A stretch of DNA of 64,000 nt from an uncultured Blastocatellia bacterium. Its GTDB lineage: Bacteria; Acidobacteriota; Blastocatellia; Chloracidobacteriales; Chloracidobacteriaceae. The position numbers and the translations under genes were made by a program. The DNA is taken from positions 1 through 64,000 of the forward strand of contig CALGZC010000011.1 in NCBI GenBank assembly GCA_937934745.1, read 5' to 3'. The notes below the pieces were generated by a model. The model had not been told where the DNA came from. It saw only the letters and a program-made list of their open reading frames with translations, and did not search any database. Shown piece after piece: positions 1-64,000 of the stretch (its first letter is position 1; each line of letters starts with the position of its first letter).

Positions 1-365
1 TGTGCCGACGTCGAGACGCAACTGACCGAGATGGACAGCGAAGACGATGTGAGCCGCTGATGCCCGGCACCTCCACCGGCGCGTGGCATAGCCGCCGAAC
101 GTCGCCGTCTCCAACCCCGTCAACAGCCTGAAAGGCGTGTCCGGTCGCTTGCTGCGCAAGGAGCGGTCCGACATCCAGAAGCGTGATCGGAAGGGCGCCG
201 GACGGATGGTACCTACCGCTGCCCCCACTACTGAGGCGGTCCGACATCCAGAAGCGTGACCGGAAGGGGGGGCTGTGGTCGCCGTCCGACTTGGCTGTAA
301 GCTCCGGCGGCGCGCCGCTTGCCATCGTGCGCCAGTACATCAAGCAACAGCAGACGCCACACTGA
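1..365 (+). pseudogene. Decayed IS200/IS605-family TnpA (Y1 transposase) C-terminal remnant, frame-disrupted
   Basis: Fragments in different frames match the IS200 transposase tail: PPNVAVSNPVNSLKGVSGRLLRKERSDIQKRDRKG (from ~92) and RSDIQKRDRKGGLWSPSDLAVSSGGAPLAIVRQYIKQQQTPH* (to 365). Internal stops and a 73-bp-offset duplication break the frame. Confidence 0.75.
163..268 (+). repeat. 33-bp direct repeat (163-195 and 236-268), one mismatch, inside the tnpA remnant
   Basis: gcggtccgacatccagaagcgtga[t/c]cggaaggg occurs twice, offset 73 bp. Confidence 0.9.
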
Positions 366-710
366 AAACGAGCCGCAGGCGGAGTTTCGGCGCAGCCAAA
401 CCCCATAGGACGGCTCGACTCCATAAATCCTGGTCCGCGCCTTGCCTGCCCTGAACGGCGGCGGCCCAGCGCGCACCGGGCAAGGGTTTTGTGAAATTCG
501 CAATGACCTCTCACCGGCTTGCAAGAGGAGCAAAACGCCCTGGACATTTTTTGTCTGGCTATCCTTAGCAGGCCGTTTCGACCTCCGGGCATTCAACCCC
601 AGACCCTGCTAGCCTGAATCATTCCATCTCTTTTTAGGTAATCTTAGGTAATCACTCTCTAGGTCAGGCGTCTCACGATGTTGGAGAGGCTTGTGCTCCG
701 GGGCCGGTGG

Positions 711-1025
711 TCACGCCCCATCCGCTGTCACATTGGCTCTGTCCGGCACGTCAGCTGTTACTGTGGCGGGCGCAACATCAGTGCCGGCGGCGCAGCGCGC
801 AGGGTACACGGTTTCGGCCAAATACCGGGCATATGCCTCGAATTCGTCGAAGTCACCGTTCTTGGCCACGATGTACACATCGTCGCCGATGACCTCAAAC
901 AAGTAGCTCTCGCCGCATGAGGCAATGTAGCGATACTCCACCTGATCGTCATCCGTCTGCGTGATGTACCGCGAGCCAAAGATCATGTTGCGCTTGCCGA
1001 GGTACGTCGGCTCGACTTTGAGCAT
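711..1025 (-). CDS. Small hypothetical protein (104 aa), downstream of the large ATPase
   Basis: ORF MLKVEPTYLGKRNMIFGSRYITQTDDDQVEYRYIASCGES...; same strand as and close behind 1069-4110. Confidence 0.6.
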   Translation of the reverse strand: MLKVEPTYLGKRNMIFGSRYITQTDDDQVEYRYIASCGESYLFEVIGDDVYIVAKNGDFDEFEAYARYLAETVYPARCAAGTDVAPATVTADVPDRANVTADGA

Positions 1026-1068
1026 AACGTGGCAGAACCTCTACCGGGCAGGTACCAGGAGCACGCAC

Positions 1069-4000
1069 CTACTCGGTCAGCACTTCGTTCAACACACGGA
1101 TCGTCTCGTCGTCCAGCAGTGGCATTTCATCGCTTCCGACCAACGCGGCAATCTTGCGAATCGTGTCTTGCGGGACCTGCTGGCGTCGCCGCTTGAGCCG
1201 CTCCCGAATCTCCTCACGGTGGCTTCGTAGAAGCTCCCGGTGGATTTCAAGACCGCGCCGCACTAGACTCAGCGCTCGTTCCTCCGTCTGTTTCAACCGG
1301 CCGGCTTCCTCTGGTGTAAAGCCGCAACGACACCTGGGCTGGGTGAGGAGAATGTCTTCAACCGGCTCGGTGCAAACCATTTGGTACAAGTTGGAAATTT
1401 CATTGATGGCATCCACCAGAAAGTCCTGACGGCTGATATTCAACTGGGTGATCATTTCCATATTGCGCCACTCTGGACTGGACACCAATCGCGTACAAAG
1501 CTGCTCAATGATGTTGGCCTGGGTCGCCCCGGCGTGCAGGAGACAGTAAAACTCGGCATAAATGGGCTGGAAAGCTCCAAATGCGAGGTCCACCTGCTTA
1601 CGATGATGGGGGTAAAACAACTGCCAGGGTGGGGCGCCGCGGAGCTTGAACGTTGAGCGAATGCGCTCAGCCGTTGGGTTGTTGGTGGGAAAGCTCTCGT
1701 TAAGGTAACGCAGTTTGGCCTCACACCCGGCCCGTGCCTGACTGTAGTTTGAGACGGCTTCCAGAATGGCCCGGTCTCGCCACAGCGCGTCGAGGTCGCT
1801 ATCAAACAGGTAGATAATCTCTTCTATTTCTTCCGTGACGGCGCGCCGCATCAAGGCATGCCGAATGTGGGCTGCAACGCGGTCGAACCGCCGGACGACC
1901 TGAATTGCCTCCCAGATCTCGGTTTCTTCCTGTGGAGCTTGGGACAACGTCTCGACCGCCTTGGAAAGATCGTGCTGGCGCCACGCTTGGTAGTACGCGC
2001 CCAGTTCCACCAGCGCGCGGTCAACATCTTCAGGAATGCACATTTCAACCCGCTCGCGGATTGGGGCTACCAGATGTCCAATCCACAGCGCAGCGTCTAA
2101 TGAAAGGGCTTCGGGGAAGCCCTCGGGAGAAACGGGCGAGGTGAGCGGCAGCAGCCATTCCCACATCTGCCAGGGTGCCGGCCGCACCGGCAGCGGCACA
2201 TCGCTGACCGTGCCATTCCGAAAGACAAAGCGACCTTCCAGAAGGTACTTCCGGCGGAACAACGCGGCACCCGCCTGCAACGTTTCCTCAATGAGACGCC
2301 GTGCAACGTCTTCCGTTGGCAGGAGACCACTCAGGATGGTGGGATCGGACAGACAGACCAAACGCTTCAGTACCCAGATGTCATCGGCGTCCAGGGCGCC
2401 GGGTAGCCAGTGGACGCCGATCTCGTCAGCCTGCAAGGCCTGCAAATCAAAGTCGGCCTGTCCGGCCCGGCGCGGGAAATACACACGTGCTTGGTGTTCG
2501 CTGCCCCGCTGGGACTGTGCCGGCTCCCAGACAATCCCCAGCGCATCCTGACGGATCACGTGCCACAGGTTGACGTGCTGAAGACACCACAGCTTGTCTC
2601 CTTCCTGGGCGAAACCGACCGGGAAATCTTCAAACAGACGGCTCCCAGAAGCCAGGAGTGCCAGGTTGAGACGTAGATCGCTGTCAGAAAGCGCTCCGGC
2701 GTGCGCCGTGACAAGACTCTCCAGGGCTTCGCCAGGATGGAGTGGGAAGCGGTATTCACGGTTTTCCGGGTCATCGCCGGTGACGATGACATTTTTTGCC
2801 AGTGCCTTGATTTGTTGCAATAGAGCCGCCGATAGCTTGTAGGTCGGCTTCTGACCGTACAGGTCGTAAAACAAGATGCCGTTGGTCAAGTCGGATACTG
2901 TGGACGACAGGCCGGCCACCGAGTGCATGAGAATAGCCTTGAGCAGCATGCGGGTATGCAGGCGCTGTCCCTGACTGATACGGGGAATGACGGCCTCTAC
3001 AGCCTGGTCATAGTTCTCAAACGCATGCGCCAGCGCCGGTACGCTCCGCAGCATCGGCTCGAGAACGTCAAACAGTTCGTCCACGGTAAACAGGCTTTCC
3101 GCCGGACGATTGCGAATGCGTTCAACAGCCTTGATTGCAAAGACCGGGAACGAAAAGCCGCTCAGATAGCGCCGCAGCCGCACACCGATATCCCACGCCA
3201 TCGGGTGCAGCGGATAGAGATTGATCAGGCGTTGTTCATCCAGCTGAAGCTTGGGAAGCTTGCGCTGGAGTTGCTCACGAACCTGGGCGACGGCATGCCG
3301 CTGCCGGGCATTTTTGGTCAGAAGATGCGCACCGATAAGCGCCGGAATCGCGTTTTCGCCAAGGTACTCAATGGCGTAGCTACTCAGCAGCATACCGACC
3401 TGTTCCGCCGATAACTGCCGTCCCTTGGCGCTATCGAGTACCGTATCCGTCACTGATACATAGACATACAGCGGGACCTGCCGTGAAATCCGGCTCAGAA
3501 GTTCAAGCATTTCCACCACAACCGCAGCGGTCCGCGGCGTTCGCTCCTGCAGCAGATCGTCGAGGGCATCAATGATAACCACCACCCCGTCGCCGGTCGG
3601 CACACCCTGGCAAGCACGGAGCAGGTCGTTTATAGCCGGGGCCAGTCCGTTCGGTGAGGTCGCCGAGTTCGCCAGGGTGTAACTGATGAAGCGCCCCAGG
3701 TAATCCAGCACGGGCAACGGGTTCTCCGGCTGGCCAAGCTGCCCACCGTATACGCTGATCACCTGCCAGTGCCGTGCACCGAGCTGGGCATGAATGTCCT
3801 GCAAGCGGCGCGATACTTGACCGAGTGGTTGACCCGCAAACTGCGTCAAGGCATGCACGAGCCGCAACAGAAAGGATTTTCCGCTGCCCGGCGGACCGAC
3901 CAACAACGATGCGCGGTGGCCGGCCGGCGTTGGTGTCACCAAACGTTCACTCAGACGCTGAAGCACATCGCCGAACTCGTAGGTCAGCAAAGCGCGGCGC

Positions 4001-4110
4001 AGAAGTTCGCGTTCCCATCCCGGCAAGGTAAAGTCCACCGGTACGAACTCAACAACGCTCAGGCAGTCACGAATTTTGGCGCCCATACACGTTATGACCG
4101 GCGCTGCCAC
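1069..4110 (-). CDS. Large P-loop ATPase, BrxC/PglY (DUF6079)-like
   Basis: 1013-aa ORF; N-terminal KIRDCLSVVEFVPVDFTLPG..., Walker A SLLVGPPGSGKSFLLRL, Walker B-like GVVVIIDALDDLL. Confidence 0.65.
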   Translation of the reverse strand: MAAPVITCMGAKIRDCLSVVEFVPVDFTLPGWERELLRRALLTYEFGDVLQRLSERLVTPTPAGHRASLLVGPPGSGKSFLLRLVHALTQFAGQPLGQVSRRLQDIHAQLGARHWQVISVYGGQLGQPENPLPVLDYLGRFISYTLANSATSPNGLAPAINDLLRACQGVPTGDGVVVIIDALDDLLQERTPRTAAVVVEMLELLSRISRQVPLYVYVSVTDTVLDSAKGRQLSAEQVGMLLSSYAIEYLGENAIPALIGAHLLTKNARQRHAVAQVREQLQRKLPKLQLDEQRLINLYPLHPMAWDIGVRLRRYLSGFSFPVFAIKAVERIRNRPAESLFTVDELFDVLEPMLRSVPALAHAFENYDQAVEAVIPRISQGQRLHTRMLLKAILMHSVAGLSSTVSDLTNGILFYDLYGQKPTYKLSAALLQQIKALAKNVIVTGDDPENREYRFPLHPGEALESLVTAHAGALSDSDLRLNLALLASGSRLFEDFPVGFAQEGDKLWCLQHVNLWHVIRQDALGIVWEPAQSQRGSEHQARVYFPRRAGQADFDLQALQADEIGVHWLPGALDADDIWVLKRLVCLSDPTILSGLLPTEDVARRLIEETLQAGAALFRRKYLLEGRFVFRNGTVSDVPLPVRPAPWQMWEWLLPLTSPVSPEGFPEALSLDAALWIGHLVAPIRERVEMCIPEDVDRALVELGAYYQAWRQHDLSKAVETLSQAPQEETEIWEAIQVVRRFDRVAAHIRHALMRRAVTEEIEEIIYLFDSDLDALWRDRAILEAVSNYSQARAGCEAKLRYLNESFPTNNPTAERIRSTFKLRGAPPWQLFYPHHRKQVDLAFGAFQPIYAEFYCLLHAGATQANIIEQLCTRLVSSPEWRNMEMITQLNISRQDFLVDAINEISNLYQMVCTEPVEDILLTQPRCRCGFTPEEAGRLKQTEERALSLVRRGLEIHRELLRSHREEIRERLKRRRQQVPQDTIRKIAALVGSDEMPLLDDETIRVLNEVLTE

Positions 4111-4324
4111 AAGGCAGCAAGGGCAACATTGCTAAAAACGTAGACTTGATAATCTGGTCACCCAATAAACACGGCGCTTGGGAGGAAAAGCCACGCGGGG
4201 AGTCCCTTTTTACTGCTTCATCATACTCCCCTGGTGCGGATTACACCATGTTGATGAGGCTTTGGTAGCCAAGGTGACGGCAAAGCGCGAGGCTCACCAA
4301 AACGTGCCACTGTATCAACAGCAC

Positions 4325-4351
4325 GGGCGTCCTCCAGGCTTGGAGACGCCC
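4325..4351. repeat. Strong hairpin GGGCGTCcTCCA-ggct-TGGAGACGCCC (terminator or REP-like)
   Basis: Inverted repeat with one bulged base in a non-coding spacer. Confidence 0.5.
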
Positions 4352-4467
4352 TACCGCTGGCAGGCGGACGGCCTACCTTCGCCGTTGTGGCAGCCCAGCG
4401 GTCAACGCGCTGGACGCTTAGGTCAACCCCTTTTGCCGGCTGCGCCCTCCATGCGTCACAGGATGCA

Positions 4468-5067
4468 CTATGGGCAGTCCGCCAGCGCATTGTTCGGGTC
4501 ACACGGCAGGGCATCTTCCAGCTGATGGAGTGAACCAATAACGGTGCTACGGCGCAGAGGAATGCTTGTGCCCTTTTCACGGTCGCCGTACACAATCAGC
4601 CCATACTCGGTTGACGGACGTCCGGTTTCACCGTCGTACACATAAAAAATCGTGTAGTTGTACTCACCGTTTTTGAACCTCACCGACACCGTCTCAAATT
4701 GAAAGCGTGAGTAGTGCGCATAGAAGAACATCCGCTGCGAACCGGCTCGTTCGGTCGGATACTCCAACTCAATCCGCCCGGGCCGCCCAAAGCGGTACTG
4801 AAGGTACCCGCTTTCGGCTGTCAGACGTGGCGAACCGCACAGGCACACCATTTTGCCGCGGGTTGTCAGGGCTCCAAAATACAGCTTTTCGTCCCTTGCG
4901 CACAGCATTTTGCCCTGTGCCTGCCACGCCGGTGCAGGATTGGCCGGCGCGGACTGCCAGGCCAGCAGTACCACCCCGACCAGCAGCCCCAGGGCAAACC
5001 CCGCCAGGGCTATCACACCTGTTTTCCAACGGCGACTTTTCCGATTGTGATCATGGCGACGAGGCAT
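4468..5067 (-). CDS. Hypothetical protein with N-terminal TM segment
   Basis: 199-aa ORF; GVIALAGFALGLLVGVVLLAW hydrophobic segment. Confidence 0.65.
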   Translation of the reverse strand: MPRRHDHNRKSRRWKTGVIALAGFALGLLVGVVLLAWQSAPANPAPAWQAQGKMLCARDEKLYFGALTTRGKMVCLCGSPRLTAESGYLQYRFGRPGRIELEYPTERAGSQRMFFYAHYSRFQFETVSVRFKNGEYNYTIFYVYDGETGRPSTEYGLIVYGDREKGTSIPLRRSTVIGSLHQLEDALPCDPNNALADCP

Positions 5068-5091
5068 ACCAGGCGTTTTCCCCCATGAGGT

Positions 5092-6444
5092 TTAGATACC
5101 GGCAACCATCATCTCGGCAATCTTGAGCGTCGGCGCCGCCAATCGTCCACGAAAATCAAGGTCGTTCCCGACCATTTCGATCTGCTTAAACATTGTCAGC
5201 AGGTTGCCGGCAATGGTGACTTCTTCCACCGGAAACGTTAGCTCGCCGTTTTCAATCCACTGCCCGGCAGCGCCGCGCGAGTAATCCCCGGTCACACCGT
5301 TGACCCCAAAACCGATGAGTTCTGTCACATACAAACCGTTGCTCACCGAGGCAATAATCTCTTCCGGCGCGTGATGTCCGGCCACAAGGTACATGTTGTT
5401 GACCCCAACCGATGGTGTACCAGTCAACCCACGTGAAGCGTTGCCGGTGGTTCGCTCGCCCAGCTTGCGCGCGGTATAGGTGTTGTGCAGATAGCTTTCC
5501 AGCCGACCGTCACGGACAATGACCGTCCGACGGGTTGGAACACCTTCGCCGTCAAACGGCCGTGAACCGAGCCCTTCGGGCAGGCGTCCGTCATCCACAA
5601 CCGTCACCAGGGGCGAGGCCACACACTCACCGAGTTTCCCGACCAGAAATGATGCCTTGCGAAACACCGCATCGCCGGAAACTGCTGCAAACAGGTGGCC
5701 GATGAGGCTGGCTGCGACCTCCGGCGCGAAGACGACCGGGCAGCGTTGGGTCGGTACGCGTCGCGCTCCAAGTTTGCGGAGGGTGCGTTCCGCAGCCCGC
5801 CGGCCGATGGCTGCCGGGGACTCCATCCGGGAGAGTTTGCGGCGCGCATCATACCAGTAATCGCGTTGAAGCCGCCCGTCGGCATCACGTGCTACCGGGA
5901 CTGTTGTCAGCGACAGTGAAGCATGGCGGTATTCCCCTACGAAACCCAGCGAATTAGCCAGCACCGTTTGACCGGAAGCACTATCCACACCACCACCCTC
6001 AAAGTTGACAATGCGTGGGTCGTAGTCACGTGCCGCCGCTTCCGCCGTCAGCGCCAAACCGATTTTGTCCGCTGCCGATAGGGCAGTCAGGGCTGGATCG
6101 ACCAGATCTAGGTCGGGAATGTCGGTCGCCAAGTCGGCTGCGTCGGGAAGCCCTGCCGTGTCATCCACGGAAGTTGCCTGCGCCAGGGAGAGCGCAGTTT
6201 CCACAAGTTCGTCCAGGGCCGACGCCGACATATCTGAGGTCGATACCGATGCCTGCCGACCGCCGAGCAAGACGCGCACCCCTAAGCCACGACTGGCGGC
6301 TTCTTTGACGGTTTCAACCGCACCTAACCGCACCGCGGCCGCAAACTCGACGCTTTCACGCACGATCACCTCGGCAGCTGTCGCGCCTAAACGACGCGCT
6401 CGCTCGATAACCGAGACGGCAACTTCAGAAGGCGACCAGGCCAT
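5092..6444 (-). CDS. TldD/PmbA family protein (PmbA-like metallopeptidase)
   Basis: 450 aa; GSASGQTVLANS-like motifs, YLHNTYTARKLGERTTGNASRG, GVTGDYSRGAAGQWIENGELTFPVEEVTIAGNL. Confidence 0.88.
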   Translation of the reverse strand: MAWSPSEVAVSVIERARRLGATAAEVIVRESVEFAAAVRLGAVETVKEAASRGLGVRVLLGGRQASVSTSDMSASALDELVETALSLAQATSVDDTAGLPDAADLATDIPDLDLVDPALTALSAADKIGLALTAEAAARDYDPRIVNFEGGGVDSASGQTVLANSLGFVGEYRHASLSLTTVPVARDADGRLQRDYWYDARRKLSRMESPAAIGRRAAERTLRKLGARRVPTQRCPVVFAPEVAASLIGHLFAAVSGDAVFRKASFLVGKLGECVASPLVTVVDDGRLPEGLGSRPFDGEGVPTRRTVIVRDGRLESYLHNTYTARKLGERTTGNASRGLTGTPSVGVNNMYLVAGHHAPEEIIASVSNGLYVTELIGFGVNGVTGDYSRGAAGQWIENGELTFPVEEVTIAGNLLTMFKQIEMVGNDLDFRGRLAAPTLKIAEMMVAGI

Positions 6445-6659
6445 AGCTTAACTTTGTCATCCGAGGGTCTACGGGCTGCATAAGCTGCATGCTACGAGCC
6501 AGCGGCTGCGGCTGCAAGCTGCGATTTGCGAATGAGAACTTGACAACAAGGCAGGCGCATCGCACCGTTGACAGTATTCAGCTTCAGCGCATCTCCGGCG
6601 GTGGATGGACGGTTGACGACCATCTACAGCACTCATCCTGTAAAAGGACTCGTCTTCAT

Positions 6660-7631
6660 ATGAAAAAAATCGGTGTTTTGGTTGGGCGTGAAAACACCTT
6701 TCCTCCGGCGCTCATCGAGCGCATCAACAAACAGTCACATGAAACCGGCGTCATGGCCGAGTACATCACCATCGGCGGTGTTCAGATGGATGCCACCTGC
6801 CCTTACGCCGTTATCATTGACCGGATTTCACATGAGATTCCCTTCTACCGGGCATTTTTGAAGAATGCCTACTTGTCAGGCACCATCATCGTCAACAATC
6901 CCTTCTGGTGGTCGGCCGACGACAAGTTCTTCAACTATTCCATGGCCGTGCGGCTCGGCGTCGCCGTTCCTAGAACGGCACTTCTGCCCCAAAAGGAGTA
7001 CATGGAGCGCATCACATCGCAGTCCCTGCGAAACCTTCAGTTTCCGCTCGATTGGCAGGCAATTGTGGATTACGTCGGGCTGCCGGCGATTCTCAAGCCG
7101 CACGACGGCGGCGGTTGGCGCGATGTCTATCGCATCAATTCCCTGGAAGAGCTCATTCAGGTCTACGACCGGACCGGGCAGCTCTGCATGACACTTCAGG
7201 AGTTTGTGAAATTTGACCGCTACGTACGCTGCTATTGCATTGCCAAGCAGCATGTTTTGATCATGCCCTACGATCCGTCGCGTCCCTATCCAACGCAGTA
7301 CCTTGACATTCGCCCGGAAGACTACCTTGAACTGGAGCTGCACGAGCGGATTGTGCGCGAGTGCCGGTTGTTATGTGAGGCGCTTGGCTATGACATCAAC
7401 ACCATTGAGTTCGCCATTCGGGACGGCGTACCCTACGCCATTGATTTTATGAATCCAGCCCCGGATGCCGATTCATTCTCAGTTGGTCCAGTTAACTTTG
7501 AATGGATGGTCTCCACGGTGAGCCGCCTGCTCATTCGGCTGGCACAAGAGGGGCGCCCGGCGGAACAGACGCATACCTTCCGTTGGGAAGAACTGATCGC
7601 CAAACACAACCGTTTGGCCGAGTACGCCTAA
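6660..7631 (+). CDS. ATP-grasp domain protein (RimK-like ligase)
   Basis: 323 aa from ATG at 6660 (MKKIGVLVGRENTFPPALIERIN...); AILKPHDGGGWRDVY, ATP-grasp core and EFAIRDGVPYAIDFMNPAPD metal-binding segment. Confidence 0.8.
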   Translation: MKKIGVLVGRENTFPPALIERINKQSHETGVMAEYITIGGVQMDATCPYAVIIDRISHEIPFYRAFLKNAYLSGTIIVNNPFWWSADDKFFNYSMAVRLGVAVPRTALLPQKEYMERITSQSLRNLQFPLDWQAIVDYVGLPAILKPHDGGGWRDVYRINSLEELIQVYDRTGQLCMTLQEFVKFDRYVRCYCIAKQHVLIMPYDPSRPYPTQYLDIRPEDYLELELHERIVRECRLLCEALGYDINTIEFAIRDGVPYAIDFMNPAPDADSFSVGPVNFEWMVSTVSRLLIRLAQEGRPAEQTHTFRWEELIAKHNRLAEYA

Positions 7632-7654
7632 TACTGTGCTCTTTGGAGAAGCCA

Positions 7655-9013
7655 ATGGAAAGCCACGCAAAACTCAAAGCCGCCATTGCTCATTACGACG
7701 CCTTACTTCAGGAAACACCGACCACGTTGGCGGAAGCGCGCGATTTTCTGGCAGCCCGCAGCGCAGAAGAAAAGATGATTTTCGGGGGGCGACCACTGTC
7801 ACCGTATCTGCGCCCCCATTTTGTGACGGCCGAACGCTGGCGATACCTCTGTGAAGAGTGCGCCCGCATTTGGGAATGCGTCGAAGTGGTTGGGCGGGTG
7901 GCCATGAGCGACCGGCGCATCTACGACGACTTAGGTATCACAGACGGCGAAGCGCGCCTGATCGAAATCGATCCCGGCTACACGGGGATTTCCATCACGT
8001 CGCGGCTCGACTCCTTTCTCACAGAGGACGCCTTTTCCTTTGTCGAACTCAACGCCGAGAATCCGGCCGGTATTTCCTACTGCGAGGTCATGGCGCGGAT
8101 TTTTATGGAACTGCCGATTATGCAGCGGTTTACGGCGGTCTATTCGGTGACCCCACTGTATTCGCGCCGGCTGCTGCTTGACACGTTGTTGACGGCCTAC
8201 CGCGAGTGGCGCGGCAACAACGACAAGCCACGTATCGCCATCGTGGACTGGGAGGGGTTGCCGACGCAGTGTGAGTTTGAGCAGTTTCAGGCGTATTTCC
8301 AAGCCGAAGGATTCGCCTGTACGATTGCGCCGCCGGAACAGCTCGACTACCACAACGGCACACTCCGCCACGGCGACTTTGAAATCGATCTGGTCTATCG
8401 GCGCGTGTTGACTAACGATATTCTGGATCGCCCTGAGGCGTGTAAAGCGCTGGTCAACGCCTACCGCGACCGTGCGGTGTGTGTTGTCAACGGTTTTCGG
8501 ACGAAGTTTGTGCACAAGAAAATGTTCTTCGGCATTCTGACCGACGAGCGATATGCCGGGCTGTTTACACCGGAACAACAAGCGGCGATTCGGGAGCATA
8601 TTCCGTGGACACGCCGCCTGGCCGACATCCGCACGACATACGCCGGCAACACCATCACCCTCCTGGACTTTGTCCGCGCCAACCAGTCGCGGCTGGTCCT
8701 GAAGCCCAACGATGAATACGGCGGCAAAGGCGTGATTGTCGGCTGGGAGACCACTCCGGCCGAGTGGGAAGCGGCGATTGAGGAAGGGCTGCGCGGCGAC
8801 TACCTTGTCCAAGAAAAAGTCCCGACGGCGCATGAGGTCTTTCCTCACTTCACGCCGGGGGGGGATGTCAACTTCATTGAACAACTCGTGGACCTTGACC
8901 CACTCCTGTTTCACGGCAAGGTGGGCGGTGCGTTTACCCGACTGTCGAGCACGGCGCTATGCAACGTAACCTCAGGAGGGGGGATGGTGCCGACGTTCGT
9001 GCTCAACGTGTGA
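7655..9013 (+). CDS. Circularly permuted ATP-grasp protein (glutathionylspermidine-synthase-like fold)
   Basis: MESHAKLKAAIAHYDALLQ...; DSFLTEDAFSFVELNAENPAGISYCEVMARIF, FRTKFVHKKMFF, RLVLKPNDEYGGKGVIVGWETT. Confidence 0.8.
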   Translation: MESHAKLKAAIAHYDALLQETPTTLAEARDFLAARSAEEKMIFGGRPLSPYLRPHFVTAERWRYLCEECARIWECVEVVGRVAMSDRRIYDDLGITDGEARLIEIDPGYTGISITSRLDSFLTEDAFSFVELNAENPAGISYCEVMARIFMELPIMQRFTAVYSVTPLYSRRLLLDTLLTAYREWRGNNDKPRIAIVDWEGLPTQCEFEQFQAYFQAEGFACTIAPPEQLDYHNGTLRHGDFEIDLVYRRVLTNDILDRPEACKALVNAYRDRAVCVVNGFRTKFVHKKMFFGILTDERYAGLFTPEQQAAIREHIPWTRRLADIRTTYAGNTITLLDFVRANQSRLVLKPNDEYGGKGVIVGWETTPAEWEAAIEEGLRGDYLVQEKVPTAHEVFPHFTPGGDVNFIEQLVDLDPLLFHGKVGGAFTRLSSTALCNVTSGGGMVPTFVLNV

Positions 9014-9087
9014 CGACACCTGATTGATTCCAAGACCTTTAGCGGCTGCAGCCTGCCAGCTTGCAGTTAGCTCCGCTTGGCGAGAGG

Positions 9088-10251
9088 ATGGCTATGGCTC
9101 AAGAGTTCACCTTGGGGATTGAAGAGGAATTCCAAATTGTCGATCCTGAAACCCGCGAACTGCGCTCACGCGTGGCCGAGATCTTGGACGAGGGCCTGAC
9201 GCTTCTGGGCGAACAGCTCAAGCCCGAAATGCATCAGTCAATGGTCGAGGTCGGCACCGGGGTCTGCCGCAACATTCAGGAAGCTCGCGCAGATGTCATC
9301 CGACTGCGTCGAACCGTCGCCAATCTGGCGCACAAGAAAAACCTACGGATTGTGGCAGCTTCAACGCATCCGTTTTCCCACTGGAAAGATCAAGAAATTA
9401 CCCCTAATGAGCGCTATTTCCAGCTCATTGAAGAAATGCAGCAGTTGGCGCGGTCGCTTTCGATTTACGGCCTGCATGTCCACGTCGGCATTGAAAACCG
9501 CGATGATGCCATTCACATTATGAATGCTGCGCGTTACTTTCTGCCGCACATCCTCGCCCTGACCACCAGCTCGCCGTTTTGGATCGGACGCAACACGGGA
9601 CTGAAATCCTACCGGTCGGAAGTCTTCAAGCAGTTTCCACGCACCGGTATTCCTGACTATTTTGGCTCGGCCAGCGAGTTCGATAACTACGTCAAACTAC
9701 TCATCAAGACGGGCTGCATTGACAACGGTAAGAAAATTTGGTGGGACCTGCGGCCGCACCCAATATTTCCAACATTAGAATTTCGGGTCTGCGATCTGCC
9801 CTCCAAGGTTGATGAGGTTATTGCCATTGCTGCTCTGTTTCAAGCCGTCGTCGCCAAGCTCTACAAACTGCTGCGCCAAAATATGGGATTCCGGCTCTAC
9901 CGGCGGATGCTCATCGAAGAGAACAAATGGCGCGCAGTGCGCTATGGTCTTGACGGCAAGCTGCTGGATTTAGGCAAGCAAGCCGAGGTCCCGGTGCGAA
10001 GCTTGATCGGGGAATTGCTCGATTTTGTGGACGACGTGGTGGATGACCTCGGCAGTCGGAAAGAACTTGAATACATCCACACCATCCTCAAGGAAGGCAC
10101 CAGCGCCGACCGGCAGCTTCGCATCTTCCACGAAACCAACGGCGACTTCCATGCCGTCGTGGACAACCTGATCGCCGAGACGCTTGAGGGTGTCATGGAG
10201 CCGGCTGCAGAAGCCGCTGCGGAAGCCAGCACCCAAGCACAGCCTTCGTAA
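9088..10251 (+). CDS. Carboxylate-amine ligase, GCS2/YbdK family
   Basis: MAMAQEFTLGIEEEFQIVDPETRELRSRVAEIL...EMHQSMVEVGTGVCRNIQEA; GLHVHVGIENRDDAIHIMNAARYFLPHILALTTSSPFWIGRNTGLKSYRSEVFKQFPRTGIPDYF. Confidence 0.92.
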   Translation: MAMAQEFTLGIEEEFQIVDPETRELRSRVAEILDEGLTLLGEQLKPEMHQSMVEVGTGVCRNIQEARADVIRLRRTVANLAHKKNLRIVAASTHPFSHWKDQEITPNERYFQLIEEMQQLARSLSIYGLHVHVGIENRDDAIHIMNAARYFLPHILALTTSSPFWIGRNTGLKSYRSEVFKQFPRTGIPDYFGSASEFDNYVKLLIKTGCIDNGKKIWWDLRPHPIFPTLEFRVCDLPSKVDEVIAIAALFQAVVAKLYKLLRQNMGFRLYRRMLIEENKWRAVRYGLDGKLLDLGKQAEVPVRSLIGELLDFVDDVVDDLGSRKELEYIHTILKEGTSADRQLRIFHETNGDFHAVVDNLIAETLEGVMEPAAEAAAEASTQAQPS

Positions 10252-10336
10252 GGGCGTCTCGTTCGTTATGCCTGATGCGCTATAATCTGGCCGAGAAAAC
10301 AGTGACTCAGCAGGACTGAGAAAGGTTTATTGAAGT

Positions 10337-11617
10337 ATGTCACGCGAAAAACAAGCTGCGCTTGGACGCGACAGAATAGGCGGAATGGAAAGTGCAGCCG
10401 CCGGCTTAGCGACGGATCCAACGGTTGCAGCCGAACCGTTGCGGCGTGACGGCAAAGATAACCTCAACGGTGTCGGCGGGTATCAGGAGCGCCAGGAGCG
10501 CCGTCCAGTGGATGCGCTTACCGACACGTTGGAGGCCCACCGCGGCGAGCGCCACATTGTGGCCATTCAAAACTTTCCCGACCCGGATGCAATTGCCTCT
10601 GCGCTGGCCCACCAAATCATTGCCGCCACCTTTGGGATTACGGTGGACATTGTTTACGACGGCTTTATCAGCCACCAGGAAAACCTCGCACTCGTCCAAC
10701 TGCTGCAAATCGAGCTGTTGCACTACGACCCGACAATTGATCTGAAGCAGTATCAGGGCAGCATTTTCATTGACAATCAGGGTACGACGACAACGCTGAC
10801 CAGCAAACTGCGCGAAGCCGGTGTCAAACCGCTGGTCATCGTGGACCACCACGAACGGCAGGGGTTGATTGAGGCGGTTTTCACCGACATCCGTAAGGTC
10901 GGTGCCACGGCGACTATTTATGCAGAGTACCTGCGCGAGGCGTTCCCCCTGGAGAAGAACAATCCACAGCATGTCCGGTTGGCGACGGCGCTCATGCATG
11001 CGATTCGGACGGAAACCAATGGCATGATTCGCGCCCGGGAGTGCGATTTTCAGGCTGCGGGTTACCTGTCACAGTTCGTGGACACCACGCTGTTGAGCGA
11101 GATCCTCAATGTCAAGCGGTCAAAACGCGCCATTGACATCATCAATCTGGCACTGGAGAAACGCATTGTCCGCGACAACTACAGTATTGCCGGGGTGGGT
11201 TACGTCCGCTATGAGGATCGCGATGCCATCCCACAGGCGGCTGACTTCTTACTGACCGAAGAAAACATTCACACGGCAGTCGTGTATGGCATCATCACCA
11301 AAGAGGGTGAACGCGAAGTCATCATCGGCAGTCTGCGAACCTCAAAGGTGACGCTCAACCCAGATCAGTTTTTGAAGTCGGCGCTTGGACGGGATGCGAC
11401 GGGACACTACTACGGTGGCGGTAAGCACGAGGCCGGCGGCTTTGAAATCCCCATCGGCTTCTTGTCCGGGACGTACGATGAAGACTTCATGCGGTCGAAG
11501 TGGAAGATTTACGATGCAATGGTAAAGCGCAAACTGCTGGAAAAGATCGGTGTCATTGAGAACCAATCCACTTCCGCAGTCATTCGTCAGCCGAGCGCCG
11601 AGCGCCCCGAAGAGTAA
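10337..11617 (+). CDS. DHH family phosphoesterase
   Basis: AIQNFPDPDAIASALAHQIIA, FIDNQGT, VIVDHHERQG, GHYYGGGKHEAGGFEIP (DHHA1-like GGGHxxAG). Confidence 0.9.
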   Translation: MSREKQAALGRDRIGGMESAAAGLATDPTVAAEPLRRDGKDNLNGVGGYQERQERRPVDALTDTLEAHRGERHIVAIQNFPDPDAIASALAHQIIAATFGITVDIVYDGFISHQENLALVQLLQIELLHYDPTIDLKQYQGSIFIDNQGTTTTLTSKLREAGVKPLVIVDHHERQGLIEAVFTDIRKVGATATIYAEYLREAFPLEKNNPQHVRLATALMHAIRTETNGMIRARECDFQAAGYLSQFVDTTLLSEILNVKRSKRAIDIINLALEKRIVRDNYSIAGVGYVRYEDRDAIPQAADFLLTEENIHTAVVYGIITKEGEREVIIGSLRTSKVTLNPDQFLKSALGRDATGHYYGGGKHEAGGFEIPIGFLSGTYDEDFMRSKWKIYDAMVKRKLLEKIGVIENQSTSAVIRQPSAERPEE

Positions 11618-11636
11618 CGGAGGTGGTGCGGGAAGA

Positions 11637-13511
11637 ATGCCGGTGCGGAGCACGCGGGCAGTGGTGGTGAAATGGCAATCGGCCCTGCCCGCGCACCGGG
11701 AAACTATCCTGGTGGCCGGCGTTACCGGTGCCGTCTTGCTCTATCTTTATGCCCCCCTGCTGACATTATTCGCGTTATCGCTGACCGCTGCTCCCACAGC
11801 CCATTTTCAGGCCGGGTACATCGGCGCCTGGTATGTCAAAACCGCGCGCGATCCGGCGTTCCTGACGGCGATCCAGACGAGCTTGCAGGTGGCTGTGGTA
11901 ACGACCGTCGTCGCCTTGGTCATCGGAACGATGGCCGCCGTGGGGTTGTGCAAACACCGATTTCGGGGCGAGTCCTGGCTTGAGAACTTGTTTTACCTGC
12001 CGATAGTCACCCCTGAAGTGGTGGTCGGCTTCGCCGCCGTCACCTTGTTTGCATCATGGGGGCGTCCGCTGGGCTTCTGGTCGGTCCTGGCGATGCATGT
12101 CGCCTTTTGTACGTCGTATGTGGTCTTCATTGTTCGGGCGCGCCTGGCGAGCTTCGACGAACGTTGGCTCGAAGCCGCCCTGGACTTAGGGGCGACGCCA
12201 CCGGCTGCCTTCTGGCAGGTGACGTTGCCGTGGTTGATGCCGGCGCTTGTCGGGAGCGGCCTGCTTTGCTTTGCCCTTTCGCTCGATGACTTTGTGATCA
12301 CAAGCTTTGTCGCCGGTGACGGCGTGACGACATTGCCCGTCCTATTGTACGCCAGGATGAAAACCGGCGTCTCACCGGACATCAATGCGGCAACCGGCCT
12401 CCTGCTCATTGCAACCGTCCCGCTAGTTACGGTGGCGCAGGTGGTGCAACGACTTCAGCGACTGCCCCGCTGGGGCCGCGTGGGCGGTGGGGTGACACTG
12501 CTGGCCGCAGCCGTGGTTGCCTTCGCGCCATCACTTCAACCGGCAGCACCGCCGACACTTCATCTCTGTATTTGGTCAAACTACACATCAGAGAAACTGC
12601 TGCGGGATTTTGAGCGGCGCTATCGCTGCCGGGTTGTTGTCGAAACGTTTGACTCCAATGAGGCTCTTCTGGCCAAGCTTCAGACCGGCGTGGCCCGCTA
12701 TGACCTCATTACGCCGAGCGACTACATGGTGGGGATCCTGGCGCGGCAGGGCCTGCTGCGGCCGCTCGACCGGTCGCGCCTGACGAACTGGCAGAACCTC
12801 GACCCGGCGTTTCTCAACGCTCCCTATGATCCGGAGAACCGCTATACCGTCCCCTATACCTTCGTTGTTACCGGCATCGGCTACCGCCGCGACAAGGTCA
12901 GTACGCCGGTGGACAGCTGGGATGCGCTCTGGGACGCCCGCTACCGCGGGCGCATTGCCTTGCTTGACGACATTCGGGAATGTTTCGGGGCCGCGTTGCG
13001 GCGGCGCGGCGCCTCCCCCAGTAGCCGCAACGAAGCAGAAATTGCGCAGGCGGCGGCAGACCTCCTGCAGCAGAAGGCGCTTGTCAAAACCTACGACAGC
13101 GCCACATTTGAACAGCTTCTCCTCACCGGCGAAGCCTGGTTAGTACAGGGATACAACGGCCAGATTGCCAAAGCCGCGCGCCAAAACCCTAACATTGTGT
13201 TTGTCGTCCCACGCGAAGGCGGGACGCGCGCTGTGGACTGCCTTGCAATCCCCGCCAATGCGACCCAACCAGAACTGGCAGAACGGTTTATGGACTATAT
13301 TCTTGAACCACAGGCGTCGGCAGAGATCGTTCAGGCCACCGGTTACGGGACACCGAACCGCGCCGCCCGGGCGTCTTTGCCGCCGCTGTGGGCTGACAAC
13401 CCATATGTGTTTCCACCGGATGATCTGCTCCGACGCTGCACCGGACTTGAAGATGTCGGTGCAATTTTGCCGCGATACGACTACTATTGGACAATCATCA
13501 AGTCCTGGTAA
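11637..13511 (+). CDS. Fused spermidine/putrescine ABC transporter permease (PotC-like) + substrate-binding protein (PotD-like)
   Basis: N-terminal permease with EAALDLGATPPAAFWQVTLPWLMPAL (EAA motif) and SLDDFVITSF; C-terminal LHLCIWSNYTSEKLLRDFERRYRCRVVVETFDSNEALLAKLQTG...YDLITPSDYMVGILARQGLL. Confidence 0.9.
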   Translation: MPVRSTRAVVVKWQSALPAHRETILVAGVTGAVLLYLYAPLLTLFALSLTAAPTAHFQAGYIGAWYVKTARDPAFLTAIQTSLQVAVVTTVVALVIGTMAAVGLCKHRFRGESWLENLFYLPIVTPEVVVGFAAVTLFASWGRPLGFWSVLAMHVAFCTSYVVFIVRARLASFDERWLEAALDLGATPPAAFWQVTLPWLMPALVGSGLLCFALSLDDFVITSFVAGDGVTTLPVLLYARMKTGVSPDINAATGLLLIATVPLVTVAQVVQRLQRLPRWGRVGGGVTLLAAAVVAFAPSLQPAAPPTLHLCIWSNYTSEKLLRDFERRYRCRVVVETFDSNEALLAKLQTGVARYDLITPSDYMVGILARQGLLRPLDRSRLTNWQNLDPAFLNAPYDPENRYTVPYTFVVTGIGYRRDKVSTPVDSWDALWDARYRGRIALLDDIRECFGAALRRRGASPSSRNEAEIAQAAADLLQQKALVKTYDSATFEQLLLTGEAWLVQGYNGQIAKAARQNPNIVFVVPREGGTRAVDCLAIPANATQPELAERFMDYILEPQASAEIVQATGYGTPNRAARASLPPLWADNPYVFPPDDLLRRCTGLEDVGAILPRYDYYWTIIKSW

Positions 13512-13552
13512 CAACACGCCAACTCGCTCACCATCATTCGTGCACAACATTT

Positions 13553-14332
13553 ATGGGAAGCCATGAATCCTCTTCTTCACCAGTTCCTGACTCGGAAGCC
13601 ATTGCCGGTGAACTGCTAATCTCACTGATCAATGACATGGAGCTACTCCTAGCTTTTGAGCAGAGTCAGCGGGTAGCGCATTTCCAACCGGAACTGGGCG
13701 AAAAGTTGACGCGCTTTTTGGTCAATGAGTACCGCCAACGCCTTGAGCGCCTAGCGCGCCTTGTAGAAGACAAAGACTTTCTCCGCCTGTTGCTTCTGGA
13801 ACTGGGCGCGATGGAGCGACCCGACCTGCAGGACTATCTGCGCAGTGTCTTTGGCTACCGGCATGAACTGCAGGAACAGCTTCAGGTGCGCGGCGTGACC
13901 GAATCTGACGAGATTCTCAAGGCCTATGTGTCCGGCAAATACCGCCGCATCACCCAGGAGTTGCCGCCGGTTAATTTTGACCAAAATGCCTACGCTGCGC
14001 CGGATATTGCGGCAGAGGCTGATCTTTATCGCCGCCGGACACGGCAGTTAGCAGAACTCCTCAAACAACAGCAGCAGACGTTACAGACGACGGCGGAGAT
14101 GGCAGCAGCCATGTTGAGTCTGTTCGTCAATTACCTCAACGACCGCGTCAACCAGTTGCCGCCGGAGGAGAAAGCGACGCGGCATACGGCGCTTCAGATC
14201 ACCTTTGGCGAGCTTGAAGCGCCGGTCTTACAGATGGCACGTAAGCTCAAAGCCATTGAACAAAACGCCGGTAAGCCCTGTGGTCTGGCCGAAGTCATGG
14301 AGCTGATCGCGAAACTTTTTGCTCGGGCGTGA
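13553..14332 (+). CDS. Hypothetical protein
   Basis: Long ORF; charged and helical; internal ATG at 13553 avoids overlap with the upstream CDS. Confidence 0.6.
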   Translation: MGSHESSSSPVPDSEAIAGELLISLINDMELLLAFEQSQRVAHFQPELGEKLTRFLVNEYRQRLERLARLVEDKDFLRLLLLELGAMERPDLQDYLRSVFGYRHELQEQLQVRGVTESDEILKAYVSGKYRRITQELPPVNFDQNAYAAPDIAAEADLYRRRTRQLAELLKQQQQTLQTTAEMAAAMLSLFVNYLNDRVNQLPPEEKATRHTALQITFGELEAPVLQMARKLKAIEQNAGKPCGLAEVMELIAKLFARA

Positions 14333-14338
14333 ACGCGG

Positions 14339-14743
14339 ATGTCGCCGAATGATCACCTGCCGGTTTACGGTTCAACGCCTTCTCCAGCGGCGTTCGCGCC
14401 AAAGTCAGGCGTCATGTTCATATTGCAAACTGTACTGGGTTTTTTGGGCACGTTGGCCTACGGGACAGTGATTTTCTTTCTCCTCATCTTCACGAGCTTA
14501 CGACCTGGGGTGCCAGAGATTATTCCAACCCTGATCTTTTTCATCGGTGTCGGGATCGGTCTTGGGATCGCCATCATTACAGTCTATTTCCGCTGGTTTG
14601 GGGTTTTAGCCGGCATTGCTCTGGCAATTTTGATGCCTCTTCTCCTCGTTGGTGCTTGCATTGCGACTCTCTTTGGCATCAGTACCCTCGGCAATGTCCT
14701 CGGCGGAGGATTGTTGCCCGTAGAGCGGGTTCTGGGGGTCTAA
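14339..14743 (+). CDS. Hypothetical membrane protein
   Basis: 134 aa with 3 hydrophobic segments. Confidence 0.6.
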   Translation: MSPNDHLPVYGSTPSPAAFAPKSGVMFILQTVLGFLGTLAYGTVIFFLLIFTSLRPGVPEIIPTLIFFIGVGIGLGIAIITVYFRWFGVLAGIALAILMPLLLVGACIATLFGISTLGNVLGGGLLPVERVLGV

Positions 14744-14759
14744 TCCAAAAAGGCTCGGT

Positions 14760-15605
14760 ATGGGTCAAACACTTGGAGCGTTTCAGCTCGACATTATTTC
14801 CGATGGTACGTTTCGCTTAGACGGCGGGGCAATGTTCGGCGTCGTACCGCGCGTGCTGTGGGAGCGCGTCATGCCGCCCGACGAGAAACACCGCGTCGTT
14901 CTCGGCTTGAACACATTGCTGGTGCGAACCCCCTACGACACCATCTTGGTGGACACGGGAATTGGGACAAAGTGGAGCCCGAAGTACATCGAAATGTACG
15001 GCATTGCGCATGAAACAACCGTTCCGCAGTCCCTAGCAGCGCTGGGCCTGACACCGGAGGACATCACGGTGGTCATCAATACGCACCTGCATTTCGATCA
15101 TGCCGGCGGCAACACCTATCGCGCCGAAGATGCCAGACTGCGCCCGACGTTTCCGAAGGCACGGTATGTCGTGCAGCGCGCCGAATATGACCATGCCCGG
15201 CATCCACATGAGCGTGACCGTGCCAGCTACCTGCCTGAGGACTGGGAGCCCGTGGCTGCTGCCGGACAGTTTGATTTTGTAGCGGGAGAGGTAGAAGTGT
15301 CGCCCGGCGTCTGGGTTGTACCGGTACGCGGGCACAATGACTTTACGCAGTGTGTCCGCATTACATCCCACGGTCAAACGGCGTTCTACTGGGCGGACAT
15401 TGTACCGACAACGGCGCATGTGCCGTTTGCCTGGGTGATGGGCTACGACCTGTATCCGGTGGAGTTGCTGGAGAACAAAAAACGCCTGATTCCACAGGCA
15501 GCAGCAGAAGGATGGCTGAACATTTTTGAGCACGATCCGCGCTGCCCGTGGGGATACATCGTCGCCGGCGATAACGGCAAGTATGCCGTCCAGCCGGTGA
15601 CCTGA
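14760..15605 (+). CDS. MBL-fold metallo-hydrolase
   Basis: VINTHLHFDHAGGNT (HxHxDH), PVRGHNDFTQCVRI, AFYWADIVPT. Confidence 0.92.
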   Translation: MGQTLGAFQLDIISDGTFRLDGGAMFGVVPRVLWERVMPPDEKHRVVLGLNTLLVRTPYDTILVDTGIGTKWSPKYIEMYGIAHETTVPQSLAALGLTPEDITVVINTHLHFDHAGGNTYRAEDARLRPTFPKARYVVQRAEYDHARHPHERDRASYLPEDWEPVAAAGQFDFVAGEVEVSPGVWVVPVRGHNDFTQCVRITSHGQTAFYWADIVPTTAHVPFAWVMGYDLYPVELLENKKRLIPQAAAEGWLNIFEHDPRCPWGYIVAGDNGKYAVQPVT

Positions 15606-15668
15606 ACCCTGTCCATCCCGGCGGGTGAGACCACACGCTGCGCGCAGGCGCTCCAAGGGGAAGAGCAC

Positions 15669-16079
15669 ATGCCTAGTTTAGTCAACTACGCCGTGGTAGC
15701 GATAGGCGGCGCCTGTGGGGCGATGCTGCGTTACGCCGTCACAGTGTCGGCGCTTGGGAATTGGTCGCTCCGTTTCCCTCTCCCAACCTTTGTCATTAAT
15801 GTCAGCGGGTCACTGTGCTTCGGCTTTGTGGTCGCCCTCCTTGCCGACCGGGTTGGTCTGCCGCCCTGGTTACGTCTGGCGCTCACGACCGGATTTTTAG
15901 GGGCTTTCACAACATTCTCAACGTTTGAGTATGAAACCGTTATGGTATGGCGTGAGCACGGAGCACTTTGGTCGGCCGGGTATGTTGCAGCCAGCTTACT
16001 GTGCGGAGCCATCGGACTTTTGCTCGGCGAATTGGCAGCCCACAGACTAACCTTACAACTTACTGCCCTTCGTCACTGA
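15669..16079 (+). CDS. crcB: Fluoride exporter CrcB/FEX
   Basis: VAIGGACGAMLRYAV, PLPTFVINVSGSLCFGFV, LTTGFLGAFTTFSTFEYE. Confidence 0.94.
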   Translation: MPSLVNYAVVAIGGACGAMLRYAVTVSALGNWSLRFPLPTFVINVSGSLCFGFVVALLADRVGLPPWLRLALTTGFLGAFTTFSTFEYETVMVWREHGALWSAGYVAASLLCGAIGLLLGELAAHRLTLQLTALRH

Positions 16080-16180
16080 ACATACAGCACGTAGCACGCG
16101 GAGATGCTCTCATAGAACGCAGTGTCACATTACAGTCAGCGTTCCTAGAACGGTGACCTGTTCACAGGGAGAAGGCAGCA

Positions 16181-16492
16181 ATGCTTCGCGTATTACCTGG
16201 TTTGCTGGCCGCCGGGTTGTTCCTGATGGTTCACCCTTTGAGTGCAGCCGCCCAAGCTCCACCGGCACAGGGCCGGACGACCACAAGTGAGAAAACCACA
16301 AGTGAGAAACCGGTCTGCCCGGTGACACTGAAGGAAGTTGAAATCACCGAAAACAGGGCTTACAGCGACTATCGAGGCAGACAGTACTACTTTTGCTGCC
16401 CGGCCTGTAAGCCGATCTTCGATAAGAACCCAGGGAAATACGTGCGCGCCCTGGAAGCCAAGCGAAAGGCGGCTAAGCGGCGAGCCGCCTAA
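16181..16492 (+). CDS. Secreted YHS-domain-like protein
   Basis: Signal peptide, then CPVTLKEVEITENRAYSDYRGRQYYFCCPACKPIFDKNPGKYV. Confidence 0.75.
   Translation: MLRVLPGLLAAGLFLMVHPLSAAAQAPPAQGRTTTSEKTTSEKPVCPVTLKEVEITENRAYSDYRGRQYYFCCPACKPIFDKNPGKYVRALEAKRKAAKRRAA
16280..16309 (+). repeat. 15-bp perfect tandem duplication (accacaagtgagaaa x2) in the linker of the YHS protein
   Basis: Encodes TSEK-T/TSEK repeat; read directly. Confidence 0.9.
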
Positions 16493-16586
16493 ACGGGGAC
16501 CGTCGCCACAGAGCGCCGCACCATCCGGCCGAAACCTTCTGGCATTTCCTCACCGAGGTCTATGCAAGGGTCTATGCAAGTCCAGC

Positions 16587-17015
16587 CTATTCAGCTTGTG
16601 CTTCAGGTGGGGCCGGCTGCCCTTTCTTTCCCTTAGCTTCCTTGGGTGGTGGAGCTGCTTGGGCAGGCGGCTCGTGTGGGTCTACGCCGACTTCAATCAC
16701 ACAGTTGCCGAAAATCACAGTCGGCTGGTCGCCATTGGAGGTTTTGACCTCAAGTGAACGGGCCGTGATGGTCGTTTGGTCATTGACCCGCCCGGAAAGC
16801 TCAATCGTGTCGGCTTCAATTCGTCCCGCCAGTTCCCCTTGGGAGTGTAACCGGTCAACTTTGACAGTACCGTGAACGGCACCGGTGGCGGCAACCATCA
16901 GCGCCGGCGCGTGCAGTTCGCCACTGATCTTCCCACTGACCGTCACACCGCAATTGGATTTCAACGTGCCGGTCAACTCGCTCCCCTCTTCGACAATCGT
17001 TTGTTTTTCCGCCAT
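16587..17015 (-). CDS. Bactofilin family polymer-forming protein
   Basis: VEEGSELTGTLKSNCGVTVSGKISGELHAPALMVAATGAVHGTVKVDRLHSQGELAGRIEADTIELSGRV. Confidence 0.9.
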   Translation of the reverse strand: MAEKQTIVEEGSELTGTLKSNCGVTVSGKISGELHAPALMVAATGAVHGTVKVDRLHSQGELAGRIEADTIELSGRVNDQTTITARSLEVKTSNGDQPTVIFGNCVIEVGVDPHEPPAQAAPPPKEAKGKKGQPAPPEAQAE

Positions 17016-17056
17016 TGTGTTTCCTCAATAGATGGAGAAGCGTCCAACGGCCCTGA

Positions 17057-18316
17057 CTAAGCCGTTTCAATCTTCAGCCGCAGGATGCAACCCGGCTCGA
17101 AGGCAAAATGGGTGTGTCCGTCCGGTTGTTTGACGGTGGCGCGGACGGTGCCTGTCGAGCCGACAATGATCCGACGCGCCCCGTTGATGCTCGGTACAGC
17201 ATCGGATACAAAGCGTCCGTGAACAATCAAGATACCGCTCCCATGCACCTGACACCCATCGAACAAACCTTCCCGGCCAATGATGAGCTGCGCCCCCTGA
17301 CCCAGTGTGATGTTGCACTTGAGGAAGCGACCATCCACTTCAACAATCGAGTCAGCATCAAACTCCAGTGAGGCATCCCGCAGGACATCGCCATGGCCAA
17401 AGTAACGTCGGTTGGTTGGGACCGGGGCCACCGCAACGGCTGCGGCTTGTGGCGAGGCCGTACCGCCATCCGTCTTGCCGTTGAGAAACGCAGCCAACCT
17501 AGAAGCAGGGATCAACTGAGAACCGTCGCCGGCAACACTGAAGTCGACTTCGTCCACTTCTGCCCCGTCGGCAACCTCGATTGAGAAATCACTGCCGTAC
17601 AGATGTGTCCGGCTGAACTTTGCACCTTTGAGGCGGGCACCCTGAAAGGTGGCATGCCGACAATCAGCATCCTGAAAGCTCACCTGGGACAGATCGGCTT
17701 CCTCGAGCACCGCGCGTTCAAGCTTCGCCCCGGACAAGTCGGCGCCGGGCAAGACGGCTCGCCGCAGGACGGCATCGCGCAAATTCGCTCCAGTCAGCAG
17801 AGCTTCCTCAAAGTTGGCGGCTTCCAGAATGGCATTTTGGAAATCAACTGCCGTGAGATTGGCACCACCGAGGTAGGCATTGCGTAGGTCGGCGTTGGCA
17901 AAGACGGCGTTTTCAAGTGTCGCGACACCGAGTTTGGCATCAACCAACTGTGCCGATGGCAGTCGTGCTCCGGTCAAATCCGCGCCTTCCAGGTTGGCAC
18001 CTTCCAGGTTGGCCCGCGATAGGTCAACCCCGCGGAGATTAGCCCCTTCCAAGTTTGCACTTTCTAAATCTGCCCCACGCAGATTTGCCCCCTCCAGGTT
18101 GGCGCGTACCAGGAAAGCGTCGCGCAGACTCACACTGGCGAGATTGGCGCGGCGCAAACTCGCTTCCTCAAGGTTAGCACCCTCAAGGTCGGCGCGGCGT
18201 AAGTTAGCGTCATCGAGGTTAGCTTTTGACAAATCCAGTTCGCGCAGGTCCGCCCGCTCCAGCGACTCGCCGCGCTTTACTCGTTCAATCACTTCTTCAA
18301 AGGTGAACTCAGGCAT
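17057..18316 (-). CDS. Pentapeptide-repeat protein with C-terminal bactofilin-like domain
   Basis: About 27 A(N/D)LxxA repeats, then DSIVEVDGRFLKCNITLGQGAQLIIGREGLFDGCQVHGSGILIVHGRFVSDAVPSINGARRIIVGSTGTVRATV. Confidence 0.85.
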   Translation of the reverse strand: MPEFTFEEVIERVKRGESLERADLRELDLSKANLDDANLRRADLEGANLEEASLRRANLASVSLRDAFLVRANLEGANLRGADLESANLEGANLRGVDLSRANLEGANLEGADLTGARLPSAQLVDAKLGVATLENAVFANADLRNAYLGGANLTAVDFQNAILEAANFEEALLTGANLRDAVLRRAVLPGADLSGAKLERAVLEEADLSQVSFQDADCRHATFQGARLKGAKFSRTHLYGSDFSIEVADGAEVDEVDFSVAGDGSQLIPASRLAAFLNGKTDGGTASPQAAAVAVAPVPTNRRYFGHGDVLRDASLEFDADSIVEVDGRFLKCNITLGQGAQLIIGREGLFDGCQVHGSGILIVHGRFVSDAVPSINGARRIIVGSTGTVRATVKQPDGHTHFAFEPGCILRLKIETA

Positions 18317-18444
18317 GGAGGCACCCCTTTCGCCGTTTTTTTCAAATGTGCGGGCCGTGCCGCTTTGTCTGACACGTTTTCCTTTGCGCCCCGGCGAGGT
18401 ACGCCGGGCAATTTCAGATCACTCCGCAGTACCATCAAACCAGA

Positions 18445-20013
18445 TCATCTTTGCCGTTCGTCGGCAATGTAGCGCCGTAATCGCTCGATCCGTTTTTCAA
18501 AGGACAGACGCTGAATTTCATTCGCCAGCTCAACGGCACCGAGTTCTGCCAAGATCACATTGATCTGAAGCTGAGTTTCTTGACGAGCCTGCCGGTAAAA
18601 GCGGCGGTCTTCGGCGGCGGAGGGATTACTCGACTCTTCAGCAGTGGCAATTTCATAGGCCTCATGCGCGTCCTGCAGATCGCGCGTGAGCTGCTCCAGC
18701 CGGTCAAGCAACCCTGACTTACCACTTTGTGCAACGCCGCTCTCCAGTTGTTGCTGGTAGGCCTTGAACTTTTCAACAATCTTTTCCGCCAGCCAAATAG
18801 GCAACCCGGTCGCTACTGCAAGGTCCTCTTTCGCGCCGACCAGGAAGCTCTCAATCGTAATGAGTCCGGCGCGATAGAGCTTGTCAATCGTGACCTTGCC
18901 GACTTCAGGAATTTGCTTCAGTAATGAGTTGACAATCATCCCCTCCGACTGAAGCGTATTGTCGTCAATGACGAAGGTTGCCGGCAACATTTCCGTCAGT
19001 ATTTCATAGTTACTCAGAATGCGCTCGCGCAGCTCACCGCTCACCAGGCCGTCACGTGACAACCGCGCTTCATCCAGAAGATTTTCAAACTCTTGGACGG
19101 CATCGCTAACATCTTCCATGCCCATGCCTAGCGCCGACTTGCCGAGGCTGTTAATGGCCGGCTGGCACATTTCGAGCCATTCCTTGCGCGCTGCGCCGGC
19201 ACGCAACTCAATAATAAACGCCTTGACCGGACGAATGTAGTTAGCGGCAATCTCGGAAAAGAGCGTCCGCACCTCTGTCTGGTCGGTGACCACCGCTGGG
19301 GCGATGTCTTCACCCAGGCCATCCTCCTCTCCCTGAGCGATGATCCGTTCAAAGGCGTCCTCGAACCCTTCCAAGGCATCTTCGTCGTCTTCGCCGAGGA
19401 ACAGGTCCGTTTCGCCCTCCGGCTGAACCGCCGCCGGGGCTATATCGGTTTGAATCCGCGGTAGGTCAAAATCGTCGGTTTCATCTGCCACCGCGCCGGC
19501 ATCCGGCATCCCTACCACCCCGGCGCCGGCAGCAGCCTGTGTTTCGACCCCAACAGTGACTTCTTCAACCACACTTGCCGCTGGCACCGGTGCCGGCTGG
19601 ATGGTCAGCCCTGACAGCGAAAAATCGTCTTCGTCCTCTTCTTCCAACGGCAGTGGAGCTTCGGATGGTGCGGCTTCGGCTAGTTCTGACAGTGCCGCTT
19701 CGACAGAGGCCGCCGGTAATGAACCGTCCTTTTCTTCGTCAATCTCTTCTTCACCAATCTCCGCAGCCGTTCCAGCACCGGAGAGGGCTTTTGCAACCTG
19801 CAGTGACCGCGGCTCGACTGCTGCTGCCTCGGTCACGGGCGGTGGTGGAACGCGTTCCGGGGAGTGGTCTTCTAATGCAGGCGGTGCAACATCAGCCGGC
19901 TGTGGGCGGACAGTGGGCGGCAGCGGCGGTGGTTCCGGCGGCACATACGGAGGAGGTGACGTGCGAGGCGGTTCCTCTTTTTTCTTGCCGAAGAAGCGGT
20001 CAAAAAAACCCAT
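18445..20013 (-). CDS. Acidic hypothetical protein with low-complexity N-terminus and helix-hairpin-helix-like region
   Basis: Pro/Glu-rich N-terminus; ...IPEVGKVTIDKLYRAGLITIESFLVGAKEDLAVATGLPIWLAEKIVEKFKAYQQ resembles HhH repeats. Confidence 0.7.
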   Translation of the reverse strand: MGFFDRFFGKKKEEPPRTSPPPYVPPEPPPLPPTVRPQPADVAPPALEDHSPERVPPPPVTEAAAVEPRSLQVAKALSGAGTAAEIGEEEIDEEKDGSLPAASVEAALSELAEAAPSEAPLPLEEEDEDDFSLSGLTIQPAPVPAASVVEEVTVGVETQAAAGAGVVGMPDAGAVADETDDFDLPRIQTDIAPAAVQPEGETDLFLGEDDEDALEGFEDAFERIIAQGEEDGLGEDIAPAVVTDQTEVRTLFSEIAANYIRPVKAFIIELRAGAARKEWLEMCQPAINSLGKSALGMGMEDVSDAVQEFENLLDEARLSRDGLVSGELRERILSNYEILTEMLPATFVIDDNTLQSEGMIVNSLLKQIPEVGKVTIDKLYRAGLITIESFLVGAKEDLAVATGLPIWLAEKIVEKFKAYQQQLESGVAQSGKSGLLDRLEQLTRDLQDAHEAYEIATAEESSNPSAAEDRRFYRQARQETQLQINVILAELGAVELANEIQRLSFEKRIERLRRYIADERQR

Positions 20014-20356
20014 ACTCGTACCCTTGGATTTCCCGTAACAACCGGCGCGCAGCTACAGGACGCACCACGTCGGTCCATCCTGTGGCTCTCCGACGCCTTC
20101 ACCAGAAGCGCACAGCGCAGAATACGGCAGCGTATGGTCTGTCCTCACAGCGCGCATGGTGCTTGTCAACGAAGCCGGTGGCTGGGTAAATGGTTTATAT
20201 ACAAGTTGCCAAGCAAAACACCATAGAAAAGTAGCGAGGGAAAACATTGACGCAACAAGACTGATGGATTGTGCCCTACTAAAGCACCGTGTGTTGTGTC
20301 ATTCAGAACGGTTTTTAGCTAGGTTGCTGTCTGCCATCCGAATCTGATGCCAAGGT

Positions 20357-21352
20357 ATGAACCATATGCCTGAAGCTGAATTCCGCCTGCTCGTCAAAGA
20401 GGTAGCCAACTACGTCCGCTTTCTAGCGGAAGCCGGCGTCACTTTCCTCGAAGTAGGACAGGAAGACAGAGTCTTGGCCGGAGATACCGCAGACGCCTCA
20501 GAGCTGCAACCACCTGCACCTACCCAACCACCTGCCCAGCATACATCGAAAGCAGTGCGCCGCGTACCAGAGACAGGAGCAAACCCTGTCCCCACAGACG
20601 GCGATGAACAAGCCTTACGGGCAACTCCAGAGAAACAACGCCTGCTACACAGTCAACCGAAATCCAACGATGAAAATTTAACCCGATCCGCGACGACCTG
20701 CAACCAAACCCTGGCCCGTGAGCCGCAGTTCCGTCAGGACTCGCTCTTCGGCGAGGCTGCCGCGCCACTGCCGGCGGCAGACGTTTCACTCGAGGCCATT
20801 CGCAACGACATCGGGGATTGCCGGCGCTGTAAACTGGCGCACCATCGCACACACATTGTCTTCGGCGAAGGCTCGCCACAGGCGCGGCTGGTCTTTGTTG
20901 GCGAGGGGCCCGGCGCGGAAGAGGACGCGACCGGACGCCCCTTTGTCGGCCGCGCCGGGCAGTTGCTCGATAAAATCATCGCCGCGATGGGTCTCAAGCG
21001 CGAGGAGGTTTACATTTGCAATGTCGTCAAATGTCGGCCGCCGGAAAACCGGACCCCCGAACGGGATGAAGTCGCCGCCTGCGCGGGCTTTCTGCATCGC
21101 CAGTTGGCGGTCATTCGCCCGCGCGTCATCGTCGCGCTCGGCGCGTCGGCCGCCGCCGCGCTGCTCGAAGACCCTAAGCTGGGCGGCATTTCCAAGCTCC
21201 GCGGGCGCTTTTACGATTACCGCGGCATACCGTTGATGCCGACGTTTCATCCGGCGTACCTGCTCCGGTCGCCCGACAAAAAACGCGAAGCGTGGGAGGA
21301 TATGAAGCAAGTGATGGCCAAGTTGCGCGAAAGCGAGCGCGCCGCGCCATGA
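20357..21352 (+). CDS. Uracil-DNA glycosylase, type 4/5-like, with ~150-aa N-terminal extension
   Basis: DCRRCKLAHHRTHIVFGEGSPQARLVFVGEGPGAEEDATGRPFVGRAGQLLDKIIAAMGL...YICNVVKCRPPENRTPERDEVAAC...TFHPAYLLRSP. Confidence 0.95.
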   Translation: MNHMPEAEFRLLVKEVANYVRFLAEAGVTFLEVGQEDRVLAGDTADASELQPPAPTQPPAQHTSKAVRRVPETGANPVPTDGDEQALRATPEKQRLLHSQPKSNDENLTRSATTCNQTLAREPQFRQDSLFGEAAAPLPAADVSLEAIRNDIGDCRRCKLAHHRTHIVFGEGSPQARLVFVGEGPGAEEDATGRPFVGRAGQLLDKIIAAMGLKREEVYICNVVKCRPPENRTPERDEVAACAGFLHRQLAVIRPRVIVALGASAAAALLEDPKLGGISKLRGRFYDYRGIPLMPTFHPAYLLRSPDKKREAWEDMKQVMAKLRESERAAP

Positions 21353-22098
21353 CGTGGTTGACGTTTGCCGGACAACTGCTGCTCGCGGCGCTGTGCGGCG
21401 CGGCCGTTGGCTTTGAGCGGCAATGGCGGCAGCGCCAGGCCGGATTGCGGACCAACGCGCTGGTGGCCATCGGCGCGGCGGCCTACGTGGCGCTGCCGGC
21501 GCTGGTGGAGAAAACCGACACCAGCCCGACGCGCGTCGCGGCGCAGGTCGTGTCCGGCATCGGCTTCCTCGCCGGCGGCGTCATTTTGAAGGAGGGCGCC
21601 AGCGTCCGCGGTCTCAATACCGCCGCGACGCTGTGGTGCTCGTCCGCCATCGGCGTTCTCTCCGGATCGGGTCTGCCGCTGGAAGCTTTGTTGCTGACGG
21701 CCTTTGTCCTGGCGGCGCACCTGGCGCTGCGCCCGCTGGCGCGACGCATCAACCGCCAGCCGCTCGACCAGGCCGATCTGGAAACGGCGTACCGGCTAGA
21801 AATTGTCTGCGGGCAAGCCGACGAAGCGCATCTTCGCCCCCTGCTGATTCAGGAAATCGCCCGCAGCCAGTTCAAGTTGCAATCGCTCCGCAGCGTGGAT
21901 TTGCTTGGCTCGGATAGACTACGCCTGGAGGCAACCCTCCACGGCAACGGACAAGCAACGGATGAAACCCGTCGCCTGGAAGATATTACGGCGCGCCTAG
22001 CGCTTGAGGCGGCGGTGACGGCCATTGGCTGGGCGGCGTTGGCGGACGATGCCGCCCCGACGTTGGAATCGCGCCGTGTCAACAGCGACGAAGGCTAA
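21349..22098 (+). CDS. MgtC/SapB family protein
   Basis: GAAVGFERQWRQRQAGLRTNALVAIGAAAYVAL...RVAAQVVSGIGFLAGGVILKEGASVRGLNTAATLWCSSAIGVLSGSG; starts 4 bp inside the UDG stop. Confidence 0.92.
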   Translation: MTWLTFAGQLLLAALCGAAVGFERQWRQRQAGLRTNALVAIGAAAYVALPALVEKTDTSPTRVAAQVVSGIGFLAGGVILKEGASVRGLNTAATLWCSSAIGVLSGSGLPLEALLLTAFVLAAHLALRPLARRINRQPLDQADLETAYRLEIVCGQADEAHLRPLLIQEIARSQFKLQSLRSVDLLGSDRLRLEATLHGNGQATDETRRLEDITARLALEAAVTAIGWAALADDAAPTLESRRVNSDEG

Positions 22099-22102
22099 CC
22101 CC

Positions 22103-23191
22103 ATGACGGAAAGCATGACGACCAACCGCTTGAGCCTGACGGACAATGCCGCCGCCCAACTCGCCGCTGCGCCGGCCGACCTGCGCCGGTCGGCGACGCT
22201 GCGCCTGCACAACGGCGTCGGACTGCGCCCGCTGCCGGAGCTGACTGAGACCATCTTGCGCGAATGCTGGCAGGGGCGACTGCAAAGGCCATTCTGGCTC
22301 GATCTTGCGTCACCCACGCCCGCCGACCTGCAGGCCGTGGCCGGTCTGTTCGGCTTTCATCCGCTGACGGTCGAGGACGCGCTCATCCCGGAGCACCGCC
22401 CGAAGATCGACGAGCATGAAGAGTATCTCTTCATGGTCTTTCAGAGCATTGCCGGCCTTAGCGACGAAACCGTGCTGCCGGCCGTCGGCGTCGGGCACTG
22501 CGCGACCAGCCGCCTGGCCGCTTACCTCGGCGTCGGCTTCCTGGTCACGATTCATGACCGCGCCTTCGCGCCCGTCGAGGAAGTCGCCGCGATTGTGGAC
22601 GCCCGCGACACCACGATTGACCACCGCCTGGACCTTGTCCTGCATGCCATTGTGGACCGCATGATCGATCAGGTCTTTCCGGTGCTGGCCGATGTCGAGG
22701 ACCGCATTCAGGAAATCGAAGCCCGGATTTTCACCGAGTCGGACCAAGACGTGCTGCCCACCGTCCTCAAGACCAAGCGCGAGCTGATGACGCTGCGGCG
22801 CTTGATGGGGCTGCAGCGCGAGATGCTGCTGCGGCTGAGCCGGCGCGAGGATTTGCCCTTCATCGAGCCGAAGACGGCGATTTACTTCCGGGATGTCTAT
22901 GACCACGCCATCCGGCTTGAGGAAAACTGCGCCATCTTGATCGAGCTGGCGACCAACGTCGCGGAAGCCCATTTGGCGGTCGCCTCGCGCCGTACTAACG
23001 AGGTCATGAAATTCCTCACGATTTTTTCCACCATCTGGATGCCGCTCACCTTCATTGTCGGCGTCTATGGGATGAACTTCGACCACATGCCTGAAATCAA
23101 GATTTGGTGGTTTTACCCGTTTCTCTGGGTGGTCATGATCGGCATCGTCGTCGGCATGCTCTTGTTTTTCCGACGCAAGAAATGGCTCTGA
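22103..23191 (+). CDS. corA: CorA family magnesium/cobalt transporter
   Basis: DRMIDQVFPVLADVEDRIQEIE..., PLTFIVGVYGMNFDHMPEI (GMN motif) and two C-terminal TM segments. Confidence 0.95.
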   Translation: MTESMTTNRLSLTDNAAAQLAAAPADLRRSATLRLHNGVGLRPLPELTETILRECWQGRLQRPFWLDLASPTPADLQAVAGLFGFHPLTVEDALIPEHRPKIDEHEEYLFMVFQSIAGLSDETVLPAVGVGHCATSRLAAYLGVGFLVTIHDRAFAPVEEVAAIVDARDTTIDHRLDLVLHAIVDRMIDQVFPVLADVEDRIQEIEARIFTESDQDVLPTVLKTKRELMTLRRLMGLQREMLLRLSRREDLPFIEPKTAIYFRDVYDHAIRLEENCAILIELATNVAEAHLAVASRRTNEVMKFLTIFSTIWMPLTFIVGVYGMNFDHMPEIKIWWFYPFLWVVMIGIVVGMLLFFRRKKWL

Positions 23192-23203
23192 CCCCGCTCG
23201 CCC

Positions 23204-26458
<3,255 letters not shown>

Positions 26459-26481
26459 ATCGGCACTATGAATCCCACCCA

Positions 26482-27696
26482 TCACTGCGGGGCCTCCGGT
26501 GTCCGCAGCAGCCGTCCGCCGGGAAAAACCGGTTGCGGCTTTGGCAGCGGAGGCTCACCTAACGCCTGCGTCAGATCGTCAATGAGATCATCCGGGTGTT
26601 CCAACCCAATTGAGAGCCGCACTAAGTTCTGCGGCGCGCGCGTTTCAGGCCCCTCTGCCGAGGCGCGATGTTCAATCAGACTCTCCACGCCGCCGATGCT
26701 GGTCGCATGGGTGAAAATCCGCGTCCGCGCCGGCAAGGCTTTCGCCACTGCCGGACCTTCCTTCAACGTAAAGGACAACACCCCCCCAAAACCGCTCATC
26801 TGCCGTTTGGCCGTCAGGTAGCCGGGGTGTTCAGGTAGGCCCGGATACAACACCCGCTCAACTTTTTTGTGTGTGGCCAAAAAACGCGCCACTTTCAGCG
26901 CCGTCTCGGATTGTGTTCGGACGCGGCACGGCAGCGTTTTGAGACTGCGTTGTAACAGCCAGCAATCAAACGGCGATGGAACCGCGCCCACCACCATTTG
27001 CACGCGCCGGATGCGCCGGAAAAACTCATCCTCCACTTTTGCGATCACGACACCGCCCAAAACGTCGCTGTGGCCGCCGAGAAACTTCGTCGTCGAATGC
27101 ACGACCAAATCCGCCCCAAACGCAAACGGCTGTTGGAGAACCGGCGTCCCCAAGGTGTTCTCGACCAGCAGCCGTGCCCCTTGCGCGTGGGCAATTTCGG
27201 CCGCGCGCGCAATGTCCACCACTGACAACAGCGGATTAGAAGGGGTCTCCACCCATACCAGTGCCGTGGTAGGTCGCATTGCGGCCGCGATGGCTTCCGG
27301 GTCTGTGGCATCTACAAACGTGGCCTCCAGAGCCCAGGATGCAAAAATGTCTTTGAGCAACACGGCTGTGCCGTAATAGGTATCCTGTGCGATGACCACG
27401 TGCTGCGCCGGTGTCAGCGCTTGAAACACTGCCGCCGCAGCGGCATTGCCCGAAGCGAAACAGGCTGCTGCCGCACCACCTTCCAGCCTAGCCAGGCTCA
27501 TTTCCAGCATTTGCCGGTTTGGATTCCCCTCACGGGTGTACTCAAATCCGCGCGGACAGGCGCCCGTTGCGTCACGCTCGTAGTTGGTCGCCAGGTAAAT
27601 CGGCGGCATGACCGCACCTGTCGCCGGGTCAGGCGTCTGGCCGGCATGGACAGCCAGGGTTTCTATCCGCCGGGCATCACGGCTCATCACCTTCAC
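26482..27696 (-). CDS. Cystathionine gamma-synthase/lyase-type PLP enzyme
   Basis: RIETLAVHAGQTPDPATGAVMPPIYLATNYE..., LVVHSTTKFLGGHSDVLGG (PLP lysine). Confidence 0.93.
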   Translation of the reverse strand: MKVMSRDARRIETLAVHAGQTPDPATGAVMPPIYLATNYERDATGACPRGFEYTREGNPNRQMLEMSLARLEGGAAAACFASGNAAAAAVFQALTPAQHVVIAQDTYYGTAVLLKDIFASWALEATFVDATDPEAIAAAMRPTTALVWVETPSNPLLSVVDIARAAEIAHAQGARLLVENTLGTPVLQQPFAFGADLVVHSTTKFLGGHSDVLGGVVIAKVEDEFFRRIRRVQMVVGAVPSPFDCWLLQRSLKTLPCRVRTQSETALKVARFLATHKKVERVLYPGLPEHPGYLTAKRQMSGFGGVLSFTLKEGPAVAKALPARTRIFTHATSIGGVESLIEHRASAEGPETRAPQNLVRLSIGLEHPDDLIDDLTQALGEPPLPKPQPVFPGGRLLRTPEAPQ

Positions 27697-27726
27697 TCCT
27701 TACGGGATTGGGGTTTCCGGAGGGTC

Positions 27727-28596
27727 TTAGTTGAGCAACTTGTTACCGGGCGTGTTTTTCTCGATGCGTGCGCCGCCGTAGTTCCGGTAGCGTACGCCAT
27801 CCCGGTCGGCATAAAACGAATAGCGCCCGTCGTAGTTGTGCCGTTTGGGGACAGCATAGATTGCAAAGTCGCGGCGATCCGGCGTGACCACGACCTCAAT
27901 CAGGTACCCTAACACCTCACCGCCGTCCAACACCTCTAGCAGCTTGGCGATGTCGTCCCGAAACTGCCCCCGCCCGGCCACCAGCTCCGGGAGTGTACCG
28001 TACTGCCCACGGTTGTTGCGGGCAAAGACCTGCTCGACTTCCAGCAGTTTCGCCAACAAACGCGCCATCGCGTCTTCATTTTCGGCCATTTTGATGAACA
28101 CGCCCTCTTCGCTCAGCTTGAAGAAGTTCCCACCATGCGCCTCGGCCAAGGCCTGTGTCTCACGGTCGCCGATCAACCACCGTCCCCCACTGCGGATGAG
28201 ATCGACCGGAGCGGTTTCTGCCCGCGTCGGGCCGTTTTCCCTCTCTTTTGGCTCTTTTGGAGGAAGGACAATAAACACCGTTGCATCATCCCCGGTAACG
28301 GTCTCGCCGGTAACCGTTAGGGTCTCTGGAATGCCGCCGCTCAACTTGATGAACTCCGGTTCCAGCTCGGCGATTTGTTCCGGCGTCAACTTCTTCACCG
28401 CAGCACCGCACACGTGAAGCTGAAAGGCTTCAGTAAAACGCCGCTCCCGTAAGAGGCGGTAAAATGCCTGCACCGTCTCTGTTGGGGTGCGCGGCGGCAT
28501 ATCCACTGGCTTCGGTGCCGACTGCGCCAGGGCAGCACCGACCAAACAAGCGGCTAAGAACCAACCTGTCAGCAACATTCTTGTCCTCCATCCCAT
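27727..28596 (-). CDS. Secreted hypothetical protein with pseudopilin-like C-terminal segment
   Basis: Signal peptide; NNRGQYGTLPELVAG...GYLIEVVVTPDRRDFAIYAVPKRHNYDGRYSFYADRDGVRYRN. Confidence 0.7.
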   Translation of the reverse strand: MGWRTRMLLTGWFLAACLVGAALAQSAPKPVDMPPRTPTETVQAFYRLLRERRFTEAFQLHVCGAAVKKLTPEQIAELEPEFIKLSGGIPETLTVTGETVTGDDATVFIVLPPKEPKERENGPTRAETAPVDLIRSGGRWLIGDRETQALAEAHGGNFFKLSEEGVFIKMAENEDAMARLLAKLLEVEQVFARNNRGQYGTLPELVAGRGQFRDDIAKLLEVLDGGEVLGYLIEVVVTPDRRDFAIYAVPKRHNYDGRYSFYADRDGVRYRNYGGARIEKNTPGNKLLN

Positions 28597-28635
28597 GTTG
28601 CATCCTATGGTGTGACTTCGAGCAGTGGGTGAAGA

Positions 28636-29949
28636 TTACGGCCGCAGCCGGTATAACATACGTGGAAAGGGAATGGTCTCACGGACGTGCTCCAGCCCGC
28701 ACAACCAGGCCACACACCGCTCAACCCCCATACCAAAACCCGCATGGGGAACGGAGCCGTATTTGCGCAGGTCCAGATACCACTCAAAGGCATCCCGCGG
28801 GAGATGGTGCTCAGCAATGCGCTTGACAAGTTTCTCATACGACTGCATGCGCTGTCCGCCGCCGATGATTTCGCCGTAGCCTTCCGGCGCGAGCACATCC
28901 ATACACAGCGCCACCTCCGGGCGTTCCGGGTCTTCTTCCATGTAAAACGCCTTTACCTGCGCTGGATAGCGATGGACAATCACCGGACGGTCAAACTGTT
29001 GTGCCAAATAAGTTTCATCAGGTGCGCCAAAATCGCCGCCCCAGGTGAAATCATGTTCAAGCCGACCTGCAACATAAGCTTCGTGCAGCAGGTTGACGGC
29101 CTCATCATAGGCAAGGCGTGGAAAAGGCGGCACAACGGCTTCTAACTTGCTGATGTCGCGCTCAAGCAGCGTGAGTTCTTCTTTCCGGCGTTCCAAAACG
29201 CGCGCCACGACAAAGCTCAGGAAACGCTCCGCCAACGTCATCATGTCGTCAAGCGTGGCATAGGCAACTTCCGGCTCAACCATCCAGAACTCCGTCAAGT
29301 GACGGCGTGTTTTGGATTTTTCAGCGCGAAAGGTTGGGCCGAAGCAATACACCTTGCCAAAGGCGGCCGCCGTCGCTTCATTGTAGAGCTGCCCCGACTG
29401 AGTCAGGTACGCTTTGCCTTCATCAAAGTAATCCAGCTCGAACAAGGTCGTTGTGCCCTCGCAGGCAGCCGGCGTCAAAATCGGCGTATCGGCCAGGATG
29501 AAGCCGTCGTTATCGAGAAAATCCCGAATGGCGCGGACGACCTCGTGTCGCACGCGCAGAATTGCGTGCTGCCGTTTTGAGCGCAGCCACAAATGGCGGT
29601 GATCCATCAGGAATTCAATGCCATGTTCTTTGGGCGTAATCGGATAGTCGTGCGCGAGTTGAACAACTTCGAGGTCGCGCACATCCAGCTCATACACGCC
29701 GGGACGCTTGGGATGTTCGCGCGGCGTCCCCGTAACCACGATTGAAGATTCCTGGGTGAGTCCATCGGCACGCGCCCACACGGCTTCTGAGACGGCGTTT
29801 TTAGCGACAATGCCTTGTATAATGCCGGAGCCATCCCGAACTTCCAGAAAGAGGAGCTTGCCGCTTGACCGCGAATTGTACAGCCACCCCTTGATGATCA
29901 CCTCCTGACCGAGGTAAGCGGCTACATCAGCAATCCGAACGTAGGTCAT
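28636..29949 (-). CDS. asnS: Asparaginyl-tRNA synthetase
   Basis: [26 protein letters not shown]..., [49 protein letters not shown]. Confidence 0.95.
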
Positions 29950-30046
29950 GTTACATGGGTCATGGTGCCCTCATAAAAAGGCACAACTGAGCAAAGTTGT
30001 GATAGCGTGTCCTTGATTTGTAAGACAGGCCTGAGTGGGACATAGC

Positions 30047-30661
30047 ATGCCGGACAATGTGCAGCAAACCAAGCCCGAAATCATGGAAGGCGACCCCCTG
30101 GTCACGGCGGCGCATGCGCTACACCGCATGCTGGCAGCGCTGCGGTTGACGCCTGACCGCGATGCGCATTTGGCGCGGACGGCAGAAAATGTTGCTGAGT
30201 TCTGGGCGGAGTTTTTCGCGCCGTTCATTGCAGCACAGCCGCCGCCGGTGGTGGCTACATTTCCGGCGAACGAGTTAGCGGGTCAGTTTGTCGCCGTCGG
30301 GGGGATGTCATTTCACTCGATGTGTGTTCACCACTTGACGCCATTTTTCGGCACGGCATATGTCGCTTACGTCCCCAACGAGCTGGGTGTCGGCATTGGT
30401 GCGCCGGCCAAACTGCTTGAACACGCCGCACGTCGGCCACAGCTTCAGGAACGTCTGGCAGCCGATGTCGCAACAGCCCTAGAAGCAGCTTGCCGTCCGC
30501 ACGGCGTGGCGGTCTGTCTCATTGCACGGCAAATGTGCCTGGAGATGCGCGGCATCCGCGTCGATGGACGAGTAGAAAGCACCGTGTTACGCGGCTGTTT
30601 TCAGGAAGCCGCCTGGCGCGATCAGTTTTTCAACTACCTTGCCCGCCACGCAGCTGGTTAG
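30047..30661 (+). CDS. folE: GTP cyclohydrolase I family protein
   Basis: FHSMCVHHLTPFFGTAYVAYVPN (CxHH), KLLEHAARRPQLQERL, CRPHGVAVCLIARQMCLEMRGI. Confidence 0.85.
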   Translation: MPDNVQQTKPEIMEGDPLVTAAHALHRMLAALRLTPDRDAHLARTAENVAEFWAEFFAPFIAAQPPPVVATFPANELAGQFVAVGGMSFHSMCVHHLTPFFGTAYVAYVPNELGVGIGAPAKLLEHAARRPQLQERLAADVATALEAACRPHGVAVCLIARQMCLEMRGIRVDGRVESTVLRGCFQEAAWRDQFFNYLARHAAG

Positions 30662-30701
30662 GTGGCGAGCACAATTATCCCAACAGGGAGTTTGACTGCC
30701 A

Positions 30702-31172
30702 ATGATTCGTATGCGTCGTTTTGTAAATCGCATCGCTGGGAACACCTTCATCACGTTGGCGCCTGTGATCATGTTGGCACTTGTGCTAGGCGTTGCTGGA
30801 GACGTGACAACCGAGTGCGCCACAGCGCAGGAACGCGTTGCCGGCCCTGCTTCAAAACCCAAGGCGAAGTGGAAAGCGCAGGAAGATTTTCATTCTGTCC
30901 TAGCCGGTACGTTTCATCCTATGGAAGACGGTGATTTTAGTCCCGTCCGAAAGCGTGCCGATGAAATGGCCCGCAAGGCCCGGCTTTGGTCGCGCTCCAA
31001 GCCTCCCCGAGGCTACGACGCTGCCAAAATTCGCCCGCTACTCGTCCAACTCGAACGCGAGGCAGCGGAAGTGGCCAAACTCGTCGCGCAACAAGCCCCC
31101 GATGAAGACATCAAGCAAGCCCTGACCAAGCTCCACGACACCTACCACGCCATTGCAGGGGAGTGCCGCTAG
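30702..31172 (+). CDS. Secreted hypothetical protein (cytochrome c'/b562-like helical?)
   Basis: Signal peptide; AEVAKLVAQQAPDEDIKQALTKLHDTYHAIAGECR; no CxxCH. Confidence 0.6.
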   Translation: MIRMRRFVNRIAGNTFITLAPVIMLALVLGVAGDVTTECATAQERVAGPASKPKAKWKAQEDFHSVLAGTFHPMEDGDFSPVRKRADEMARKARLWSRSKPPRGYDAAKIRPLLVQLEREAAEVAKLVAQQAPDEDIKQALTKLHDTYHAIAGECR

Positions 31173-31179
31173 GACCACC

Positions 31180-31237
31180 AGATTGCTGACTCTAGATTGC
31201 TGACTGCGGGCGACATCCTCTTGTTCGCTCTTGTTCG
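31180..31237 (+). repeat. Two adjacent short tandem duplications in an intergenic spacer
   Basis: agattgctgactct/agattgctgactgc (31180-31207) and ctcttgttcg x2 (31218-31237). Confidence 0.85.
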
Positions 31238-31323
31238 TGGAGCGTTGGCTGCCCGGTGTGCCCCTCTGACACGGCCTTCACCGGGGTAACTTGCTCAATC
31301 CCATCCACGACGACTAATCAACA

Positions 31324-32934
31324 ATGCTCCAGGACCTTGAAACCCTTACCGCCGAACTCAAGGCGCTTGAAGCCCGGCTCCGGCTGGGCGGCGGCACGGC
31401 GAAAATCGAGCGACTGCACACACAGGGCAAGCTTACTGCCCGCGAGCGTATTGCCGGACTCCTTGACCCGAACTCGCCATTCCTCGAAATCGGTTTACTT
31501 GTCGCCTATGACCGGTATGAGGGCCAGGCGCCGGCTGCTGGCGTCGTCACCGGCGTCGGACGTTGTCACGGACGCGAGATCGTCGTTGTGGCCAACGATC
31601 CGACGGTCAAGGCCGGCGCCTGGTTTCCCGAAACGATCACGAAGATGCTGCGGGCACAGGAAATTGCAATGCGCTGCCGAGTACCGATTGTCTATCTGGT
31701 GGATTCGGCCGGCGTTAACCTGCCGTACCAAGGTGGGGTCTTTCCAGGGCAGTACGGCGCAGCTCGGCTGTTTTACTACAACTCGCTTATGCGGCGGCAC
31801 TTGCGTGTTCCGCAACTGGCGGCCGTGATGGGGCAGTGTATTGCCGGGGGCGCTTACCTGCCGGCTCTGTCCGATGTCATTGTCATGGTCGAGGGAACGA
31901 GTTTCATGGGATTGGGCGGCGTCAACCTTGTGCGCGGGGCAACCGGGCAGACATCCGATCCGGAGGCACTGGGTGGTGCGAAGATGCACACCACCCTTTC
32001 GGGCGTCGCCCACTATCGCGAGCCGGACGACCGGGCTTGTCTGGCGCGCTTGCGGCGGTTGGTTGCAGCCTTGCCGCCACCGCCGCCACGGGCAGTGACT
32101 GTGAGCGCGCCACGTCCGCCGCGCCGCGACCCGTGTGATGCCTACCGGATTCTACCCACCGACCACCGGCTCTCCTATGATGCCGAGGCTTTTCTTGACA
32201 CACTGCTGGACGGCGATTCTCTTGACGAATTTCAGGCCGATTACGCGCGGGAGATCATCTGCGCCCACGCCCGCGTAGAGGGCATCCCTGTCGGGCTGAT
32301 TGCCAATCGGCGCGGACTGATTAGGGCCGGCGGTGATAAACCGCCGCGCTTTGGCGGCATCATCTATCGGGAAAGCGCCGAGAAAGTGGCTTACTTCATC
32401 GAGACTTGCGACCGCCACCGACTACCGCTGCTTTTCGTGCAGGACGTGTCGGGTTTCATGGTCGGCGTTGAAGCCGAACAATCAGGCATCATCCGCGCCG
32501 GTGCGCAGTTTGTTGAGGCTATGGCGACGGCAACCGTGCCCAAACTTGTGCTGACGGTCAACCATGCGTCGGGCGCCGGTTACTACGCCATGGCCGGGCA
32601 GGGTTTTGATCCGAACTTCATTTTTTCGCTTCCGACCGGACGCATGGGCGTCATGGAGGGCGAATCGGCCGTGATGGCGCTGTTTTCGGCGCAGTTAGAA
32701 AAGCTCAAAGCAGAGGGCAAGTCGCCGGATGCCGCACTTCAGGCCGAGATGGAGAAGGTGCGGGCCACGTACGAGGCACAGCTTGACGCCAAATTTGCTG
32801 CTGCACGCGGCTTTTGCGACGCCGTACTGGCACCGGAAGACGTCCGCCCAATGCTGAAACTGGCACTAGAGACCTGCCTCAACCAACCTGGGCCACATCT
32901 GGGGCCGTTTGTCCTGGGCGACGGACTAAGCTGA
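31324..32934 (+). CDS. Acyl-CoA (propionyl/methylcrotonyl-CoA) carboxylase beta subunit
   Basis: 536 aa; IVYLVDSAGVNLPYQ, GQCIAGGAYLPALSDVIVMVEGTSFMGLGGVNLVRGATG, VQDVSGFMVGVEAEQSGIIRAGAQFVEAMATATVPKLVLTVNHASGAGYYAMAG. Confidence 0.96.
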   Translation: MLQDLETLTAELKALEARLRLGGGTAKIERLHTQGKLTARERIAGLLDPNSPFLEIGLLVAYDRYEGQAPAAGVVTGVGRCHGREIVVVANDPTVKAGAWFPETITKMLRAQEIAMRCRVPIVYLVDSAGVNLPYQGGVFPGQYGAARLFYYNSLMRRHLRVPQLAAVMGQCIAGGAYLPALSDVIVMVEGTSFMGLGGVNLVRGATGQTSDPEALGGAKMHTTLSGVAHYREPDDRACLARLRRLVAALPPPPPRAVTVSAPRPPRRDPCDAYRILPTDHRLSYDAEAFLDTLLDGDSLDEFQADYAREIICAHARVEGIPVGLIANRRGLIRAGGDKPPRFGGIIYRESAEKVAYFIETCDRHRLPLLFVQDVSGFMVGVEAEQSGIIRAGAQFVEAMATATVPKLVLTVNHASGAGYYAMAGQGFDPNFIFSLPTGRMGVMEGESAVMALFSAQLEKLKAEGKSPDAALQAEMEKVRATYEAQLDAKFAAARGFCDAVLAPEDVRPMLKLALETCLNQPGPHLGPFVLGDGLS

Positions 32935-33852
32935 TGGCGACGGAGCGCTGTTGTTTTCTTCGGGTGAGGTGTCGGCGACGGTCTCTGTGAGTTCCTCGTG
33001 CGCCTTCGGCAGCGCCTCTGACGAAGAGACAGTTGATGAAGTCTGAAATTCGTCGTCTTCGGTCAACGGCCCGGTCATTTCCCAGTCTTCCTGATGCGCC
33101 GGATAGTCACCCAATTGCAGTGCCTCGACCACAACTGTCCCGGCACCGATAGCTTCTTCTGGCGATGCAGTGGGGAGTTGGCCTTCTACAGGCTCTTCCG
33201 GCTGCGCACTGGATGTTTCTGCAAAATGGTCAGGCGCCGGTTGCTCTGATAGTGACCATTCCCCACTCACACGGAGCACATCAGTTTGTTGTGAATCACG
33301 TTTGCTCGGTGACTTGCTGATCTCGGCAATGATGTTGTCCAGTTCGTGGAAGCGGTCGGCCACATCGATCAGGCGCGGCGAAGTGTTGGCGCGGAAGCCT
33401 GCAACTTCTACCCGCACGCCTTTGTAGGCAATCACATTGAGCGCATAGGTAAAGTCCTCGTCGCCGCTAACCAAAATTGCCGTGTCATACTTATCGGCCA
33501 GCGACAGCATATCCACGGCAATTTCGACATCGAGGTTGGCCTTCTTGGTGCCGTCAGGAAAAGTCTTAAGCTCTTTTTGCACAACACGATAGCCGTTACG
33601 CCGCATCCAGAGCAAAAAGCCCTGCTGGCGCTCGGCCTGCTGATCGACGCCGGTGTAAAAGAAAGCGCGCAGGAGCGGATCGTCGCCCCGCAGATGAGTT
33701 AGGAGCTTAGCATAGTCAATTTCCACACCGGCCGAACGGGCGGCATGAAAGAGGTTGTTGCCATCAATAAAGATGGCTATGCGCCCCCTGTTAGAAGGCA
33801 CATGGACAAGATGTGACCCGGATGAACTTCCCCTAGGATCGGCAGAACTCAT
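32926..33852 (-). CDS. NYN domain (LabA/DUF88, PIN-like) protein
   Basis: RIAIFIDGNNLFHAARSAGVEIDYAKLLTHL..., KANLDVEIAVDMLSLADKYDTAILVSGDEDFTYALN. Confidence 0.9.
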   Translation of the reverse strand: MSSADPRGSSSGSHLVHVPSNRGRIAIFIDGNNLFHAARSAGVEIDYAKLLTHLRGDDPLLRAFFYTGVDQQAERQQGFLLWMRRNGYRVVQKELKTFPDGTKKANLDVEIAVDMLSLADKYDTAILVSGDEDFTYALNVIAYKGVRVEVAGFRANTSPRLIDVADRFHELDNIIAEISKSPSKRDSQQTDVLRVSGEWSLSEQPAPDHFAETSSAQPEEPVEGQLPTASPEEAIGAGTVVVEALQLGDYPAHQEDWEMTGPLTEDDEFQTSSTVSSSEALPKAHEELTETVADTSPEENNSAPSPSA

Positions 33853-34024
33853 GAAAATAGCTTTCTCTGAAACGAAGTGTTGTAAAGGTTATTCCATTGC
33901 GGTTGCTCACATTCTAATTTTAAGTTGGAAAGCAAGTCAAAACCCAACCGACCGGGACACGCTACTGGTGGAGAAGTAGTGGACAATCATCTCTGGCTAT
34001 TATCTCGCCGCTGCACCAAGTGCC

Positions 34025-34351
34025 CTAAACAAACTTCTCAACCCGCAGAATACCGACCGTTTGGACGTACGCTACGACTGCAAAGTGGGGCATGTAACGC
34101 TCGGCGACACGGGCCAGAATACTGTCGGCAACTGGCTCTGGGACAATAGTCTCAATGCGGACGTTTTCGCCTTCCCACTCGCTCTTGCGGGCGCCATGCC
34201 ACCCTTCGCCGCGCACGCGGCTGGCTGAATACCCCCGCGCGCCCAGGCTCAGAATCTCCTTTGTCAGCCGCGGCTCGAGCTCATCCTCGGCAATGATAAC
34301 CACCAGCTTCATTTCAAACTTTTGCATAGCGATTAGCCTCGTCAAGTTCAC
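34025..34351 (-). CDS. PII-like protein (SbtB-like)
   Basis: MKLVVIIAEDELEPRLTKEILSLGARGYSASRVRGEGWHGARKSEWEGENVRIETIVPEPVADSILARVAERYMPHFAVVAYVQTVGILRVEKF; GTGA overlap with the sbtA stop (alternative ATG at 34327). Confidence 0.85.
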   Translation of the reverse strand: MNLTRLIAMQKFEMKLVVIIAEDELEPRLTKEILSLGARGYSASRVRGEGWHGARKSEWEGENVRIETIVPEPVADSILARVAERYMPHFAVVAYVQTVGILRVEKFV

Positions 34352-35433
34352 AGTCCATAGATTTTGACGGCCAGGAAGTGATAGAGCGGCAGCCCGATGA
34401 TGAGGTTGAACGGAAACGTAATTGCCAGCGATGCCGTTAGATAGTATGTCGGGCTAGCCTTGGGCAGCGCGACCCGGCAGGCGGCCGGGGCGGCAATGTA
34501 TGACGCGCTGGCCGCCAGCACAGCTAGCACGGTCGCGCCAGCCATGGTCATTCCAGTCAGCTTGCCTGCCAGAATTCCCGCCAGAGCGCTTGCCACAGGC
34601 ATCAAGATGCCAAAGCCAACCAGGAATGGTCCAACTTTTTTCAAGTCCTCGAGCCGGCGTCCCGTCACCAAGCCGGCTTCCAGCAGAAACAGCGTCAGCA
34701 CGCCGCGAAATGGCGCGTCAAACCAGGGCGCAACCTGCTCCCAGCCGCGTTTTCCCGAGACATAGCCAATGATGAGAAACCCGATGAGCAGCAGGGTGCT
34801 CTTGCCAGCCAGCAGCTCGCGCATCACATCGCCCATCGTGCCCCCTTCATCGGAGCTGAGCGAATCTTCGCTCGCTTGCAGGCGAGAAATGATGATTGCC
34901 ACCAGGATGGCTGGAACCTCCATGATGGTTAGCAGGGAAGGCAGGAAGCCTTCGTAGTTGAGTCCCTGCGCCTGATAGACAGCCAGCGCCGCCGGAGCGT
35001 CGGCCGCGGTGCCGGCCGCGACCGCGCCGGCTTCAATGGCCGCCCGAAGGGACTCTTCCTTGAGCGTGTCATGGAAAGCGATGGCTTCGCCGAAGGTCAC
35101 GGCTGAGACCGAGCCGTAGTGGGCGGCAATCGCGGCAGCGTTCCATACGTTGAACTTTCCAAACTGCCGCAAGACGTAATAACTCACGATGGGTATGACA
35201 ACGCCCAGGGCGACGGCTGCCAGGCCAGGCCGCCAGAAATCACTCAGGTTGCTAATGGAAAGCTTGTAGCCGCCTTTCAAGCCAATGGCAACTAAGAGGT
35301 AAATCGTCAGCGCCGTGTAAAGCTCTTCAGGAAACTTCAGATCGCTTTTGACGCGCGTGGCAATGACGCCAAGGATGAAAGCGAGCACCATTGGCGACAA
35401 CAAGCTCAAAAACATTGCTTGCGTAGCGTTCAT
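34348..35433 (-). CDS. sbtA: Sodium-dependent bicarbonate transporter, SbtA family
   Basis: MNATQAMFLSLLSPMVLAFILGVIATRVKSDLKFPEELYTALTIYLLVAIGLKGGYKLS...AAHYGSVSAVTFGEAI; paired with SbtB-like and carbonic anhydrase genes. Confidence 0.93.
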   Translation of the reverse strand: MNATQAMFLSLLSPMVLAFILGVIATRVKSDLKFPEELYTALTIYLLVAIGLKGGYKLSISNLSDFWRPGLAAVALGVVIPIVSYYVLRQFGKFNVWNAAAIAAHYGSVSAVTFGEAIAFHDTLKEESLRAAIEAGAVAAGTAADAPAALAVYQAQGLNYEGFLPSLLTIMEVPAILVAIIISRLQASEDSLSSDEGGTMGDVMRELLAGKSTLLLIGFLIIGYVSGKRGWEQVAPWFDAPFRGVLTLFLLEAGLVTGRRLEDLKKVGPFLVGFGILMPVASALAGILAGKLTGMTMAGATVLAVLAASASYIAAPAACRVALPKASPTYYLTASLAITFPFNLIIGLPLYHFLAVKIYGL

Positions 35434-35503
35434 GTCATTCCCCGGTTGTATGTTGTTCTGAGGGCGGGGCGCGCTGCGGCGACCCCGCCAGCTTTCGAGC
35501 GCC

Positions 35504-36271
35504 TTATTCGACCATAGAGATGAGTCCGGTCTCGATGTCATAGACGCCGCCAACGATTTTCAGCTTGCCCTCGCGGACGCGCTTAGCCAGAACTGGCTCG
35601 AGGCTCCTGAGCTTCTCGACTTGCATTCGGACATTCTCGCGGATGGCGTTCTGAACCTCGTCGCCCGGCTGTCCCTTGACCCGCTGGGCGGCCGGCTTGA
35701 TGTCGTTGATGAGCGTCACGATGTGACCCGGAACCTCCGGGACTCGCACCGCAGCCTCCACCGCGCCGCATTTCGTATGCCCAAGGACAAAGATGAGCTT
35801 AGCGCCAAGCACTTCCTCGGCAAACTCAATGCTGCCCCAGGAGGAATAAGTCGAGACCTGCCCTGCGGTTCGCACAATGAACAGGTCGCCCAACCCTTGG
35901 TCGAAGATGATCTCGTTGGGCACGCGCGAGTCGGAGCAACCAACGATGATGGCGAATGGCTTCTGCCCCTTGGCGGTTTCACGGATGCGGGCGATGTCCT
36001 GACGCGGATGGAGGGTTTCGCCGGCGGCAAAGCGACGGTTACCCTCCAGAAGGACTCTGAGGGCCGCTTCAGGATGAGCCTGAAGCTCCTCATTGGTCAG
36101 AGCGGGCTTTTCCGCGCTTTTGACGACTGGCCGCTCTTCCTTCGGCTTAAGCGACTTATCCGACTGAGCAATGGCGGCTGGGCAAACGAAGGAGAGCGCC
36201 AAAGCCGGCGTAAACAAGACGCTCGCAAAAAGCCGCTCGGCATGGCGTTTTTGGGACAACATCGGTAGCAT
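35504..36271 (-). CDS. Beta-carbonic anhydrase with signal peptide (probably exported)
   Basis: LFASVLFTPALALSFVCPAAIAQ signal; IIVGCSDSRVPNEIIFDQGLGDLFIVRTAGQV, GHTKCGAVEAA zinc ligands (C, D/R, H, C). Confidence 0.93.
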   Translation of the reverse strand: MLPMLSQKRHAERLFASVLFTPALALSFVCPAAIAQSDKSLKPKEERPVVKSAEKPALTNEELQAHPEAALRVLLEGNRRFAAGETLHPRQDIARIRETAKGQKPFAIIVGCSDSRVPNEIIFDQGLGDLFIVRTAGQVSTYSSWGSIEFAEEVLGAKLIFVLGHTKCGAVEAAVRVPEVPGHIVTLINDIKPAAQRVKGQPGDEVQNAIRENVRMQVEKLRSLEPVLAKRVREGKLKIVGGVYDIETGLISMVE

Positions 36272-36492
36272 TCCTCCAGCTGTGCGAAAGTGGTCGCGAA
36301 GGCGCTTCGGTTGGAAGACGGCTTCGCTTGGCATCAAAGTGGTTAGACTGCCCCACTTTCGCATTCCCTGTCTGCCAGTGTCAGTTGCTTGAAGGACAGC
36401 GAGTTTTTTGCTAGCCTCGCCAAAGTTACCCTTCGTAGCTAACCCTGTTAGGCTGACGAGCTACGATTGAAATATCTTCACCCTGCCTGGGT

Positions 36493-38157
36493 GTGTCATT
36501 GTCTGCGGCCGCCCGTCAAAGTTTCCCATCGAAGCCGGAAACAGCCCTTCACCGTGTTGCGGCGGTAGATATCGGTTCTAATTCCATCCACCTGATCATT
36601 GCTGAAGCGCGTCCGGGTGAACGCCTACGCCTCATCGAGCGCGAGAAGGATACGGTGCGACTCGCCGCCGGTCTGACCGAGACACACCACCTCACGGATG
36701 AAAAAATCAAAGCGGCGACGGCGACCCTGCGTCGGTTTACCGATCTCGCACGTTCCTACGACGTCACCGCGTTGCTGGCGGTCGCCACCAGCGCGATTCG
36801 GGAGGCCTGGAATCGAGAGGTTTTCCTTCAGCGCGTGGAGCAGGAAATTGGTCTCAAGGTTGAGGTGCTACCCGGCATCGAAGAGGCCCGGCTGATTGCT
36901 CTCGCCGTTGCCGAGGTCACGGATTTTCAGGGAAAGCCAACACTCATCTTAGATATTGGCGGCGGGAGTACGGAGTTTATCCTAACGACGGGACCAACAC
37001 CGCATTACCTGGCTTCGGTTAAGCTTGGCGCAGTTCGCCTGCACGAACAGTTTTTGAGCGGCCAAGACCCGCCAACACGCACCGATGTTGCGGCTCTTAC
37101 AACATACGTTCAGAGCGCCCTGGCGCGCACGGTCCGCGAAATTCGGGAAGCCGGCGGCTTTCAGCAAGTCATCGGCACTTCAGGAACGATTCTGGCGCTT
37201 GCAGCAGCCCAGCCAGATGGGATCCTCACCGACAAAAAAGATGTTTTCGGGAAAAAAGCTCATTCGCCGTTTACGCCATTTGCGACCGAGTTGACGTCTT
37301 CAGCGCTGCAATTGCTGAACCATCGCCTCCAACGACTGTCCCATAAGGACCGCCGTAAGCTGCCGGGCATTGACGCGCGCCGGGCTGACATCATCATTGC
37401 TGGCGGCATCTTACTCGAAACCATCTTCCGGGAACTCGGCATTACTCACCTGACCACTTGTGAATGGTCGCTGCGTGAAGGCGTCGTCATCAACTATCTC
37501 CGCGAGCAAGGCTGGACGCCGCCCCAGGTGTCGTGGACGGCAGAGGAGATTCGTGAGCAGAGCATTCTTTCGGTCGCCCGCCGGTACAACTATGAGGCAG
37601 CGCATGCTCATCACACGGCACGACTCGCTGAACGGATTTTCGATCAGACGCAAGTCCTGCACGGACTCGGCGCACGGGAGCGCGCATGGCTGCGTTATGC
37701 TGCCATCCTTCATGACATCGGCTACCACATTGCCCATACCAGCCATCACAAGCACACCATGTACCTTATTCGCCACGCAGAGCTACCCGGCTTTCATGCG
37801 CACGAGATTGCCATTATCGCCAATCTCGCCAGGTACCATCGCGGCTCACTCCCCAAACGCAAGCACGAAGACTTCACCCACCTCTCGCCGGTGCACCAGG
37901 CCGTGATTACCAAGTTGATTCCCATCCTCAGACTTGCCGATGCCCTTGACCGCCGTCATGCCGGGAAAGTTCAGGATGTGGCGGTGGAGTTGCGGGCAAT
38001 CGATCTGTGGATACGCCCCATTCCGGCTGCCCAGGCTGACATCGAGCTGGAGGCTTGGTGCGCACAGCAGGTTTTCCCCATCTGGGCCAGCACGTTTCCG
38101 GGCATCCACCCCCACTTGGTCACCCACCAGGTGGCGCGAACAGCTCAGCAGGCATAA
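36493..38157 (+). CDS. Ppx/GppA family phosphatase with C-terminal HD domain
   Basis: AAVDIGSNSIHLIIAEARPGERLRLIEREKDTVRLAAGL, ILDIGGGSTEFIL, YAAILHDIGYHIAHTSHHKH. Confidence 0.93.
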   Translation: MSLSAAARQSFPSKPETALHRVAAVDIGSNSIHLIIAEARPGERLRLIEREKDTVRLAAGLTETHHLTDEKIKAATATLRRFTDLARSYDVTALLAVATSAIREAWNREVFLQRVEQEIGLKVEVLPGIEEARLIALAVAEVTDFQGKPTLILDIGGGSTEFILTTGPTPHYLASVKLGAVRLHEQFLSGQDPPTRTDVAALTTYVQSALARTVREIREAGGFQQVIGTSGTILALAAAQPDGILTDKKDVFGKKAHSPFTPFATELTSSALQLLNHRLQRLSHKDRRKLPGIDARRADIIIAGGILLETIFRELGITHLTTCEWSLREGVVINYLREQGWTPPQVSWTAEEIREQSILSVARRYNYEAAHAHHTARLAERIFDQTQVLHGLGARERAWLRYAAILHDIGYHIAHTSHHKHTMYLIRHAELPGFHAHEIAIIANLARYHRGSLPKRKHEDFTHLSPVHQAVITKLIPILRLADALDRRHAGKVQDVAVELRAIDLWIRPIPAAQADIELEAWCAQQVFPIWASTFPGIHPHLVTHQVARTAQQA

Positions 38158-38215
38158 AAAGCTCAGGATCGGGCTTTTACTAGGCCTCTAACTCTCTACA
38201 GATGATCTAGGTTCC

Positions 38216-38251
38216 TAGTAGTAGTAGTAGGGCCTGTGGAAATGTGGAAAA
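38216..38251 (+). promoter_or_regulatory. Putative origin unwinding module: DnaA-trio-like (TAG)5, GGCC spacer, two overlapping DnaA-box-like sites
   Basis: TAGTAGTAGTAGTAG (38216-38230) GGCC TGTGGAAAT (38235-38243) TGTGGAAAA (38243-38251). Confidence 0.6.
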
Positions 38252-38422
38252 AAAATACAAATTGTTGAAAATAAAGACTTTATATTCTAATTAGGCTGTG
38301 GAAGAATCTGTGGAAAAAAAGCTCTCATCTGTGGAACCTGTGGAAAAAAGTGCCGTCCTGAAGAGGATTTCCACAGGTTCCACAGGTCATCCACAGGCAG
38401 TTTTCCACAGATCTGTGGAAAA
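38235..38422. promoter_or_regulatory. Putative oriC DnaA-box cluster (11 TGTGGA/TCCACA sites) beside the dnaA 3' end
   Basis: Sites at 38235, 38243, 38297, 38309, 38330, 38339 (reverse), 38367, 38376, 38387, 38401 (forward), 38414 (reverse). Confidence 0.7.
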
Positions 38423-38433
38423 CTTGCGTAAGT

Positions 38434-39828
38434 CTATTTTAATGAACTAATTAGGTTGTTGATGAGCCTGTGGAAATCGTTCTGCGTCTGGTAAAGGCGT
38501 GCAATCTTTTCACAGCTGTGGAGCACGGTCGTATGGTGCTTGTTGCCGAAGTGGCGGCCAATTTCGGGAAGGCTATGGTTGGTCAACTGCTTGCAGAGGT
38601 ACATCGCCACCTGACGCGGCACCGCAATGTTGCGTGAGTTATTCTTGGACTTCAGGTCGGCAACCCGTAGGCCGTAGTGGTCGCTGACCACGCGCTGAAT
38701 CATCTCGATGGTGATCGGGCGCTCTTCTTCTTCGATGTTGAGCACTTCTTTACACAGCTCAATGTCAATGGGGCGTTGCTTGAGCGAAGCATAGGCGACC
38801 AAGCGGATCAGCGATCCTTCTAGTTCACGGATATTTGACTTGATTTTCCCGGCGATGAAGAGGGCGACGTTGTCGCTGAGGTCAATTTTTTCGATGTCCG
38901 CTTTACGCTTGAGGATGGCGACCTTGGTTTCCAGGTCAGGGGGTTGAAGATCGGCAATGAGGCCCCATTCAAAGCGCGAGTGCAGGCGTTCTTCCAGCGT
39001 GGGGATCTCGCGCGGTGGGCAGTCACTTGAGATCACGATCTGTTTCTGGGCGTCATAGAGAGCGTTGAAGGTGTGGAAGAACTCTTCTTGCGTGCGCTCT
39101 TTGCCGGCAATGAACTGGATGTCGTCAATGAGCAGGACATCAATGCTGCGGTACTTCTCACGGAACGCCTGGGCCTTGTCATAGCGGATGGCGTTAATCA
39201 GCTCATTCATGAACTTTTCCGATGAGATGTAAACCAGCCGCATGTGTCGGTCGCGGTTACGGATGGCATGGCCGATGGCGTGCATCAAATGTGTTTTCCC
39301 AAGTCCAACACCTCCGTAGATAAACAGGGGGTTGTAGGTCCGGGATGGCGTGTCGGCAACAGCCATTGCTGCCGCCCGCGCAAACTGGTTGCAGGAACCA
39401 ACCACAAAGGTGTCAAACGTGTACTTTGGATTGAGCGGCAGTTCGAGCGGTTCTAAGTCCACAATCCGCGCGCCTGTCAGTCCATCTGAAAGCGCATTGT
39501 TCAGTGTGCCGAAGGCAAGGTAGTCGTGACTCGGTGCCGGTGTGTCAGGATCGAGTAAGCTGTTCCCAGAGCGCGTGTCGTTTTGTTCGGCGTAGACAAA
39601 CGCCAGACGCGCCCCACCGCATCCAACGGCTTCCAAAGCAGCTTCTACAACGTCGTGGTAGGTTTCCGTTATCCAGTCTTCGTAACTTCGGTTGGGAACG
39701 CAAAGATAGATCGTGTCACCCTGACAAGCATAGAGAGTCGCCGGTTTGAACCACGTACTAAAGCTTTCGTGGTTCATGCGTTTTTGAATTTCTCCCAAAA
39801 ATGAGGTCCACTTATCGTCGTCCATCAT
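38434..39828 (-). CDS. dnaA: Chromosomal replication initiator DnaA
   Basis: [52 protein letters not shown], domain [42 protein letters not shown]. Confidence 0.98.
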
Positions 39829-39898
39829 GGTTCAAACCCTTGCCAATGAACACGAAGCACAGCCGGTAAGTAGGAGACGAGCAGCGTTTGAAAGAAAG

Positions 39899-40054
39899 AT
39901 TTCCACAACTTTTCCACAGGCTTGGCAGGCTCCTGTGGAAATCTGGGACGTAAAGACTAAAGTCTTTTTTTAGAGTTACTTAGGCATAGTGGAAGTGGTT
40001 GACCTAGGCGTTCAAGCTAGCATAGGGAAGGCAAAGCGACAAGAAAAATCCACA
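39899..40054. promoter_or_regulatory. DnaA-box-like cluster upstream of dnaA
   Basis: ATTTCCACA 39899, TTTTCCACA 39910, TGTGGAAAT 39934, AAATCCACA 40046. Confidence 0.6.
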
Positions 40055-40109
40055 GGCGGTCTACCGCGTGACAAGAAGCGCGACCAATCTTCTTAGAGGG
40101 AGATGTGAA

Positions 40110-41093
40110 ATGACAGGATACCGGTATTGCGTGGTCGGTCTCATCACCATCAGTCTCTTGCTGGCCGTGCGGTTAGGCAGCAGTGCACAGGAACGCCCCT
40201 CTCGAAAGCCGCCCAAAGTAGGGCAGCCGGCCGCTCAGGACGATGTGTTTACAATTGACACGAACCTTGTCGTGCTGGATGTGGCCGTCTTTGACCAAGA
40301 TAACCGCTTTGTCGGCGACCTGCGGAAAGAGAACTTCCGTGTCTATGACGAGCAAGTACTCCAGGAAATCGAGTACTTCAGCCGTGATGAGGCCCCGATC
40401 AGCCTCGGTTTCGTCCTAGATACCAGCGGTTCCATGCGTCCACGCCGCGCCAAAGTTGTTGAAGCCGTCAAGTTTCTGACACGTGCGGCGAAGCCCGGCG
40501 ACGAGTTCTTCTTGGTGGACTTCAAGAATAAGGCCGAACTGGCAGAAGAGTTCACGCCGCGTCCGGCGGACATTGAGGATGCCGTGGAGAATATCGTTTG
40601 GGGAGGTGGCACGGCGTTGCTGGACGCCATTTTGCTTTCCGCCGAATACGCCGACAAAGAAGGGAAAAACCGTCGGAAGGCGATTGTCGTCATTTCAGAC
40701 GGCGATGACCGCGACAGCTATTATGAGCGCCGTCAGCTGATCAAGATGCTTCAGGAGTATCAGGTACAGGTGTATATTGTCGGCTTTCCCGATGAAGAGG
40801 ACGCCGGGGGATTATTTGGGCGCTCGGCGCGGAAGCGCTCCATTGAACTCATCAACGACATTGCCAAGGAAACCGGAGGTCGGGCCTTTTTTCCAAAGTC
40901 AACGGACGAACTACCGGAAATCGTACGCACGATCAACGCTGACCTGCGCGCCCAGTATTCGATCGGGTTTGTCCCAAGTCAGGATCAACGGGACAACAGT
41001 GCCTTTCGACGGATTACCGTTCGGGTTGACGATGGCAAGCGTAAGCTCGTGGCGCGAACACGCTCCGGCTACGTACCACGGCGCGGCGATTAA
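40110..41093 (+). CDS. VWA-domain (acidobacterial VWFA-related) secreted protein
   Basis: LGFVLDTSGSMRPRRAKVVEAVKFLTRAAKPGDEFFLVDF, ALLDAILLSAEYADKEGKNRRKAIVVISDGDDRDS. Confidence 0.9.
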   Translation: MTGYRYCVVGLITISLLLAVRLGSSAQERPSRKPPKVGQPAAQDDVFTIDTNLVVLDVAVFDQDNRFVGDLRKENFRVYDEQVLQEIEYFSRDEAPISLGFVLDTSGSMRPRRAKVVEAVKFLTRAAKPGDEFFLVDFKNKAELAEEFTPRPADIEDAVENIVWGGGTALLDAILLSAEYADKEGKNRRKAIVVISDGDDRDSYYERRQLIKMLQEYQVQVYIVGFPDEEDAGGLFGRSARKRSIELINDIAKETGGRAFFPKSTDELPEIVRTINADLRAQYSIGFVPSQDQRDNSAFRRITVRVDDGKRKLVARTRSGYVPRRGD

Positions 41094-41098
41094 GCGTT

Positions 41099-41293
41099 TG
41101 TGGATAAACAACCGCAGCTCCTGTGGAAAACTTGTGGAAAATACAAGCTAAACCTTGTACTCAGCGCTATAACCATATTCAGAAGTCTTGGTTATAACAC
41201 TTAAGTTTTTGATTTCAAATGATTTAATATTTTGACCAAAAACCGACTGAGCACTGGGATGAAATTCTACTCCTGTGGAAAACTTGTGGAAAA
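41099..41293. promoter_or_regulatory. Third DnaA-box-like cluster with one consensus box and an AT-rich core
   Basis: TGTGGATAA (=TTATCCACA) 41099-41107; identical 24-mers ctcctgtggaaaacttgtggaaaa at 41118-41141 and 41270-41293; AT-rich ~41180-41245. Confidence 0.65.
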
Positions 41294-41357
41294 CCCGGCT
41301 AAGTGAACCTCGATTCAGAACTTGCCAGGGTTCAGAACGTACCAGCGGTCGGTTCGG

Positions 41358-42038
41358 TCAACGGCAGGTCGGACGAGCCTGCCTGCCAAAAACAAAACTG
41401 TACGTCATATCCGTCAGGCATAGGATGTACGGCTTCCACGCCGGCTCTGGCAGCTCATCCTCTAGGACGCACTTGCGAGCAACTGCTTCGACGGCGTAAA
41501 CGATGGTGGTAGCCGTAACCCACGGGTCATCCAGTGATGTCAGGTTGAGGGAAATTGCCTTGCGGAGCAAGGCGGCGAGGTTTTGCACCGAGTCATCCAT
41601 CAAACGGCGGCATAGCGCACCCACTGCCTCATCTTTTGAGGCAAGGTCATAGATCAGGCGCGTCAGACCAGGCGTTTCTGCCTTGTTGACGAAGGTGCGG
41701 TGAATACAACGCTCAATGCAGCCGCGCAGGTCGTTGCCGATCAGGTCCTCCTCGGTGAAGTTACTGAACACCGCGTCCAGGCGCTCTGCAAGCCGTTGCT
41801 CAAATAACAGCAGGAGTAACTGCCGCTTATCGGAAAAGTAAGCATAGAACGAACCGATGCTCACACCTGCCGCCGCTGCAATATCGTTCGATGTTGTTTT
41901 CTCGAAACCGCGTTCCTCAAAGAGCTGGGCTGCTGCTTGAATGAGCTTTTCACGGGTACGGCGGCTGCGCTCCTGCTTTGGTAAAGACGGTGTCTCCCCC
42001 AGACCAAAGGCCAAAGGGTATTTCATGGGTGCACTCAT
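41358..42038 (-). CDS. TetR/AcrR family transcriptional regulator
   Basis: RSRRTREKLIQAAAQLFEERGFEKTTSNDIAAAAGVSIGSFYAYFSDKRQLLLLLFEQRL. Confidence 0.93.
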   Translation of the reverse strand: MSAPMKYPLAFGLGETPSLPKQERSRRTREKLIQAAAQLFEERGFEKTTSNDIAAAAGVSIGSFYAYFSDKRQLLLLLFEQRLAERLDAVFSNFTEEDLIGNDLRGCIERCIHRTFVNKAETPGLTRLIYDLASKDEAVGALCRRLMDDSVQNLAALLRKAISLNLTSLDDPWVTATTIVYAVEAVARKCVLEDELPEPAWKPYILCLTDMTYSFVFGRQARPTCR

Positions 42039-42312
42039 GGGCTTTCCAGTGTTGGCCTACCCTTGGCGGGTAATTACAGCAGTATTCTAGCAAACGGCTG
42101 CCCAGGATATCCAAAACATTTTCGGAACGGTGGATCATGAAACCAACGCCGAAAGCCGGAAAGTTGGGTTGTAAAATGTGAATATAAGTTCGTATTTTAG
42201 ATTTACTAACATAAACCCAAGTTTAGGTTCATTTTTCACAGCAAGATGTCGCCACGGGACTATGGGTCTGATGTGAGGCTGACAAACGTGCCTACTGAAG
42301 GAGGGAATAATC

Positions 42313-42660
42313 GTGCATCGAATCATGATGACCTTGACGGCTGCGGCTTTGGTGTGCATCACCTCGACGTCGACTTGGGCCGCGAAGCGGAAACGTGACT
42401 TCGTGATTCCCCGTGATTGTGTCGTGCAGGGGCAAGAGGTGAAGACCGGCAGCTACACTGTCGAGTATGACGATGCCGAGCCGGGCGAGTTGGTCATTCG
42501 GAACGGCAGGCAGGAAGTCGTGCGGACAAGCTACACACTGATTGAGTTACCAAAGCCGGCTACGGCCGACACCGTGGTGTTTACGAGCAAGGACGGGGTT
42601 CGCAAAATTGCTCGCATTGAGATCAAAGGTTCAAAGATGGCACTCAAGCTTGAGTCGTAG
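42313..42660 (+). CDS. Small secreted hypothetical protein
   Basis: Signal peptide + 95 aa beta-rich; preceded by gaaggaggg at ~42297. Confidence 0.7.
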   Translation: MHRIMMTLTAAALVCITSTSTWAAKRKRDFVIPRDCVVQGQEVKTGSYTVEYDDAEPGELVIRNGRQEVVRTSYTLIELPKPATADTVVFTSKDGVRKIARIEIKGSKMALKLES

Positions 42661-42845
42661 GTTTTTCCTACGCTTTGTGAGCTACCAACGGAACTGGTTG
42701 GCCAGGTGTTTGGCCGGCATTGTAACACACGTTGGCAGGGAACAGACCCGGCACCGGTCATTCCTCGCGCAAAGGAGGACCGGTGTGCAGAAAGGCGCGG
42801 CTTGCGGACGGCACGGGAGGTGATTGTACTGGCTGGACGGTTATT

Positions 42846-43598
42846 TTAGGGTGATGACTTTTGTGGGTAAATCACCCGAATTGTCCGCACTTCAACCCGC
42901 TCTGCCGGCTTATCTTCCGTACCTGGTACGATTGGCGTCTCGGCAATTTTGTCCACCACCTCCATACCCTCCACGACGCGCCCAAACGCCGTGTACTTGC
43001 CGTCCAGTGAAGGTGCCCGGCGCAGACAGATGAAGTAGTGCGTTGTCGCGCTATCCGGGTCGCTGCCGTGCGCCATGGACAGAATGCCCTTGTCGTGTGG
43101 TGTGTCGTTGAATTCCGCCTTCAGGGGCGATATGTCAAACAGCATTTTACGGTTCGGGCTGTTCTCGGGCCATTTGGCAGGGTCGCCGCCTTGGATGACA
43201 AAATTCTTCGAGATGCGGTTGAACTCCGTTCCGTCGTAGTAGCCCTGCTCGGCTAAGCGCAGAAAGTTCCGCACGTGATTTGGGGCGACTTCCGGGAAAA
43301 ACTCCAGTACGATGTTCCCGGCTGCCGACTCGATCACGGCGCGTACCCCTTTGAGTTCCTCAATAGAGAGTGTTGCTGCCCGACTCGGCTTTGGCGTCAG
43401 TGGCTTCGGCGGCTGTGGTGTTGCTGGCGAGCGAACAGGTGGTCGTGGAGGCCGGCGCTGTTGTCCCAGCGCGACGTCACCCGAACCGGCTAACACAAAA
43501 AGGATGGGCAGAAGCACTTGGGTATGCATCGTTGGACCTCTGACCGGTGGCGTAAGGTGCAGTAGAGTGCTGGTAGTTTTCGGGAAAACGTTACACAC
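42846..43598 (-). CDS. Secreted cyclophilin-type peptidylprolyl isomerase
   Basis: NIVLEFFPEVAPNHVRNFLRLAEQGYYDGTEFNRISKNFVIQGGDP, LDGKYTAFGRVVEGMEVVDKI. Confidence 0.93.
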   Translation of the reverse strand: MCNVFPKTTSTLLHLTPPVRGPTMHTQVLLPILFVLAGSGDVALGQQRRPPRPPVRSPATPQPPKPLTPKPSRAATLSIEELKGVRAVIESAAGNIVLEFFPEVAPNHVRNFLRLAEQGYYDGTEFNRISKNFVIQGGDPAKWPENSPNRKMLFDISPLKAEFNDTPHDKGILSMAHGSDPDSATTHYFICLRRAPSLDGKYTAFGRVVEGMEVVDKIAETPIVPGTEDKPAERVEVRTIRVIYPQKSSP

Positions 43599-43695
43599 CG
43601 GATGCTACTTCGTCGAGTGACTCCGACTTGTGCTGACTACCGGCCTGAGTGGTAGCGTTACCGGTCAAAAAGACTGCCATTGTGTTTAAAAGCCT

Positions 43696-45708
43696 ATGCT
43701 TTACTTACTAAGGGAAAACATCCGCTCGGCCATCAGGGCAACAGTTGAGCGGCGGTTCGGGTTGATGCTGCCAGAGGTCGCAGTTGAGTTCCCACCCCAT
43801 GCTGCCCTAGGCGACCTGGCGACGCCAGCAGCTTTTGAGGTTTCCAAACGACTCAAAGCCGCAACCGGTGAAAAGCGTTCGCCGCGTGACATCGCCCTGG
43901 CGCTTGCCGCTGACTTGCACCCCGAACTGACAAAGAATGTTGACCGTATTGAAGTCGCCGGCGCTGGCTATGTGAATTGTTTCTTACGGCGGGCCGAGAC
44001 CTTGCTGGCAGCACTTGATGCGCCGGCGGTAGTGTCAATGCCTCGGTTCGGTGGCAAGGTCATTGTCGAACATACGAGTGTCAACCCCAATAAAGCTGCC
44101 CACATCGGCCACCTACGCAATGCGATACTGGGTGACACACTGGTGCGGATCTTACGTGCCGTCGGCGAAACGGTTGAAGTGCATAACTACATTGATGATA
44201 CCGGTGTACAGGTTGCGGATGTCGTCGTTGGGTTTGCCTACATGGAAGGCAAATCCCTGGCCGACGTCGAAGCCATAACCGGCAAGTTTGACGATGTGTG
44301 CTGGGATCTCTACGCCCGCGTCGGGGCATGGTATGCGGCGGATGAATCACGCCTACAACTGCGGGCTGAGACGCTCCATGCGATTGAGCGGCACGAAGGC
44401 GCACTGGCGGCTCTGGCGGAACACGTTGCGGAGCGTATTGTGACCTGTCACCTTGCGACCATGCAGCGCCTTGGCATCCAGTATGATGTTTTGCCTTGTG
44501 AAAGCGCCGTTCTGCGCCTGAATTTCTGGTCCGATGCCTTTGAGCGACTCAAAGCGGCCGGAGCCATTACCTATGAAACGGAGGGCCGTCAGGCTGGCTG
44601 TTGGGTGATGCGCGCCGATCCGGAAACCACTGCAGCCGATGATGAACACGACGCCGACAAAATCCTCGTTCGCTCAAACGGCACGGTAAATTACACCGGG
44701 AAAGACATTGCCTATCACCTGTGGAAACTTGGCTTACTGGACCGTGATTTTCACTACCGGGCGTTTTACCGTTATCCTGACGGACACACTGCCTGGATGG
44801 GTGGCGCGGTCGCCTCTGGCACTGAATCTCCCCCCACATCGTTTGGGCAGGGCGTTGCCTACCTCAATGTGATTGACGTAGGTCAAAGTTACGCCCAGGC
44901 ATTTGTCAAGCGTGGCGTCCTGGCCGTTGCCCCGCCGGCGCGTCGGAGTAGCGTTGCTGTCAGTGCGCATGTCGCCTACGAGAAAGTGGCGCTGACGCCA
45001 TCCAGTTGTCTCGAATTGGGATTTACGCTCTCGGACGAAGATCGGCGGCGGCCGTTCATTTCAATGAGCGGGCGCAAAGGCTTGGGCGTTAAGGCAAACG
45101 ACTTGCTTGACCGGTTGGAAAAGAGAGCGTTGGCGCAGGTGCAGGCCCATCAGCCGGCGCTATCGAAGGCAGAACAACAAAGCATTGCTCACAAGGTCGC
45201 CGTGGCGGCCGTGAGGTATTTTTTACTGAAGTTTGCACGAACGACTCTGATTGCCTTTGATTTCACCGAGGCGATGGCCGAACAAGGGGAAACCGGCGTG
45301 TACTTGCTGTACTCACTGGTTCGCATTGCGGGTATTCGTCGTAAACTCCGTGAGGCCGGGTTGGAGTGTTCTGCGCCGGCGGCTGTTTTACGTGACTACC
45401 TTCCCCAGGTTGCCGAGTGGCTACGCGATGACGGCCAAAACCCCAATGAATTCTGGGCGCTAGCAGTGCTGGCATTACGCTACGATGTGGTACTTGCAGA
45501 AGCCGCCGAAACGCTGGAGCCATCCGTCATAGCGAAGTATGCTTTTCAACTCGCACAGGCGTTTAGTGCGTTTTACAATCGCCACAACATTCGCCATGAG
45601 TCTGACGAAGTCCGGCGCGCATTTTTACTTGCGCTTGTAAGCCTGGTTGAAAGCCGGCTTTTGGCGGCGCTGAATGTTCTTGGAATTGATGCGCCAGAAC
45701 GTATGTAA
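43696..45708 (+). CDS. argS: Arginyl-tRNA synthetase
   Basis: VIVEHTSVNPNKAAHIGHLRNAILGDTLVRIL, KILVRSNGTVNYTGKDIAYHLWKLG, SMSGRKGLGVKANDLLD. Confidence 0.96.
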   Translation: MLYLLRENIRSAIRATVERRFGLMLPEVAVEFPPHAALGDLATPAAFEVSKRLKAATGEKRSPRDIALALAADLHPELTKNVDRIEVAGAGYVNCFLRRAETLLAALDAPAVVSMPRFGGKVIVEHTSVNPNKAAHIGHLRNAILGDTLVRILRAVGETVEVHNYIDDTGVQVADVVVGFAYMEGKSLADVEAITGKFDDVCWDLYARVGAWYAADESRLQLRAETLHAIERHEGALAALAEHVAERIVTCHLATMQRLGIQYDVLPCESAVLRLNFWSDAFERLKAAGAITYETEGRQAGCWVMRADPETTAADDEHDADKILVRSNGTVNYTGKDIAYHLWKLGLLDRDFHYRAFYRYPDGHTAWMGGAVASGTESPPTSFGQGVAYLNVIDVGQSYAQAFVKRGVLAVAPPARRSSVAVSAHVAYEKVALTPSSCLELGFTLSDEDRRRPFISMSGRKGLGVKANDLLDRLEKRALAQVQAHQPALSKAEQQSIAHKVAVAAVRYFLLKFARTTLIAFDFTEAMAEQGETGVYLLYSLVRIAGIRRKLREAGLECSAPAAVLRDYLPQVAEWLRDDGQNPNEFWALAVLALRYDVVLAEAAETLEPSVIAKYAFQLAQAFSAFYNRHNIRHESDEVRRAFLLALVSLVESRLLAALNVLGIDAPERM

Positions 45709-45736
45709 TCATCTGTCCCGTCGCCACGTAAGTGCC

Positions 45737-46612
45737 ATGACGACAGTATCGCTGCCCAACCTCAGTGTACCGCAATATTGGCTTGCGCCGGTACCGGACA
45801 CAGCCAAGGGCTACCGACCGGCGTGGTTTGTAGAGTGCGGCCTGAAGTTTCACAGTCTGCGGGCGCGGCTCAAACACACGGAAGAGCGCCGTTTTCTCGC
45901 GTGGGTTCCGCACGGCGAGGGCTGCCCTGACTGGGACCACCCACCGGTGGACCCGGCTACCCTGACGGAGGAACAGCTATGGAAGTTTCCGCCGCGCGAA
46001 CTGCCGCACCGCTGTCAAGGATACCTGCTTGAGGATACGGCATTGCACAGCCACATTGATGAACTTGTGCAGGGGTTGTCGCGGCGTGAAAGGCTTCAGC
46101 TATGGCTCAACCAGAAGTTCGATGCCTTTTCCGAAGTTGGGGAGACGCGGGAAAACTTCATCCGGCGGTTAGCGGAACTTGCCGCCGACACCATCGAGGA
46201 CGAGCTGACGGCGCTGACGGCGCGCGTTAACCTCAAACTGTTGCAGGTACAGTCCGCGGCCGAGCGCAAGGGACTGAGTAAAAATCTCCCGGAAGCCAAG
46301 CTCAATGAAATTCTCAACAACCGGCGGCAGGAATTTTTCTCTTCAATCAATCGCCTTGAGGCGCTGTTCTCAAGCGGTGAGCGGCTGATTGTCACTGCCG
46401 AAGACAACCAGCCGTTGAACCAGGTGGTCAGCGATCCGGACCTGCACGAGACGTTACTGCAGATTGAAGCGGATGTTCGTCGGCAACTGAACGCGTTGTG
46501 CACCCGTTGCCTTGAAGCTGCCTCAGCCTGTGATGCATTTGAGATAGGTCTTCAGCCAAGCCAGATCAAAATTCTGAGGAAGGGCATCCTTTGGTTGCCT
46601 GAGCCAAAGTGA
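45737..46612 (+). CDS. Hypothetical protein
   Basis: Long ORF after argS, ATG at 45737; no recognised domain. Confidence 0.65.
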   Translation: MTTVSLPNLSVPQYWLAPVPDTAKGYRPAWFVECGLKFHSLRARLKHTEERRFLAWVPHGEGCPDWDHPPVDPATLTEEQLWKFPPRELPHRCQGYLLEDTALHSHIDELVQGLSRRERLQLWLNQKFDAFSEVGETRENFIRRLAELAADTIEDELTALTARVNLKLLQVQSAAERKGLSKNLPEAKLNEILNNRRQEFFSSINRLEALFSSGERLIVTAEDNQPLNQVVSDPDLHETLLQIEADVRRQLNALCTRCLEAASACDAFEIGLQPSQIKILRKGILWLPEPK

Positions 46613-46738
46613 TGCCTTGGGGCAACCGGCTTGCGAAGGGGCCGACGTCCTCTGGCTTCTGGCAGCCTATGCTCCCGACGTTTGTGGCGGTCCGCCGGTT
46701 TCCGTCCGCTGTGTCCGGTGGGCACCGACTGAAGAGGC

Positions 46739-48124
46739 TTACAAAAGCTCGACGGCGTAATCTGGGAAGGCTTCGTGCAGGTCTTCGAGCAGCCTTGGTG
46801 AAGGTTGGACACCGAAGGCCCGATGGGCGCGCAGCCTGACTTGTGTGCCAGAAGGTAAGCGCACGATGAAGTTGAGTGACCGTTCGCCCCGATGGCGATC
46901 GAGCAAGTCCCTCAGTTGTTTAGCCCGCTCGTCGTTCAGGGTCTCCGCGTGAAGGTGGATGGTGATGCCTTGTGCATAGCGCTCACGTAAACCTTCAAGG
47001 GGCTCGGCAGCTTCGGCAATGATGCGCGTCGGTGTTCCGTCTGCCAACTCAAGACGGCCGGTGACGACAACGGCAGCGCCATCCTGCACCTTGGGTTCTA
47101 ATCGCTTGAAGGTCTCTGGCCACGCGATGACTTCAATCCCACCGGTTTCATCTTCGAGGGTGAACACAGCGAAGCGCTCCCCCTTCTTCGTGTTTTTCAC
47201 CGTCAGAGCGTTGACCACGCCGCCCATGCGGACCTCGGCACCGGATGGCTGTGCTGCAAGTTGTGCGTAGGAAAGACTTTTGAGCGCCTGGAGGGTTTCA
47301 CGAAAGATTGCCAGGGGATGGCCGGTCAGGTAAAACCCCAGCGTTGCCTTTTCACCGGCCAAACTTTCTTCCGGCGTCCATTCCACGACGTTGGGCAGCG
47401 CTGCTTCGGACGCCTGCCGGTGGTCGTCGGCAGCATCACCGAACAGTGATGCCTGCCCGGTTGCCGCAGCGCGGTACGCTCGCGCACCCTGTTCAAGCGC
47501 GGCATCAATGGCCGCAAATTTCTGGGCGCGCGTCCCGGGAAGGCTGTCGAAGGCGCCGGACTTAATGAGACTTTCCAAGACACGCCGGTTCAGGGCTTTC
47601 GGGTCAACCCGCTCGGTGAAGTCAAACAACGACTGGAACGGGCCGTGCTGTTCGCGGGCAACGATCACGGCGTCCACGGTGGCTTCGCCAAGGCCTTTGA
47701 TGGCCATCAGCCCGAAGCGAATTTTTCCTCCCATGGCCGTAAAAACGTGCTGGCTGAGGTTGACATCCGGGGGCAAAATCTCAACACCCTGTTCACGCGC
47801 ACTCTCAATATAACGGGCAACCTTGTCGCTGTCGCCGAGTTCGTTGCTGAGGACGGCCGCCCAGAAATGTGCCGGGTAATGTGCCTTCAGATAGGCCGTC
47901 CGGTATGCGAGGATGCCGTAGCAGACCGAGTGGCTGTTGGCCGTCAGAATGCCGTTGATGAAGTAGTTGTGGTACGGCGCGCGCATGGTCAAGTTGTACG
48001 TCGGCGCCGTCCCGGCCGGCGTAACGCGGACAATGTTGATTTCACGCAGCGACATGCTTCGGAGCTGAAAGCGATCAGGACGTTGCTGCGCGGAGCATAC
48101 GCAACGTCCTGCGGCCAAGTCCAC
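46739..48124 (-). CDS. dnaE: Split DNA polymerase III alpha: intein C-terminal half + DnaE C-terminal part (GTG 48124 or ATG 48055)
   Basis: IntC MSLREINIVRVTPAGTAPTYNLTMRAPYHNYFINGILTAN followed by SHSVCYGILAYRTAYLKAHYPAHFWAAVLSNELGDSDKVARYIESAREQGVEILPPDVN...; no N-terminal DnaE upstream, where pdxS is found. Confidence 0.88.
   Translation of the reverse strand: MDLAAGRCVCSAQQRPDRFQLRSMSLREINIVRVTPAGTAPTYNLTMRAPYHNYFINGILTANSHSVCYGILAYRTAYLKAHYPAHFWAAVLSNELGDSDKVARYIESAREQGVEILPPDVNLSQHVFTAMGGKIRFGLMAIKGLGEATVDAVIVAREQHGPFQSLFDFTERVDPKALNRRVLESLIKSGAFDSLPGTRAQKFAAIDAALEQGARAYRAAATGQASLFGDAADDHRQASEAALPNVVEWTPEESLAGEKATLGFYLTGHPLAIFRETLQALKSLSYAQLAAQPSGAEVRMGGVVNALTVKNTKKGERFAVFTLEDETGGIEVIAWPETFKRLEPKVQDGAAVVVTGRLELADGTPTRIIAEAAEPLEGLRERYAQGITIHLHAETLNDERAKQLRDLLDRHRGERSLNFIVRLPSGTQVRLRAHRAFGVQPSPRLLEDLHEAFPDYAVELL
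47936..48055 (-). other. Intein C-fragment (IntC, 40 codons), blocks F/G, predicted AN|S splice junction
   Basis: Codons ...acg tac aac ttg acc atg cgc gcg ccg tac cac aac tac ttc atc aac ggc att ctg acg gcc aac | agc cac tcg; verified on the reverse complement. Confidence 0.85.
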
Positions 48125-48163
48125 GGTAGAAGGCAGCTCGTCGCCTGGGAGAGGGGGAATCGC

Positions 48164-49057
48164 TTACCAGCCGCGTGCCGCCAGGATTTGTTCCGCCGGC
48201 AGGCTTTCAACGGCCAGTCCGCGCATTGGCTGCCCGTCTTCGATGTCTTCACAGGCCTCCAGCACTTTGGCGGGGTCTTGGTAGAAGGTCACGGCTTTGA
48301 CAATGGCGCGGGCAAAGCGCATCGGATCGTCGGACTTAAAAATTCCGGAACCGACAAAGACGGTTTCTGCACCGAGTTGCATGCACAGTGCGGCATCGGC
48401 CGGCGTCGCCACACCACCGGCGGCGAAAAGGGGAACGGGGAGTTTCCCGTTTTGCGCTACGTCGCGCACCAGTTCGTATGGCGCTTGTAGGCGCTTAGCC
48501 TCAGCCATCAACTCGTCGGCGGCAAGCGTCGTCAGCAGGCGAATTTCACGGCGGATTTCACGCAGGTGGCGCACTGCCTCGATGATGTTGCCGGTGCCGG
48601 CCTCGCCTTTGCTCCGGATCATGGCTGCGCCCTCGCCGATCCGCCGCAAGGCTTCGCCAAGATTGGTCGCACCACAGACGAATGGAACACGAAACGCCAA
48701 TTTGTCAATGTGGTGGTAGGGATCGGCCGGCGTCAGTACCTCGGATTCATCGATAAAATCCACGCCCAGCGCCTCAAGGACCTGCGCTTCCGCCGTATGG
48801 CCAATGCGTACCTTGGCCATCACGGGGATTGAGACGGCTTCCATGATCTGGCGAATCAGGCGTGGATTTGACATCCGCGCCACGCCGCCGTCGCGCCGAA
48901 TATCGGCCGGTACGCGCTCTAAAGCCATCACGGCCACCGCTCCGGCTTCTTCGGCAATGCGAGCCTGGTCGACGTTGACAACATCCATGATGACGCCGCC
49001 TTTGAGCATTTCTGCCAATCCGGTCTTGAGTCGCATGAGCTGCTGGGTGTCATTCAT
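48164..49057 (-). CDS. pdxS: Pyridoxal 5'-phosphate synthase lyase subunit PdxS
   Basis: [78 protein letters not shown]. Confidence 0.98.
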
Positions 49058-49255
49058 CGCACAAACTTCCTCCAAAAACACTGCTCGTCAGTCTTCACCA
49101 AGTGTCCCGTTGGGATGATGCCATTCCTGCTACCCGACAGTGATCCTCGGTGATGCAGGCGCCGGGGGATAAGCTACAAACCACCACGGTACGGCCGTTG
49201 TCACCACACGCGCAACGGCCATTTGGTTGAAATTTGTAACCAATCGGGCTTGTTC

Positions 49256-51915
<2,660 letters not shown>

Positions 51916-51919
<4 letters not shown>

Positions 51920-52935
51920 CGGGCGGCGCTCCAGGATGCCGGGCGTATCGTTTCATCCGCCGACCGGTCATCCAATAACCAGGCACGGACAAGCCGCTCG
52001 ATTTCGTCCGGCCGTTCAAAAAGCACCAGGTGACCCGTGCGCAGTAAACTGTGCAGGTGCGCCGTCGGGAGCAGTTGGGCCAGCCGTTCACTGTCGGCGA
52101 ACGGGACAACGGGATCGAATTCACCGGTGATGACCAGGGTTGGCGCGCCGGTTGCTGCTGCCCTTTGAATCTGGGTCACCCGCTCTGGTTGTACTAGATC
52201 GGTGACGGCAAGGAAGGCCGCGTGGGAATCACAGTGGACCAGACTGGTAAACGCCATTTCCACATCGCACCAGGTGACTTCCCGCTGGCACAGCGTCGCC
52301 GAGACATAGCGGTAGACAAAGGTTTTAGACGGAATGCGCCGGAGCGTGTCAAAGATTGTCTTCAGTACCACCGGCAGGAGGCGCGCCTGTAACGCACCGT
52401 AGCGGAACAGCCCGAAGTTCATAATGACCTGGCGGCTGACACGTTCCGGCGCCTGCGCACCAATCAGCAGTGCAACGGCCGAGCCGAGCGAAAACGAAAC
52501 CAGGTCAAACTGGGGCATGCCCAGCGCATCTGCCAGCATCAGGGTATCCTGCGCCAGCGTCAGCAGGTCGTAGCGGTTGTCTGCGGCAGATGCGGAAAAC
52601 CCATGGCCGCGAAAGTCAAACGCAACGACCCGAAATCCGTGCTCGCCGAGTATCGGCGCCAGGCGGTAAAACCAGTAGGACGAGCAATCCCACCCGTGTA
52701 GCAACAGCACGGGCCGACCGTTCGCCGGGCCGTATTCGTACACGTGATGTAGCACCCCTTGTACCGACACAAACCGGGCGCGGTCGGCGAATGCCCGCAT
52801 GACGGCAAACACCTCCGGTTGCGGCGGCTGGGTTTCGCGCTGTTCACGCCGTGCGAGTTCAGCTAAGTGGCGGCGGAACTTTTCCGTGACCGGCTTGTCT
52901 GTGGGCAGTGGGGTGTTCACGTGTGGCGCCGTCAA
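51916..52935 (-). CDS. Alpha/beta hydrolase
   Basis: PVLLLHGWDCSSYWFYRLAPILGEHGFRVVAFDFRGHGFS, LVSFSLGSAVALLIG, LVITGEFDPVVPF. Confidence 0.93.
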
Positions 52936-54038
52936 TCGGTCAAACGCTTAGCGGACGACTCGCGTGGGGCGGGCAATGTCCGCTCCTCTGTGAGATTGAG
53001 CCGGAGCATGGTATCGGCGGCAATAAAGCCATCGCCGGCTCGCTGCCGTCGCCAGTAAAAAAACACGCCCCCCACTGCCGCACCGAGTGTCACCATGCCC
53101 ACACCGGCCAGCACAACAAAGGAGGCAATACTGATCAACAGTTGCCCGATGTGCCGGATATCCTGTTGCGTCGTGCGGGCGGACGTGCTGCTGTGGGGTG
53201 GGGGCGTACTCAACCAGCGCACGACATAGTCATATTTTACACGTTCAATAGCCGTGCGCGCGCCAATGATGTCACGGATGCCGTCTGCCACAACGATGAA
53301 GTTCCCCCGGCGGGCGACAAGGCAACGGTCAGAGGTCAGGAGCTGTGCTGCATCAAGGGCGGCGGTGGCGTCCTGCGGTGTCGGATACTCGGCAATCAGA
53401 AAGTGAGCGAACGGAGACTTGTCCGTGTAATCCGCCCAGGCGAAGGCGCTGCCCGGCGGCGTTGGTAGGACGCCAGCCCGCAGCCAGGCAGCCTGTGCCA
53501 GACCTCGCGCCCCAACGGCATAGTATTCCGTCCCCGGTTGCAGGGCCTGCGCGGGCAACTGGCGCAGGACGACCGGCCGTTCGTTTTCGACTTCTTCGGA
53601 AGGCAGTGTCGCCTGCCAGGCTTCCAACTTGGCGCGTACAAACGCCGCCACAGATGCCCGTTTTTCCTCCGTTGCTTCAGAAGCGAAGCTGAGAACGGTG
53701 TTGCCAAGTGCTTCGCCGCGTATGAGCTTGGCCAACCCCGAAGCGCGTCCGCCGCCTGGGCAGCGATACAGCAGAAAGGCCACACCGTCGCGCCGCCCAC
53801 GATGGACCCAGGTCGCACCAAACTCACGTGCGAGGTCGCCCCACACCGGCGATACCACTTCCGGCGGCCAGGCGACGGCTGCCGGAAGACTCCGGCTAAT
53901 GCCCAGCTCACGAACCGGAAAAGGGTGCCCGGCAACTTCGTCCCGCATCTCCCCTCGGATCGGTGTGATCAGGCAGCCGGACAGCAACACCGCTCCGAAC
54001 GTCCACCGGAGCAGGTTTCGTCGCACGCACATGATCAT
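52932..54038 (-). CDS. Secreted/membrane-anchored hypothetical protein (DUF6599-like)
   Basis: Signal peptide, long soluble region with C-terminal TM; 4-bp overlaps on both sides. Confidence 0.65.
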   Translation of the reverse strand: MIMCVRRNLLRWTFGAVLLSGCLITPIRGEMRDEVAGHPFPVRELGISRSLPAAVAWPPEVVSPVWGDLAREFGATWVHRGRRDGVAFLLYRCPGGGRASGLAKLIRGEALGNTVLSFASEATEEKRASVAAFVRAKLEAWQATLPSEEVENERPVVLRQLPAQALQPGTEYYAVGARGLAQAAWLRAGVLPTPPGSAFAWADYTDKSPFAHFLIAEYPTPQDATAALDAAQLLTSDRCLVARRGNFIVVADGIRDIIGARTAIERVKYDYVVRWLSTPPPHSSTSARTTQQDIRHIGQLLISIASFVVLAGVGMVTLGAAVGGVFFYWRRQRAGDGFIAADTMLRLNLTEERTLPAPRESSAKRLTD

Positions 54039-54544
54039 GGCAACGGTGCTCCTGCGCGATGAAGAATCTGATCGGCAATCGAGTGGGGTTGCACAACCCA
54101 CCGCAGGATGATTTTCCTGGAGGCAGAGGCGCTGTCCACCACAACATTGCCTAACCCAAAAAGCCGATGAAGCAGCGTTTGCTCAACCGTGACATCCTGT
54201 ACCTTGGACAATGGGATGTTCCGCGTGGTTTTGGTCAGAATGCCGGTGCTGACTTCGATTCTATCATCCGTGAGGGTGTAGGTCTCTGACCACTGCTGGA
54301 GGTGTTTTATCCCGGCGATCAGAAAGGGCACAAGGCATAGCAAGATTGTGATGAATGGAACGGCCGGTGCGAGAGGGGCCCAGACGATGGCTTCCAGCAC
54401 GCCACCCAGCACGACCAAAACGACGGACAACACGACCGCTAAGCCGTACCACAACCCGACAAACAGAAAAGTTTGGCGGAACACGACGACCGTCGTTGCA
54501 GTGGGTTTTGCCTCTAGGCTCTGCTGCGGAGCAGGTTCCGGCAT
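54035..54544 (-). CDS. Bacterial PH (YdbS-like) domain membrane protein
   Basis: YTLTDDRIEVSTGILTKTTRNIPLSKVQDVTVEQTLLHRLFGLGNVVVDSAS. Confidence 0.88.
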   Translation of the reverse strand: MPEPAPQQSLEAKPTATTVVVFRQTFLFVGLWYGLAVVLSVVLVVLGGVLEAIVWAPLAPAVPFITILLCLVPFLIAGIKHLQQWSETYTLTDDRIEVSTGILTKTTRNIPLSKVQDVTVEQTLLHRLFGLGNVVVDSASASRKIILRWVVQPHSIADQILHRAGAPLP

Positions 54545-54649
54545 GGCGCAGTTACTCACCCGCTTGGCGCAGATGTAGTCCGAATCCACATATACCAAGT
54601 TCGGCGAAAACGGCAAAGCCGGCTGCGCATTGATCACAGCCGGCAACAA

Positions 54650-55420
54650 CAACCGGTCTCCTGCACCTCCGACCGGGGTGTTTCACCCCTGTCTTTCACC
54701 TGGTTCTGCAATACCACACAAATCTAGCCATTCCAGCCAAATCTGCCGCTTGCGGCCTGCTTCACCGCAAATGGTTTCACCGCTGCCGCAAGGCAGCGGC
54801 CCGGCGCCCGCGGACTCGCCACAGCCCTGACTTCCGGCATAACCTCGCCGTCGGAACGCCAACGGTAGCCAACGCAGCGACCGGGGCCTGTGCCCGGCCG
54901 CATGCACATCGCAGCCGCGCTTCGTGCCGCACACCACGGACATCGCCCCGCGCGCACCGACAGCCACAAGCTTTCCAGGTTATGCCCCTACGCCGCGCAC
55001 GTCTGACTGCCGGCAACGAAGCCATCCGCAACCGCCACTCGTCTACCGCGTGGGCAAAGTCCGTTGCCGGTGCCTTGTCCGGGCTGTGCGCAAGCTCGTG
55101 GGCGATGGACAACAATCCGCGCCGCCTCGGCAGGGCCTGGTCCTACGCCGGCAAGCCGTCTCCGGCTCTTGCATTCCGGTTCTTACGCAAACGCAAACCG
55201 TGAAGCCGAGCGCCGCCGACCATCTCCGGTGCATCCTGCGCCAAAGCCTCTTCAACGGCGCAGCGCCGTTACCGACACGCCTAACGCCGAAGCCACTTCA
55301 CCTGTGCCCGCTTATCTCCACATTGGACAGCACGGCATCGTTTTGATGGTATTTCAACCAAACCGTTCAGGCCCTGTGCGACAAGTAGCAGCAGCACAGA
55401 GAATCACGCTATAGTGATCG
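54650..55420. other. Low-coding-potential region; possible decayed mobile-element remnant
   Basis: Only short, overlapping, compositionally odd ORFs on both strands; hairpin CCGCTGCC-GCAA-GGCAGCGG near 54780. Confidence 0.35.
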
Positions 55421-55514
55421 TGTTGGAATGCCTTGCTTCTTGGTAGCTGTTGTCACGCCCTGGCAACTGGTCGTGCGCCGGTTGCTGCACTTGACTCTCC
55501 AACGGAGTCTGTCC

Positions 55515-55832
55515 ATGCAGGTTACAATCAAAGACCGTGCGACGGGGACGGTTCTTGCCGCCGCGAGTGATCCAAGTCAGGTTTTCGCGTTTGAGGGGAA
55601 CTGGTACTTTGCGCCTGAGGCCGTCAATCAAGCCGTTCTCAAAGTGACCCCTGACACCTACACCTGTAGCTATAAGGGAACGTGCAACTGGGTGAACTTT
55701 GACGACGGGCAGCACTTGACCCCTCATGTCGCCTGGGTCTATCCCGCCCCGAAGTCCGGTTACGAACAGCTTGCCGGCCGCTATGGTTTCTATGCCGGCA
55801 CGCGCGCTACCACGCTGGAAGAGCGCACCTGA
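55515..55832 (+). CDS. DUF427 family protein
   Basis: NWYFAPEAVNQAVLKVTPDTYTCSYKGTCNWVNFDDG...HVAWVYPAPKSGYEQLAGRYGFY. Confidence 0.9.
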   Translation: MQVTIKDRATGTVLAAASDPSQVFAFEGNWYFAPEAVNQAVLKVTPDTYTCSYKGTCNWVNFDDGQHLTPHVAWVYPAPKSGYEQLAGRYGFYAGTRATTLEERT

Positions 55833-55850
55833 GGAGCGCCAACACCAAAC

Positions 55851-58298
55851 ATGGAAACGCCAGATTCCACCATCTCACCTGACTTGGTGACGACGCCGGA
55901 ACCGTCTTCCCCGATGACGTTGGAGGCAGCGCAACAGCGCATCGCACAGTTGGAAGAGGCTTTGCGCAAGTCTGCCGACACGATTCGTGCGTTGCAGGAA
56001 AGCGAACTGCGTTACCGGGAAATCTTTGACGGCGCCAGTGACATCATTGTGTTATTTGCGCTGGATGGTCGCCGCCTAGCTTGGAATCGCGCCGGCGAGG
56101 ACGTGCTTGGCTACACCGCTGCCGAAGTGCAGGCGATGTCGGTGCGTGAATTTACCCATCTGGTTGTTCCAGAGCATCGGGAGCGCGTTCGGCGTGCGTG
56201 GAAAGACAAGCTTGAAGGGCGCAGCACAGCGTCGCGTTATGAAGCGGATTTTCTCACCAAGGATGGGCGGCGGCTCACGCTCGAAGTCAACTCGCGTTTA
56301 CTGTTCCGGGACGGCAAACCCTTCGCCGTCCAGGGGATTTTGCGTGACATTACTGAGCGTAAACGCATTGAACAGGCGCTGCGGGACAGCGAAGGGCGCT
56401 ACCGAGACTTGTTTGAGAACGCCAATGACATTGTGTACATCCACGATTTTGAAGGGCGGTTTTTGTCCGTCAATCGCGGTGTCGAGCGGATCCTCGGCTA
56501 CACCCCGGCCGATGCTAAGCACTTGACGATGACGCACATCATCGCGCCCGAGCACCGCGCCCGCGCATTGCAGTCCATTGCCGACAAGCGTGCCGGACGC
56601 GCCGAAACCACCCGGTATGAACTCGATGTCATTGCTAAAGACGGCCGACGTGTGACGTTAGAAATCAGCTCGCGGCTGTTTTACGAACACGGCGTTCCGG
56701 TTGGCGTCCATGGGATGGCGCGGGATGTGACGCAGCGCCATCACATGGAAAAGGCCCTGCGCGAAAGCGAGGCCCGCTACCGAACGCTTTTTGACCGCGC
56801 CCAGGACGTGATTTACTGCCACGATTTGCAGGGCTCGGTGCTCGACATCAACCCGGCGACCGAGGCGTTGTTCGGTTATCGGCGAGAAGAGGCGCGCTCC
56901 ATCAACGTTCTGGACCTGATCGTCCCGGAAAGTCGTCCGGCGGCGCGGAACGCGATCAAACGATTGCTGAAGTCACCTGAAACACCCGTCCGCTACGAGG
57001 CCACGCTCGTCGCCCGCGATGGGCGGCGGTTGACGCTTGAGCTGGTGACGTGGGTTGTGCAGGAAAACGGTGTCCCAGTTGCTTTTCAGGGGATCGGACG
57101 CGATCTCACCGAGCGCCGCTTGGCCGAACGTGCCCTGCGCGAGAGTGAAGAGCGCTTCCGGCGTGTGTTTGACGCTGCGCCCCTGGGCATCGCTCTGATC
57201 TCGCTGACCGGTCAGGTGCTACGGGCGAATCGCAGCGTCTGTGACTGGCTGGGCCATACGCAGGAAGAAGTTACCGGACGGTGTTATTCCGAGTTTCTCT
57301 TCCCGGCAGATGCTGAAGAACTCACCCGTTTGGCGCGCCGGCTTGTCGATGATCCTAAGCTTTCCAGCTTTCAGGTTGAGAAACGTTACCTAACAAAACA
57401 GCAGCAGGTTGTGTGGGGGCGGATCACGGTCGTGGTAGTCCGTAACAGCGAGGGCCGGCCGCAGTACCTGCTGAGTATGATTGAGGACATCACCCGGCGG
57501 CGGGCGCTGGAAGAACAGGTCCGCCATGCCCAGAAGATGGAGGCACTGGGACAGTTGGCCGCTGGCATTGCCCACGAATTCAACAATTTGCTGACGGTCG
57601 TCGCCGGTTATGCCGGTTTGCTCGAGCGGCGATTGTCCCCCATGTCCATTGAGCGTTCATCGCCTGAGTTGCTGCACCGGTACACCAAGGACATTCTAAC
57701 GGCTGTATCGCGTGCTTCGTCGCTGACGGGCCAGTTGCTGGCTTTTGGGCGCAAACAGCAGCAGCAGCTTGCGCCGCTCAACCTCAATGAGTTGGTGACA
57801 TCCACCATCCGCATGTTGCGCCCGCTGTTAGAGCCGCAGATTAGCGTGGTGACAGACCTTTCACCGGACCTCGGGATCGTGGTTGCCGACCGGCAGCAGT
57901 TGGAGCAGGTCCTGACCAACCTGGCCGTCAATGCCCGAGATGCGATGCCCGAGGGCGGAACGCTCACGTTCACAACGATGAACGTCTGGCACGAGTCACG
58001 TTCTGACGGCAGCACCGGCACGCCATTTCGCGCACGTCAGGTTAGTGATGAAACGCTGCGCATGAACCCGTATGTCATGCTGGAGATTGCCGATACCGGG
58101 ATTGGCATGACGGACGAAGTGCGCCAGCATATCTTTGAGCCGTTTTTTACGACCAAGCCGGTCGGTAAGGGAACAGGCCTTGGCTTGTCGGTGGTGGAAG
58201 GTATTATTGCCCAGAACAAAGGCTTCATCACTGTTGAGAGCGAGGTCGGCCGGGGAACCACGTTCCGTATTTTTCTGCCGCGCGGTGAACTGTTGTGA
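55851..58298 (+). CDS. Multi-PAS sensor histidine kinase (four PAS domains, HisKA, HATPase)
   Basis: Four ESExRYRxxFDxAxD-type PAS starts; AAGIAHEFNNLLTVVAGYAGLL (H-box), VLTNLAVNARDAMPEGG (N-box), GKGTGLGLSVVEGIIAQNKGFI (G2). Confidence 0.95.
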   Translation: METPDSTISPDLVTTPEPSSPMTLEAAQQRIAQLEEALRKSADTIRALQESELRYREIFDGASDIIVLFALDGRRLAWNRAGEDVLGYTAAEVQAMSVREFTHLVVPEHRERVRRAWKDKLEGRSTASRYEADFLTKDGRRLTLEVNSRLLFRDGKPFAVQGILRDITERKRIEQALRDSEGRYRDLFENANDIVYIHDFEGRFLSVNRGVERILGYTPADAKHLTMTHIIAPEHRARALQSIADKRAGRAETTRYELDVIAKDGRRVTLEISSRLFYEHGVPVGVHGMARDVTQRHHMEKALRESEARYRTLFDRAQDVIYCHDLQGSVLDINPATEALFGYRREEARSINVLDLIVPESRPAARNAIKRLLKSPETPVRYEATLVARDGRRLTLELVTWVVQENGVPVAFQGIGRDLTERRLAERALRESEERFRRVFDAAPLGIALISLTGQVLRANRSVCDWLGHTQEEVTGRCYSEFLFPADAEELTRLARRLVDDPKLSSFQVEKRYLTKQQQVVWGRITVVVVRNSEGRPQYLLSMIEDITRRRALEEQVRHAQKMEALGQLAAGIAHEFNNLLTVVAGYAGLLERRLSPMSIERSSPELLHRYTKDILTAVSRASSLTGQLLAFGRKQQQQLAPLNLNELVTSTIRMLRPLLEPQISVVTDLSPDLGIVVADRQQLEQVLTNLAVNARDAMPEGGTLTFTTMNVWHESRSDGSTGTPFRARQVSDETLRMNPYVMLEIADTGIGMTDEVRQHIFEPFFTTKPVGKGTGLGLSVVEGIIAQNKGFITVESEVGRGTTFRIFLPRGELL

Positions 58299-58316
58299 CC
58301 CGCGCTTGAGCTGCCC

Positions 58317-59297
58317 GTGACCTCTGCTGCGCCACCACCGAAGAGCCGTTACGCCGAGCGCCCGTTGGACCTCGCGGGACTGCACACCTACCCGCTTGCC
58401 GAGCGTCCGAGCAAAGTCACCGCCGCAGATCTGGCCCGCCCCTGTCCGCCGGACGCGAGTCTGCGGGAGTTCTTCGCCACATTGCCGAACCTTCTGGCCG
58501 CTAACGAGCTGCGCGCTGCCGCAACGGCCGTCCGGCAGGCCCGCCAACAAAGGCGCGCCGTGATTGCCGGGCTGGGTGGCCATGTCATCAAGTGCGGCCT
58601 CGGCCCAGTTTTCATCCATCTGATGGCCCAGGGATACGTCACAGCTTTTGCCTGCAATGGCTCAAGCGCCATCCATGATTTTGAAATTGCTTTGGCTGGG
58701 GCGACTTCCGAGGACGTAGATGCCACCCTGGGGAGCGGTGCCTTTGGAGGTGCGGAAGAGACCGGACGGGGACTGAACGCGGCCTGTGCGGCGGCGGCGG
58801 CAGATGGAATTGGGCTGGGGGAAGCCGTTGGCCGCCAGCTTGACGAACTCCGCCCCCCTTATGCGGCCCAATCGTTGCTGGTGCAGGCGTACCGCCGGAG
58901 TGTGCCGGTGACCGTTCATGTTGCCGTCGGCACGGACATCACACACATCCACCCGACGGCCGACGGAGCCCACATCGGCGCTGCGACCTACCATGACTTT
59001 CGCCTGCTGTGCGCGCTGGTACGGGAACTTCATGACGGCGGCGTGTACCTGAACGTCGGCTCGGCCGTCATCTTGCCGGAGGTCTTTCTCAAGGCCGTCA
59101 CCACGGTGAGAAACCTTGGCTACCCGTTGACAAATTTCACAACGGTCAACTTTGACTTCATCCAGCACTACCGTCCACTGACCAACGTTGTGCGCCGGCC
59201 GGTTGCGGGCGGTGCCGGGCGGGGCATTGCCCTGACCGGGCACCACGAGCTGTTGATTCCGCTGTTTGCGGCCGCCGTTCAGGTGCTGGATGAGTAG
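58317..59297 (+). CDS. Conserved hypothetical protein, possibly deoxyhypusine-synthase-like Rossmann fold
   Basis: AVIAGLGGHVIKCGLGPVFIHLMAQGYVTAFACNGSSAIHDFEIALAGATSEDVDATLGSGAFGGAEETGRGLN; NVGSAVILPEVFLKAVTTVRNLG. Confidence 0.7.
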   Translation: MTSAAPPPKSRYAERPLDLAGLHTYPLAERPSKVTAADLARPCPPDASLREFFATLPNLLAANELRAAATAVRQARQQRRAVIAGLGGHVIKCGLGPVFIHLMAQGYVTAFACNGSSAIHDFEIALAGATSEDVDATLGSGAFGGAEETGRGLNAACAAAAADGIGLGEAVGRQLDELRPPYAAQSLLVQAYRRSVPVTVHVAVGTDITHIHPTADGAHIGAATYHDFRLLCALVRELHDGGVYLNVGSAVILPEVFLKAVTTVRNLGYPLTNFTTVNFDFIQHYRPLTNVVRRPVAGGAGRGIALTGHHELLIPLFAAAVQVLDE

Positions 59298-59359
59298 TGT
59301 GCTCGGTACTGCCGGTGTTGTGTCCTTGTCCTGGCCGCGGTGGGCTTTTGGCGCCATCC

Positions 59360-60109
59360 CTACCTGTGGCAGGCAGAAACTTGGTCCGGTGAGTTGCCGT
59401 CCGGTGTCCTCGGGGCCGCCGCACCCGCAACCGGATGAAGCCGCTGACCCTCCAGGCGCCAGACCTGATCACAGGTGGCGGCCACCTGTGGGTCGTGCGT
59501 CGCCAGAATGAGGGTCATTCCACACTCACGTTGCAGTTGGTGCAGCAACGTCAGAATGGTCGCTGCCGTTTGCTCGTCGAGGTTGCCGGTCGGTTCGTCT
59601 GCCAGCAGGAGGGGTGGTGCCGTGGCCAGCGCACGCGCTAGCGCCACGCGCTGGCTTTCCCCACCGGAGAGTTCGGCGGGAAAGTGCTGCTGCCGCTCAC
59701 CGAGGCCGACTCGCTCCAGCAGGGCTGCCGCCCGGCGCCGGCTTTCTGCCGCCCGAACACCGGCAATCCGCAGCGGCAGGGCCACGTTTTCCAGTGCCGT
59801 CAGTTCCGGGAGCAGGTGATGAAACTGGAAAACAAAGCCGATGCGTTGGTTGCGAAAACGTGCGCGTGCTGCCGAGGACAGCCTCCACAACGACGTTCCG
59901 CCGATCAGCACCTCACCCGCCGTCGGTGCATCCAGTCCGCCTAACACATGCAGGAGCGTGGATTTGCCGACGCCCGACGTGCCTACGAGCGCTACCGAGC
60001 ATCCGGCTTCCACCGACCAGGACAGTCGCTCAAACACAATCAGGGGCGAACCGCTCGGTGACGCGCTCGGGTACTGGTACGTCAGGTGATCGGCGACAAG
60101 GATGGGCAA
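59360..60109 (-). CDS. ABC transporter ATP-binding protein (LolD/MacB-type)
   Basis: VALVGTSGVGKSTLLHVLGGLDAPTAGEVLIGG, LSGGESQRVALARALATAPPLLLADEPTGNLDEQTA. Confidence 0.93.
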   Translation of the reverse strand: MPILVADHLTYQYPSASPSGSPLIVFERLSWSVEAGCSVALVGTSGVGKSTLLHVLGGLDAPTAGEVLIGGTSLWRLSSAARARFRNQRIGFVFQFHHLLPELTALENVALPLRIAGVRAAESRRRAAALLERVGLGERQQHFPAELSGGESQRVALARALATAPPLLLADEPTGNLDEQTAATILTLLHQLQRECGMTLILATHDPQVAATCDQVWRLEGQRLHPVAGAAAPRTPDGNSPDQVSACHR

Positions 60110-60148
60110 GGCTTCGGGTAAGCTCGACAGGCACGGTACAGGCGCCGG

Positions 60149-62011
60149 TCACTGTTCCTTCCGTTTCGGGCGCTGGTTAGCGGCTAACACCCGTTTGCGC
60201 AGGCGGATCGCCGTCGGCGTAACTTCGACCAGCTCATCGTCGGCGATGAACTCCAGAGCCTGTTCCAGCGACAGCTCACGCGCCGGAACTAATCGGATGC
60301 CTTCGTCGGCCGTCGAGGCGCGCATATTGGTCAGTTTTTTCTCGCGGACGACGTTCACATCCAGGTCGTTTTCGCGCGAGTTTTCCCCAACAATCATGCC
60401 CTCATAGACGGGTGTTCCGGGTTTGACGAACATCTCACCGCGTTCTTGCAGGTTGTATAGGGCATACGCCGTCGCTTCCCCAGCACGGTCGGCCACCAAG
60501 ACGCCGTTCAGACGCGCGGCAATCGGCCCAAGCCAGGTGTCCCACCGGAGAAACATCGTGTTAAGCAAGCCCGTCCCCTTGGTATCGGTGAGAAACTCTG
60601 AACGAAAGCCAATCAGCCCACGCGACGGCACTTCAAACTCCATGCGGACGCGCCCCGTCCCGTGGTTGATCATCTTGGTCATCACGCCGCGCCGCCGCCC
60701 CATGGCTTCGGTGACAACCCCGACAAAGGTTTCCGGGCAGTCAATGACGGCCAGCTCGATAGGTTCCTTGAGGACACCGTTTTCTTCGCGCGTGACAACT
60801 TCCGGCTTGGACACCTGGAGTTCGTAGCCTTCACGTCGCATTTGCTCAATGAGAATTGCCAACTGCAACTCTCCACGGCCGGTGACTTTGAAAGCATCCG
60901 GTGAGTCGGTATCCTCAACCCGGATCGAGACGTTGCCAAGCAGTTCCTTGTCCAGCCGCTCACGGATTTGGCGCGAGGTCACATACTTGCCTTCCCGGCC
61001 GGCGAACGGAGAGGTGTTGACACCAAACACCATGGAGATCGTCGGTTCGTCAATTTGGATCAGCGGCAGTGCCTTTGGTTGGTCAGCGTCGGCAATGGTC
61101 TCGCCAATGTTGATGTCGGGAATCCCGGCGACGGTGATGATGTCGCCGGCGCCGGCGCGGTCACAGGGGATGCGTTTCAGCCCTTCAAACGTGTAAAGCT
61201 GCGTGATTCGGTGCTTCTCTAGCGTTCCGTCCCGCTTACACAGCATCACCGGTTGTCCGATGCTGAGTTCACCGGCAACAACGCGCCCAATACCCAGCCG
61301 GCCGACATACTCATCATACCCGATGTTCGTCACCAGGACTTGTAAGGGATCGCGTCGCCGGTCGGGCGGGGGTGGAATGGTGGCGATGATTTGTTCAAAG
61401 AGCACGCGCAAGTCGGACGCCTCATCTTCCGGCCGCCGCTTGGCAATCCCGTCGCGCCCGATCGTGTAAACAATTGGGAACTCAATCTGCTCTTCGTTGG
61501 CGTCCAAGTCAATGAACAGGTCGTAAACCTCGTTGACAACTTCCTGAATCCGTGCGTCTGGGCGATCAATCTTGTTGATGACCACGATGGCCTTGAGGTT
61601 CAGCTCCAGCGCTTTGGAGAGGACGTAGCGCGTTTGTGGCAGCGGCCCTTCTGAGGCGTCAACCAGTAAGATCACGCCGTCCACCATTTTCAAGATGCGC
61701 TGTACCTCGCCGCCGAAATCGGCGTGGCCCGGTGTATCCACGATATTGATCTTGACATCGCCGTACCGGACGGCCGTGTTTTTCGCCATGATGGTGATGC
61801 CTCGCTCGCGTTCAAGATCGAGATTGTCCAGAATGCGTTCGGTGACTTTTTCATGGACGCGAAATGTTCCCGATTGACGCAGGAGCGCATCCACGAGCGT
61901 GGTCTTGCCATGGTCAACGTGGGCAATAATGGCGACGTTGCGAATGTCTGTGCGACCTTCCACAGTAGCAAGCACCTCTCGGCATCTGGCCTTTGTGGCC
62001 GGAAGTTTCAA
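60149..62011 (-). CDS. typA: Translational GTPase TypA/BipA
   Basis: [89 protein letters not shown]. Confidence 0.97.
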
Positions 62012-62224
62012 AAAAAGGACACAGCGTAGCGCACTTCCCCCGGGACGGCTACCGAAGTTTCCACGCTAGGCACCCTCGCACACGACTGCCGGCCGGAAAC
62101 CGGTATGCAAAGGCGACTTGGTGGCCGTGCCGGGCGGACTATAATCAGCGCGCGCCGGCGCGAACGCCGGTAGGGATGTTCGTAGGTAGGCACGGGCAAC
62201 GCGCACGGAGGCAGGCTGGAAACG

Positions 62225-63403
62225 ATGACCGAGCGCATAGCAGTCGCGATGTCGGGTGGTGTGGACAGCTCCACCGTGGCAGCCCTGCTCAAGGAGCAGG
62301 GCTACGACATAGTTGGCTTTTCAATGCAGTTGTGGAATCAGCGGCGCATCAATGTGGATGCCGACGGGAATCCCTTGCCATCGCGCTGCTGCTCGCTTGA
62401 TGACCTGTACGATGCCCGGGCCGTCGCCGACTTTCTGGGCATTCCCTTTTACGTGATCAACTTTGAAGATGAGTTTGAAGCGCGCGTCGTGCGTCCCTTT
62501 GTGGTGAGCTACCTCAATGGTAACACCCCCAGCCCATGTGTCGCCTGTAACAGCCGGATGAAGTTCGACCGGTTGATGGCGCTGGCGCACGACATCGGCG
62601 CGACCAAGGTGGCGACGGGCCACTATGCGCGCGTTCGCTTCAACGAAGCCACCGGACGCTGGGAACTCCTCAAAGGTCGTGACCGGCGCAAGGATCAGTC
62701 GTACTTCTTATTTGAGTTGACGCAGGAGCAACTTGCCTGCGCTCTCTTTCCACTCGGCGACCTCTCCAAAGCCGAAACCCGCGCCATTGCCCGGCGCCAC
62801 GGCCTGCCCACCGCCGAGAAGACCGAGAGCCAGGAGATTTGCTTCATCCCCGATGGCGACTACGCACGCTTCATCGAGCGGTACGTCGCAGAGGCCGGAG
62901 GTGCGGTGGACGGGCCGCCGCAGTCACCCGTTGCCGGCCCACTGGTGCAGCTTGGTTTACGCCGCAATGTACCGCAGCCGGGTGAGATTGTGACAACGGA
63001 TGGACGCGTCTTAGGGCGCCACGCCGGGACACACCGCTACACCATTGGCCAGCGGCGCGGACTCGGCGTGACTGCGGGTGACGGACGCCCGCTCTACGTC
63101 GTCGGCATTGACGCCGCACGGGGGCAGGTCATCGTCGGTTCGGAGGATGAGCTACCTGGCAAGTCGCTGACGGCGACCCGCTTGAACTGGATTGCCGTGA
63201 ATGCGCCGGCGACGCCGCTGCGCTGTGCGGTTCGCATCCGCTACCGCCATGAGGAAGCGCCGGCAACGGTGTTCCCCCTGCCCAACGGCGATGTGCGCGT
63301 TGTGTTCGACGTCCCACAAAAGGCCATGACACCGGGCCAGGCAGTTGTCTTCTACGACGGTGAGTGTGTGTTGGGCGGCGGCTGGATCCTGACCCAGCGC
63401 TAG
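62225..63403 (+). CDS. mnmA: tRNA 2-thiouridine(34) synthase MnmA
   Basis: [84 protein letters not shown]. Confidence 0.97.
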
Positions 63404-63443
63404 ACCCAGCGCAAGCCACCCACAACACCCCATTCCTCGGCGT

Positions 63444-63899
63444 ATGTCGCAACTGAACGAAGCGGTTTGCGTTTGGCTACACGGCGACTCCCTGTCGCCC
63501 TACGATGCTGCGTTACAGGCTTACCCGGCCGCGCCGGTCATTTTTGTGTTCGATGAGCCGCTGTTGACGGGCCACTACCGCCTGACGTTCAAGCGGCTGT
63601 TTTTCATGTACGAGTGCATCGTTGACCTTTACGAGCGCATTCCGAACCCAGTTAAGGAACTGCGACGCGGCAAGGTCGTCGAGGAGCTTCTGGACTTCTG
63701 TCAAACCTACGGGGCAACGCAGGTGGCCGTCACCGAGACCTATGCCCCCCGCTATCGGCAGTTTGTTCGTTTCCTGGAGCACAGTGGGCTAACCGTACAG
63801 CAGTTCCCAAAACCGAAGCTGGTGCCGTATAGCGGTCCACCGCCAAAACGGTTTATGGCCTTTTGGAAAAGGATTGAACGGGCTGCCTTTCGCGATTAG
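63444..63899 (+). CDS. Stand-alone photolyase/cryptochrome N-terminal (alpha/beta) domain-like protein
   Basis: VCVWLHGDSLSPYDAALQAYPAAPVIFVFDEPL...; ~150 aa ending before any FAD-binding domain. Confidence 0.55.
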   Translation: MSQLNEAVCVWLHGDSLSPYDAALQAYPAAPVIFVFDEPLLTGHYRLTFKRLFFMYECIVDLYERIPNPVKELRRGKVVEELLDFCQTYGATQVAVTETYAPRYRQFVRFLEHSGLTVQQFPKPKLVPYSGPPPKRFMAFWKRIERAAFRD

Positions 63900-64000
63900 G
63901 CGGTCCAGATTGAACGACCGCGACCGGGCTGCGGCGGCGTTCAGTTGGGGATGAAGCCGCCGGGCGGTTGGCCGTGCGGCTGCCAGACGGCCTTGAGACG

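What the first reader, a model, noticed from the sequence alone, without database searches (positions are those of the whole stretch)
46739..48124. Split dnaE with a trans-splicing (split) intein C-half outside the cyanobacteria
The reading frame encodes only the C-terminal ~398 aa of DnaE. It is preceded by a 40-aa stretch with intein C-terminal blocks F and G: ...VTPAGTAPTYNLTMRAPYHNYFINGILTAN|S. DnaE then resumes in a conserved motif (FNKSHS.AY in most DnaEs; here S-H-S-V-C-Y-G). The gene immediately upstream on the same strand is pdxS, whose stop lies 39 bp before the first possible start, so there is no room for the DnaE N-terminal part or an IntN in cis. Established: cyanobacteria carry a split DnaE intein with an IntC of ~36 aa joined to CFN. 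Here the +1 nucleophile would be Ser, and the insertion point is the S of SHS, about four residues downstream of the cyanobacterial CFNK site. Inference: an independently acquired or differently sited split DnaE intein, with dnaE-N+IntN elsewhere on the genome. Whether this is already described cannot be judged here.
Basis: partly seen in the sequence, partly recalled or inferred. Interest (0 to 1): 0.92.

Follow-up and report, generated by a model that had tools for sequence, protein, structure and literature searches.

The report
Split dnaE with trans-splicing intein, Chloracidobacterium
In the acidobacterium Chloracidobacterium the only replicative DNA polymerase gene is broken into two pieces that lie far apart and must be glued together as proteins by a self-removing "split intein"; this had been known for dnaE only from cyanobacteria, and here it sits at a different point of the protein, with relatives that show how the gene may have come apart.

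Summary
The ORF encodes the C-terminal 398 aa of DnaE behind a 40-aa intein C-half ending TAN|SHS. No intact dnaE was found. All seven genomes of the genus (Chloracidobacterium, by contig match) have the same split; in three two-contig, presumably closed assemblies the halves lie 0.7-1.4 Mb apart, and the neighbours of the C-half are the same in all seven. Spliced, the halves give FADYAFNKSHSVCYG, the sequence of uninterrupted DnaEs. Both intein halves are under purifying selection (dN/dS 0.15 and 0.13; IntN tail 0.69). A contiguous relative is modelled with a HINT fold close to Ssp/Npu DnaE inteins, but the insertion site is four residues downstream of the cyanobacterial one and the +1 residue is Ser. 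Other Blastocatellia have the same intein in intermediate states: fractured, with a free-standing LAGLIDADG nuclease ORF between the halves; nuclease deleted (a fossil remains); another ORF in its place; and one contiguous copy. Best reading: a non-cyanobacterial split DnaE intein, probably dispersed by rearrangement after nuclease loss. Splicing itself is inferred, not shown.

The parts
47936..48055 (-). Intein C-fragment (IntC), 40 aa: MSLREINIVRVTPAGTAPTYNLTMRAPYHNYFINGILTAN
   Evidence: Start Met and 40-aa length conserved in 7/7 genus genomes and in the fractured relatives; alignment A1; dN/dS 0.13
47936..48001 (-). Intein C-terminal blocks F and G (TYNLTMRAPYHNYFINGILTAN), terminal Asn; penultimate residue Ala instead of His
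   Evidence: TYN, T, M, P, HNY, N, L.AN invariant or nearly so; structure model of the contiguous relative
46739..47935 (-). DnaE C-extein, 398 aa plus stop, beginning with the +1 Ser of SHSVCYG
   Evidence: dN/dS 0.09 within the genus
46739..48055 (-). dnaE-C gene (IntC + DnaE C-extein), revised start
   Evidence: The partner dnaE-N + IntN is outside the window at G000:C3:9410-12112 (-), 900 aa, IntN beginning at Cys after FADYAFNK
48164..49081 (-). pdxS, upstream neighbour of dnaE-C in all seven genus genomes (larB-pdxS-dnaEC)
   Evidence: tblastn synteny
48076..48111 (-). 11-bp inverted repeat in the pdxS to dnaE-C gap (terminator-like or RNA hairpin; role unknown)
   Evidence: z of the whole stretch -1.09, not significant; no consensus promoter or terminator found

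Best explanation
The window gene is one half of a naturally split, trans-splicing class 1 intein system in the replicative polymerase DnaE. Gene 1 (elsewhere) makes DnaE residues up to FADYAFNK followed by IntN, which starts with Cys1. Gene 2 (the window) makes a 40-aa IntC followed by the DnaE C-half starting with Ser+1. The two intein parts bind (acidic IntN, basic IntC), fold into a HINT domain, and Cys1, the TLDH histidine, the last Asn and Ser+1 carry out N-S acyl shift, transesterification, Asn cyclisation and ligation, giving full-length DnaE with FADYAFNK-SHSVCYG. SHOWN: both halves, their exclusivity, the exact empty-site match, selection on both halves, genus-wide conservation, family membership of the fold. 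INFERRED: the splicing reaction, its efficiency and its necessity for life. Inferred history: a fractured intein with a free-standing LAGLIDADG nuclease ORF between IntN and IntC spread among Blastocatellia by homing; the nuclease was lost; in the ancestor of Chloracidobacterium a rearrangement moved the halves apart, while in one relative they appear to have re-fused.
For: Single DnaE-C and single DnaE-N/IntN in a 99.9% complete genome. Same in 7/7 genus genomes, including three two-contig assemblies with the halves 0.7-1.4 Mb apart. Shared neighbours: larB-pdxS before dnaE-C in 7/7; sigma54 regulator after dnaE-N in the window genome and four sisters. IntN hits TIGR01445 intein_Nterm, 37.1 bits against cut-off 24.5, and PDB DnaE inteins, best 4lx3 E=3.6e-11. 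Contiguous relative (G009) aligns end to end with Ssp DnaE intein 1zde/1zd7; AF2 model pLDDT 82, pTM 0.78 matches Ssp/Npu DnaE and DnaB inteins, probability 1.00, TM 0.7-0.8. dN/dS IntN core 0.15, IntC 0.13, IntN tail 0.69. Predicted splice product equals uninterrupted DnaEs. Fractured, nuclease-deleted, replaced and contiguous relatives; nuclease fossil in G014; nuclease absent from Chloracidobacterium.
Against: No splicing assay, proteomics or transcript data. Penultimate His of block G is Ala (cyanobacterial DnaE also lacks it). G001/G004 have Asp for the Gly of NG(I/V)LTAN. PF14890 alone scores the IntN below its cut-off (16.8 vs 35.8 bits), as expected for half a domain. The order of evolutionary steps rests on 15 sequences and weakly supported deep intein branches (UFBoot 38-88).
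Confidence: 0.92

Rival explanations
1. The intein is dead and DnaE works as a non-covalent two-subunit enzyme.
For: Penultimate His missing; no experiment shows ligation; split polymerase halves can in principle associate.
Against: Catalytic Cys1, TxxH, terminal Asn and Ser+1 are kept in 7/7 genomes while the IntN tail drifts (dN/dS 0.69 against 0.15 and 0.13); the 40-aa IntC start and length are invariant. A useless intein would decay.
Confidence: 0.05
2. Pseudogene or assembly artefact (dnaE-C fused to pdxS by mistake, intact copy missed).
For: The window genome is a 73-contig assembly.
Against: Seven separate genomes show the same break and, for the C-half, the same neighbours, including three two-contig assemblies; no second dnaE-C in any of them; extein dN/dS 0.05-0.09.
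Confidence: 0.01
3. The cyanobacterial split DnaE intein acquired by horizontal transfer.
For: Closest solved relatives are cyanobacterial DnaE inteins.
Against: Different insertion site (four residues downstream), different +1 residue, only about 22-24% identity in the fold search, and a much closer family confined to Blastocatellia in the genomes searched, including contiguous and nuclease-bearing forms.
Confidence: 0.02
4. Same system, other history: the Chloracidobacterium halves came directly from a contiguous mini-intein like that of G009, broken by a rearrangement, with no nuclease-fractured ancestor.
For: G009 in the same family is contiguous; deep branches of the intein tree are weak.
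Against: G007, sister of G009 by extein tree (99), is split with another ORF between; all carriers outside the family are split; the G009 linker resembles the G014 nuclease fossil (8 of 2000 shuffles as good), which points to re-fusion.
Confidence: 0.25

Closest known systems
Cyanobacterial split DnaE intein (Ssp, Npu DnaE; Wu et al. 1998, cited in PMC6390638)
   Same: Same host protein; typical break between IntN and a short IntC (here 40 aa; 35-36 aa in cyanobacteria, from general knowledge); halves dispersed in the genome; HINT fold; Cys1; no penultimate His; acidic IntN and basic IntC
   Different: Site FNK|SHS instead of FAEY|CFNKSHS (offset of four residues); Ser+1 instead of Cys+1; different phylum; relatives with a free-standing nuclease and intermediates
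Fractured genes with split inteins and an intervening homing endonuclease gene (Dassa et al. 2009, cited in PMC11766414; AceL NrdHF, PMC7891396)
   Same: In relatives G033, G025, G147, G150, G151: IntN gene, nuclease ORF, IntC gene in one locus
   Different: Nuclease is LAGLIDADG (GIY-YIG in AceL NrdHF; a new family in Dassa et al.) and overlaps both flanking ORFs; host is a chromosomal replicative polymerase of bacteria rather than a phage or metagenomic gene; Chloracidobacterium itself has no nuclease and dispersed halves
DnaE intein of Desulfonema ishimotonii (PMC6390638)
   Same: DnaE intein outside cyanobacteria
   Different: Intein contained within one ORF (415 aa); the authors say the cyanobacterial split arrangement is not the case there
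Ssp/Npu DnaB mini-inteins
   Same: Best structural matches of the model along with DnaE inteins
   Different: Other host, contiguous

Membership tests
Intein (class 1, HINT) | N-terminal Cys/Ser nucleophile after the N-extein | tested here: met
   FN(K/R)|C in 15/15 sequences
Intein (class 1, HINT) | Block B TxxH | tested here: met
   CTLDH/CTMEH/CTPDH, T and H invariant
Intein (class 1, HINT) | Blocks F/G with C-terminal Asn and +1 Cys/Ser/Thr | tested here: met
   ..(T/S)AN|S in 15/15
Intein (class 1, HINT) | Penultimate His in block G (common, not obligatory) | tested here: not met
   Ala in all 15; cyanobacterial DnaE inteins also lack it
Intein (class 1, HINT) | HINT fold | tested here: met
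   Model of contiguous relative G009, pLDDT 82, top PDB matches all inteins; the split pair itself was not modelled
Split (trans-splicing) intein | IntN and IntC encoded by separate genes, each fused to its extein, no intact copy | tested here: met
Split (trans-splicing) intein | Ligation of exteins in trans | not testable with these tools
   Needs expression or proteomics
Cyanobacterial split DnaE intein allele | Insertion at (A/D)EY|CFNKSHS | tested here: not met
   Insertion at FNK|SHS, four residues downstream
Cyanobacterial split DnaE intein allele | Cys at +1 | tested here: not met
   Ser+1
Cyanobacterial split DnaE intein allele | Halves far apart on the chromosome | tested here: met
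   0.7-1.4 Mb apart in G001, G004, G005
Fractured gene with intervening homing endonuclease | Nuclease gene between the halves | tested here: not met
   Not in Chloracidobacterium; met in G033, G025, G147, G150, G151

The most novel reading that the evidence does not exclude
Split dnaE has arisen a second time, in Acidobacteriota, and the living relatives preserve the steps: free-standing-nuclease fractured intein, nuclease deletion leaving a fossil, replacement by another ORF, apparent re-fusion into a contiguous mini-intein, and dispersal of the halves over the chromosome so that every Chloracidobacterium cell depends on protein trans-splicing to replicate.
Probability: 0.6. Interest if true: 0.82.

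Novelty: new variant of a known kind. Interest (0 to 1): 0.74.

Why it matters
Dispersed split dnaE has stood as a cyanobacterial peculiarity with no visible intermediates. An independent case at another site, with fractured, nuclease-free, contiguous and dispersed versions in one bacterial class, makes the question of how an essential gene is broken and kept broken testable. It also supplies new natural split inteins (Cys1/Ser+1, 40-aa IntC), some from thermophiles, for protein ligation. A published polymerase survey names intein-split DnaEs only for cyanobacteria (PMC3919608), so these genes are easily taken for fragments.

Tried and rejected
PF14890 on the own genome found no other intein. 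Viral-contig scan gave only two unrelated inteins, in a ThyX-like protein and a helicase-like protein. The Elusimicrobia hit (L064) is a Hint domain at the end of an unrelated protein. First extein tree was discarded because 380 residues upstream of the junction include a second intein in three taxa; redone. Promoter/terminator scan of the pdxS-dnaEC gap found nothing. Literature: no paper in the library joins split intein with DnaE and Chloracidobacterium, and split intein with Acidobacteria gave only the Desulfonema paper. Dassa 2009 and Caspi 2003 were not held, so earlier mention there could not be excluded.

Full report
OBSERVATION. The ORF at 48124..46739 (-) holds only the C-terminal part of DnaE, preceded by an intein C-terminus ...TYNLTMRAPYHNYFINGILTAN|SHSVCYG. 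Comparison with six sister genomes fixes the start at ATG 48055 (MSLRE...), giving an IntC of exactly 40 aa in all of them; the stretch from GTG 48124 is not conserved.

PARTNER. The same genome (3.29 Mb, 73 contigs, 99.9% complete) has one match to the DnaE polymerase domain, on contig C3. That gene (C3:9410-12112, -, 900 aa) has the PHP, polymerase and finger domains and ends FADYAFNK|CVTGDAMVRDAVTG...GRTLRCTLDHKFYT...ILERGLALY plus a tail of about 30 aa; the IntN is 135 aa in all. It passes the curated cut-off of intein_Nterm TIGR01445 (37.1 vs 24.5 bits). No second DnaE-C exists. Joining FADYAFNK to SHSVCYG restores the sequence of uninterrupted DnaEs of the same order and class.

GENUS. 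All seven genomes of the genus have both halves. Contigs of two of them match in length the public records titled Chloracidobacterium (NKPT01000035 and CALCKX010000101). Three assemblies consist of two contigs and place the halves about 1.44 Mb (G001), 1.43 Mb (G004) and 0.72 Mb (G005) apart on one contig. dnaE-C follows larB-pdxS in 7/7; dnaE-N precedes a sigma54 regulator in the window genome and four sisters (G001, G004, G005, G006); the stretches fetched for G002 and G003 gave no match to it. The dispersal is therefore probably ancestral to the genus, and assembly error is excluded.

FUNCTION. Within the genus the IntN core (dN/dS 0.15) and IntC (0.13) are constrained, the IntN tail is not (0.69), and the exteins are at 0.05 and 0.09 (Nei-Gojobori, synonymous sites partly saturated). 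Cys1, TxxH, terminal Asn and Ser+1 are invariant across 15 sequences. The contiguous relative aligns over its whole length with the Ssp DnaE intein, and its AlphaFold model (pLDDT 82, pTM 0.78) matches only inteins and related HINT domains at the top. In the alignment with the Synechocystis precursor structure 1zde the insertion differs by a gap of four residues. IntN is acidic and IntC basic, as in known split inteins (the comparison is from general knowledge). The reaction itself is inferred.

RELATIVES. An IntN profile found 15 of 162 genomes of the class at E<=1e-20, and no hits outside the class among 396 genomes drawn from the phylum. A pattern scan of 84,980 species genomes confirmed seven loci, six of them Chloracidobacterium or other Acidobacteria/Blastocatellia and one an unrelated Elusimicrobia Hint protein; that scan is stringent and missed known members, so absence elsewhere is not proven. 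States: (a) G033, G025, G147, G150, G151: dnaE-N-IntN, LAGLIDADG ORF of about 270 aa (PF14528 tested in G033 and G025), IntC-dnaE-C, the nuclease starting inside the IntN tail in the +1 frame and its end overlapping the start of the IntC ORF (ATGA in G033, G025). (b) G014: halves 21 nt apart, with a +1-frame remnant MPRTAWNKRLTPEIEERITRYL* that joins the nuclease's first residues to its last; nucleotide match to the nuclease 5' end of G025 exceeds all of 2000 shuffles, that to the 3' end all but 3. (c) G007: a Uma2-family ORF between the halves. (d) G009: in-frame contiguous mini-intein of 160 aa. (e) Chloracidobacterium: dispersed, no nuclease.

HISTORY. Extein tree: the three families separate cleanly (98-100). 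The intein branch leading to family f4 is short (0.20) where the extein branch is 1.19, and G033's intein groups with f4 (85) although its extein groups with f3 (99). This suggests horizontal movement of the nuclease-bearing form. G009 is sister to split G007 by extein, so contiguity there is most simply a re-fusion; the linker resembles the G014 fossil (8/2000 shuffles as good). These steps are inference from few sequences.

KNOWN OR NEW. Split DnaE inteins are established for cyanobacteria; a survey of about 2000 genomes mentions inteins splitting DnaE only for cyanobacteria (PMC3919608). Fractured genes with nucleases are known from phage and metagenomic data (PMC7891396). Nothing in the searched library reports a split DnaE in Acidobacteria, but the library is partial and two key papers were not held. 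Verdict: a new variant of a known kind, real and well supported, with trans-splicing still to be shown.

Noticed in passing
L042:1563-6575, L041:3966-7892, L043:2263-6150: A second, upstream DnaE intein (site NTFGV|C...HN|C(T/V)YQEQ; a LAGLIDADG domain scored in G009) in G007, G009 and G033, so one dnaE carries two inteins at different sites.
   Followed up: partly
L045:2911-2995 (-): Fossil of the nuclease ORF between the halves in G014, with 5' and 3' ends joined by an internal deletion.
   Followed up: yes
L041:3224-4258 (-): Uma2-family (PF05685, putative restriction endonuclease) ORF sits between the two dnaE halves of G007, where others have the homing nuclease.
   Followed up: partly
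L042:2748-3251 (-): Contiguous mini-intein in G009 that looks like a re-fused split intein.
   Followed up: partly
window 48076-48111: Perfect 11-bp inverted repeat in the pdxS to dnaE-C gap, no T run; role and conservation unknown.
   Followed up: no
L064:4501-6150: Hint domain at the C-terminus of an unrelated low-complexity protein in an Elusimicrobia genome (ends VHNRKRINEP).
   Followed up: no
L083:2897-4492; L084:2894-6094: Viral contigs with inteins in a ThyX-like protein (HNH-like insert) and a helicase-like protein.
   Followed up: no
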